The notes under the pieces: generated by a model
Database searches by the model: none
What the model saw: only the letters and a program-made list of their open reading frames with translations
Told to the model about the DNA's origin: nothing
Part shown: positions 1 through 37,989 of the stretch, piece by piece
Layout: every line of letters starts with the position of its first letter
Numbering within the stretch: the stretch's first letter is position 1
Program-made: the position numbers and the translations under genes
NCBI GenBank assembly: GCA_025354565.1
Contig: JANXMQ010000047.1
Span: 1-37,989, forward strand
Reading direction: 5' to 3'
DNA: 37,989 bases
Source: Akkermansiaceae bacterium
GTDB lineage: Bacteria > Verrucomicrobiota > Verrucomicrobiia > Verrucomicrobiales > Akkermansiaceae

Positions 1-377
1 ACTTAGAGCTAAAAACTCGACCAGTCTCAATAAGGTGGGTTTTAAGGGGGGCTATTCTCAATTCAACGCCAACTCAGGTTGATCAAAATACGTACAGCCG
101 ATTCTCAGCGCGTTAACTCGCTAAGTCCGACAGGCTGCTAGATGGATAACTTATCGTTGCCGACGTAATAGTCGCATGCTCGAAGCGCCCGAAAAGGGAG
201 CGAAGCAAGAATTCAGGGTTGTCGGCATTAACACAGAGAGCCATCGTCGCTTAATTAAATTAATGGCATGCAGGAAAATCTCCATGAATTCCTCAGACCC
301 GGACCAAGCAGCTTTCGAAGATGTGGTCTTTATAGCCGTATTTACTCAGTGAGGGGCGGAAAGCGCGAGAGTGAAGC
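1..377. other. Gene-free left edge, possibly an IS end
   Basis: I see no convincing gene here. The stretch at about 121-140 (CTAAGTCCGACAGGCTGCTA) and the A/T-rich sequence to its left resemble non-coding termini of insertion sequences, but no transposase is visible in the window and no inverted repeat can be paired. It lies downstream of the regulator stop codon at 378, and no terminator with a T-run was seen. Confidence 0.22.
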
Positions 378-1559
378 TCATTTCCTGGCCTTTTCGCGAT
401 GCTCGGTGCGATACGCGAAGGGCGTCACATCGCAACACCTCTTGAACGACTTGCTGAGGCGTTCGGCATCGCCAAGCCCGCAGGCTTCGGCAATGAAATG
501 CAGCTTGTGATCGGTGTCGCGCAGCAGTTGCATGGCGTATTCGATGCGGCGCTTCATGAGTTCCTGATAGATCGAGCGCCCGACATTCATTTCAAACCGG
601 CTGTAGAGGCCGCGCCGCGAGATACCTGAATTGCTGACCACGTCCGTGACGCTGATGTTCTCGCGGTAGTGCGCCACGATGAATCGGAGGGCCTTGGACA
701 CGTAAATGTCGGCGATTGCCACGATGTCGGTGCTCTCGCGCACCGTGACTCCCTCGGGCTTGATGCGGATGGTTGTTTCATCCAGCAGCACCCCGTCGAG
801 AACCTGGTCGAGGGCCTCGGCCGCCCGATATCCCGCCAGCCACAGGTTGTTGTTGACGCTGGACAGCGGGATGGGACCCAGCATGCTGTAGATTGGATCA
901 TTATCCACTCCGATGACCGCCACATCGTCGGGAATGCGCAGGTTGGCGGTTAGACAGGCACGGACCACATCGTTGGCTTCGGCATCATACTGCGACATTA
1001 CGGCCAGCGGCAGCGGCAGATTGACGAGCTCTGCGGATAGATTGGCAATCAATTTGAGATATTGGTCTCGATCTATGAAATCTGTTTTGCTCTTGGGGAC
1101 GAAGTCCAGCTTGAAAAACTTCTTACCTGCCATCTCGATGACCTTGCGGAAGCCCTGCATTCGTTCCTGCACCACCGGGAATGAGCTCACACAAAAGAAC
1201 GCGAAATTATTGAATCCGCGGCTGAGCAGGTGTTCGGCGGCCTGCGCCCCGATCATCTCATTGTCCGGCATCACCCGGCACCGGATGAGCGGCGATTTAA
1301 GCGGCCCAAGGTTCACCACCGGAACGCCCTTTTCCTCGATCAGGCGGATCAGCGGCTGCTCATCCGGGTCAATGATCATGGTAATGATTCCATCGCCACT
1401 CCAGTGGGTCGGGATGATACCGCTGTGGCACATGTTGTCGTCGAGAATCCAGTTGGCCTTTTTGGCGTATTCCGCGACTCCCTGGTTGATCGCCGCCACG
1501 TTCCAGCCCAACGCCAGCAGCACGCTCCGCCGCGCCAGGCGCTGCTGTAGGATTTTCAT
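378..1559 (-). CDS. XylR-type transcriptional regulator (LacI-like sensor plus AraC HTH)
   Basis: This is a cytoplasmic DNA-binding regulator. With the start at 1559 it is 393 residues, the usual length of the XylR family. Residues about 8-280 form a LacI-type periplasmic-binding-protein fold (RRSVLLALGW start, later DDVAVIGVDNDP, the classic 'GxDN/D' sugar-binding strand). The last 100 residues form an AraC-type double helix-turn-helix (KALRFIVAHYRENISVTDV, then ISRRGLYSRF and FIAEACGLGD). The frame stays open upstream to 1874, but 1559 is preferred because GAGGA lies 7 nt ahead of that ATG and homology begins there; ATG at 1592 is the alternative. It is divergent from the GH31 gene at 2203, which suggests the two share control. 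Family members bind a sugar and switch on catabolic genes; the actual ligand is unknown, and rhamnose or xylose-like sugars are guesses from context. Confidence 0.9.
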   Translation of the reverse strand: MKILQQRLARRSVLLALGWNVAAINQGVAEYAKKANWILDDNMCHSGIIPTHWSGDGIITMIIDPDEQPLIRLIEEKGVPVVNLGPLKSPLIRCRVMPDNEMIGAQAAEHLLSRGFNNFAFFCVSSFPVVQERMQGFRKVIEMAGKKFFKLDFVPKSKTDFIDRDQYLKLIANLSAELVNLPLPLAVMSQYDAEANDVVRACLTANLRIPDDVAVIGVDNDPIYSMLGPIPLSSVNNNLWLAGYRAAEALDQVLDGVLLDETTIRIKPEGVTVRESTDIVAIADIYVSKALRFIVAHYRENISVTDVVSNSGISRRGLYSRFEMNVGRSIYQELMKRRIEYAMQLLRDTDHKLHFIAEACGLGDAERLSKSFKRCCDVTPFAYRTEHREKARK

Positions 1560-1760
1560 GCGCTCGTCCTCGGGCGCGGCCGAGCCTTTCATGACCCGGC
1601 TTTTTTGCGGCGCACGCGGAGCCTTATCACGGATTCTTTGAGGCGCTTTCACGAGGTGATGGGATAGTGTGGGTCTGCGCCGACAGGTGGCGCGGCATCT
1701 CCTGGACGTGCCAGACAGCCTTGTTGTTGGAATGAAGGAAAATCCCTCCCGAGGCAACCA

Positions 1761-1852
1761 TTTTGCACAAAACGCCGAATTATTGCACGCAGCCGCCAAG
1801 TGGCAGCAAGGGGGCGGGACAAAACGCCGTTCGCTTTGCACGATCTGCCATT
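1761..1852 (+). promoter_or_regulatory. Two candidate XylR-family operator sites
   Basis: TTTTGCACAAAACGCC starts at 1761 and TTTGCACGATCTGCCATT spans 1835-1852. The second matches sites at 10730-10747 and 18249-18266 at 17 of 18 positions. A further TTGCAC follows the first site by 20 bp (1783-1788), a direct-repeat spacing typical of AraC-type half-sites. The pair lies between the divergent regulator and GH31 genes. Assignment to this regulator is inference. Confidence 0.55.
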
Positions 1853-1890
1853 CCCAGGCGCGGCGGAGTTGCATACGGTTTTGGCATCGG

Positions 1891-2178
1891 ATGAAAGCAC
1901 AACACGCGGGTTGCGGGAATCAGCGGATCATCGCACTGCCCGGCAGTGCCGGTGCGGGCGCTCGGGTCGTCACCAGCAATGAAATGCTGCAACGCGTGTT
2001 CGATGGGATGGAACATTTTTCCCGGATGAATGGCGTTTATGTTTCCCGGGACTGCGTGGTGTGGAACGGCCTGTCAGTCGGGGACGGCCAGATGTTGGAA
2101 TACAGCCAGACTTGGCAGGTTCACAGCGTCCAAGGCGGCACAATCAAGCTCATGCCAAGCGCCCCGTTTTTCAACTAA
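1891..2178 (+). CDS. Possible small hypothetical protein (95 aa)
   Basis: An open frame of 95 codons with GC-rich third positions similar to neighbouring genes lies just ahead of the GH31 gene. It ends 24 nt before that gene's start. The central part (QRVFDGMEHFSRMNGVYVSR) looks protein-like, but I recognise no family. There is no Shine-Dalgarno sequence, signal peptide or membrane segment. It may be a real small gene, the 3' end of an eroded gene, or chance open frame in the GH31 leader. The frame stays open upstream to 1669, so the start is uncertain. Confidence 0.28.
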   Translation: MKAQHAGCGNQRIIALPGSAGAGARVVTSNEMLQRVFDGMEHFSRMNGVYVSRDCVVWNGLSVGDGQMLEYSQTWQVHSVQGGTIKLMPSAPFFN

Positions 2179-2202
2179 CCTATTTCCCGATCCACCACCT
2201 CC

Positions 2203-4920
2203 ATGAAGAATCCCTCATATCTAGCAATCCGCCTGCTACTGCCGCTCTTGTTCTGTCAACCATGCCTGCATGCCGCAGCGCCCGGCGAGGACAAGCCTGC
2301 GAAGAATTCCTCCTGCGAGCAGATTGCCGATGGCATCTGGCGCATCCGGCTCGGCAAACCCGAGGCCTTGAGTCCGACCCGGTTCCGCAGTGGAGAAATC
2401 CAAATGCAGTCGCTCAAGAAAATGGGCGGGCCCCAGGAGTCGCCGATCCAGCCCGGGGACATCCTCTATCAAGTGTCTGCGCGCGGCTGTGCGGTGACCT
2501 TGCCGATGAACGCCAGCGAGCGGATCTACGGGCTGGGTCTCAGCGCGCGAGGGTTCGACAAGACCAACACGCGGCAGAAGATGATTCCTTCCGACAGCCC
2601 CGAGGTGGATGGTGGGCCGTCGCATGCTCCCGTGCCATTCTATGTTTCCACCTCTGGCTACGGGGTGTTCGTGGACACCGCGCGCTACGCGGCCTTCAAT
2701 GTGGGCAACACCTCGCCGCTGGAAGCCGCTGATGCCGGGGCGGCCGGCGGCATCGCGCTGTCCACCGAGGATCTCTACAAGGCGCGCACCCTTAGCAAGC
2801 GCAACATGCTGGTTGATATTCCCGCCGCGCAAGGAGTAGATCTCTATATCTTTGCCGGCCCGCAAATGGTGGATGCGGTCCGAAGGTATAACTTGTTTTC
2901 CGGCGGGGGCACCATGCCACCGCTGTGGGGCCTTGGCATTTCGTATCGCGGCAAGAGCGATTTCACCGCCCAGGATAGCTTGGCGCTCGCCAAATCGTTC
3001 CGCGAGCAGGGCATCCCGTGCGATCTGTGGGGCTTGGAGCCCGGTTGGCAAACGGCGGCCTATCCCTGTTCATTTGTGTGGGACAAAAAGCGCTTCCCGG
3101 ATCCTGCCGGGTTCGTCAAGGAAATGGCCAACATGGGCATGAGGCTGTGCCCGTGGGAGCATTGCTTCACCCGCTCGGACTCCCCGATTTATAATGACCT
3201 CAAGCCGTTAAGCGGCAGCTACCGGGTGTGGGATGGACTGGTGCCGGATTTCGCCATGCCGCAGGCCCGCAATATTTTCATCGCGCAACACGATAAGGAA
3301 CTGTTTTCGCTCGGCTTGCAGGGCGGCATGAAACTCGATGAGTGCGACCACCAGCCGTATGCGGCCAACCCATGGTCCTTCCCCGAGGCCAGCCAGTTTT
3401 CATCCGGCCTGGACGGCGAGCAGATGCACTCGTTGTTAGGGGTGCTTTACCAGCAAACGATGCTCGAGCCATTCACCCGCCGCAACCTCCGTATGTGGGG
3501 GCTCGTCAGGCAAACTCATGCCCTCGCCGGGCCGCTGCCCTATGTGATCTATTCGGACAGCTATGACCACCGATCCTACATCCGCGCCCTCGCCAACCAA
3601 GGGTTCTGCGGGTTGCTGTGGGTACCGGAAATCCGCGACACCGCCACGGTCGAAGACCTCTACCGGCGCGTCCAAACAGTGATCTTTTCTCCGCAGGCGC
3701 TCATCAACCCGTGGTATATGAAACTCCCGCCCTGGCTCCAGATCAACATGGACAAGAGCAATGCCGGAGAGTTGATGCCCGAGCATGCTGAGGCGACCGC
3801 CGTTATCAAAAAGCTCTTCGAACTGCGCATGAGCCTGATCCCCTACTTTTACTCGGCCTTCAATGACTACCGTCTAACGGGAACACCACCCATCCGCGCA
3901 ATGGTGATGGACTGGCCGGCCGATCCGGCCACCTACGCTTTGGACGATCAATTCATGTTCGGCCCCTCACTGCTGGTGGCACCAATGATTGCCGGCCAAA
4001 GCAAGCGCGCGGTGTATCTGCCGACCGGAACATGGCATGACTTCTGGAGCGACGAAGCGTTCGCGGGCGGTCGCACCATCGAGGTGACCAAGCCGTTTGA
4101 CCAGGTGCCGGTGTTTGTGAAGGACAACTGCCTGCTGCCGCTGGCGGTGCCGTTGCAGCACGTCACCAGGGACTCGGTCTTTGATCTAACGGTGCGGGTG
4201 TATGGGAAAACCCCGCAACCGATGGTTCTGTTTGAGGACGACGGCGAATCCAACGACTACCTCGCGGGCAAGCAGTCGCGCGTCACCCTGAGCTGGGCGA
4301 ATGGTGGCGGGCATGTCGAACGGGCTGGAGGATACACCGGTGCGGCGCGCATCAAGGTGAGCCAATGGACGCCCGTCCAATCCGGCGCGGCGCAGGGCGG
4401 AAACCAAATCATGGCCAATGGCGATTTCGCGGCCAACGCGGCGGATTTTTCCGCCAAGGATGCCACCGGTTACGTCAGCCAGTGCAAGCCGATCACGGGC
4501 TGGTTGGCCAGCGATGCCAGCCGCGTCGGGCTGCAGCCGTTGGTCAACGGCCTCAGCAACATGGGACCCAAATCCTACGCGGGTGTCAGCCACTATGCGT
4601 TCATCCAGACCGCGGGCAACCAAATCTCCCAGCCACTCACCCTAACACCCGGTGTCCGCTATGCCATCCGCTTCCAGTATGCGGCGCGTGACCTTGCGGA
4701 TGCCACCAGCCCGCCCACGCAAGTGCTGAGGGCCAGCGTCAGCAGCGGGAGTTCGCCCCTAATCACCAAAGATCTGGTGGGCTCCACCGCCGGGTTTGCC
4801 AGCGAGACACTTGAGTTCACCGCTGCGGAAGGTTCCGCGACGCTGGTGTTTGCCAACGCGAGCGGCGCCGGCGAATCGTGCGTGACCGTGGCCGCCGTCT
4901 CAATCACACCGGGAAAATAA
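2203..4920 (+). CDS. Secreted glycoside hydrolase family 31 with extra C-terminal module
   Basis: This 905-residue retaining alpha-glycosidase is exported by a signal peptide (MKNPSYLAIRLLLPLLFCQP, likely cleaved after HAAA). The GH31 N-terminal beta-sandwich contains HAPVPFYVSTSGYGVFVDTA near residues 143-162. The barrel carries GGMKLDECD with D379 as probable nucleophile and YSDSYD with D452 as probable acid/base, 73 residues apart as expected for GH31. The distal beta-domains follow (VYLPTGTWHDFWSDE and PVFVKDNCLLPLA). Residues about 730-905 form an additional jelly-roll-like module (IMANGDFAANA, then SYAGVSHYAFIQT), probably carbohydrate binding. GH31 includes alpha-xylosidases, alpha-glucosidases and alpha-galactosidases, and the motif KLDE rather than WxDMNE or KTDFGE prevents a substrate call. 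The related enzyme at 22283-24928 shares this variant. It is divergent from the regulator and probably controlled by it. Confidence 0.9.
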   Translation: MKNPSYLAIRLLLPLLFCQPCLHAAAPGEDKPAKNSSCEQIADGIWRIRLGKPEALSPTRFRSGEIQMQSLKKMGGPQESPIQPGDILYQVSARGCAVTLPMNASERIYGLGLSARGFDKTNTRQKMIPSDSPEVDGGPSHAPVPFYVSTSGYGVFVDTARYAAFNVGNTSPLEAADAGAAGGIALSTEDLYKARTLSKRNMLVDIPAAQGVDLYIFAGPQMVDAVRRYNLFSGGGTMPPLWGLGISYRGKSDFTAQDSLALAKSFREQGIPCDLWGLEPGWQTAAYPCSFVWDKKRFPDPAGFVKEMANMGMRLCPWEHCFTRSDSPIYNDLKPLSGSYRVWDGLVPDFAMPQARNIFIAQHDKELFSLGLQGGMKLDECDHQPYAANPWSFPEASQFSSGLDGEQMHSLLGVLYQQTMLEPFTRRNLRMWGLVRQTHALAGPLPYVIYSDSYDHRSYIRALANQGFCGLLWVPEIRDTATVEDLYRRVQTVIFSPQALINPWYMKLPPWLQINMDKSNAGELMPEHAEATAVIKKLFELRMSLIPYFYSAFNDYRLTGTPPIRAMVMDWPADPATYALDDQFMFGPSLLVAPMIAGQSKRAVYLPTGTWHDFWSDEAFAGGRTIEVTKPFDQVPVFVKDNCLLPLAVPLQHVTRDSVFDLTVRVYGKTPQPMVLFEDDGESNDYLAGKQSRVTLSWANGGGHVERAGGYTGAARIKVSQWTPVQSGAAQGGNQIMANGDFAANAADFSAKDATGYVSQCKPITGWLASDASRVGLQPLVNGLSNMGPKSYAGVSHYAFIQTAGNQISQPLTLTPGVRYAIRFQYAARDLADATSPPTQVLRASVSSGSSPLITKDLVGSTAGFASETLEFTAAEGSATLVFANASGAGESCVTVAAVSITPGK

Positions 4921-5265
4921 TCCAATGCCACGTCGGACCGCTTCCAGCCGAGCCAAGTCGCTGCCGATGGACACCATAGGGTCCCGGGCGAATCGTAGTG
5001 CGCCCCTCCATGATTTTCATATATTGCACCTTGTAGTTCCGGCCAAAGCCATGGCGCCGAATACCGCTGAGGCTGCCGCCAGATGCCGCCCGCCTAATCG
5101 TCGTTTGTCCGGCTGGAGTTGGTGCGGTTGTGCGGGCTAACGGGGTGAAGGACATGCACGATTTCGCGCACGGAAGGTTGGGAAATAGGGAGTGTAATGG
5201 TGTTTGAAGGTGATAGTTCTCCCCTCACGCCAATCGGGCACTCCTCATTCACCCTTCCTTTTTGA
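4921..5265. other. Intergenic stretch, no gene identified
   Basis: These 345 bases separate the convergent GH31 gene and the PEP-CTERM pseudogene. Short open frames occur on both strands, but none resembles a known protein or shows a ribosome binding site. I see no hairpin with a T-run that would act as a clear intrinsic terminator for either gene. Confidence 0.4.
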
Positions 5266-7035
5266 TCAGTGACGCCGCCGGCGCAGCACGGCGAGCATGC
5301 CGAATCCACCGAGCAGTGCGGCGACGTTGGGCTCGGGGACGACGGTGAGATTCACCTGATTTGCAATCGAAGTATCGACCGACCAAGAAAGCCCTGCGCC
5401 TAAGCCCGGCAAGCTGCCTAATGCGAGGGTGTTGTCGGACAGAACGCCAGTGTAGTCGAACAAGCGCCACGCATCACCGGTGGTAGCACCCAGGAAATCG
5501 CCGCTGGTGGCCGTGACGTTGAGAATCCCATCGAGAGTGAAGGCGGAAATTCCCGTAACGAGGTCGTTGATGCCACTGCCAACTGCCTGGTTGGTAGGAT
5601 CGAAGTCAAAGTTGAGTATGCTGGTATTGTTGAGGCCAAGCGTGGGGGTGATGCCTGCAAGCGTCAAGGTGCCGACTCCGGTGACGCCTGGGGAAAGGGT
5701 TGCCCCACCTTGGATCAGTGTCGCGCCCACCGTGCCGGAGCCGGCGAGGGTGGCTCCGGAGGAAACGGTGGTGAGGATGCTGGTGGAGCTATTGCCATGT
5801 ACCACTATACTGCTACGCGTCAAGATTTGTGATTTTGCGCTATAAGGAGTGGCGACCTTATTGTCGCCTCTTTGCCGTCAACATGAAAGAAAGGGACAAT
5901 AAGGTCCCTTCTCCTTATTCCACAAATCCTGATGCGCGGCAGTATAACTTTCCACCAGTGACGTTTGTCGCGCCGGTGTAGGTGTTTGCGCCGGAGAGGG
6001 TGAATGTGCCGCTGCCGGATTTGACGAGCGCGATGTTATCACCGCCAGCACTCTGGCCCGTTGCTACGGCGGCTGTGTTTACGCCGATGACGCCGCTGAA
6101 GCTGCTGTTTGCGCTGCCATTGATCGTGAGGGTGGACTGGCTGCCGCCGCGGTTGGTGACGAAGCTACCCAAGCCGCCCGCGCCTGCGGTGCGGTTAAGG
6201 CCGGCAAGGGTCTGATTCTGGCCGTTGAGATCGAGCACGGCGTTATTGCCGCCCTGAGTGCTGCTGTCTTCCAGCGTCAAGACTGTCCCGCTGGGCTATG
6301 CGCCTCCAAGAAGGTGCGGCGTCATGCCTTTCCCAGACGTAGAGCTTTCCGCCGCCGGTAACCTGACCGTTGATGACCATGCTGTTCCATGATCCGCCAC
6401 CTGTGCCGATGCGGCTGTCGCCCGCCAGGGTAATGCTGCCATTGAGCGTGACCAGACCGGCACCGCCGTCCTGATTGATGGCCCCGCGGTTTTGGGCCGG
6501 CCCCATACTGTTAAGGACGAAGTTATTGGCGATCGTCGCGCCGTTATTCGTCCAAATTGTAAACGAGGAATTGTTCGACGAACCCGTGCCGTCCACCGTG
6601 ACCGTGCCGCTGCTCACACTGCCGCCTACGTCGTATTGCACCAACACAGTGCCAGCCTTGATGGTGAACGCACCGCTCCCGGTGATCGCATTGCTCCCCA
6701 CCACGTTCAAACCGCTGGTATTGTTCCAGACCAGCGTGGCGTTGTTGGTCACGGTGCCAGTGCCATACGAACCGGTGCTGCCGCCCTTGCCGATCTGCAG
6801 CGTGCCGGCGGTGATCGTCGTGCCGCCGGAGTAGCTGTTCGCGCCCGAAAGGACCATCGTGCCGCCACCGTTCTTTTGCAGGCCACCGGTGCCGATCAAA
6901 GTGCCGGTGACGTTGAGATCGACTGCGCCAGAACCAGCGTTCACGGTGAACGTGACGGTGGGAACGGCGAGGTTGACATTCTGGGCACTAATCAAAGAAG
7001 CCGTCCCGCCCGCCGACGATGTGAAGGTATTAAGG
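5266..7035 (-). pseudogene. Broken autotransporter beta-strand-repeat protein with PEP-CTERM tail
   Basis: A partial, mosaic paralogue of the gene at 7134-10574, lacking the 5' end and signal peptide. Homology begins at about 7033 (TFTSSAGGTASLISAQ) and corresponds to 9660-9480, 9060-8776 and 8230-7900 of the intact gene. Three lesions are visible. About 500 bases are missing near 6300-6340, with a frame change. A TAG at about 6296-6298 replaces the Leu codon of GGALPSGT. The 137-bp element at 5808-5944 shifts the frame. The 3' end encodes VPEPNVAALLGGFGMLAVLRRRRH-type sequence, that is a PEP motif, a hydrophobic helix and an arginine cluster, the exosortase sorting signal. The intact paralogue has a different C-terminus, so this was a separately anchored surface protein. 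Its frame from 7035 is the same as that of the upstream gene, separated by one TGA. Confidence 0.85.
5808..5944. mobile_element. 137-bp MITE with TA target duplication
   Basis: The terminal inverted repeats start TACTGC (5808) and end GCAGTA (5944). The match extends inward over 24 positions with four differences, all transitions (5808-5831 against 5921-5944). TA flanks both ends (5806-5807 and 5945-5946). A second inverted block, ATAAGGAG (5842-5849) against its complement (5911-5918), is followed on each side by a small hairpin: GGCGAC-6nt-GTCGCC (5851-5868) and GGGAC-6nt-GTCCC (5893-5908). There is no coding capacity. TA duplication is typical of the IS630/Tc1/mariner superfamily, so this is probably a MITE mobilised by such a transposase. 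Removing 5806-5944 (element plus one TA) rejoins the host gene in frame as GGKLVVHGNSS. Confidence 0.85.
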
Positions 7036-7133
7036 AGGTGGATGCCGCAGGTGCTGAGGGCGGCGCCTTCCGGGGCATCGGAAAGGGCACCAGTATTAAG
7101 GGGGCTGGTTGAGAGATACCGGGTTATTGGGAA

Positions 7134-10100
7134 TCAGGGTGCCGGAGTCACCACGAGGCGGGCGAATTTTTTCGCATCCGGGGCGCGCGGCACGGTGAGG
7201 GTGACGGTGTCGTAGCCGACAGAGGTATTCTTGAGCACGGTGACGCCGGGATTGTTCGCCTGCGCGGTGCCGGGAACATTGTAGCTGTCCGGCCAGGTGC
7301 TTAGGTTGGTGCCGACCTGAATTGCCACGCTGGTGGTGCCGTCGATCGAGGCTTGGGACCGTTGGAAGGTGAAGACTAGGTTGGCACCGCTGATAGAGAC
7401 GGCAGGCAGTTTGGAGAGGTCGTTGGTGTCCTTGGTGCCACCGAGGACGTATTCCACGCCGTTGCTCACGCCATCGCCGTCGTAGTCTGCACCGGGAGTG
7501 CCGGTCGGCGCGTTGATGGCTTTCCACGAGGCGTATCCGGAGGTGGAGTCAACAAGGAAGCCGCTTGAATCCAGAGCGACAGCGCCGCCGCCGGGTTTCG
7601 TGATTTTTGCGAGTTGCCCGGCGGTCAGGCCGGTAGCGCCAGTGCCAAAGCGGAGGGAGGAGCCGGAGACGTAGGTGCCGGTGAGGGTGAGCGTGCCGCT
7701 CCATGAAAGCAAATGACTGTCTGCAAAGGCCAAGGCGGCACCGCTGCCCAGATGGATGACGCCACTGCCCGAGACGGCCAGCGTACCGACGGTGTCGGTG
7801 AAGGTAGCGGCATCAAGGGAGGCGGTGCCGATAGTGATTTGGGTTCCGTTAGGGAGGATGTCGCTCGCGCCAAGAGCGAGGGTGCCGCCGTTCACGGTGG
7901 TTGCGCCGGTGTAGGTGTTCGCGCCGGAGAGGGTGAATGTGGCGCTGCCGGATTTGACGAGCGCGATGTTATTGCCGCCAGCACTCTGGCCCGTTGCTCC
8001 GGCGGCGGTGTTCACGCCGATGACGCCGCTGAAGCTGCTGTCTGCGCTGCCATTGATCGTGAGGGTGGACTGGCTGCCGCCACTGTTGGTCACGAAGCTG
8101 CCTAGCCCGCCAGCACCGGCAACGCGGTTCAGGCCGGCAAGGGTCTGGCTGTTGCCGTTAAGATCAAACACGGCGTTATTTCCGCCGACAAAGCTCTGAT
8201 CTTCCAGCGTCAAGACCGTCCCGCTCGGAAGCGCGCCGCCGTTGAGTGTGAGATAGGAGTTCGCGGAGCCGTCGCCACGGACGAGCACGCTGCCGGTGAA
8301 AGTGCTCGCGGAGCCGCCGAGCCCCCAATACTGCGTGTGCCCCGGAATGGCGCCGCCAGCCTCAAAGGTCAGGTTGCCCGTGCCGCCGATAGGGTTGCTG
8401 AAATTCGTCGTCCCACCAGCGCTGTAGCCGCGAAGCTTCGCGTCACCGGACAGGGTGACGGTGCCGGAGAACGTGGCCGTTTGTCCGTCGTTGTGGAAAA
8501 CCATCGTGCCGTTGCCGTAGCCGTAGTTGGTGCTCCCCGGATTGCCGCCGCCGCCGAGGGTGAAGTTGTTCGGGATCGTGCCGCTCACCTCGTCCAGCAG
8601 CAACTGGCTGTCCGTGCCGGTAATGGTCACCGCGCCGGTGCCGAGAGAGGCGGCATTGCTGATGCTCAGCCGACCCTGCTCGATCTCCGTGCCGCCGGAG
8701 TAATTATTCGCGCCGCTGGTCAGTGTGAGCTGGGTGGAGGGTGACGCAAATGGGCTCTCATACACGAAGAGTTTACCACCGCCGGTGACTTGGCCGTTGA
8801 TGACCATGCTGTTCCACGAGCCGCCGCCGACGCCGATACGGCTGTTACCCGCGAGCGTGATGCTGCCATTCAGCGTGACCAGTCCCGCGCCGCCGTCCTG
8901 ATTGATGGCCCCGCGGAGTTGTTCCGGCCCCATGCTGTTGAGGACGAAGTTGTTGGCGAGCGTCGCGCCATTGCCCGCCCAGATCATATACGAGGAACTG
9001 TTCGACGAACCAGTGCCGTCCACGGTGATCGTGCTGCTGCTGACGCTCCCGCCGGTGTCGTAATTCACGAACACGATGCCAGCCTTGATCGTCGTCGCGC
9101 CGCTGTAAGTGTTCGCGCCGGTGAGCGTCAGGGTGCCGTTTCCGGTTTTCGTCAACCCGCCGACGTAATAAAACTGGTTGCTTTGCGTGAGTGAGGCTCC
9201 GCCCGCGACATTGATCGTGGCAGTGGTAATGAAGGCGATGGCTGTCTTGAGAGTGCTGTTGCCACTCAGAACGCGCAGCGCGCCGTTTCCGCCCACACCC
9301 GCACCGTAGAGGTGCATGTGCTCGTCGATGCTCAGGCTGCCGTCGATTTCCAAGGTCGCCCCGTCTCTGACGAAAGTCATCGTGTTGCCATCGAAGCCGC
9401 CGACGCCGAGGCCGCTGCTGTTTTGGATCCGCAGCGTGCCCTGCTGGATGTCGGTCTGGCCGCTGTAGCTGTTCGCGCCGGAAAGGACCATCGTGCCGCC
9501 CCCGTTCTTTTGCAGGCCGTTGCCGATCAAAGTGCCGGTGACGTTGAGATCGACCGCGCCAGGACCATCGTTCACGGTGAACGTGACGGTAGAAGCAGCG
9601 AGGCTGACATTCTGGGCACTAATCAACGAAGCTGTCCCGCCCGCCGACGATGTGAAGGTTTGCGTTCCACCGCCTAGGTAGAACGTTCCGAAGCCCGGAT
9701 AGCCAGCGTCGGCTGAGGTGAGTGAGCCGCCCACCACGTTCAAGTTGTAAGGCATCGAGACGACTTGGCCGGCACCGACCTTCAGGGTGCCCCCCTCGTT
9801 GACCTGCAGCGTATCTCCGCCGTGGTTTGTATAGCCCAAGGCGTTAAATGCATTGGCCAGAAGCGTGCCGCCACTGTTCACCGTAATATTGCTGCCGATA
9901 GCGAGTGTGCCATTGGCACTATTGGCATATTTTAGTTCCAGCGTGCCGCCATTGACGGTGGTCGTGCCGGTGTAGGTGTTCGCGCCAGTGAGCGTCTGCG
10001 TGCCGGTGCCTTCTTTCGTGAGGCTCAGGGAGCCACCATCCACCGCGCTGTTGCCAGCGATGCTTCCAGTGAATGTCCCGCTGCCGCCATTGACTCCGAG

Positions 10101-10574
10101 AACGAGACTGCGCGAGCCTGCCCAGTTCACTCCGAGCGCCGACGAGATCGTCACCGTTCCGGCGCCGGTCAGCGCATCCACGCGCACCGGGTTTCCATCC
10201 CACAGGTCCAGCGTCGCGCCACTGGCCACAGCCATCGAGGCGAGGTTATTCGTCCACACGCCGCCCTGCCAGCCGCCGTTTTGCAAAGTGACGCCGGATT
10301 GCACCGTGATGCTGCCGCCAGTCATGTTGATGAAATCGGGGTGGCCGCCGCCGCTGTTGTCGAGGCCGATGGTGCCCGATCCGTTGAAGTTCAGCGTGCC
10401 ATTGCCGATCCATGTGGTGTCGAGAATGTTTTGCGCTGCCGTGTAGTTGACCGTGGTGCCAGTGGTATCGACGGTCGCCGCGTGGGCGTTGGTGTGGAGC
10501 ACGGTGAAGCAGGCGAACACTATGGCAGCACAGCGGGTGGCGGTGGAACGGAACGGATTGTGTATGGATTTCAT
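7134..10574 (-). CDS. Secreted autotransporter-associated beta-strand-repeat protein
   Basis: This protein has 1146 residues. A signal peptide (MKSIHNPFRSTATRCAAIVF, cleavage near THAHAA-type AHAA) is followed by a long Ser/Thr/Gly/Asn-rich beta-helical body. The repeat unit GANTYTGTTTVNGGTL recurs at least five times with variants (GANSYSGQTDI, GANTYSGATTI, GANNYSGGTEI, GANTYTGATTV), the signature of the autotransporter-associated beta-strand family. The last 140 residues are a conserved Verrucomicrobiota domain (DYDGDGVSNGVEYVLGGTKD, then SQASIDGTTS and KKFARLVVTPAP). There is no outer-membrane beta-barrel and no PEP-CTERM, so it is probably released or held at the surface by the C-terminal domain. 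The binding partner is unknown; adhesion or polysaccharide association is inference. No Shine-Dalgarno sequence precedes the ATG. The leader is the repeated region 10572-10815 with an operator-like site about 155 nt upstream of the start. Confidence 0.9.
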   Translation of the reverse strand: MKSIHNPFRSTATRCAAIVFACFTVLHTNAHAATVDTTGTTVNYTAAQNILDTTWIGNGTLNFNGSGTIGLDNSGGGHPDFINMTGGSITVQSGVTLQNGGWQGGVWTNNLASMAVASGATLDLWDGNPVRVDALTGAGTVTISSALGVNWAGSRSLVLGVNGGSGTFTGSIAGNSAVDGGSLSLTKEGTGTQTLTGANTYTGTTTVNGGTLELKYANSANGTLAIGSNITVNSGGTLLANAFNALGYTNHGGDTLQVNEGGTLKVGAGQVVSMPYNLNVVGGSLTSADAGYPGFGTFYLGGGTQTFTSSAGGTASLISAQNVSLAASTVTFTVNDGPGAVDLNVTGTLIGNGLQKNGGGTMVLSGANSYSGQTDIQQGTLRIQNSSGLGVGGFDGNTMTFVRDGATLEIDGSLSIDEHMHLYGAGVGGNGALRVLSGNSTLKTAIAFITTATINVAGGASLTQSNQFYYVGGLTKTGNGTLTLTGANTYSGATTIKAGIVFVNYDTGGSVSSSTITVDGTGSSNSSSYMIWAGNGATLANNFVLNSMGPEQLRGAINQDGGAGLVTLNGSITLAGNSRIGVGGGSWNSMVINGQVTGGGKLFVYESPFASPSTQLTLTSGANNYSGGTEIEQGRLSISNAASLGTGAVTITGTDSQLLLDEVSGTIPNNFTLGGGGNPGSTNYGYGNGTMVFHNDGQTATFSGTVTLSGDAKLRGYSAGGTTNFSNPIGGTGNLTFEAGGAIPGHTQYWGLGGSASTFTGSVLVRGDGSANSYLTLNGGALPSGTVLTLEDQSFVGGNNAVFDLNGNSQTLAGLNRVAGAGGLGSFVTNSGGSQSTLTINGSADSSFSGVIGVNTAAGATGQSAGGNNIALVKSGSATFTLSGANTYTGATTVNGGTLALGASDILPNGTQITIGTASLDAATFTDTVGTLAVSGSGVIHLGSGAALAFADSHLLSWSGTLTLTGTYVSGSSLRFGTGATGLTAGQLAKITKPGGGAVALDSSGFLVDSTSGYASWKAINAPTGTPGADYDGDGVSNGVEYVLGGTKDTNDLSKLPAVSISGANLVFTFQRSQASIDGTTSVAIQVGTNLSTWPDSYNVPGTAQANNPGVTVLKNTSVGYDTVTLTVPRAPDAKKFARLVVTPAP

Positions 10575-10630
10575 GAGATTGGTTTTTTGGTGTTGTAGAG
10601 AGAAGACGGGATTTCAGAGGACAATGGGAT

Positions 10631-10649
10631 GCGTCACGCGTTGTGGCGC
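10631..10649 (-). promoter_or_regulatory. Conserved hairpin in the 5' leader
   Basis: GCGTCAC and GTGGCGC flank a five-base loop, giving a seven-pair stem with one wobble in the leader RNA. The second leader copy keeps the stem (18151-18169) while the loop changes from GCGTT to GGCTT, which is compatible with selection on structure. A role in mRNA stability or translation is inference. Confidence 0.4.
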
Positions 10650-10729
10650 GGGATTTTTGAGAGGTGATGGTTGAGAAGAGGCGAGAGTGTATTTACGACA
10701 ACATGAAACCTCAAACCGCGTGTTTTCGC

Positions 10730-10747
10730 AATGGCAGTTCGTGCAAA
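10730..10747 (-). promoter_or_regulatory. Candidate operator upstream of beta-strand-repeat gene
   Basis: On the minus strand this reads TTTGCACGAACTGCCATT. It matches 18249-18266 exactly, 1835-1852 at 17 of 18 positions, and in extended 20-base form the site at 36884-36903 at 16 of 20. It lies about 155 nt before the start codon, just upstream of possible promoter hexamers, the expected position for an AraC-type activator. Confidence 0.6.
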
Positions 10748-10806
10748 ACATAAGTCATTTAGTGCTCACGGCTGCGGCAGGCCGAGAACGCCAAGCCTTC
10801 CGGGTA

Positions 10807-10830
10807 GAGCCGTCCGTTGCCGGACGGCTC
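10807..10830. repeat. Perfect 10-bp-stem palindrome (REP-like)
   Basis: GAGCCGTCCG and CGGACGGCTC flank the loop TTGC. On the minus strand the palindrome is preceded by GTAG (complement of 10841-10844), the tetranucleotide typical of REP elements associated with RAYT transposases. There is no T-run, so it is not a classic terminator. The matching place in the second leader copy holds a group II intron domain V-like hairpin instead. Confidence 0.4.
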
Positions 10831-10924
10831 CCCGCTGTCCCTACGATCCTCAATATCGTCGGGTTGGATGATGGCGAGTTCCGAAGCAGGAATCGCGGGA
10901 GCAGGAAGGAATGCCCGTTTCACG

Positions 10925-11433
10925 TCACTTGGGAATCTCGTTGAGGGTGTAATAGGCGTCAGCGTGCCAAAGGGTTTGGCCACTGGCGGATTTCACTCCC
11001 TTGGAGTCGAGGTGATGGACGTGACCACGGACGAGGCCGTCGATATTAAGACGCACGGATTTTTTGTCAGGTGAGACGGTGGCGGTGGTGATCTTCGGGG
11101 TGGCCTGATCGACTTCCGGGCTGCCGTACCCGGATTGCAAGATGTAGGTCCAGGCGACCATGGAATGACTGCGCCTTGGGGCGGCATTTCGAGGTTGTAG
11201 GTATTTCCCGAAACCTCGACCGAACCGGTTAGTCCCTTGAGGGCGATTTTCACCGCGCGATCCGCATCACCCGCGACCCACGGGCTTTCGGCGAGCGGCG
11301 GGAAGGCACCGCCAGTGGCGCCTTTGCCATCAAGAGCATGGCAGGCGGAGCAATAGAGAGTGAAAAGTTGGCCGCCGTCTTGAGCGAAGAGGGGGCCGGT
11401 GAATGCGAGCAGCAGGAGGATGCGGTGGAACAT
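10925..11433 (-). pseudogene. Relic joining a cytochrome c N-terminus to a foreign C-terminus
   Basis: The 5' frame (from 11433) has a signal peptide (MFHRILLLLAFTGPLFAQDG) and a class I cytochrome c start with the haem-binding CSACH motif, followed by GGAFPPLAESPWVAGDADRA and the haem-ligand region LEMPPQGAVI. At about 11165 the frame is lost. A second frame carries MVAWTYILQSGYGSPEVDQ through LVRGHVHHLDSKGVKS and ends WHADAYYTLNEIP. That ending is typical of the C-termini of large PVC-type haem-binding dehydrogenase proteins. The simplest reading is an internal deletion that joined the two ends of one long gene or of two neighbouring genes. As it stands it could yield only a truncated cytochrome. 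It lies downstream of the Verru_Chthon operon on the same strand, 153 bp away. Confidence 0.7.
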
Positions 11434-11586
11434 GGGGCAAATGGGGTTGGTGGGCTATCGGTAGGCTTCTGTTCATGTGTGACTTAAGGAAGAGCTTGCT
11501 GCAATGGCGACGTCTCCTTGCTCTCCGGTTGCTTGGATGGCCGCCCGGGTGGAGAGCGATGGAGTGCCACAAGGCTAATTATGCAT

Positions 11587-12396
11587 TCACGGGGCGACCG
11601 CTGCCCGGCCCATCTCCATGGCGTGCTTTCGCCAGGCTGCGAACTCACGGGCGAACTTTTCAGGTGGCACAAGCTCTTCGAGGCCGCTGGTCTTGTAGCT
11701 GTAGGTTCGCAGGACTTTCCCATCATTATAGACCAATGGCAGACGGCTGTTGGCGGATACAATGACCGTAACGGGTGTGGAGGATGGCTTGGCTGGGGCT
11801 TTCGGGGATTTGCCCTGGCTTTCCTTGAACGAGACACTCTCGGGGTCGGACAGGAATTTTTGCTGCGCGTCCTCGCGCCGGGTTTGCGGTCGCTTGTCAG
11901 ACGTGGTCTGGAAGAGGAAGCAAGGTTGGTTCTGATACGTGATCACACCCACGAAAAACTCCTTTCCCAGCCATCCGAGCTCTTCAAAGTCCTCCTTGCT
12001 GTGATCGGAAAAGTCCGGGTCCAGCAGATTCATTGCCGCCATCGCAAGCAAGCTACCATCCTTGACTTCCCGGAACTGGATCGCTCCGATGGACCACTTC
12101 TCGGACTTGGTGCCATCGCTGAAACGCGATAACTCGCAATAGAGCGTGTCGGATTTATCCACGGTCAGTGATGTGAGGACATGCTCCGCTGCGTCAGGAC
12201 TCATCGGCAGTTCGTCGACGGATGCCGCGCGCGATTTCCCGGACTCCGCCACATGCATGGCCTTGCTGGGCCGGAATGTAATGACCCATCTTGAACGCTT
12301 CGGGGCAAGAAGCTCGATCTTGCCATCGAATACCGGTTCTTGGGCCGCGACGAAAACCGTTAGGAGCAGAACGATCAAGAAGGAATAAGATTTCAT
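11587..12396 (-). CDS. Secreted protein of unknown function, fifth gene of Verru_Chthon operon
   Basis: This 269-residue protein has a clear signal peptide (MKSYSFLIVLLLTVFVAAQE). I do not recognise a domain. The mature part is mixed polar sequence with a charged region near residues 165-200 (SDKRPQTRREDAQQKF) and a Pro/Ser/Lys-rich linker (ESQGKSPKAPAKPSST) before a final 55-residue block. Its ATG overlaps the stop codon of cassette protein A (ATGA, 12393-12396), so the two are translationally coupled. Coupling to four prepilin-like genes suggests a role in the same periplasmic or envelope assembly, but nothing in the sequence proves it. Confidence 0.8.
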   Translation of the reverse strand: MKSYSFLIVLLLTVFVAAQEPVFDGKIELLAPKRSRWVITFRPSKAMHVAESGKSRAASVDELPMSPDAAEHVLTSLTVDKSDTLYCELSRFSDGTKSEKWSIGAIQFREVKDGSLLAMAAMNLLDPDFSDHSKEDFEELGWLGKEFFVGVITYQNQPCFLFQTTSDKRPQTRREDAQQKFLSDPESVSFKESQGKSPKAPAKPSSTPVTVIVSANSRLPLVYNDGKVLRTYSYKTSGLEELVPPEKFAREFAAWRKHAMEMGRAAVAP

Positions 12397-15300
12397 TCGG
12401 AAACGTATTCGGAGGATTGCTTGAGAATTTCACCGGTGAAGCGGTCGATCGACAGAAAGACCCAGCGGTGGACCTGACCATGAGCGTTGAATTGGGTGAG
12501 GCTGGTGGCTGCTTTGCTGAGTTCTCCCGACTGGGCGACCAGATCAATCATCAGATTCCAAGTGCGGGTATCCGATGAGTCGGCAAGCGCCCGGATCACG
12601 GCTTCGCGAGTCTCGCCGATGGATTTGTCGGCTGGCATGAGGGTGGAAATCTGGCTCATGAAGCCTTGCGAGGCGAAGGTGCTGCCAGTCGCGATGGTTC
12701 TTCCAACGAGATCCGAGCGGCTCCGTAAGGGGCCTTTGGTGGGATCCGTTGTGTCGGAGACCCACTGGTTGAGTGCTGTCCCCAGCTTCAGCGCATCATC
12801 GTGTGAGATGGTGCTTCCCGCGATGACGGATTTGGATGTGCCTTCAAAGAGCGCAGCCAAAACTTCAGGCGGAGCGGCATTGAGATTGACGCGGCCTCGG
12901 GAAATCCGCGGCGCATCATGGGTGGTGGAATCGGAGTGCAGGCAAAAGACATCGAGCAGCGCCCCATCCACGCTGGCGGGGTGGCTAAGGTCCAGTTGCC
13001 TCCATGGAACACCGCGGAAGACATAACCCAGCTCCGCCACCGAGCGAAAGGCGCGGTTGAGGACGCGTGGGCGTGAGGTCGCCGGTCCACCGACAGGAGG
13101 ATTGGCAAGGGGGAGGCCGGTGGTCCCCGATGCGTCGGCTCCCATGGCGGGTCGGGTGACGCCATCCGCGTCGATGTAGCAGCCGTAGCCGTCGTTGAGA
13201 TTCGCTTGGAAGTAGCGTGGGTAAACGTTGCCGCCGACCTTCGTTAGATTCCAACCCGGCAAGGACGCGCTGCCGATGAACCGGCTGACTCCGCCGCCAC
13301 CGAGAGTCCACCCGGCGCTTGCATCCGGGGCTCCGGTTTCGCCATTTTTCCATGTCCAATTCGTATCACTTTGGCAATACCAGTTGCGGAAATTATTGGT
13401 GATGAAAATCCCGAGGCGGTTGGTTCGCGGATCAAGCCGGATCCAAGTAGTGGTATGCCTTCGATCCCCGGGACTGAAGCTGGTGCGGTCCTGGGTACTC
13501 ATGGGATTGGCGATCATCGTGTCATAGGTGATCCATGAACTTCCAGAAGAAACCTGATACTGTAAATCGTAGCGGACTCCATTGTGGAGGAAAAGGCCGG
13601 GGTCCAAACCGAAACAAATGTCAGAGGTCCAGATTTTGCCTGCCATAAAGCCGATCGCCTGGTTGGATTGTGACTCGGCGTCGGTGAAGTTGAGTTCAGT
13701 CAGGCTTATAGTATTGAAGGTTTGCGTGGGCGGTGCTGCGGCATTGCTGCCCGCCGGGTAGTTCGGAGACTTGAGCGGATAAGGATTCCGGAAGGATGCG
13801 TTCCCCGTGGCCGTGGTCGAAAAGGTGATCCAAGCGTTCGAAGCATCCCATTTCTGCGGTCCGGGATTGGTGGAAAAATCCGGACCGTTGGCCTTTCTGA
13901 AGTCGTTCATCGCGCCCATTGGAAGCCCGTTCCAAGTTTGGCCCGCCCCGTTGTAAACCTTAAACTGCACGTCCAAGGCACTCGAACCTGCCGCCTGGTT
14001 GCTGGTCGCCGTCACCCGGAAATTCGTTGGCTTGGCAGTCACGGGGGTGGTCGGTGAGTCGATGTGGGGATTCCAAATCACCGGCTGTTGGAGATGGACC
14101 GACTGATAGATATTGCCAAAACCCGCAGGCGGAGGACCTGCCACTGAGCCTGTGAATGTCGCCGGCGGTACAATGCTTTGGCGGTAACACCCGCTCCGGA
14201 TATAGTAGATCCGCGGCAGATCCTCGACGCCGACGAAGCGACGGCCGTCGAAATTGATGACGGTCGGATAACCGTCCGCATCCCATTGGTCGATGATGTT
14301 GGCGACCAGTTGGACGACGTGATAGTTGACGGATTGGTCGAGATTCGGGCCGTATGAAGGAGCAAGTCCCGAAACCCCGAGACTGCCGAGCGGCAGGGTG
14401 CCTTTGATCAACTCGAAGAAATTCGGCTCGCGGTTGAGAGCCGCCACATCGCTCAGACGCTTGATGTTGGCGTCAACATACGTCCATTCCCCCGTGGCGG
14501 CGGAATAGGTCAGCCCGAAATACTTCTGGACGAGCGCGGCCTGCGGTGGGTTGGGAACCACTAGGGCCAGGCGGTCCAGTGGATACCTCTTGGCGGTCAC
14601 CGGGACGGTGGGCCGGCTCGAGCTGGTCTCGGATGGAATCGCCGTGCGGACCGCGAGGTGAGATGGGTTGATGGCGTCATCGAGCCCGAAGCCATCATTG
14701 CCGCCGTTGGCCAGGGCGAGCACCTTGGGCCGGTTTGCCGCCGGGGCGAGGGCGCTCTGGTTGAGCGCGAAATTCGCATGGGTGAACCAAGGCAGCAGGC
14801 TGGCGGGAAACGCGGTGGGGTTTTGTTTTTGAAAGGCAAGCAGGTCCTGCCGCGAGAGGAAGGCCTGGTCGGTGTTGGTACCGTTGGAATAGACCTTGTT
14901 CCAGCCGTTAGGCTCCGCCCAGTCATCGATGAATTTTTTGGGCGAGGAGGTCCGTCCGAAGGGGTTGCGCCAGTTGGCGAGCGCGTCACCCAGCGCCGCG
15001 CCCCCGGGGAGAGCGGCGGCCACCGCCCAGAACGGCGAGTCCTTGGCTGCGGCTCCAGTGCCGTCAGCCGCATCCGCCGTGCCGGACAGGGCCACATTCG
15101 CGTCGAGCAGGCCGCCGAGCTGATAGATCTGCCAGGCGTAGCGTCCGACGATGAACTTCGGCTCCACGACGCCGGAGTTGAGGGAGGTCCGGTTGGCCGT
15201 GCTGAAGGCCGTCGGATTGCTGCCGTCGCGCGTGAGATAGACCCAGTCCGGCACCTGGCTGGCGGTCAAGCTCGCGGTGGTGGCGAAGAGGGCGGGCTTC

Positions 15301-15800
15301 CTCCAGAAATCGGTGGAGATGAACCGTTGGTCGAGCCCCGGGGTGAGGGTGGATACCGAGCTGGCCCTGATCGGGCCGACATTGGTGGTGCCGGATTTGG
15401 CGAAGGAAACACCGCCCGCACTTTGTTTGATCAGATTGCGGAAATCCACGGAGCTGGCGAGCGCGGGGTCTTTCAGGGTCTTGGAGGGGACCATGGACGT
15501 GGCCTTGCCGACCGGGTAGATGTTCTGGACCGCATCGACCGGTGATGCGGGGGTGTCGGCGCTGAACTCGGTGTAGATGTCGGAGACGACGCTTGCCGTC
15601 GCGGCCTTGGCGATGCTGTCCGCCTGCCTAACGGAAACGTCGTTGGTGCCCGAGTTGCGATGGGTGGAACTGAGCAGAAGCAGCCCGAGAATGATGATGG
15701 TGAGCAGGACCATCATGGAGACGGCCACGACGATGGCGAACCCGCGTTGCCGGGTCGCGGGGGAGGCCCGGTTGAAGAAATGTTCGGGATGGGTTTTCAC
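12393..15800 (-). CDS. Verru_Chthon cassette protein A
   Basis: A 1135-residue protein with a short cytoplasmic N-terminus, then a prepilin/PilX-like segment (RQRGFAIVVAVSMMVLLTII) and a very large periplasmic domain of unknown structure. It matches the description of Verru_Chthon cassette protein A, found with proteins B, C and D in Verrucomicrobiota. The start codon is GTG at 15800, overlapping the TGA of the upstream gene (GTGA), and the stop overlaps the next ATG, so it sits in a tightly coupled operon. By analogy with GspK or PilX it may be the tip or minor pseudopilin of a type II secretion or pilus-like fibre. That role is inference; the size is far above usual minor pilins. Confidence 0.85.
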   Translation of the reverse strand: MKTHPEHFFNRASPATRQRGFAIVVAVSMMVLLTIIILGLLLLSSTHRNSGTNDVSVRQADSIAKAATASVVSDIYTEFSADTPASPVDAVQNIYPVGKATSMVPSKTLKDPALASSVDFRNLIKQSAGGVSFAKSGTTNVGPIRASSVSTLTPGLDQRFISTDFWRKPALFATTASLTASQVPDWVYLTRDGSNPTAFSTANRTSLNSGVVEPKFIVGRYAWQIYQLGGLLDANVALSGTADAADGTGAAAKDSPFWAVAAALPGGAALGDALANWRNPFGRTSSPKKFIDDWAEPNGWNKVYSNGTNTDQAFLSRQDLLAFQKQNPTAFPASLLPWFTHANFALNQSALAPAANRPKVLALANGGNDGFGLDDAINPSHLAVRTAIPSETSSSRPTVPVTAKRYPLDRLALVVPNPPQAALVQKYFGLTYSAATGEWTYVDANIKRLSDVAALNREPNFFELIKGTLPLGSLGVSGLAPSYGPNLDQSVNYHVVQLVANIIDQWDADGYPTVINFDGRRFVGVEDLPRIYYIRSGCYRQSIVPPATFTGSVAGPPPAGFGNIYQSVHLQQPVIWNPHIDSPTTPVTAKPTNFRVTATSNQAAGSSALDVQFKVYNGAGQTWNGLPMGAMNDFRKANGPDFSTNPGPQKWDASNAWITFSTTATGNASFRNPYPLKSPNYPAGSNAAAPPTQTFNTISLTELNFTDAESQSNQAIGFMAGKIWTSDICFGLDPGLFLHNGVRYDLQYQVSSGSSWITYDTMIANPMSTQDRTSFSPGDRRHTTTWIRLDPRTNRLGIFITNNFRNWYCQSDTNWTWKNGETGAPDASAGWTLGGGGVSRFIGSASLPGWNLTKVGGNVYPRYFQANLNDGYGCYIDADGVTRPAMGADASGTTGLPLANPPVGGPATSRPRVLNRAFRSVAELGYVFRGVPWRQLDLSHPASVDGALLDVFCLHSDSTTHDAPRISRGRVNLNAAPPEVLAALFEGTSKSVIAGSTISHDDALKLGTALNQWVSDTTDPTKGPLRSRSDLVGRTIATGSTFASQGFMSQISTLMPADKSIGETREAVIRALADSSDTRTWNLMIDLVAQSGELSKAATSLTQFNAHGQVHRWVFLSIDRFTGEILKQSSEYVSE

Positions 15801-16609
15801 TGGATCAGGAAGGTTCGTTGGTAGCAGCGGATCGATTGGAGTGCGGCCTTGGGCAGGCCGGCGATGCCGGATTTCGCGAGTTCGTCACGCTTGAGATTCC
15901 AGGTTTTGAGGGTGTGCTTCCCGGTCGCCGCGTCGGTAAAATTCGCCGCAAGGCTCTCAAGGCGGTCGGGCTTGATGGCACGGCGTCCCCAGTCGTCGAG
16001 GGTGACCAGCGTGATGACCAGGCCACGGAGGTTCTGCGAGGTGGCGGGCGCGGTGATTTCCTGGGTGACGCCGGTGACGCCCTGAATGAGATACTCGACC
16101 TCGAACCGGATCACATTGTTGGAGAGCATCTGGAGGTTGTCTTGGGACACGGCGGGAAACGGCAGGCTGGCGTCCAGCTTGAGCGCGGCGGCCGGGGCGT
16201 CCGCGAAAAGATTGCCGGAGGATCCCCGCAGCAGCTTCTCGCCCACGGTGGCGTCATAAAGAATCGAGTAGCTGACCAGTGAGACATCACGGTCCCCTGT
16301 GCTTCCACCCGCAGCGAAGCCCTTGGTGTGGGTGAGGAAGGCGATCTGATCATTGCCGGGGTTGGACTTGAACTCGATCCTCGCATCGTCGCGGATGACG
16401 ATCTGCGCCAGGTCGCGGGAAATCCGGTCAAATGCCTGGCGGGCGATGGCGTCGTTGTTGGATTTGCTTTCGGTAAGCTTGACGGCATTTCTGGTGGAAT
16501 CGGTGATCTGGAGGACCATCGTCAGCATAATGGTCAGAACGGCCATGGACACGACCAGTTCGATGAGGGTGAATCCAGCCCGTCGTGTTGGGTGCGGTGA
16601 CGGGGTCAT
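15797..16609 (-). CDS. Verru_Chthon cassette protein C (prepilin-like)
   Basis: This 270-residue protein has a type IV prepilin N-terminus: basic leader (MTPSPHPTRRA), the cleavage motif G|FTLIE with glutamate at +5, and a hydrophobic helix (LVVSMAVLTIMLTMVLQI). The C-terminal region (NLRGLVITLVTLDDWGRRAI) is typical of the Verru_Chthon C family, which resembles minor pseudopilins such as GspJ. It should be processed by a prepilin peptidase, which is not in this window. Its ATG overlaps the stop codon of the B gene (ATGA) and its TGA overlaps the GTG of the A gene. Confidence 0.88.
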   Translation of the reverse strand: MTPSPHPTRRAGFTLIELVVSMAVLTIMLTMVLQITDSTRNAVKLTESKSNNDAIARQAFDRISRDLAQIVIRDDARIEFKSNPGNDQIAFLTHTKGFAAGGSTGDRDVSLVSYSILYDATVGEKLLRGSSGNLFADAPAAALKLDASLPFPAVSQDNLQMLSNNVIRFEVEYLIQGVTGVTQEITAPATSQNLRGLVITLVTLDDWGRRAIKPDRLESLAANFTDAATGKHTLKTWNLKRDELAKSGIAGLPKAALQSIRCYQRTFLIQ

Positions 16610-17079
16610 GGTGGGAAGGCGGCGACAAGTTCGAGCGCGCCGGTTTCACGACCTGCCGGGGCATTGGCGGGCCAGGTGGCGCGCAGGTAAAGCTGGACCG
16701 GACCCGGGCTGGCCGCAGCCGGGCGGCGCAAGCTTCCTAGGACATGGAAAACGCCGGTTTCACTGGCTGTGGCGGGTTCGCCGTTCTCCATGATTTTGAA
16801 GTCCACCGGTGTGGTCGTTCCCGCGGCGGGAGGAGTCAGGCCATAGCGCAGGCTGGTCGTCATTTTGGATGCCAGCGCGAGCGAAAGATCATCGCGGATG
16901 GATTCCATGGAGGTGATGGAGAGGCTCTCATTGGACGAGGCTTGCACTTGTTTCATGCCCACGGGGATCGCTCCCATGAGCACGGTGACGGCGAAGACGA
17001 AGATGCTGAGAGCGATGATGACTTCGACAAGCGTGAAACCAGGCGCGCGGCTTGGTGAAATCGGGTGTGGGTTTTCCAT
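16606..17079 (-). CDS. Verru_Chthon cassette protein B (prepilin-like)
   Basis: This 157-residue prepilin-like protein has a leader ending RAPG and then FTLVEVIIALSIFVFAVTVLM, the methylation and cleavage signature of class III pilins with E+5. The rest is short and includes NESLSITSMESIRDDLSLAL. It resembles GspI-type minor pseudopilins in size. It lies 17 nt downstream of the D gene and overlaps the C gene by 4 nt. No strong Shine-Dalgarno sequence precedes its ATG, so translation may depend on coupling to the D gene. Confidence 0.87.
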   Translation of the reverse strand: MENPHPISPSRAPGFTLVEVIIALSIFVFAVTVLMGAIPVGMKQVQASSNESLSITSMESIRDDLSLALASKMTTSLRYGLTPPAAGTTTPVDFKIMENGEPATASETGVFHVLGSLRRPAAASPGPVQLYLRATWPANAPAGRETGALELVAAFPP

Positions 17080-17096
17080 GACAGGAGGATTTGGAT

Positions 17097-17768
17097 TTAC
17101 CGGGAATATACCACGGCTTGGCCGGTGAGTCCGTTGAGTTGGACCGCAGCAACCTTGTTCTTGAATGAATTTGGCAGTTGGCCGTGGCCGATGGTGGATT
17201 GCAGGCCGAATTCCGTCCAGCGCGACAAGGTGCCAGGATCGGCGGGCGGCCTGAGTTTGATCCGGCTTTCGGTCGAATCAGCCGGAATGATCCGCGCCTC
17301 ACCGGATGGGCTGAAGCGAACCCAACTGGCGATACGGACTTGGTTGGCGGGTGCAATGGCAGGGCGTGTAAAACTTGAATCAAGCGAATTGCTCAGAGTG
17401 AAATTGGGGATGCGGGGTGCGGCCCAAACTCCTCTGGCAGTGCTGTTGCTCTCCGTGCCGTCGAGCGATTCGTAAACGCCGATGAAAATGTCGTATGGTT
17501 CCTCGGCGACCTTGCCCAACCTCACCCAGACATAGGTGTTTTTGGTTATGGCGTGACTTCTCGCCCGCTCGAGCTGGCCTGAGACGATGGATGCAACCGT
17601 CGCCGGGCTCTGGGAGGAGGTGAGGCCATCGAAAATCGGTCCGGCTGCGGTAATCAGAATCGAAATCAAGGCCATGACCACGAGCATTTCAATCAGGGTG
17701 AAACCCCGACGTCCGGCCTTGGGGGAGCCGGGATAGTCCGAAGGCTGGATCTGTGTGCGGCTGGTCAA
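17097..17768 (-). CDS. Verru_Chthon cassette protein D (GspH-like prepilin)
   Basis: This is a prepilin-like protein with the signature RRG|FTLIEMLVVMALISILITA followed by a pseudopilin-type globular domain (ARSHAITKNTYVWVRLG), similar to GspH. The frame is open back to 18047, but I place the start at TTG 17768, giving 224 residues, because a plausible promoter (-35 TTCACA, 18-bp spacer, -10 TGTTAT) ends at 17799 and no ATG lies between it and the prepilin motif. ATG at 17903 (KMTGKSSWK) or 18047 would give an implausibly long leader. It is the first gene of the D-B-C-A operon. Confidence 0.8.
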   Translation of the reverse strand: MTSRTQIQPSDYPGSPKAGRRGFTLIEMLVVMALISILITAAGPIFDGLTSSQSPATVASIVSGQLERARSHAITKNTYVWVRLGKVAEEPYDIFIGVYESLDGTESNSTARGVWAAPRIPNFTLSNSLDSSFTRPAIAPANQVRIASWVRFSPSGEARIIPADSTESRIKLRPPADPGTLSRWTEFGLQSTIGHGQLPNSFKNKVAAVQLNGLTGQAVVYSR

Positions 17769-17798
17769 GTGACGTCTTTCATCAGAACACGAAGGAGA

Positions 17799-17828
17799 AT
17801 AACACAATGTGTTCGCCGGCTTTGTGAA
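17799..17828 (-). promoter_or_regulatory. Probable sigma-70-like promoter of the Verru_Chthon operon
   Basis: On the minus strand TTCACA (17823-17828) and TGTTAT (17799-17804) are separated by 18 bp. Transcription would begin near 17790, about 20 nt before the TTG start assigned to protein D. Confidence 0.5.
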
Positions 17829-18090
17829 GATATCCGGGACAACCGGGTATGAATTGGGTAACAGCTCAGATTGATAAAATTTCCATGACGACTTGCCAGT
17901 CATTTTATCCGCCTCCGATTGACCATGGAGGCGGCTCTCGGTTGGATTGCGGTACCCGATGAAAGCGAGACCCCTGTTCAGATGTCTGGCAGGAAGCTCG
18001 TGGCGCTGAGTTGAATGATTCATTCGATGATGCTGGGTAATGGGCATCTGGTTTTGGGCGGGTTGGTTGTTAGGGACGGATGATGGATGG
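17829..18090. other. Upstream region of Verru_Chthon operon
   Basis: No gene is supported here. It contains a perfect eight-pair inverted repeat, CCGCCTCC and GGAGGCGG, at 17909-17916 and 17927-17934, with a ten-base loop and no T-run. The left end carries the operon promoter; the right end abuts the orphan leader repeat. Confidence 0.4.
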
Positions 18091-18332
18091 CATGGATTGG
18101 ATTTTTGGTGTTGTGGAGCGAGAACTCGGGTTTTGAGAGGAGAATGGGATGCGTCACGGCTTGTGGCGAGGGTTTTGAGAGGTGATGGGTTGAAAAGCTA
18201 GAATATGGGCCAGCTGGTAAAATGAAACCTCAAACTGCTTCCTGTCGCAATGGCAGTTCGTGCAAAACATACGTCATTTAGTGCTCATGGCTGCGGCAGG
18301 CCGAGAACGCCAAGCCTTCCGGGTAGAGCCGT
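18091..18332 (-). repeat. Leader/promoter repeat, copy B (orphan)
   Basis: This is the second copy of the leader of the beta-strand-repeat gene (copy A at 10572-10815). The start codon equivalent at 18091-18093 is kept, but the frame reads only seven codons (MPSIIRP) before TAA and no repeat protein follows. The operator-like site and leader hairpin are conserved. It probably marks a lost or displaced paralogue, or is itself a duplicated regulatory segment. At its right end it joins the group II intron remnant. Confidence 0.75.
18249..18266 (-). promoter_or_regulatory. Candidate operator in orphan leader
   Basis: On the minus strand it reads TTTGCACGAACTGCCATT, identical to the site in copy A. 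The next gene in this direction is the Verru_Chthon operon, whose start is almost 500 nt away and which has its own promoter-like sequence, so regulation of it from here is doubtful. Confidence 0.45.
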
Positions 18333-18545
18333 ACGAGCCCAATCAAGGCATACGGTTCTTCGTGTCAGGCTTTCGCTGAATAGATTGAGTGAACCACTCG
18401 GGGTCGAGGCAGCGGGAGATGCTCGCGCAACAAGATGCCGTATCGCTCCCAGCTCATGCTTCCCCTTTGGCGCGAGCGGCGATTAAGCCACTTGTGCCAC
18501 AGGCGCTTGACGGCGTCATAATCCTGCCCACTAACTTCAATGTTA
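18326..18545 (-). pseudogene. 3' remnant of a group II intron with maturase tail
   Basis: Minus-strand codons from about 18540 to the TGA at 18365-18367 encode the end of a group II intron reverse transcriptase/maturase: KRLWHKWLNRRSRQRGSMSW, then ERYGILLREHLPLPRPRVV and HSIYSAKA. Intron-encoded proteins are usually over 400 residues, so only about one eighth remains. Six bases after the stop, 18326-18358 can form a domain V-like hairpin (GAACCGTATGCC paired with CTCGTACGGCTC), as expected at an intron 3' end. All catalytic reverse transcriptase motifs are lost. It lies just downstream of the GH-A hydrolase gene. Confidence 0.7.
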
Positions 18546-18573
18546 TGCGGCGGCGGGTTGGAGGGTTAGGCCA

Positions 18574-20112
18574 TTACGGTTGCGGCGCCTCTGTCGTCAA
18601 AAAGACCGCGCCTTCTTCCGGGAGTGCCACTTCGACGCCCGCGGCCAGATCCACATTGTCACGCACCTTGAAGGGTAGGGGAAACCCTTGCGTGTCTGTC
18701 GGACGGTGCGCGTCAAAATAGTGGTATTCGTACAGCTTCAACGGACCGGAATCCGGCATTTTCAGGGTGATGGAGCGCGGGTCTGACGCCTGATTGACGA
18801 GGGCGAATGAGTAGGCTTTGCCGCCGGGCAGGCGGGCTGCCGCCACCCGGCAGTAGGGATCCTGGGTGGCGTCCACCTCCAGCGTCTGTGAGTTGCGGGG
18901 AAACAAACGGCACATGAGCGACCAGGTGTAAAACCAAGGGCGCAAGTTGAAGTCATCCGCCGGATAATCCTTGAATCCGGCGAGGCTATTCCAGAATCCC
19001 CAGCCCTTGAGGCCTTCTTTGCCATAGGAGCCCCAGGTATGCATGGCGTCATCCATATCCCATGCGATCAGCCCCGCCTGTCCGGCGCGCATCGATTGAA
19101 TCGCATAGTCTGCCATCCACACGCCGTAGGAGAATTTAAACCGGTTGGTTTGATTATCGCCCGAGCTGCCATCATCGATTCCCGCCTCGCCCATGAAAAA
19201 CGGTTTGGAAACACCTAGCGGGTCATTGTGGCTCACCATCAGTCGGCGGCGTGTTAACTCATCGGTTTCGAGTTTCCCCTCCAGCAGCGATGGTTGCCAC
19301 TTGTCGGTGCGCAGGTGAGCGTAAAGATGGTATTCATAGGCACCGATATAGGGGTTGAGCTCGGCATCCTTCGACAACCGCTCCACCCAGCCATTCCAGT
19401 CGCCCGGTCCGTCGGTGCCGGCGATCAGCACCTCGCCAGCCAGACCGTTTTGTTTGAGAGCCTTGCCTAGGTTGATGACGGCTGCTCTCCATTGCTCGTA
19501 GTCAAATTTAATCCCGGGGGCGAGTTCCTTGGAGTTAGGTTCGTTGATGAGGTTGAAATAGCGGATGTTAGTGTAGCCGCGTTTTTCGCGCAGGTGGATC
19601 AAAAATGGCACGACCAGCTCATCCGCCCAGCGCGGGTCGGTGACGTCGCCATAATGCTTCAAATAGTCGTCAGGCAACCACCACTCACCTAACGAAACAG
19701 GGATGTTGCGGCGCTTTGCGTAGTCGAGCAAGTGATACATCGCTTCCATGCGTGGGGAATCGTAATCGGCCACGATCCGGCCATTCTCCAACCTCGAATA
19801 CATCCGCGCATCGTGCATGACGCGCAGGATTGAAGGTCGCATGAAGTCCACCCGTTTGAGCATGTCCGGCCAGCGATTTTTCCAGACCGGGTTGTCGATA
19901 TTGAGATCGCGGCGATACCCTTCGTATTCCCACTGCACTCCAAACCCGAGGAAGCGCTTCTCGAGCACCCGGTCAGGATGGATTTGGACAACCCGGGCAG
20001 GCGCGGGCCGGGCCAGAGCGTCTTCGGCGGCGCGGGCCGCGAGTGGAGTGAGAGCCATCATGCCGCTGAGATAGATCCAGCGAGCTTTAAATTGGGTATC
20101 ATCGAGTGTCAT
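18574..20112 (-). CDS. Secreted clan GH-A glycoside hydrolase
   Basis: This 512-residue (beta/alpha)8-barrel enzyme has a signal peptide (ARWIYLSGMMALTPLAARA, cleaved near ARA|AED). IRYFNLINEPNSKEL carries the NEP motif with E191 as acid/base. The nucleophile is probably E309 in PFFMGEAGIDDG, 118 residues later, as expected for retaining GH-A enzymes. The C-terminal 90 residues are a small beta-domain (YSFALVNQASDPRSITLKM). GH5, GH39 and GH30-like families are all possible and I cannot choose from sequence alone; a beta-xylosidase, beta-mannosidase or endo-glucanase role is equally open. No Shine-Dalgarno sequence precedes the ATG at 20112. Two half-sites 21 bp apart lie 65-90 nt upstream. 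It is the last gene of the minus-strand sugar locus, with its own promoter region. Confidence 0.85.
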   Translation of the reverse strand: MTLDDTQFKARWIYLSGMMALTPLAARAAEDALARPAPARVVQIHPDRVLEKRFLGFGVQWEYEGYRRDLNIDNPVWKNRWPDMLKRVDFMRPSILRVMHDARMYSRLENGRIVADYDSPRMEAMYHLLDYAKRRNIPVSLGEWWLPDDYLKHYGDVTDPRWADELVVPFLIHLREKRGYTNIRYFNLINEPNSKELAPGIKFDYEQWRAAVINLGKALKQNGLAGEVLIAGTDGPGDWNGWVERLSKDAELNPYIGAYEYHLYAHLRTDKWQPSLLEGKLETDELTRRRLMVSHNDPLGVSKPFFMGEAGIDDGSSGDNQTNRFKFSYGVWMADYAIQSMRAGQAGLIAWDMDDAMHTWGSYGKEGLKGWGFWNSLAGFKDYPADDFNLRPWFYTWSLMCRLFPRNSQTLEVDATQDPYCRVAAARLPGGKAYSFALVNQASDPRSITLKMPDSGPLKLYEYHYFDAHRPTDTQGFPLPFKVRDNVDLAAGVEVALPEEGAVFLTTEAPQP

Positions 20113-20176
20113 AGAGCAATTACAAATGAGAGTGTTGCCATACGATTGGTATTACGGATGCCGCCAATGAAGATTC

Positions 20177-20203
20177 ATGCAATTGATGCGGTGATTTGTG
20201 CAA
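20177..20203 (-). promoter_or_regulatory. Candidate tandem operator half-sites
   Basis: On the minus strand TTGCAC (20198-20203) and TTGCAT (20177-20182) are 21 bp apart, the two-helical-turn direct repeat seen with AraC-family activators. The first, TTGCACAAATCACC, resembles TTGCACAAAACGCC at 1763. They lie 64-91 nt ahead of the hydrolase start. Confidence 0.45.
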
Positions 20204-20353
20204 TTAAGAAAAATTCCAAGCAGCGGCCTTTCAGCAGACGCGCTCGCAATCCACGCCGAGGAGCGGGGCTAGTTTTCTGATCGTTGAGGTGTCCATCGAC
20301 AATTAAAAATCGTGCGTTAGCAGGTTTTCTAACATCGCTTTATTTCCGAACAT

Positions 20354-21919
20354 TCACTTAGCTGATACCGACAACGCGAACGGCGAGGCCGGCAGACCTT
20401 CACGGTTGAACAGCGTGGGCGTGAAAACGAACTTCCATCCGTAGCGTGCCGCCACAGGTTTGGATACCGATGGGCTGGCGACCACGGCTTCTGTATCGCT
20501 TAAGGTAGCGCTAGCGGGAAAGTAAAGCCCATCCGCACCAGCCACTTCGAGGTCGGCCCATGCCGGGCCGTGGAGCTTGAGCACTGATCCACATGTGTCG
20601 AATTGGATGCGCAATTTTTCGCCCTCGGTCGTAATCCGGCTCACCAACGGTCCGCTGTAAATGACCGGTTTTCCATAGGTTTTGGCCAGCGCCCACAGGG
20701 CCAGACGCTCGCCCACAGGCCGCTTGTTTGTCGGGTGCAGGTCATGGATGTCGCCCACGTCGGCTGTGACTGCCATCCCTACATCCGGCATCGAACGCAG
20801 GACGTTGAGCATGCTCTGCCGGTTTACATGCCAGAATCTGGCGTTATCGTTATTCTCCCAGCACGGCAACTGGACGAAATAGAATGGAAGCCGCGGCTGT
20901 CCCCACTTCTCCCGCCAGGAGGTAATCAACATGCGCAGCATCTCTTCATAGTGGAGGGAAAGCTCCAGATTATCGGCGTTCGCCTCGCCTTGGTACCAAG
21001 TCACGCCACGAAGCGCATAGGGGACAATCGGCGCGATAAAGCTTTCGTAGAGACCGAATCCTGCAAATCGCTGGGCCATGAACAGATTGTAAGTCAAGGG
21101 CTCCGGCTGGACCGGTGCCGGATAGGCCGCAAGAGTGGCATCGGAGGACCGCTTCTTCATGACTTCTAAGTAACTCCCCCACTGCGCGTTACGGGCATCT
21201 ATCTCCGGCTTGTTCTGCAAATACAAGTCATGATAGTGTGCGACGAGTGGCACTTTCAGAGCATTCTCCTGCGGCGTCCAGGGCGAAATAGGCGACCCGC
21301 CGGCGCTGATGTTGATCACACCAACCGGCACCTTGAGCGCCGTCTGGAGAGCGTTGCCGAAAAAGTAGGCTGTGGCAGAGAAGGGCGGGCGACTCGTCGG
21401 ATTGGCGCGCTGCCAACCGGACAGTCCGGCGGCTTTCCACTCCTTGTGTTGTCCCTCCCAGCAATAGAGCCGAAGCTCCGGCTGTTCGGGGCGAGCGATC
21501 TCCGCTTCGCCTCCAATCACGCCCTCCGAAAAGGGCCCCTTCCCGAGGGGCATATACATATTCGACTGGCCGGAGCAAAGCCAGACTTCCCCGACCACTA
21601 TATCGCTGAATTTTATCTCTTCACCGTCAGCGCTGATAGTCAGGGTGTTTGCTTGGTCGGTGGCTGGCATGGAATCAAGTTCCACACGCCATTTCCCGTT
21701 TGCATCCGCAATGGCCGTCTTTTTTTGGTCGGCGAATTTGACGGTAATTCCCTCGTTGGGCGCAGCATTGCCCCAAACAGGAACAGGCTGCTCTGACTGA
21801 AGGACAGCGTGATCGGAAAAAATGCCCGGCATCTCAATAGCGGCTTGGACCAATGAAAATTGGCCCGCCACGATGATTGACAACCCAAACAATCTAACCA
21901 CCGTTGTATCTTTTCTCAT
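20354..21919 (-). CDS. Sialate O-acetylesterase-like SGNH carbohydrate esterase
   Basis: This is a 521-residue secreted esterase with signal peptide MRKDTTVVRLFGLSIIVAGQ, cleaved near VQA|AIE. It starts with the domain typical of the family (IFSDHAVLQSEQPVPVWGNA). The SGNH blocks are EVWLCSGQSNMYMPLG (catalytic S119), GVTWYQGEANADN and DIHDLHPTNKRPVGERLALW (catalytic D393 and H395). Such enzymes remove O-acetyl groups from sugars, and in polysaccharide loci they often act on acetylated xylan, pectin or rhamnogalacturonan rather than sialic acid. It lies between the GH-A gene and the GH51 relic on the same strand. AAGAGG lies near position -15 relative to the ATG. Confidence 0.88.
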   Translation of the reverse strand: MRKDTTVVRLFGLSIIVAGQFSLVQAAIEMPGIFSDHAVLQSEQPVPVWGNAAPNEGITVKFADQKKTAIADANGKWRVELDSMPATDQANTLTISADGEEIKFSDIVVGEVWLCSGQSNMYMPLGKGPFSEGVIGGEAEIARPEQPELRLYCWEGQHKEWKAAGLSGWQRANPTSRPPFSATAYFFGNALQTALKVPVGVINISAGGSPISPWTPQENALKVPLVAHYHDLYLQNKPEIDARNAQWGSYLEVMKKRSSDATLAAYPAPVQPEPLTYNLFMAQRFAGFGLYESFIAPIVPYALRGVTWYQGEANADNLELSLHYEEMLRMLITSWREKWGQPRLPFYFVQLPCWENNDNARFWHVNRQSMLNVLRSMPDVGMAVTADVGDIHDLHPTNKRPVGERLALWALAKTYGKPVIYSGPLVSRITTEGEKLRIQFDTCGSVLKLHGPAWADLEVAGADGLYFPASATLSDTEAVVASPSVSKPVAARYGWKFVFTPTLFNREGLPASPFALSVSAK

Positions 21920-22039
21920 GCTTCGCCTCTTCTTGATTTACCGAGACAACCTGCAACGAATAGTGTGTTGATTAATTTCATGTCTTTTCTCTCTCTGATC
22001 GATTGAAACGTCCATTCGGATCTGTCTAATTGATGCCTG

Positions 22040-22250
22040 CTACTTGCACGTGAACCGGATAACCGTAAACGATGCAGGCTTGAAGGTCTAGACCATGTCC
22101 GCCGCTGGATTCTCGACTGACAAGGTCTTCGGTGCCACGCGGTTGGACTCCGCATACTTGTTTTCCGTGTCCAAGTCGCGACAGGACATGACCGTGGCCA
22201 TTCCGGACTGAACAGGCAGACCCTCGTGAAGATCGTGTGCCGCATCTCGG
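22040..22250 (-). pseudogene. C-terminal relic of a GH51-like alpha-L-arabinofuranosidase
   Basis: The minus frame reads MSCRDLDTENKYAESNRVAP, KTLSVENPAADMV, then TAG (22088-22090), then TFKPASFTVIRFTCK and a stop at 22040-22042. This is the distal beta-sandwich of GH51 arabinofuranosidases, where a 'D-L-x-x-E-N ... N-x-V-x-P ... F-x-P-x-S-x-T-V-I/L-R' pattern ends the protein. Only about 60 of 500 or more residues are left, and the frame carries an internal stop. It lies directly downstream of the GH31 gene, so an arabinofuranosidase was probably once part of the locus. Confidence 0.55.
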
Positions 22251-22282
22251 ACGGAGCGCGGAGCATCTTGTCGCTTCCATCC

Positions 22283-24928
22283 TCATGGCGTATTTAAAGC
22301 AATGCGCTCAATCAGAGCACTTGGACTTTCCGCCTTTCCAACGATCCTGTAACGCTGCGGCTGGCCATGATCGGGGCGGGCAACCGTGCCGTCCGGTTTC
22401 ACGATAAGCGTCGCCCATTTGCCTTTCTCGTAGTCGAATGTCGTGCCGTCGTCTTCGCGCAGTTGGCAGGGGCGCGGGTTGTCGCCATAGGCGGACAAAT
22501 GTATGTTGAACACGGTGTTGCTTTCCAGGGTCACCACCGGTTCGGCCAAAGGCAGCAGCGTGTTGTCGCGGACAAACACCGGGGGACGTTCAGGCATGGC
22601 CGTCACCATTTGCCATTGTCCACCCGCCACAGCCGCACCGGTCCAGAAATCGCACCACTGGCCCTCGGGTAGATAAACCTCGCGGCTCCAAGCGGTTTTG
22701 GCATCTTGTTGCTGTGGCTTTTGGATGACCGTAATATTTCGGAAGGCAATATGCCGAGCGCCATTCGACGCGTGCGCCTTGCCGATGTAAAGCGAGTGAG
22801 TCCCGGCCTTGGTGAGTGTTGCGCGGACCATGCCGGTCAACCAGCCTCGACCAGAGGGAAGTTCATCCAAATGAAACTCGCCAACCTCTTCGCCGTCGGG
22901 TGTCCATAGGCGGATCCCCACGTTACCGGCATCGGCACGATAATTGAATCGTATGGTACATGGCCCTGCCTGAAGTTCGAGTGGAGTCTGCGCGCCCTTG
23001 ATACCAAGGCCATCGAAGTCCATGGCCAGTTCGATTGCTTCACCATCGTTCATAATTTGACAGGAGCCGTTCAGCGACCGGAATTTTTTCGCATCTGCCA
23101 TGACCTGACGAGTGTAACTGCTGAAGGAGTTCCCGTCGGTCACCGGGGCGACGAGGAGGTCTGCCCCCAGCATCCACTCGTCATCAAGGTGCCACGTATT
23201 GATGTCCTCCGGCCAGTCGGCCACCAGCGGTCGCACCGGTGGAATGCCCTTCCCGTGATAGTCGCTGTAGGCTTGATAAAGATAAGGTAACAATGCCATG
23301 CGAAGGTTGCTGAAACGCCGGGCAATGTGGATATATGGATTGTCATCCGGCAGCAATTCCCCGTGCTCGTTCGCGGAGAGATTCGGCTGTTTCCACGCGG
23401 GATGCGGGAACTGCCAGTCGTTATACACCATCTTTGCGGAAAAACAGGCCGCCGACACGCGCCGCGCCCAGTCGCGTTCGTTGTCCGCGTGACGGACCTC
23501 GGGCGACCAGAGCAATCCCTGCACACCCGCGCTCAGGTTGTAGCGCATGTAATCTGAGAAATCATACTCGTCGCTGTAGACCGCCACGGACAGCGGTGAC
23601 GCCCAGGCTTGCGAGGCGCGGACTAGGCCGAAGGTCCGGCGGTTCTCCTTGCGGAAGGCGTCACCGATCGCCTGCACCCCGAAGCGGCCCAACAGATTTC
23701 TCGATTGATCCCCGTCCGCGCCGCTGGGAAAGGTCGCGAAGTCGGGGAACATCCAGTTCTGATTCGCCAGGCTCGTGTTGGGTGAGCCGTCCACCTCGTC
23801 CAGCTTGAAGCCGGACACACCCTGCCGGATGAAGCTTTTCGCCAGAAACCCACCGTAGATGTCCCGCGCCTCCGAGTCCGCCATATCCGGCACCAGACCG
23901 TTCCAGACCTCGAAGTCGCCGAAACGTTTGCCCAACAACGGAACCACGGGCGAGGACGGGTCAATGTAAAGCTGACACCAGAGCGTCAGTTCATACCCCA
24001 GCGCACGGACCGCTTTCACAAATCCTTCCGGGAACTTCTCTCGATTCCACAGGTAGGAGCTGGAGTAGGCGTGTGTCTGCCAGCACGGCTCCATGCCGAC
24101 GGAGCCGACCGGCATGCGGTCGCGCTTGAACCCCTCACAAGTTTCGAGAACCGCCTTGGACTCGAGCATGGTTCCGATCAGATATTCCGGCCCTAGCCCG
24201 GCGAACGACGGCAGACAGCCGCCCCCCGAAAAGAGGTTGTAGCGCGCCACCGCTTCGCCCGTCCGCGGGCCGGCAAACAGGTAAACGTCCACGCCTCCCG
24301 CCGCAGGCACATCGACATACATCATCGTCTTGTCGCGTTGCTCGGGCCCGTAAAGCTCGGCCACGTTGGTGACAATCTTCTTCTCCTTGGCGCCAGTCCC
24401 GAGGGTGGACACGTCAGCCAACCGTTGCTTCTCGCCCACGGAGAACGTCACATAGCGAGCGCTGTCCACCAGCACGCCATAGCCGGCCGTACTGACATAA
24501 AAGGGAACCGGCGCGTGGCTCATCCCTGCGCCGTTGTCATCGCCAGATGCCGTATAAAGCGTCCGTCGCCAGCCGTTTTGTTCCAGATGCTTGCATTGCA
24601 GCCCCAGCCCGTAGACCACCTCGCCGTTGCCCAGCGGCAGCTCGATCCGGCAGCCGCGGGCCGTCCGCCAGACCCTGATGCCCAGCAACGGCGGGGCAGG
24701 AACCTTTGGCATCGCCGCCAGCGCCTCTCTGTTGACCGGCTGCCGAACCAGCGACGGCACGATTTTCTCCGGCTCGCCCGCGCGCAAGCGGTACACCCCG
24801 GGCGCGACCTCGGCGATTTCCGTGCGGAGTTCCTGTGCCGGTTGCGCTGGTGCGCTCCATGCCACGGTGCCCGTCAGCCACAGGGTGAGAAGGAGCCAGT
24901 TGGGGTTTGTCAGGGGTGTCGTTGTCAT
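22283..24928 (-). CDS. Secreted glycoside hydrolase family 31
   Basis: A GH31 enzyme of 881 residues from the start chosen at 24928 (MTTTPLTNPNWLLLTLWLTG, a good signal peptide ending near WSA|PAQ). The frame is open to 24991, but that would put 21 extra residues ahead of the signal peptide. HAPVPFYVSTAGYGVLVDSA marks the N-terminal domain. GFKLDEVDGSPN holds the probable nucleophile D377, and VYSDEYDFSDYM the probable acid/base D453. A roughly 125-residue insertion (about 625-750, FRSLNGSCQIMNDGEAIELA onward) before the usual VYLPEGQWCDFWTG strand looks like an embedded carbohydrate-binding beta-sandwich. It shares the KLDE/YSDxYD variant and general design with the enzyme at 2203-4920 but lacks its C-terminal module. 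Substrate specificity is not readable. Confidence 0.9.
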   Translation of the reverse strand: MTTTPLTNPNWLLLTLWLTGTVAWSAPAQPAQELRTEIAEVAPGVYRLRAGEPEKIVPSLVRQPVNREALAAMPKVPAPPLLGIRVWRTARGCRIELPLGNGEVVYGLGLQCKHLEQNGWRRTLYTASGDDNGAGMSHAPVPFYVSTAGYGVLVDSARYVTFSVGEKQRLADVSTLGTGAKEKKIVTNVAELYGPEQRDKTMMYVDVPAAGGVDVYLFAGPRTGEAVARYNLFSGGGCLPSFAGLGPEYLIGTMLESKAVLETCEGFKRDRMPVGSVGMEPCWQTHAYSSSYLWNREKFPEGFVKAVRALGYELTLWCQLYIDPSSPVVPLLGKRFGDFEVWNGLVPDMADSEARDIYGGFLAKSFIRQGVSGFKLDEVDGSPNTSLANQNWMFPDFATFPSGADGDQSRNLLGRFGVQAIGDAFRKENRRTFGLVRASQAWASPLSVAVYSDEYDFSDYMRYNLSAGVQGLLWSPEVRHADNERDWARRVSAACFSAKMVYNDWQFPHPAWKQPNLSANEHGELLPDDNPYIHIARRFSNLRMALLPYLYQAYSDYHGKGIPPVRPLVADWPEDINTWHLDDEWMLGADLLVAPVTDGNSFSSYTRQVMADAKKFRSLNGSCQIMNDGEAIELAMDFDGLGIKGAQTPLELQAGPCTIRFNYRADAGNVGIRLWTPDGEEVGEFHLDELPSGRGWLTGMVRATLTKAGTHSLYIGKAHASNGARHIAFRNITVIQKPQQQDAKTAWSREVYLPEGQWCDFWTGAAVAGGQWQMVTAMPERPPVFVRDNTLLPLAEPVVTLESNTVFNIHLSAYGDNPRPCQLREDDGTTFDYEKGKWATLIVKPDGTVARPDHGQPQRYRIVGKAESPSALIERIALNTP

Positions 24929-25067
24929 TGGGTGTTCGCAACCTCTTGGTGGCTGGAAATGGATATACATGAGAGCGACGGATTCGTCCAATCAGCAAAA
25001 CCGCCGATGCTTCCAGGGAATGGGGTTCGGAATCGCCGAGCGGAGAACAGGCGTCCTCGTCTGCTAG

Positions 25068-25141
25068 AAAAAACAGCCGTCCCGACTGTCGCACCAAGGT
25101 GACGCCATCGTTGTGCGTCCCAATGACAGGCGGGACAGTTG
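25068..25141 (-). terminator. Long-stem intrinsic terminator or attenuator
   Basis: On the minus strand two 17-base arms (25125-25141 and 25074-25090) pair with two mismatches, followed directly by TTTTTT (25073-25068). The 3' arm can instead form a compact hairpin of its own (ACAGTC-5nt-GGCTGT) ahead of the same T-run. The loop contains a GACGC/GCGTC helix. It lies 296 nt after the GH78 stop and 140 nt before the GH31 start, so it may end the GH78 transcript or attenuate the GH31 gene. Confidence 0.55.
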
Positions 25142-25179
25142 TGTTCCGTGGGATTCGCTTGCCCCTGCATGCCAAACGC

Positions 25180-25211
25180 CCCGCATCGGCAGTTTTGCCG
25201 ATGCGGGTTTT
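25180..25211 (+). terminator. Strong intrinsic terminator on the plus strand
   Basis: CCCGCATCGGC and GCCGATGCGGG form a perfect 11-pair stem with loop AGTTTT and a following TTTT. The block GATGCGGGTTTTG is then repeated once (25201-25213 and 25215-25227). No plus-strand gene precedes it, so it may end an antisense or small RNA. The rest of the gap 24929-25436 shows no gene. Confidence 0.5.
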
Positions 25212-25436
25212 GTGATGCGGGTTTTGCTGACCGACACCCCGGCCCCGGCTATTCACTTGTCTTGATACGCGAATCGTGGATTCGGACAGATGGTGCCAAG
25301 CTAGGTTCGCGCAGCATTCGCCACCGCTTCAATCATCAAATAATCCAACCCTTTCAAGCCATTACTCAACCAAACTAGCAGCCTGATGGTTTCCCCCGCC
25401 GTCCCAAACTATTCCTCAGGAGAAAAAATCCGGCTG

Positions 25437-28292
25437 TCATTTCACGATTTTATTGGCGCTGAAGGACCATGTGCCTGGTGCCACGGCAAACACGAGATAG
25501 CGTGAGTTGGCTTCGATAAATCGCACACCGGCACTGGATCCGTTGGCCGTGCCCGCTTTCCAGAGCACCATGCCGTTGGCCTTTACGTCAGTAATCGTCT
25601 CACCCGCCAGCACAGGAATGCCCACAGTCGCCTTCGTGCCGGAAGGCGAGATCAAATCGAGCGAGAAAAGTTCCTTCGTGTCCGATAGCCGCAACGCGAT
25701 GGCACCCTTGGAAGTAGCCACCTTCGCGGTGATCTTCTTGAGCGTCCCCATCTGCGGCAACACGCTATATGACGAAAATCCTGGTGCTGTCGGGGCGATG
25801 CCGGCAAAGTATTGCGACATGATAGTGAGGGGGCCGCCGCTCCAGGCGTGGTTGGTGGTGCCCCCACCAAAACCTTCCGCGCCGATTCCCCAGCCTTCCC
25901 ACAGCGTGGTGTAGTCGGGGTGATCCACCATCTTGGCGTAGCGCTTCTTCATCCGCTCCTGTGCGAGTTCTGGTTGATCCATGAGGCAGAGGGCCTCAAG
26001 AACATATTTTTCCATGTAGGGGCTGGAATGGCACTGTGTTTTCAGGACTTCAATCAAAGCCGGATAACAGTCGGGTTTTGCCAAGCCAGCCACGACTGCC
26101 AGGGCATTGGCGCGGTCGTCTGTCTGTCCCTTATATTCCGGGGAGCGATATTCGGTTCCTGTCCAATAGGTTTTATTGAATCCGGCTTCTATGGATTTCA
26201 TGCGCGCGTCGATCCACGGCAAATCACTGTCCTTCTCTAAGACCAGCGCGGAGTTACGGAGTCCCTGCAGGGCGATGTAATACCACGCATTATATAGCAT
26301 CGACATATCCACATGATCCCCCCAGTCGCCCCATGCCCAAGAGCCGGGTCTGGGTATGACAAGTCCGTCCGGGTTCATGTCCCAGATCTCCATGTAACGT
26401 TTCATTCCGGGATACGCGGCGTTGAGCGTTCCCATATCCCCGCTGAAAAAGCTGTAGGTCCAGAAACCAGTTCTCCCAATGCTCGCCAACATCTGCAGGG
26501 GCAGATCCTTGTCCCAGTTGCCTGTGGGGACAGGTGCGAACAAAACTCCATCCGGCTTTTGCCAGGCGACCAGGTCGAGGATGCATTTCCGGGTCAGGAA
26601 GTCAGAGCGGCGGTCAAACGCATAAAATGACTCCCCGAGCTCATTGACGGCATCGCCCCACCACAACGCGCGTTCGCGGTCCGGGCAGTCCATATAGTTG
26701 TCGCGCATCGTGATGTAGAGTGTGCGAATCGCTTTGGTGCGGAGCCGGTTGAGGAAGTCATCGTCGCAGTCAAACGTTCCGGCAAATTCCGTATCGAAGC
26801 CGGTCTCGCGAAATTGCAAATCCACAATGGTAATGCCAGCGGGGATGTCGTATTCCACCTCGTGGCCATTCATCCAGCCATAGCATTCGAACGACTGCTC
26901 GCCGTCGCGGGTCACATACTCGGCGCGCACATTCGGTTCGCCGCCGCCGTTATAGTTGTCCATCTGGATTTTAATGACCTCGCCAGCCTTGGCATTGATT
27001 TTAAAATAGGGTGTGATCTGGGCGTTGTAGGGGATTTTTGCCTTGATGGTTTTTCCGTCTGAGATCTTGGGAAGCGAGGAGGCATTGGCGTAGGGCTTGA
27101 GGCCGTAATCTTTCCAGAAGGGAACCGGACGCTTGACCAGGCGGTTCCACGGCGCGCAATCCGGCGAGCCTAGCTCCTGGGCTGGTGCCCAAGAAGCCGC
27201 TGCAAATCCAGGCGTCTCCCATCCGGCGATATTTTTGCCTGCATCAAAGCGGATGTTGGATTCGGGAAGTCTGAAATTGGGATGAGGTGCGTCTGTGTCA
27301 CCGAAGGACGGATGTGAAATCGCGCGCCAAGATGAGTCACTAACGATTTTATCTTTCCCTGCAACCATTTCAAACAGCAGGCCTCCTTTACCGCTGCTCT
27401 TGTGACTGAAGCCCTCCTTGCCAAAATACCACGCGAGGATCGCGATTGTATTGGCTCCCTGTTTCAGATAGGGTGCCAGATCCACTTCATCAAAATACGT
27501 GTCGGTCGGTGTCGGCCCTCGCTTCAGTGCGCCTTCACGTACAACCATGACGCCATTGACCCAGAGCCAGTATTTGGAATCGACGGCGATCCGCGCGATT
27601 GCTGTTTTCGGTTTTCCGGCAAGCGTGAACTCCTTGCGATAACAGCTCCAGAGGTTCTGTTTTTTCGCATGTGCTGCGGAATTAATTTTGTTCCAAGGTT
27701 CTATACCGACTGCGCCAATGACATCGACGGGCTTCCAGCTCTTTTCATCTGTAGACCATTGCCACGAAGCATCGGTCACACAGGTTTGCGTTTTCTGTCC
27801 TGCTGTTACGATGGAGACCTTGCCAATCAATCCAGCGGCATTTACATCGCCTTCATCAGGATCATTAGTTGCGCGGACACTGATCACGTTGTTGCCAGGC
27901 TTCAACTGCTGGGTGATGTCCATGACTTGCGGATTCTCCCAACTGTCTCCTGCACCAACGCCCTGCCCGTTAATCGATAACGCGAAGTGGTTGTCTGCGC
28001 TCATGATGGCCCTGGCGCTGACCAGCGGCTCATCCGCTGAGAGAGTAATGGACTTTCGGAAATGAACGACTCCCGGTTTCGCCTTTTTAACGGGATTGAT
28101 CCCTTCTTCTGCGGACCAAAGCCAAGAGGCACCTGTTAAATCAACCTCGGCACCAGTGGCTGACGCTGTTCCGATCCATTTAGCCGACCAGCTTGCGGCC
28201 GGGACGGTATCCGGGTGAACAAAGGGGGAAAGCACTTCTGCAGAAGCCGCACTTATGGGCATGAGGAGCGCAACGAGTAATAATTTTTTCAT
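25437..28292 (-). CDS. Secreted GH78 alpha-L-rhamnosidase
   Basis: This 951-residue enzyme cleaves terminal alpha-L-rhamnose by inversion. The signal peptide is MKKLLLVALLMPISAASAEV. Two N-terminal beta-sandwich modules follow (FRKSITLSADEPLVSARAIM and FALSINGQGVGAGDSW; then YRKEFTLAGKPKTAIARIAV and YWLWVNGVMVV). The (alpha/alpha)6 barrel contains MDCPDRERALWWGDAVNELG. The spacing of D535, E540 and D547 equals that of the catalytic D567, E572 and D579 of the Bacillus enzyme RhaB. E799 in TTLWEGWG corresponds to the catalytic base, and TNHAWSGGP follows. The C-terminal beta-domain starts near VLPQMGTLKKI. AGAAGGAAAT gives a good ribosome binding site before the ATG. It is a member of the minus-strand rhamnose locus. 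Confidence 0.93.
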   Translation of the reverse strand: MKKLLLVALLMPISAASAEVLSPFVHPDTVPAASWSAKWIGTASATGAEVDLTGASWLWSAEEGINPVKKAKPGVVHFRKSITLSADEPLVSARAIMSADNHFALSINGQGVGAGDSWENPQVMDITQQLKPGNNVISVRATNDPDEGDVNAAGLIGKVSIVTAGQKTQTCVTDASWQWSTDEKSWKPVDVIGAVGIEPWNKINSAAHAKKQNLWSCYRKEFTLAGKPKTAIARIAVDSKYWLWVNGVMVVREGALKRGPTPTDTYFDEVDLAPYLKQGANTIAILAWYFGKEGFSHKSSGKGGLLFEMVAGKDKIVSDSSWRAISHPSFGDTDAPHPNFRLPESNIRFDAGKNIAGWETPGFAAASWAPAQELGSPDCAPWNRLVKRPVPFWKDYGLKPYANASSLPKISDGKTIKAKIPYNAQITPYFKINAKAGEVIKIQMDNYNGGGEPNVRAEYVTRDGEQSFECYGWMNGHEVEYDIPAGITIVDLQFRETGFDTEFAGTFDCDDDFLNRLRTKAIRTLYITMRDNYMDCPDRERALWWGDAVNELGESFYAFDRRSDFLTRKCILDLVAWQKPDGVLFAPVPTGNWDKDLPLQMLASIGRTGFWTYSFFSGDMGTLNAAYPGMKRYMEIWDMNPDGLVIPRPGSWAWGDWGDHVDMSMLYNAWYYIALQGLRNSALVLEKDSDLPWIDARMKSIEAGFNKTYWTGTEYRSPEYKGQTDDRANALAVVAGLAKPDCYPALIEVLKTQCHSSPYMEKYVLEALCLMDQPELAQERMKKRYAKMVDHPDYTTLWEGWGIGAEGFGGGTTNHAWSGGPLTIMSQYFAGIAPTAPGFSSYSVLPQMGTLKKITAKVATSKGAIALRLSDTKELFSLDLISPSGTKATVGIPVLAGETITDVKANGMVLWKAGTANGSSAGVRFIEANSRYLVFAVAPGTWSFSANKIVK

Positions 28293-28523
28293 GTGTTATT
28301 TCCTTCTTCTATTTTGCATTCTTGTTTGGTTCTGACATTGCGGATTGGACCTGTTAGGTGGTCCCTGATGCAGGCTTGTTCCACTCCGATGCCTTGCCTC
28401 TCTGATCGCAAATGCGCGCTTTCCAATTACACCGCTGCTCAGATCCGAGCGGCTTGCCAGCGTATGCAATCTGCGTTGTCGCATTGCCAGCAGGAGGACT
28501 GCGAGGAGTTTCATGGGAATGGG

Positions 28524-28649
28524 TTAAAGGGTTAGCGTTAACTTTGCGGTGAGGACTTTCACCGGTCCGATCAAGCCTGATTCCACATGGTAATCCCGAA
28601 GATGGTTAGAAGGACTGTGCCAAAAGTGAAGGGCGTATTCAGAAGGCAG
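28524..28649 (-). pseudogene. C-terminal relic of a GH106/GH2-like glycosidase
   Basis: The minus-strand frame ending at TAA 28524-28526 reads YALHFWHSPSNHLRDYHVES then GLIGPVKVLTAKLTLTL. The ESGLIGPVKVL ending is the terminal strand of GH106 and GH2-type enzymes; the intact GH106 in this window ends PSGLLGPVQLL. Only about 40 codons remain and nothing upstream continues the fold, so most of a gene between rhaT and the GH78 gene has been deleted. The remaining gap (28293-28523 and 28650-28715) shows nothing else. Confidence 0.55.
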
Positions 28650-28715
28650 TGTGGTTCGGGTTGTTCGGGTTGGTTGGCGATAGATTGAATTTGCGTGCCC
28701 AGGGCAGTGCTACGA

Positions 28716-29789
28716 CTAATGATTGGGCCCGTTCGCAGCAGCGGAGGCGGGCGGGGCTGCGAGGTAGTTGCTCACGCCGACCAGAAGCGTGCTGAGGAAG
28801 ACGATGGAGATGCCGGCGAGGATGAGGCGCAGGGTGCGCGGCCGGGTCTCGCGCCATTCCCCGAGGCGGATCGCCCAGAGGTTGCTGAAAACAATGATGA
28901 AGGCCATGTGCAGCGTCCAACTGCTGAAGTCGTAGGCCCCCATCTTTGTCGTGCCCATGCCGTAAAACATGAACTGGAAATACCACGTCACGCCCGCGGC
29001 GGCAGCGAGCAGGTAGTTGAGCCGGGCAGGACCTTCGGTCTTGCCGAGGTAGTCGCCAGCGCTGCGGTTCCTGATGTTCAGGATGACGCACCAGAGCGCG
29101 TTGGTCGTGAAGCCGCCGGCGAGGATGACGACGAGGACCGGCGTGTTTTTCCAAAGGTCGGCGACTCCGTGTTTCGTCGCGAGTTCGGCGATGGGTGCGC
29201 CGGCACGAAAGGCGAAAGACATGCACGCGCTCATCACGCCTGCGAAGAGCGCAACCAGCACGCCCTTCACAAAGCTGTATTCGCCCTCGACTCCGTGGCT
29301 GCCCGCGCTGGCCAGGTCCCGATCTTTCGCCATGCCCGCGATGCCGCACACCGCGATGCCGACAAGGCACACGAACAAGCCGCCGAGCAGGACCAGACCG
29401 GATGTCTTTCCGAGCAGCGCAGCAAAGGTGCCATCGTAAATTGGCGGCACGATGGTGCCGAAGAAGGCGCAGAACCCGAGCGCCACCGCGTAGCCAAGCG
29501 ACAGGCCGAGATAGCGGCAGGAAAGCCCGAAAGTTAATCCACCGATGCCCCACAGGACGCCGAAGAAGTAAGTCCAACCAAGCGTTGCCCGCGGCACCGC
29601 TGACAGTAATCCGCGCAGGTCCGGCACGACTAACATGGCAACGACGAGCGGAGCGATCAGCCAGGAGAAGATGCCATTGACCAGCCAGCCGCTTTCCCAC
29701 GACCAACCTTTGATCTTGCGGATCGGGAGATAGAAACTGCCCGCGGCAAAGCCACCAATGGCGTGAAATAGAATTCCGAGTGGGACCAT
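28716..29789 (-). CDS. rhaT: RhaT-like L-rhamnose/proton symporter
   Basis: A 357-residue inner-membrane transporter with about ten hydrophobic helices. Characteristic RhaT stretches are PLGILFHAIGGFAAGSFYLP, IKGWSWESGWLVNGIFSWLI, WGIGGLTFGLSCRYLGLSLG and, near the end, GVTWYFQFMFYGMG followed by SSWTLHMAFIIVFSNLWAI, all of which align with Escherichia coli RhaT (344 residues). The start at 29789 fits the family; the open frame extends to 29903 within the upstream gene, but that part is not homologous. It starts two bases after the stop codon of the isomerase gene, so they form one operon and are probably translationally coupled. It would import L-rhamnose released by the GH78 and GH106 enzymes. 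Confidence 0.9.
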   Translation of the reverse strand: MVPLGILFHAIGGFAAGSFYLPIRKIKGWSWESGWLVNGIFSWLIAPLVVAMLVVPDLRGLLSAVPRATLGWTYFFGVLWGIGGLTFGLSCRYLGLSLGYAVALGFCAFFGTIVPPIYDGTFAALLGKTSGLVLLGGLFVCLVGIAVCGIAGMAKDRDLASAGSHGVEGEYSFVKGVLVALFAGVMSACMSFAFRAGAPIAELATKHGVADLWKNTPVLVVILAGGFTTNALWCVILNIRNRSAGDYLGKTEGPARLNYLLAAAAGVTWYFQFMFYGMGTTKMGAYDFSSWTLHMAFIIVFSNLWAIRLGEWRETRPRTLRLILAGISIVFLSTLLVGVSNYLAAPPASAAANGPNH

Positions 29790-29791
29790 AG

Positions 29792-31216
29792 TTAGCAGAC
29801 TTTGACGGTTTCCATGCCGAGGAGCTTGCCGAGCTTCTCGATCTTGTGGGCGATGTGCCCGACGCCGACGGCGCAATGGTGCGCGGGGCCGTGGACGTTC
29901 CATTCATTCACGAAGCGGCGTGCGCCGATGGGGAATTTGTAGCGTGAGTTGGTGTTGCCGATTTCGAGGATTGGGCCGGCGACACTTTCGCCTTCCGCGA
30001 CGAGGAATTTCAGCCGCCCGTCCACGGTCTGCACCACGCTGAGGAGCGTTACCGGGCCGTGCTTTACGCTCATCTCCACGCTCAGCCCGCGGCCGACTTT
30101 TCCGTGATACACCGCCAGCGGACGCACCTTCGTTTTGCCCTGCGCGATCGCGATGTGGCCGGGGCCGTCGTGACCCATGAGCACCACGTCGGCGGTCCAG
30201 TCCATCGCGTAGTATTCCGTGAACGAGCCGCCGACGCCGAAGCTGTCCATGATCTTCATCGCCTGCGCATTCTTCACCTCATACTCGCCAGCGACGGGCA
30301 CGCCACGCGCGGTGAGCAGTGAGTTGCCGAGGATGATCGAGCTGATGGCGTCCTCGTTTTCCTCACTGCCCGTGCCCATGTGGTAATAGGCCATCGAGCC
30401 GAGCGCGTGCTCTTTCACAAGTTGGTCGAGCGCGACAGAAGTTCGCGCCGCGCGTTCCAACTCGGCCTGCGAGCAGTCGGCTTGCACCTCAAAGGTTTCC
30501 GCAAAATGCGCGACGCGCTCCGCGACCTCCGCAGGCGTGACGGCGCGGCGCAGCGCGGCGAGTTCCTCCACCTCGATGATTTCCATGTGCCCGCCGAAGT
30601 GCGCGCACTGCTGCGTGAGGTCAGAGTAAATATCGAGCATCCCGCCATAGTAGTGGCCCATGAGACCTAGCCGATTGTGAAACATCACGCCTGCCACGCG
30701 CGCTGCGTCCATCCACGCATCCACTTCATCCCAGCACTCGGGGTCGTCGTGGAGTTGGCCGGTGATTTGGTGAAATTCGATGCGCGCGCGGTTGAAGACG
30801 TTCGCGATCTCCGGCACCGGACACGCGCTGCAACTTGCCAGCCATTCGCCGGTCATGCGCGTGCGGTCGCCCATCGCATTGAAGGCTGCGTAATCAATCG
30901 CGGGGAGCGGCGAGAGATTCAGGATGATGACGGGCACTTTAGCGCGCTGCACCACGGGCAGCACGGTGGAGCTGAGCGCATAGGTGGTGACGTGGAGAAA
31001 GATGAGATCCACATCCGCGGCGCGGAAGGCGTGCCCGGCGTCGAACGCTTTCTCCGGCGTGTCGATCAGCCCGAGATTTACGATCTCAATGCCGTCGCGC
31101 ACGAGCTTGCCCTCGACGACGGCGAGGTAGCCTTCGAGCCGTTCCTTTAGCCCTGCGAACTGCGGCCAGTATGCGTCGAGGCCGATGCCGAAGAGTCCGA
31201 TTTTGGTGGTGTGCAT
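29792..31216 (-). CDS. L-arabinose isomerase-like sugar isomerase
   Basis: A 474-residue cytoplasmic protein of the L-arabinose/L-fucose isomerase fold. The N-terminal Rossmann-like domain begins KIGLFGIGLDAYWPQFAGLK and includes DLIFLHVTTYALSS. The metal and active-site residues of AraA are all present at the expected places: E311 (AGEYEVKNA), E334 (GGSFTEYYAMDW), H349 (LMGHDGPGH) and H446/H447 (GPAHHCAVGVG), compared with E306, E333, H350 and H450 in Escherichia coli AraA. It is therefore likely an active aldose-ketose isomerase with a divalent metal. It is the gene immediately before rhaT and no RhaA-type isomerase is present, so its substrate may be L-rhamnose or a related deoxysugar rather than arabinose; this is inference. 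It lies 107 nt downstream of the GH106 gene. Confidence 0.85.
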   Translation of the reverse strand: MHTTKIGLFGIGLDAYWPQFAGLKERLEGYLAVVEGKLVRDGIEIVNLGLIDTPEKAFDAGHAFRAADVDLIFLHVTTYALSSTVLPVVQRAKVPVIILNLSPLPAIDYAAFNAMGDRTRMTGEWLASCSACPVPEIANVFNRARIEFHQITGQLHDDPECWDEVDAWMDAARVAGVMFHNRLGLMGHYYGGMLDIYSDLTQQCAHFGGHMEIIEVEELAALRRAVTPAEVAERVAHFAETFEVQADCSQAELERAARTSVALDQLVKEHALGSMAYYHMGTGSEENEDAISSIILGNSLLTARGVPVAGEYEVKNAQAMKIMDSFGVGGSFTEYYAMDWTADVVLMGHDGPGHIAIAQGKTKVRPLAVYHGKVGRGLSVEMSVKHGPVTLLSVVQTVDGRLKFLVAEGESVAGPILEIGNTNSRYKFPIGARRFVNEWNVHGPAHHCAVGVGHIAHKIEKLGKLLGMETVKVC

Positions 31217-31323
31217 GGTGGGTGACTACGGTTGTGTTGATGAATATCCGGTGAGGATAATTTCGCGATAGACGTTCTGGCCTATCAGAGTCGATTCATG
31301 TGAGCATTATCCTATCGTGTGTT

Positions 31324-34300
31324 TCATTTAACGGCTTCCGGGAGCCGGGTCAGAAGTTGCACCGGTCCGAGCAATCCAGACGGGACCAATGGCGACTGCG
31401 GGTTGTAGGGATCGTGCGTGCTGAACGTGTAACGGCCGGCTTTGAAAGGTTGCCCACCGAGGAATCCGGGCGGACATTCCACCGTGCGTACATTTAGATC
31501 GGCAGGTTGCTTGTCGCCGATCATGCGGTTCGCCCAGCGGTTGACCACTTCGATTTCCAACTGGTTGTCGCCGGCCTTGATGGCTGCGGTGATCTCGATG
31601 CGCCACGGTGCACACCACACCACGCCGAGATCCTTCCAGTTTAACTTAACCCGCGCCATGTCATGGACCACCCCTAAATCCAGATAGGTTTTACCTGCCG
31701 GGATATTTGCTAGGTTGAATGATTTCCGATAGGTGGCGATGCCGGAATAATACTTGATTCCCGATTCCGTGCGAGTTGTCCAATCCTGCAAGGTGTCGAA
31801 ACCAATCTTCTCCGGTCCGCCCCACTTCGGATCAAATGCGACCTCCCATGTGCCGGAAAGTTCCTGAATCGGCTTCAACTCCGCGAAGTTCTTTTCCGAC
31901 TTCGATGCGTGCGCTTCGACCTTCCCGTCGAATACGACGAAGAAACTCTGGAAGGCGTCGAACTCCATGGAGATGGACGTCTGGCCATCGGCCCGCTCGA
32001 ATTGCAAAAGCGGTCGCAATTCACCGGTCACGGGATCCCAGAGTTGCGGGCGGCCCTGGCCAACCCGGAAGCGGCAGTCCGTCTGGATCGGAGCACCGGT
32101 CCGGTTAGACACGAAATAGATGTCCCGATCTTCGGTGCGCCGGTGGCCGTAGCGCACCGGGCCTGTTGCGTTAAAATCCTCCTTCACTCCCATCCCCTGC
32201 AACAGGGCTGCCGTCAGATCATAGGATGGATAGAGCGGCGGAGGGGGTTGGCTTTCCCCGCCGCGGTTCCACGGTGCCATGGTGTAAGCGCCAAGTGCCA
32301 TGGACTCCTTCCAGTCTCCCGGTTTCGTCACGATCTGTTCCCAACCCGGCTGCGCAGTCAGTCCGGCAGACCATTCCTTGTCGGTTTTAATCACCTCGCG
32401 TGAACCATCTTTGTAGTTGAGTTCGAATGAACCAATCCATCCGGCAGGATTGGGTGCGTCCCAAACGTTAGAGGCTTCAACGGCAAGGACATTCACTCCC
32501 GGATGCAAAAAGGATGTGATCGATGTCCTGACCGTGATGTGAAAATTGTCGCCCGCGCTGACCTGCTTTCCATTGATCCATAGGGTAAAGGAATTGTCCG
32601 CGCTCAGTGCGGCGCTGGCGGACGCTAGCGCTTTTGTCCCGTCCACAGAAATGATCCGTTGGAAATACCTTTTCTCCGGCGGTGCGCTTTGGGCGGGGTT
32701 TCCTTCGGGATACCAGATCCACTCACTCTCAGAAATGGAATCAGGGTGGGATTTTGAAACCTCCGGCGACAGTTCACCGCCCCAGTGGACAGCTCCTTTG
32801 CCATAACTGCGCTTCGTCATCGTCTGTGGCACATCCATGCTCCCCCAGAGATCCTTGGCGAGCTCCTGGACTCGAACGTCGCAGGCTGGATAGCCTGAGA
32901 GGCCAGGTGATTTGACCGGCGGCGAACCGACGATGGTGGCCCCGGCTTTCACCAAGTCCCGAATTTTCGCCAGTAGGCCCGGAGTCATCGTTGCCACCTG
33001 CGGCAGAACCATCAGCCGATACGAGCTTGCTCCCGGGAATGTAATAAGCCCGTCCTTCACCCCGGCTCTGGCCATGAGGATCTTCGGGGAGCATCCGTCG
33101 AAGCCATAACCTTTCTTGTCCGGCATTTTGCTGCCAGCTCCATTCAAAGCACTATCCGGTGGCAGGAATACCTGCGGGGCACCTTCGGGGGTGAGATATA
33201 ACACATCTGAAACCGTGACTCCTTGGCGAAGGAGTTCGGAGCAGCGGGTGAGGTAGCGGTGGTAAGCCGACACCATGGGCCACCACGTCTGATTGCGGTG
33301 CCAATGCACGCCATAAGGCCCAAAAGTCATGCCGGGCTTGTAGGCGTCGCCCAGCGCCTGATGCGCGAAGGTGTGGAACACAAAACGGTTGATGCCCACG
33401 CAAAACGCCCAGTCGCCCTGATTTTTCAACGACCACGGATAAGCATCCAGTCCCCCCTCAGAGGTGAATGACTCGGCGGATACGATCGATTTACCCATCA
33501 CATGGCCGATGGATGACGACTCGAAAACGCTGTAGGACGAGTCCACGGTGTTATTCCAAAATTCCGCCATCGGCACATCCGCCACCGCGCCAAGGTCGAG
33601 ATCGCCGGCGGGGTTCATGTCGTAGGGTTCGATCGAAAGCGAGAGCCCGTTTTTATGGGCATACTTCTTCACCTCTCCAGCATGATTCTCCAGCACCAGT
33701 TCCTGAGCCGTCAGGCGGAGGTCCCAGAGAAACCGTTCCGACTTTTCAAGGCTTTCGATAGCCCGTCCCGTGTAAGTGAGAAGCCACGGACGGGCATCAT
33801 AGCCACGCCTCTTTTTGAACTCGTCAAGGAACGATGGCGTCCAGTTCTGAGCACCGGATTCCCAGCTATCCATGTGTAGGGAGGTCAAGCCGTGCTCTTT
33901 CGCCCGCGGACTCATCTTTTCCAACAGAACTCCGACGAAGTGGCTGAGATGCTCGTCCAGCGCCTTCGCGTCGAACTTGTCGGATTCCAAGCCGATCGCA
34001 GTGGAAGGCGCTGGCCGGGTGCTTGCGCCTGTGACCCTCCGTCCCATGCGGACAATCGTCCATTCCCCAGCCGGCACATTCCAGTCGAGGGTTCCGTCGG
34101 GCTTGAGCTGCTTTGTAATATCCACCATCTGGTCCGGCTGGATAACGCCCGTCGGCCCCGGCTCCACATAGTTTGCCGACGCCGACAGAAAAGGCTTAAC
34201 ACCAGCCATGCTTGAAAACGGATTCCTGAAGAATAGCGCCTTCTCGTCGATATCCGTGATGAGCGGCTTCCGGCTGGGAAAGGCGAGGACTGCCACATCC

Positions 34301-34875
34301 TCGTAAAAAGGGCTGGCCATTGTGTGGAACTGGGTCGATCGCTGCGCTGGCAATGGAAGCATCGCCGAATAGCTCTGCGGTCCTTTTAGATCGACCGAGC
34401 TAAAGTCAAGGTGCTGCATTGCTTGCTCCGGCTTGACCCAGGGCCCGCCGCTGCCACACCAGCCCGGCCCGATTCCGAGGGTGATGTCGATCCCCAGCCT
34501 TTCCGCATCGCGGACTGTTTGGACGAAAAGCTCCTGCCACTTGGGGCTCATAAACGCCACCGGCCCAACGGGGGGAGTTCCGATGTCCACCTCAAGAAAT
34601 ATCAGATTGCCAAGCCCCGCCGCCTTCATGGATTCCAGATCGGCGGTCATCTCCTTGCCATTGATGTTGCCGTTCAGGAAATACCAATACACCCCGGGCC
34701 GCGCGGAGTCCGGTGGATTGACAAAATTGTTTTCCAACTCGCCCGCAGCCAGCACCCAGCCGCCAAGCGCACACGAAACCAGCGCCATAAACAGTTGCAT
34801 GTGGGAACCTCCGAAAGCTGATTTTCGGAATTGAGTCAATGATGATGGTTCGGTTTGAAGTGTGACTGTTTTCAT
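31324..34875 (-). CDS. Secreted GH106 alpha-L-rhamnosidase
   Basis: This very large enzyme (1183 residues) belongs to the BT0986 type. The hydrophobic export segment is MQLFMALVSCALGGWVLAAG. The barrel begins RPGVYWYFLNGNINGKEMTA and holds SLHMDSWESGAQNWTPSFLD (E339, typical GH106 motif) and MAEFWNN. Residues about 715-835 (EWIWYPEGNPAQ, LSADNSFTLWINGKQV) form an inserted module very like the N-terminal module of the GH78 gene. The C-terminal galactose-binding-like domain (LDLGVVHDMARVKLNWKDLG) ends PSGLLGPVQLLT. Two starts have good ribosome binding sites: AAGGA 7 nt before 34875 and GGAGG 7 nt before 34800. The longer form adds a basic leader needed for export, so it is listed. It lies 29 nt downstream of the symporter gene, in the same operon. 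Confidence 0.92.
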   Translation of the reverse strand: MKTVTLQTEPSSLTQFRKSAFGGSHMQLFMALVSCALGGWVLAAGELENNFVNPPDSARPGVYWYFLNGNINGKEMTADLESMKAAGLGNLIFLEVDIGTPPVGPVAFMSPKWQELFVQTVRDAERLGIDITLGIGPGWCGSGGPWVKPEQAMQHLDFSSVDLKGPQSYSAMLPLPAQRSTQFHTMASPFYEDVAVLAFPSRKPLITDIDEKALFFRNPFSSMAGVKPFLSASANYVEPGPTGVIQPDQMVDITKQLKPDGTLDWNVPAGEWTIVRMGRRVTGASTRPAPSTAIGLESDKFDAKALDEHLSHFVGVLLEKMSPRAKEHGLTSLHMDSWESGAQNWTPSFLDEFKKRRGYDARPWLLTYTGRAIESLEKSERFLWDLRLTAQELVLENHAGEVKKYAHKNGLSLSIEPYDMNPAGDLDLGAVADVPMAEFWNNTVDSSYSVFESSSIGHVMGKSIVSAESFTSEGGLDAYPWSLKNQGDWAFCVGINRFVFHTFAHQALGDAYKPGMTFGPYGVHWHRNQTWWPMVSAYHRYLTRCSELLRQGVTVSDVLYLTPEGAPQVFLPPDSALNGAGSKMPDKKGYGFDGCSPKILMARAGVKDGLITFPGASSYRLMVLPQVATMTPGLLAKIRDLVKAGATIVGSPPVKSPGLSGYPACDVRVQELAKDLWGSMDVPQTMTKRSYGKGAVHWGGELSPEVSKSHPDSISESEWIWYPEGNPAQSAPPEKRYFQRIISVDGTKALASASAALSADNSFTLWINGKQVSAGDNFHITVRTSITSFLHPGVNVLAVEASNVWDAPNPAGWIGSFELNYKDGSREVIKTDKEWSAGLTAQPGWEQIVTKPGDWKESMALGAYTMAPWNRGGESQPPPPLYPSYDLTAALLQGMGVKEDFNATGPVRYGHRRTEDRDIYFVSNRTGAPIQTDCRFRVGQGRPQLWDPVTGELRPLLQFERADGQTSISMEFDAFQSFFVVFDGKVEAHASKSEKNFAELKPIQELSGTWEVAFDPKWGGPEKIGFDTLQDWTTRTESGIKYYSGIATYRKSFNLANIPAGKTYLDLGVVHDMARVKLNWKDLGVVWCAPWRIEITAAIKAGDNQLEIEVVNRWANRMIGDKQPADLNVRTVECPPGFLGGQPFKAGRYTFSTHDPYNPQSPLVPSGLLGPVQLLTRLPEAVK

Positions 34876-34904
34876 GGTGATTTCCTTTTCTGACGATTGT
34901 TTGG

Positions 34905-36725
34905 TTATTTCAAGTCGTCCGGCACTACCTGTTCACCCGCAATGGTCAGCGGGGCATCCACCACCGGACGCACCCCGAGTTCACTGACCTCACGCCGATA
35001 CCATCCCCGCACGCGGTAGATGCCGAGCGCCACCGCCGCACACGATGGCAACACATAAACAAACTGTTGGAGAATGGCGAAGCCGATCGTGAGAGTTAAG
35101 CCAAAGGCCACGGCTAGCACACCCAGGATATCGATAATGGATCCCAGCGACAGCGCGGTTCCCGGCAGGCTGCGCACCTCCTTGCTGATGCCGCCCCAGA
35201 ACCCGCCGGGCCGCACCTTGCGGTAAAACTCCTCGAGTTGCTCTTTGGAACTGGGGCGGGTCAGCAAAGTGACGGCCAGTGTCAGCATCAGGACAATGCC
35301 GGTCTGAATGGCCATGCGGATCTCGAACTTCCAACCGAGGTAGGTCCCGATCCAGCCGGGATCGGCTTTTCCCCAAACGAGGCTCAGGACCAGATAGAGA
35401 ATCGCCACGGCAATCCCCCCGACCAGCGCGGTGATTTCCGACCAGGCGTTGATGCGCCACCAGAACCAGCGGAAGAACGACACAATGGCCCCCCCTAAGT
35501 AAATCATGGTCATGAACTCCATGACCGCGGTGATCGAACTCAGCAACGGCACGATCGCCGCCGCCGATAGCATCAGCAATACGCTCGATAGGCGGGCACA
35601 GCCGATCAACTCGCGCGAGGTCGCATTCTTGCGCATGAACCGCTTGTAAATGTCGTTGGTTAAATAGGACGACCCCCAATTGAGCTGGCACACGATGGTG
35701 CTGGTGAAGGCGGCGATGAACGAGGTGACCACCAACCCCCGCAATCCCGCATCCAGACTTTTGCGCACCACCAGCGGATAGGCCTGGGTGATGCTTTCGT
35801 TACCCGTTAGAATTGGGAACCAGACAATCGAAACCAGCGCGACCGGGATCCAGATCCAGGGACGGATCGCCTGGAAAATCGTGAACAGCAGCGTCGCCTT
35901 AACGGCATCCTTCTCATCCCGGCAGGCGCTCATGCGCTGCATCACGAAACCGCCCGCATCCGCCCACCACATCAACCCAAGGTTGATCATCAAGGCCGCA
36001 ACCTGCCCATCCCGGCTCTGCATTGATGGGAATAGAGCGGTGTGGCTTGGGCCGTAATTCGGCAATGAGTTCACCGTATCGATCACCGATTTCATCCCGC
36101 CTGCTTGATGGACACAGATGACTGCCAGCGCGGTCATGCTGCCGACTTTGACCACAAACCCGATCATGTCGGTCATCACCGAACCATACAACCCGGATGC
36201 CACCGCATAGGTCAGGGCCACCGTCACGCAAATCCCGATCGAAGCGTATTGGTTCCACCCCGTTAGAGTCGAGAGCACCGCCGTCATCCCGAAGGTCACC
36301 CAGGCGATGGAGATGGTGTTCTGGAAGAATCCGCCGTAAAACGCCCGGAATCCCCGTAGGATGGCTGACGACTTGCCCGAGTAGCGGAACTCGTAAAGCT
36401 GGACATCCGTCACCAGGCAGGCGCGCCGCCAGAGGCGCGAAAACAACACCACCCCGGCAGACAACGTGATCACTCCGGAGAACATCCACCAGACGCGCTG
36501 AATCCCGTCGGTACGGACGATTTCGGTAATCACCAGTGGCGTGTCCGAGGCGAAGCTGCCGGCTGCCATGCTGATGCCAAGCGCCCACCAAGGTAGGGAA
36601 CGCCCGCCGAGAAAAAAGTCATCAGTGCCGCGACCTGCCTTTTTGGCATACCAAATGCCGACCACCGCCAGCATCAACAAGTAGCTGGCGATGATAATGT
36701 AATCAATGGTGGCCAAATGGTTCAT
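34905..36725 (-). CDS. Sodium/solute symporter (SSS family)
   Basis: This is a 606-residue inner-membrane protein with about 13-14 hydrophobic helices, typical of the SSF family (SGLT/PanF/NanT-like). The N-terminus YIIIASYLLMLAVVGIWYAK is followed by TDDFFLGGRSLPWWALGISM, the family consensus, and by GSFASDTPLV at the sodium-binding region of helix 1-2. Helix 8 sodium-site residues appear in VVTSFIAAFTSTIVCQLNWG. The C-terminal end (RREVSELGVRPVVDAPLTI) is cytoplasmic. SSS porters in such loci import mono- or oligosaccharides or uronic acids; the substrate cannot be read. It is the first intact gene of the operon with GH106, the isomerase and rhaT. A candidate operator lies about 160 nt upstream of the ATG, close to possible hexamers TTGTTC-17-CACAAT. 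Confidence 0.9.
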   Translation of the reverse strand: MNHLATIDYIIIASYLLMLAVVGIWYAKKAGRGTDDFFLGGRSLPWWALGISMAAGSFASDTPLVITEIVRTDGIQRVWWMFSGVITLSAGVVLFSRLWRRACLVTDVQLYEFRYSGKSSAILRGFRAFYGGFFQNTISIAWVTFGMTAVLSTLTGWNQYASIGICVTVALTYAVASGLYGSVMTDMIGFVVKVGSMTALAVICVHQAGGMKSVIDTVNSLPNYGPSHTALFPSMQSRDGQVAALMINLGLMWWADAGGFVMQRMSACRDEKDAVKATLLFTIFQAIRPWIWIPVALVSIVWFPILTGNESITQAYPLVVRKSLDAGLRGLVVTSFIAAFTSTIVCQLNWGSSYLTNDIYKRFMRKNATSRELIGCARLSSVLLMLSAAAIVPLLSSITAVMEFMTMIYLGGAIVSFFRWFWWRINAWSEITALVGGIAVAILYLVLSLVWGKADPGWIGTYLGWKFEIRMAIQTGIVLMLTLAVTLLTRPSSKEQLEEFYRKVRPGGFWGGISKEVRSLPGTALSLGSIIDILGVLAVAFGLTLTIGFAILQQFVYVLPSCAAVALGIYRVRGWYRREVSELGVRPVVDAPLTIAGEQVVPDDLK

Positions 36726-36883
36726 TAACGGATGGGCGTTGCCGACTGGCGGTGAGTGAGGTTCATGATCAGGAAAGGATATTGGAATGCGGATTCATGT
36801 CCAGCTAGGCCCAATCAAGGACATTGAAAGAACCCGGAGTGGCTACAGTGGCGATAAATTGTGCACATTTTTGTGGCCACGAA

Positions 36884-36903
36884 CAATGGTGTTACGTGCA
36901 AAA
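36884..36903 (-). promoter_or_regulatory. Candidate operator upstream of SSS symporter
   Basis: On the minus strand it reads TTTTGCACGTAACACCATTG. It matches the extended site at 10728-10748 at 16 of 20 positions, identical at TTTTGCACG and CCATTG. Its distance to the start codon (158 nt) nearly equals that in the beta-strand-repeat gene (155 nt), and a -35-like TTGTTC overlaps its end. Confidence 0.55.
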
Positions 36904-36979
36904 CAGCCGCGAAGTCGTGCGTGGCTCCCTGCTCTGGGGAGAGCCCTGGAGCCCCTTCCCGCAGGACTGCCCGCGGCGC

Positions 36980-37647
36980 TCAAAGTACCTGTCCGAGCGC
37001 ATCGTAGCGTCGGACCCTGGCGACCAGCGATTGGAGATCCACTCGCGCCAGCCCGCAGATTTCGTCGGCAGCGCCGTAGCTCATGACCAAATCGGAGCCG
37101 TCGATAAACGCGCCGGTGGTGAAGACGCAGGGAACAGGGAAGCGTTTGGGCTGTTCCCACGGCTGATCGGCGATGAAGAGGCGCTCTGGACAGCGATGCT
37201 TGATTTTAGGATAGGAGCCCGCGTCGTCCTGCAGGATCATGAACGACTGGGTGTAGCCGAGGTGCTGGTCTTTTTTGCCATGATATGGCAACAGCCACTC
37301 AGTCGGCGAAATCCGGATCGGAGCCGTGCTGGCTCCAATCCGCTCGTCCTCCCAATCAAAAAGCGGCCCTGCAATGAAGGATGAATTGCAATCCGAACTG
37401 GCAAAGGACTCAAGGGACCTGGCGTTGGAGTAGTGGATAGAGGGAACATTACGCTCCGCACCTTGCGGCAATGCCGCAGGCGTCACCGGTCGGTGGATTA
37501 TCACGGTCTGCGGCTCACCATCGATTTCAAAACTCTCCGGGAAAGCAACGACGTCGCGGTTCTCGCCAAACTCGGCATTGGTCAGGGGCGTGATGTAGGA
37601 GAAGGCTTGCGCGTAGTTGCGGGTTTTCAGAGACTCCAGATCTTGTT
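36980..37647 (-). pseudogene. GH130 C-terminal half, fused to transposase
   Basis: About 222 residues of a GH130-type enzyme (beta-mannoside phosphorylase/hydrolase family, five-bladed beta-propeller). Visible family features are YAQAFSYITPLTNAEFGENR, IIHRPVTP, FDWEDERIGASTAPI, EWLLPYHGKKDQHLGYTQSF and the ending SDLVMSYGAADEICGLARVD. Family members are usually 320 residues or more. The first blades, which carry part of the active site, are missing and replaced in frame by an IS4-type transposase N-terminus (junction near 37647). The product is almost certainly inactive. It would have been the gene upstream of the SSS symporter. Confidence 0.8.
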
Positions 37648-37989
37648 GCGCGTCCGAGAAGCCGGAAATGGCGATGGGGCCTTCTCGTTCAAAGGTCTGT
37701 TGGACGCGCTCCAATCGCGTTGCTGAACAGAGCGCCCGCATGGATGCGACGACGGGATTGAATAATCCGAAGAGGAACAGGCCGAAGTAGGTGCGTCGGT
37801 CGAGTTCGCGCAGGCCGTGTTGTTCGCGCCGATCCGCTACGATTGCGTCGCCGGATTTGTCGAGTAGATCGAGAAAACGTTCGAGTAGTTTCCAGCCAGC
37901 GAGTTGTTCCTCGGTGATGATTTTTTGCTTCGGCTTAGACACGCGGAGCATTGAGACATACTCGATAAAATCGTACAAGTGACAATTTC
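37648..37989 (-). mobile_element. IS4-family transposase N-terminal fragment
   Basis: The frame open to the window edge encodes LAGWKLLERFLDLLDKSGDA, RRTYFGLFLFGLFNPVVASM, RALCSATRLERVQQ and PIAISGFSDAQ, the N-terminal region of IS4-type DDE transposases. After SDAQ, at residue 111 counted from the ATG at 37978, it runs without a stop into GH130 sequence. The catalytic DDE domain is absent, so it cannot transpose. The insertion end beyond 37989 is not visible. Confidence 0.75.

Follow-up and report, generated by a model that had tools for sequence, protein, structure and literature searches.

A probable IS630-type miniature element with a REPIN-like hairpin doublet inside a surface-protein gene of an Akkermansiaceae bacterium

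The window analysed here is a 37,989-nucleotide stretch of an Akkermansiaceae draft genome (contig JANXMQ010000047.1), and within it a gene for a PATR-repeat surface protein is broken by a short sequence that has inverted ends and two strong hairpins. The ends resemble those of mariner-type transposons and the hairpins resemble REP sequences, and the locus raises the question of which of the two systems, if either, moved the sequence to where it is now. Our answer, held with considerable confidence, is that it is a non-autonomous miniature element (MITE) of the IS630/Tc1-mariner type, in which a REPIN/BIME-like doublet stands in place of the lost transposon interior and which has been amplified as a unit.

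The element occupies 137 bp (5808-5944), runs from TACTGC to GCAGTA and is flanked by TA on the left (5806-5807) and on the right (5945-5946), all as the original prediction had described it. Its left terminal inverted repeat, TACTGCTACGCGTCAAGATTTGTG (5808-5831, plus strand), and its right one, TACTGCCGCGCATCAGGATTTGTG (5921-5944, minus strand), each fit the family pattern with 0 mismatches; their 24 bp are identical at 20 positions, and the four mismatches, judged by eye, are all transitions, again in line with the prediction. Between them lies the cargo (5842-5918), a doublet of two inverted, ATAAGGAG-tagged hairpins. REP 1 (5842-5868, plus strand) is the ATAAGGAG box followed by the hairpin GGCGAC-CTTATT-GTCGCC, and REP 2 (5892-5918, minus strand) is the hairpin AGGGAC/GTCCCT with its ATAAGGAG box on the minus strand, such that each box precedes one hairpin, one per strand, and the common block proposed for the two is there. 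The 141-nt stretch that includes both TAs folds with a z of -10.45 as plus strand (RNA parameters) and -8.57 as minus strand (DNA parameters), and on neither strand was any of 200 dinucleotide shuffles as stable. No ORF of at least 100 aa is contained entirely within 5808-5944, and a search of the plasmid collection gave no matches. Rfam returned six matches in 5500-6300, five of them microRNA models placed on the hairpin; all were far under their gathering scores and were taken as chance.

Excision of 139 bp (5808-5946) from the host gene fuses '...TGATNVTGGKL' with 'VVHGNSSTSILT...' in one frame, which reads ...NVTGGKL and then VVHGNSS... across the joint and continues to a PEP-CTERM-like end, the PEP-CTERM profile itself being matched at a sub-threshold 15.0-15.9 bits against a cut-off of 20.7. 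Both halves of the gene are on the minus strand, the 3' part with the PEP-CTERM-like end at 5266-5823 and the upstream part with the PATR repeat at 5915-6280, and the listed ORF of each extends into the element. The Pfam PATR profile is matched over positions 1-28 of 30 by the upstream fragment alone (E 1.8e-10) and over positions 1-30 by the joined protein (E 8.1e-11), in a match that spans the joint. A second frame change was seen by eye in the translations farther upstream, at about 6280-6330, and the second frame is moreover interrupted by a stop; the restoration of the frame is therefore only local. The proposal that precise removal repairs the reading frame accordingly stands at the joint, where the PATR repeat becomes continuous, and falls for the gene as a whole, of which the MITE insertion is not the sole lesion. 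The stretch of host gene next to the insertion is repeated at 88% identity in window 7894-8192, inside a 1146-aa reverse-strand ORF (7134-10574), and a further copy at 85% identity lies on G000:C129.

The window genome (G000) is a draft of 5.1 Mb in 257 contigs and is 95% complete. A search of it for other copies of 5808-5944, proposed together with the prediction, found five (contigs C24, C206, C130, C46 and C146) that are 94-96% identical over 138-141 query bases and have unrelated flanks, along with older copies at 79-82% (two on C224, one each on C97 and C236) and half or decayed copies on C58, C163, C217 and C246. At up to 3 mismatches the end pattern has 31 matches in the genome, as opposed to none in a backward control. 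The window element is, then, a member of a mobile family. The half copy on C58 (L039, G000:C58:31494-31636) and a separate REP adjoin a short stretch whose translation matches the end of a frame on C183 (L040, G000:C183:1-2100; 354 aa, ribosomal S1-like by eye only), a match that may reflect a duplicate, a strain variant or a rearrangement; the idea that this half copy disrupts rpsA was dropped because the long ORF of that gene was not found there.

The family has ends of 24-26 bp with the consensus TATACTGCYRCGCRTCADGATTTGTG, which it shares with an insertion sequence of the IS630 family from Verrucomicrobiales. With up to 2 mismatches allowed, these ends occur in 14 of the 145 genomes searched, the window genome included, and a degenerate pattern run against the genome_contigs collection gave 18 stretches, 14 of which come from one MAG, CALLLI01 (uncultured Verrucomicrobiales), with two from an Opitutales MAG and one each from an 'Akkermansia sp.' MAG and MAG LH_M34. 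The transposase gene was found in CALLLI01. The 251-bp elements of that MAG with the same ends still carry the opening and closing codons of a transposase gene and, having kept both termini of that gene, are internal deletions; the 3' part of the gene abuts the same end at 0-1 mismatch (C238, C305), and the 5' part adjoins an end at C178, while no whole element was seen on a single CALLLI01 contig. The encoded protein matches the NCBIfam IS630 model (E 1.9e-46) and DDE_3 (E 1.2e-26) and has a D-34-E spacing, counted by eye. From this transposase and the adjoining internal-deletion MITEs, the transposon that shares its ends with the window element is identified as a member of the IS630 family. 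The pairing recurs elsewhere: G333, from the family of the window genome, has an 80-aa stretch of 84% identity to the CALLLI01 transposase adjoining a 1-mismatch end, and C-terminal pieces of the protein lie next to a 1-mismatch end in G385 (72%) and a 3-mismatch end in G372 (81%). G186, G034 and G127 encode full-length relatives at 54-60%, and their ends, which begin T/GACT and stand at TA, diverge more, as do their transposases. An IS630/Tc1-like transposase with these ends, which the original prediction had said to look for, thus exists in CALLLI01. Searches of the window genome's own draft, by family and by protein, found no cognate enzyme, which an active family would be expected to have although it does not define such a MITE. 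The three DDE_3 matches, two of which share 29-33% identity with the CALLLI01 protein, come from different IS630 elements or from a fragment, and the fetched flanks of these loci held no family ends, the best candidates having 8-11 mismatches. Another IS630 with different ends is present at contig ends (L057, G000:C32; L058, G000:C3), and its 3' end sequence also occurs in the flank to the left of the MITE on C24.

TA duplications were tabulated, as had been suggested, for 28 hand-picked two-ended elements (11 from the window genome, 11 from nine other genomes and six from CALLLI01; half copies, and those truncated at contig ends, were left out). TA was found on both sides in 19, on one side in seven and on neither, in that register, in two; five of the six best copies in the window genome have both. 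Sites that lack the element were sought as well. Downstream of the C46 copy is a reading frame that by eye is alanine-racemase-like, and in 6/6 aligned loci, from six related genomes, the element is absent and the alignment continues through the joint apart from small gaps there; these six, out of seven loci fetched, were preselected as already crossing the joint, L240 (G040) being excluded because its match stops short of it. The two flanks lie on separate contigs in G040, G011, G001 and G013, and this flank arrangement is therefore not general. At the window site, a query joined without the element passes through the joint in all ten homologous loci that were fetched, of which nine lie in other genomes and one is an own paralogue (nine of the ten were preselected for crossing the joint), and the filled sequence is matched in two pieces in six of them and on one side in four. 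In the homologue L245 (G061:C28) the sequence at the joint is CACTAGCTTGCC, and only one TA stands at the point where the window element has its left TA. The gene family at the window site is a repetitive one, and the homologues may be paralogues; many further matches of the joined flanks start or stop near the window joint because their coverage is limited to the PATR repeat. The mariner-like end structure that was first read from the window alone is borne out by the copies, the TA flanks, the empty sites and the IS630 transposase with the same ends.

The hairpins have a distribution of their own. A pattern for the single-hairpin REP has 50 matches in the window genome and two in a control. 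For 27 of the 50, a terminal repeat with no more than 7 mismatches lies within 115 bp (27 of 1500 random 250-bp stretches reached this level, in a control drawn from loci some of which contain such ends themselves), and the other 23 have no end at up to 9 mismatches within that distance. Four of the free loci fall within 6 kb of C220 (L047, G000:C220:2937-8880), one of them with an additional hairpin. Among 41 distinct hairpin sequences, one of them a G034 locus, the inner five stem positions are paired in 39-41 (G-T counted) and the outer two less often (31 and 15), and one position covaries, with GC in 22 and CG in 15. Like REP, BIME and REPIN sequences, the cargo consists of short hairpins that bear a tag and form inverted pairs with nearly constant spacing (PMC3116915, PMC3733652), and its inverted doublets at fixed spacing also occur outside other elements; it differs from them in its tag, GGAG (GGAAC in G022) rather than GTAG/CGTC, in that about half of its matches are in or beside a DDE-type MITE, and in having no RAYT-like locus with the REP in the draft. 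The genome has nine Y1_Tnp matches, and none of these nine RAYT-like loci, with flanks of up to 1.5 kb, held the GGAG REP, although the draft may miss one; with no linked RAYT gene, the cargo is termed 'REPIN-like'. The REP-like character claimed for the internal palindromes is nonetheless upheld, since the same hairpin pair exists away from the ends.

The same ends enclose other cargos in other genomes. G034 has the REP type of the window element, G001 and G072 have a GCTGGCGCG palindrome, and G040, G053 and G097 have other palindromes. Outside CALLLI01, 19 of the 21 cargos measured fold strongly (z -3.5 or lower, 60 mononucleotide shuffles), while those of G054 and G070 and six CALLLI01 cargos did not reach -3.5; C157 was left out of this measurement. 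Some cargos keep close to the ends: near them were 6/6 matches of the CAACCCC palindrome in G097 (300 kb), 2/3 matches of GCTGGCGCG in G001 (97 kb) and 2/2 in G072 (120 kb). A second G097 motif, TAGCCCAGGGTTGCC, was not used on account of its many shuffle matches, and the C123 cargo was rejected as a free repeat, its matches being itself and one partial copy only. In G022, 14 matches of the cargo motif were found in 251 kb, six of them near ends. This cargo is a GGAACCGCGATTT doublet, whose pattern has 99 matches genome-wide, some of them from reading one palindrome in both directions, as opposed to 0 in a control. Stretches were fetched for most but not all of these matches, and the 37 that were chosen contain 29 doublets, 22 of them spaced 66 bp; an end at up to 6 mismatches is nearby in 13 of the 29, and none at up to 9 in 16 (of 4000 random 60-mers, none reached 7 mismatches or fewer and three reached 8). 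One G022 MITE, L227, has a similar outer layout with no doublet, whereas other elements have the doublet before the right end, which fits the doublet as an added module; in the longer MITEs that position could also have arisen by recombination or fusion between MITEs instead of insertion. At G022 L267, L268, L282, L286 and L227 are mosaic MITEs of greater length, in which related ends enclose several palindromes, with or without the doublet.

How the ends and the hairpins came together can be read in other ways. One of them treats the whole 137-bp unit as a REP/BIME moved by a RAYT or TIRYT, with the outer 24-bp repeats as a mere flanking palindrome. The ends, however, agree with those of an IS630 transposon and of elements derived from it by deletion, and they are bordered by TA duplications, which IS200/IS605-type enzymes are not known to make. 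Against the nine Y1_Tnp matches, which would provide candidate enzymes, is to be set the finding that the GGAG REP was at none of those nine loci within the flanks fetched. Tyrosine transposases flanked by terminal inverted repeats have been described (PMC3733652), but for this element we regard such a mover as highly improbable. Another possibility is that the hairpin pair was born inside the MITE and that the 23 free matches are MITEs whose ends have decayed. Half and decayed copies do exist (C58, C163, C217, C246), and yet decay would have had to remove every end at up to 9 mismatches within 115 bp of all 23, four of them within 6 kb on C220, and likewise near 16 of the 29 G022 doublets, and it would leave L227, with its similar outer layout and no doublet, to be accounted for; we think this origin improbable.

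Selection is the remaining alternative, in which the copies are kept as transcription terminators or stabilisers of mRNA 3' ends and mobility belongs only to the past. The strong RNA fold is in its favour, as are the five copies (C24, C206, C130, C123 and C217:15306) that lie about 30 bp or less from the 3' end of a long ORF, the ORFs being taken from stop to stop. The window copy, by contrast, interrupts a coding sequence, and purifying selection would equally leave insertions after genes, and we consider retention for such a role unlikely. Under the preferred reading, that of an IS630-type MITE with a REPIN-like cargo, anatomy, copies and empty sites suggest that a transposase acting in trans would cut at the ends and insert the element at TA, which would be duplicated. 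The original interior of the transposon would have been lost and a resident REP doublet captured in its place, the composite of shell and doublet would later have multiplied as one unit, and one such copy would have landed in the PATR-repeat gene of the window and interrupted it. The shell appears to have acquired local repeat cargo more than once, given the other palindromes within the same ends and the abundance of the G022 doublet in its own genome. A more tentative generalisation, which we put forward as possible but somewhat doubtful, is that one IS630-type pair of ends, present in several Verrucomicrobiales families, repeatedly takes in resident REPIN-like doublets, which the DDE transposase then disperses; if uptake has been repeated, both repeat systems could be movable by either enzyme.

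The ends of Correia/NEMIS elements are TATAGTGG-like, and those of the window family, TATACTGCCGCGC, differ from them. In other respects the kinship is close, for IS630-derived bacterial MITEs that end in TA and have strong stem-loops, such as Correia/NEMIS of Neisseria and RUP of pneumococcus, are already well known (PMC2229807), and like the window family these are TA-ended repeats of about 100-250 bp with target duplication and a proposed IS630-type partner (PMC2229807, PMC2817692, PMC3733652). What sets the window family apart from them, besides the sequence of its ends, is its inside, an independent doublet of REP type that varies from species to species. A loose precedent comes from Anabaena variabilis, in which GTAG-15 dimers were described in 2013 inside TATAGGA...TCCTATA palindromes (PMC3733652). 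There, as in the window element, REP dimers lie within long TATA-ended palindromes, and the section on that species reports no REP-less palindrome and names no transposase (PMC3733652); the window family includes shells in which the REP cargo is a different one or absent, and it has a same-ended IS630 transposase. The statement in the original prediction that no named element has this layout must be qualified by the Anabaena case. Mobile or repeat classes are nested elsewhere too, but with a group I intron as the partner of the MITE in Thiomargarita (PMC4853749) and with a minisatellite in P. gingivalis (PMC4596501). Among the matches listed in the open-licence literature there was no Verrucomicrobia MITE of this kind, and the Anabaena paper (PMC3733652) was the only match for a REP doublet in an IS630-type MITE. 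New in relation to those matches are the MITE family, its IS630 partner, the occurrence of the doublet both free and nested, and a cargo that changes from one species to another.

Two kinds of genomic repeat would in this family travel as one unit. The spread of REP doublets is usually ascribed to tyrosine transposases of their own, the RAYTs, and a doublet carried in an IS630-type shell would have a second, RAYT-independent route of spread, which could explain REP families in genomes without a linked RAYT. The exchange of cargo between related species makes the order of origin testable, and the ends mark an IS630 subgroup with MITEs in environmental Verrucomicrobiales.

Three of the Y1_Tnp domains of the window genome lie inside housekeeping genes, and nothing on such an arrangement was among the literature matches listed. 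They stand in frame and stop-free within the frames of leucyl-tRNA synthetase (L048, G000:C233:36502-39714), GcpE/IspG (L050, G000:C121:14712-17942) and alanyl-tRNA synthetase (L051, G000:C211:22529-25843), and in each of these frames Pfam also finds domains of the host protein next to Y1_Tnp; they look like whole REP-transposase units tolerated in housekeeping genes.
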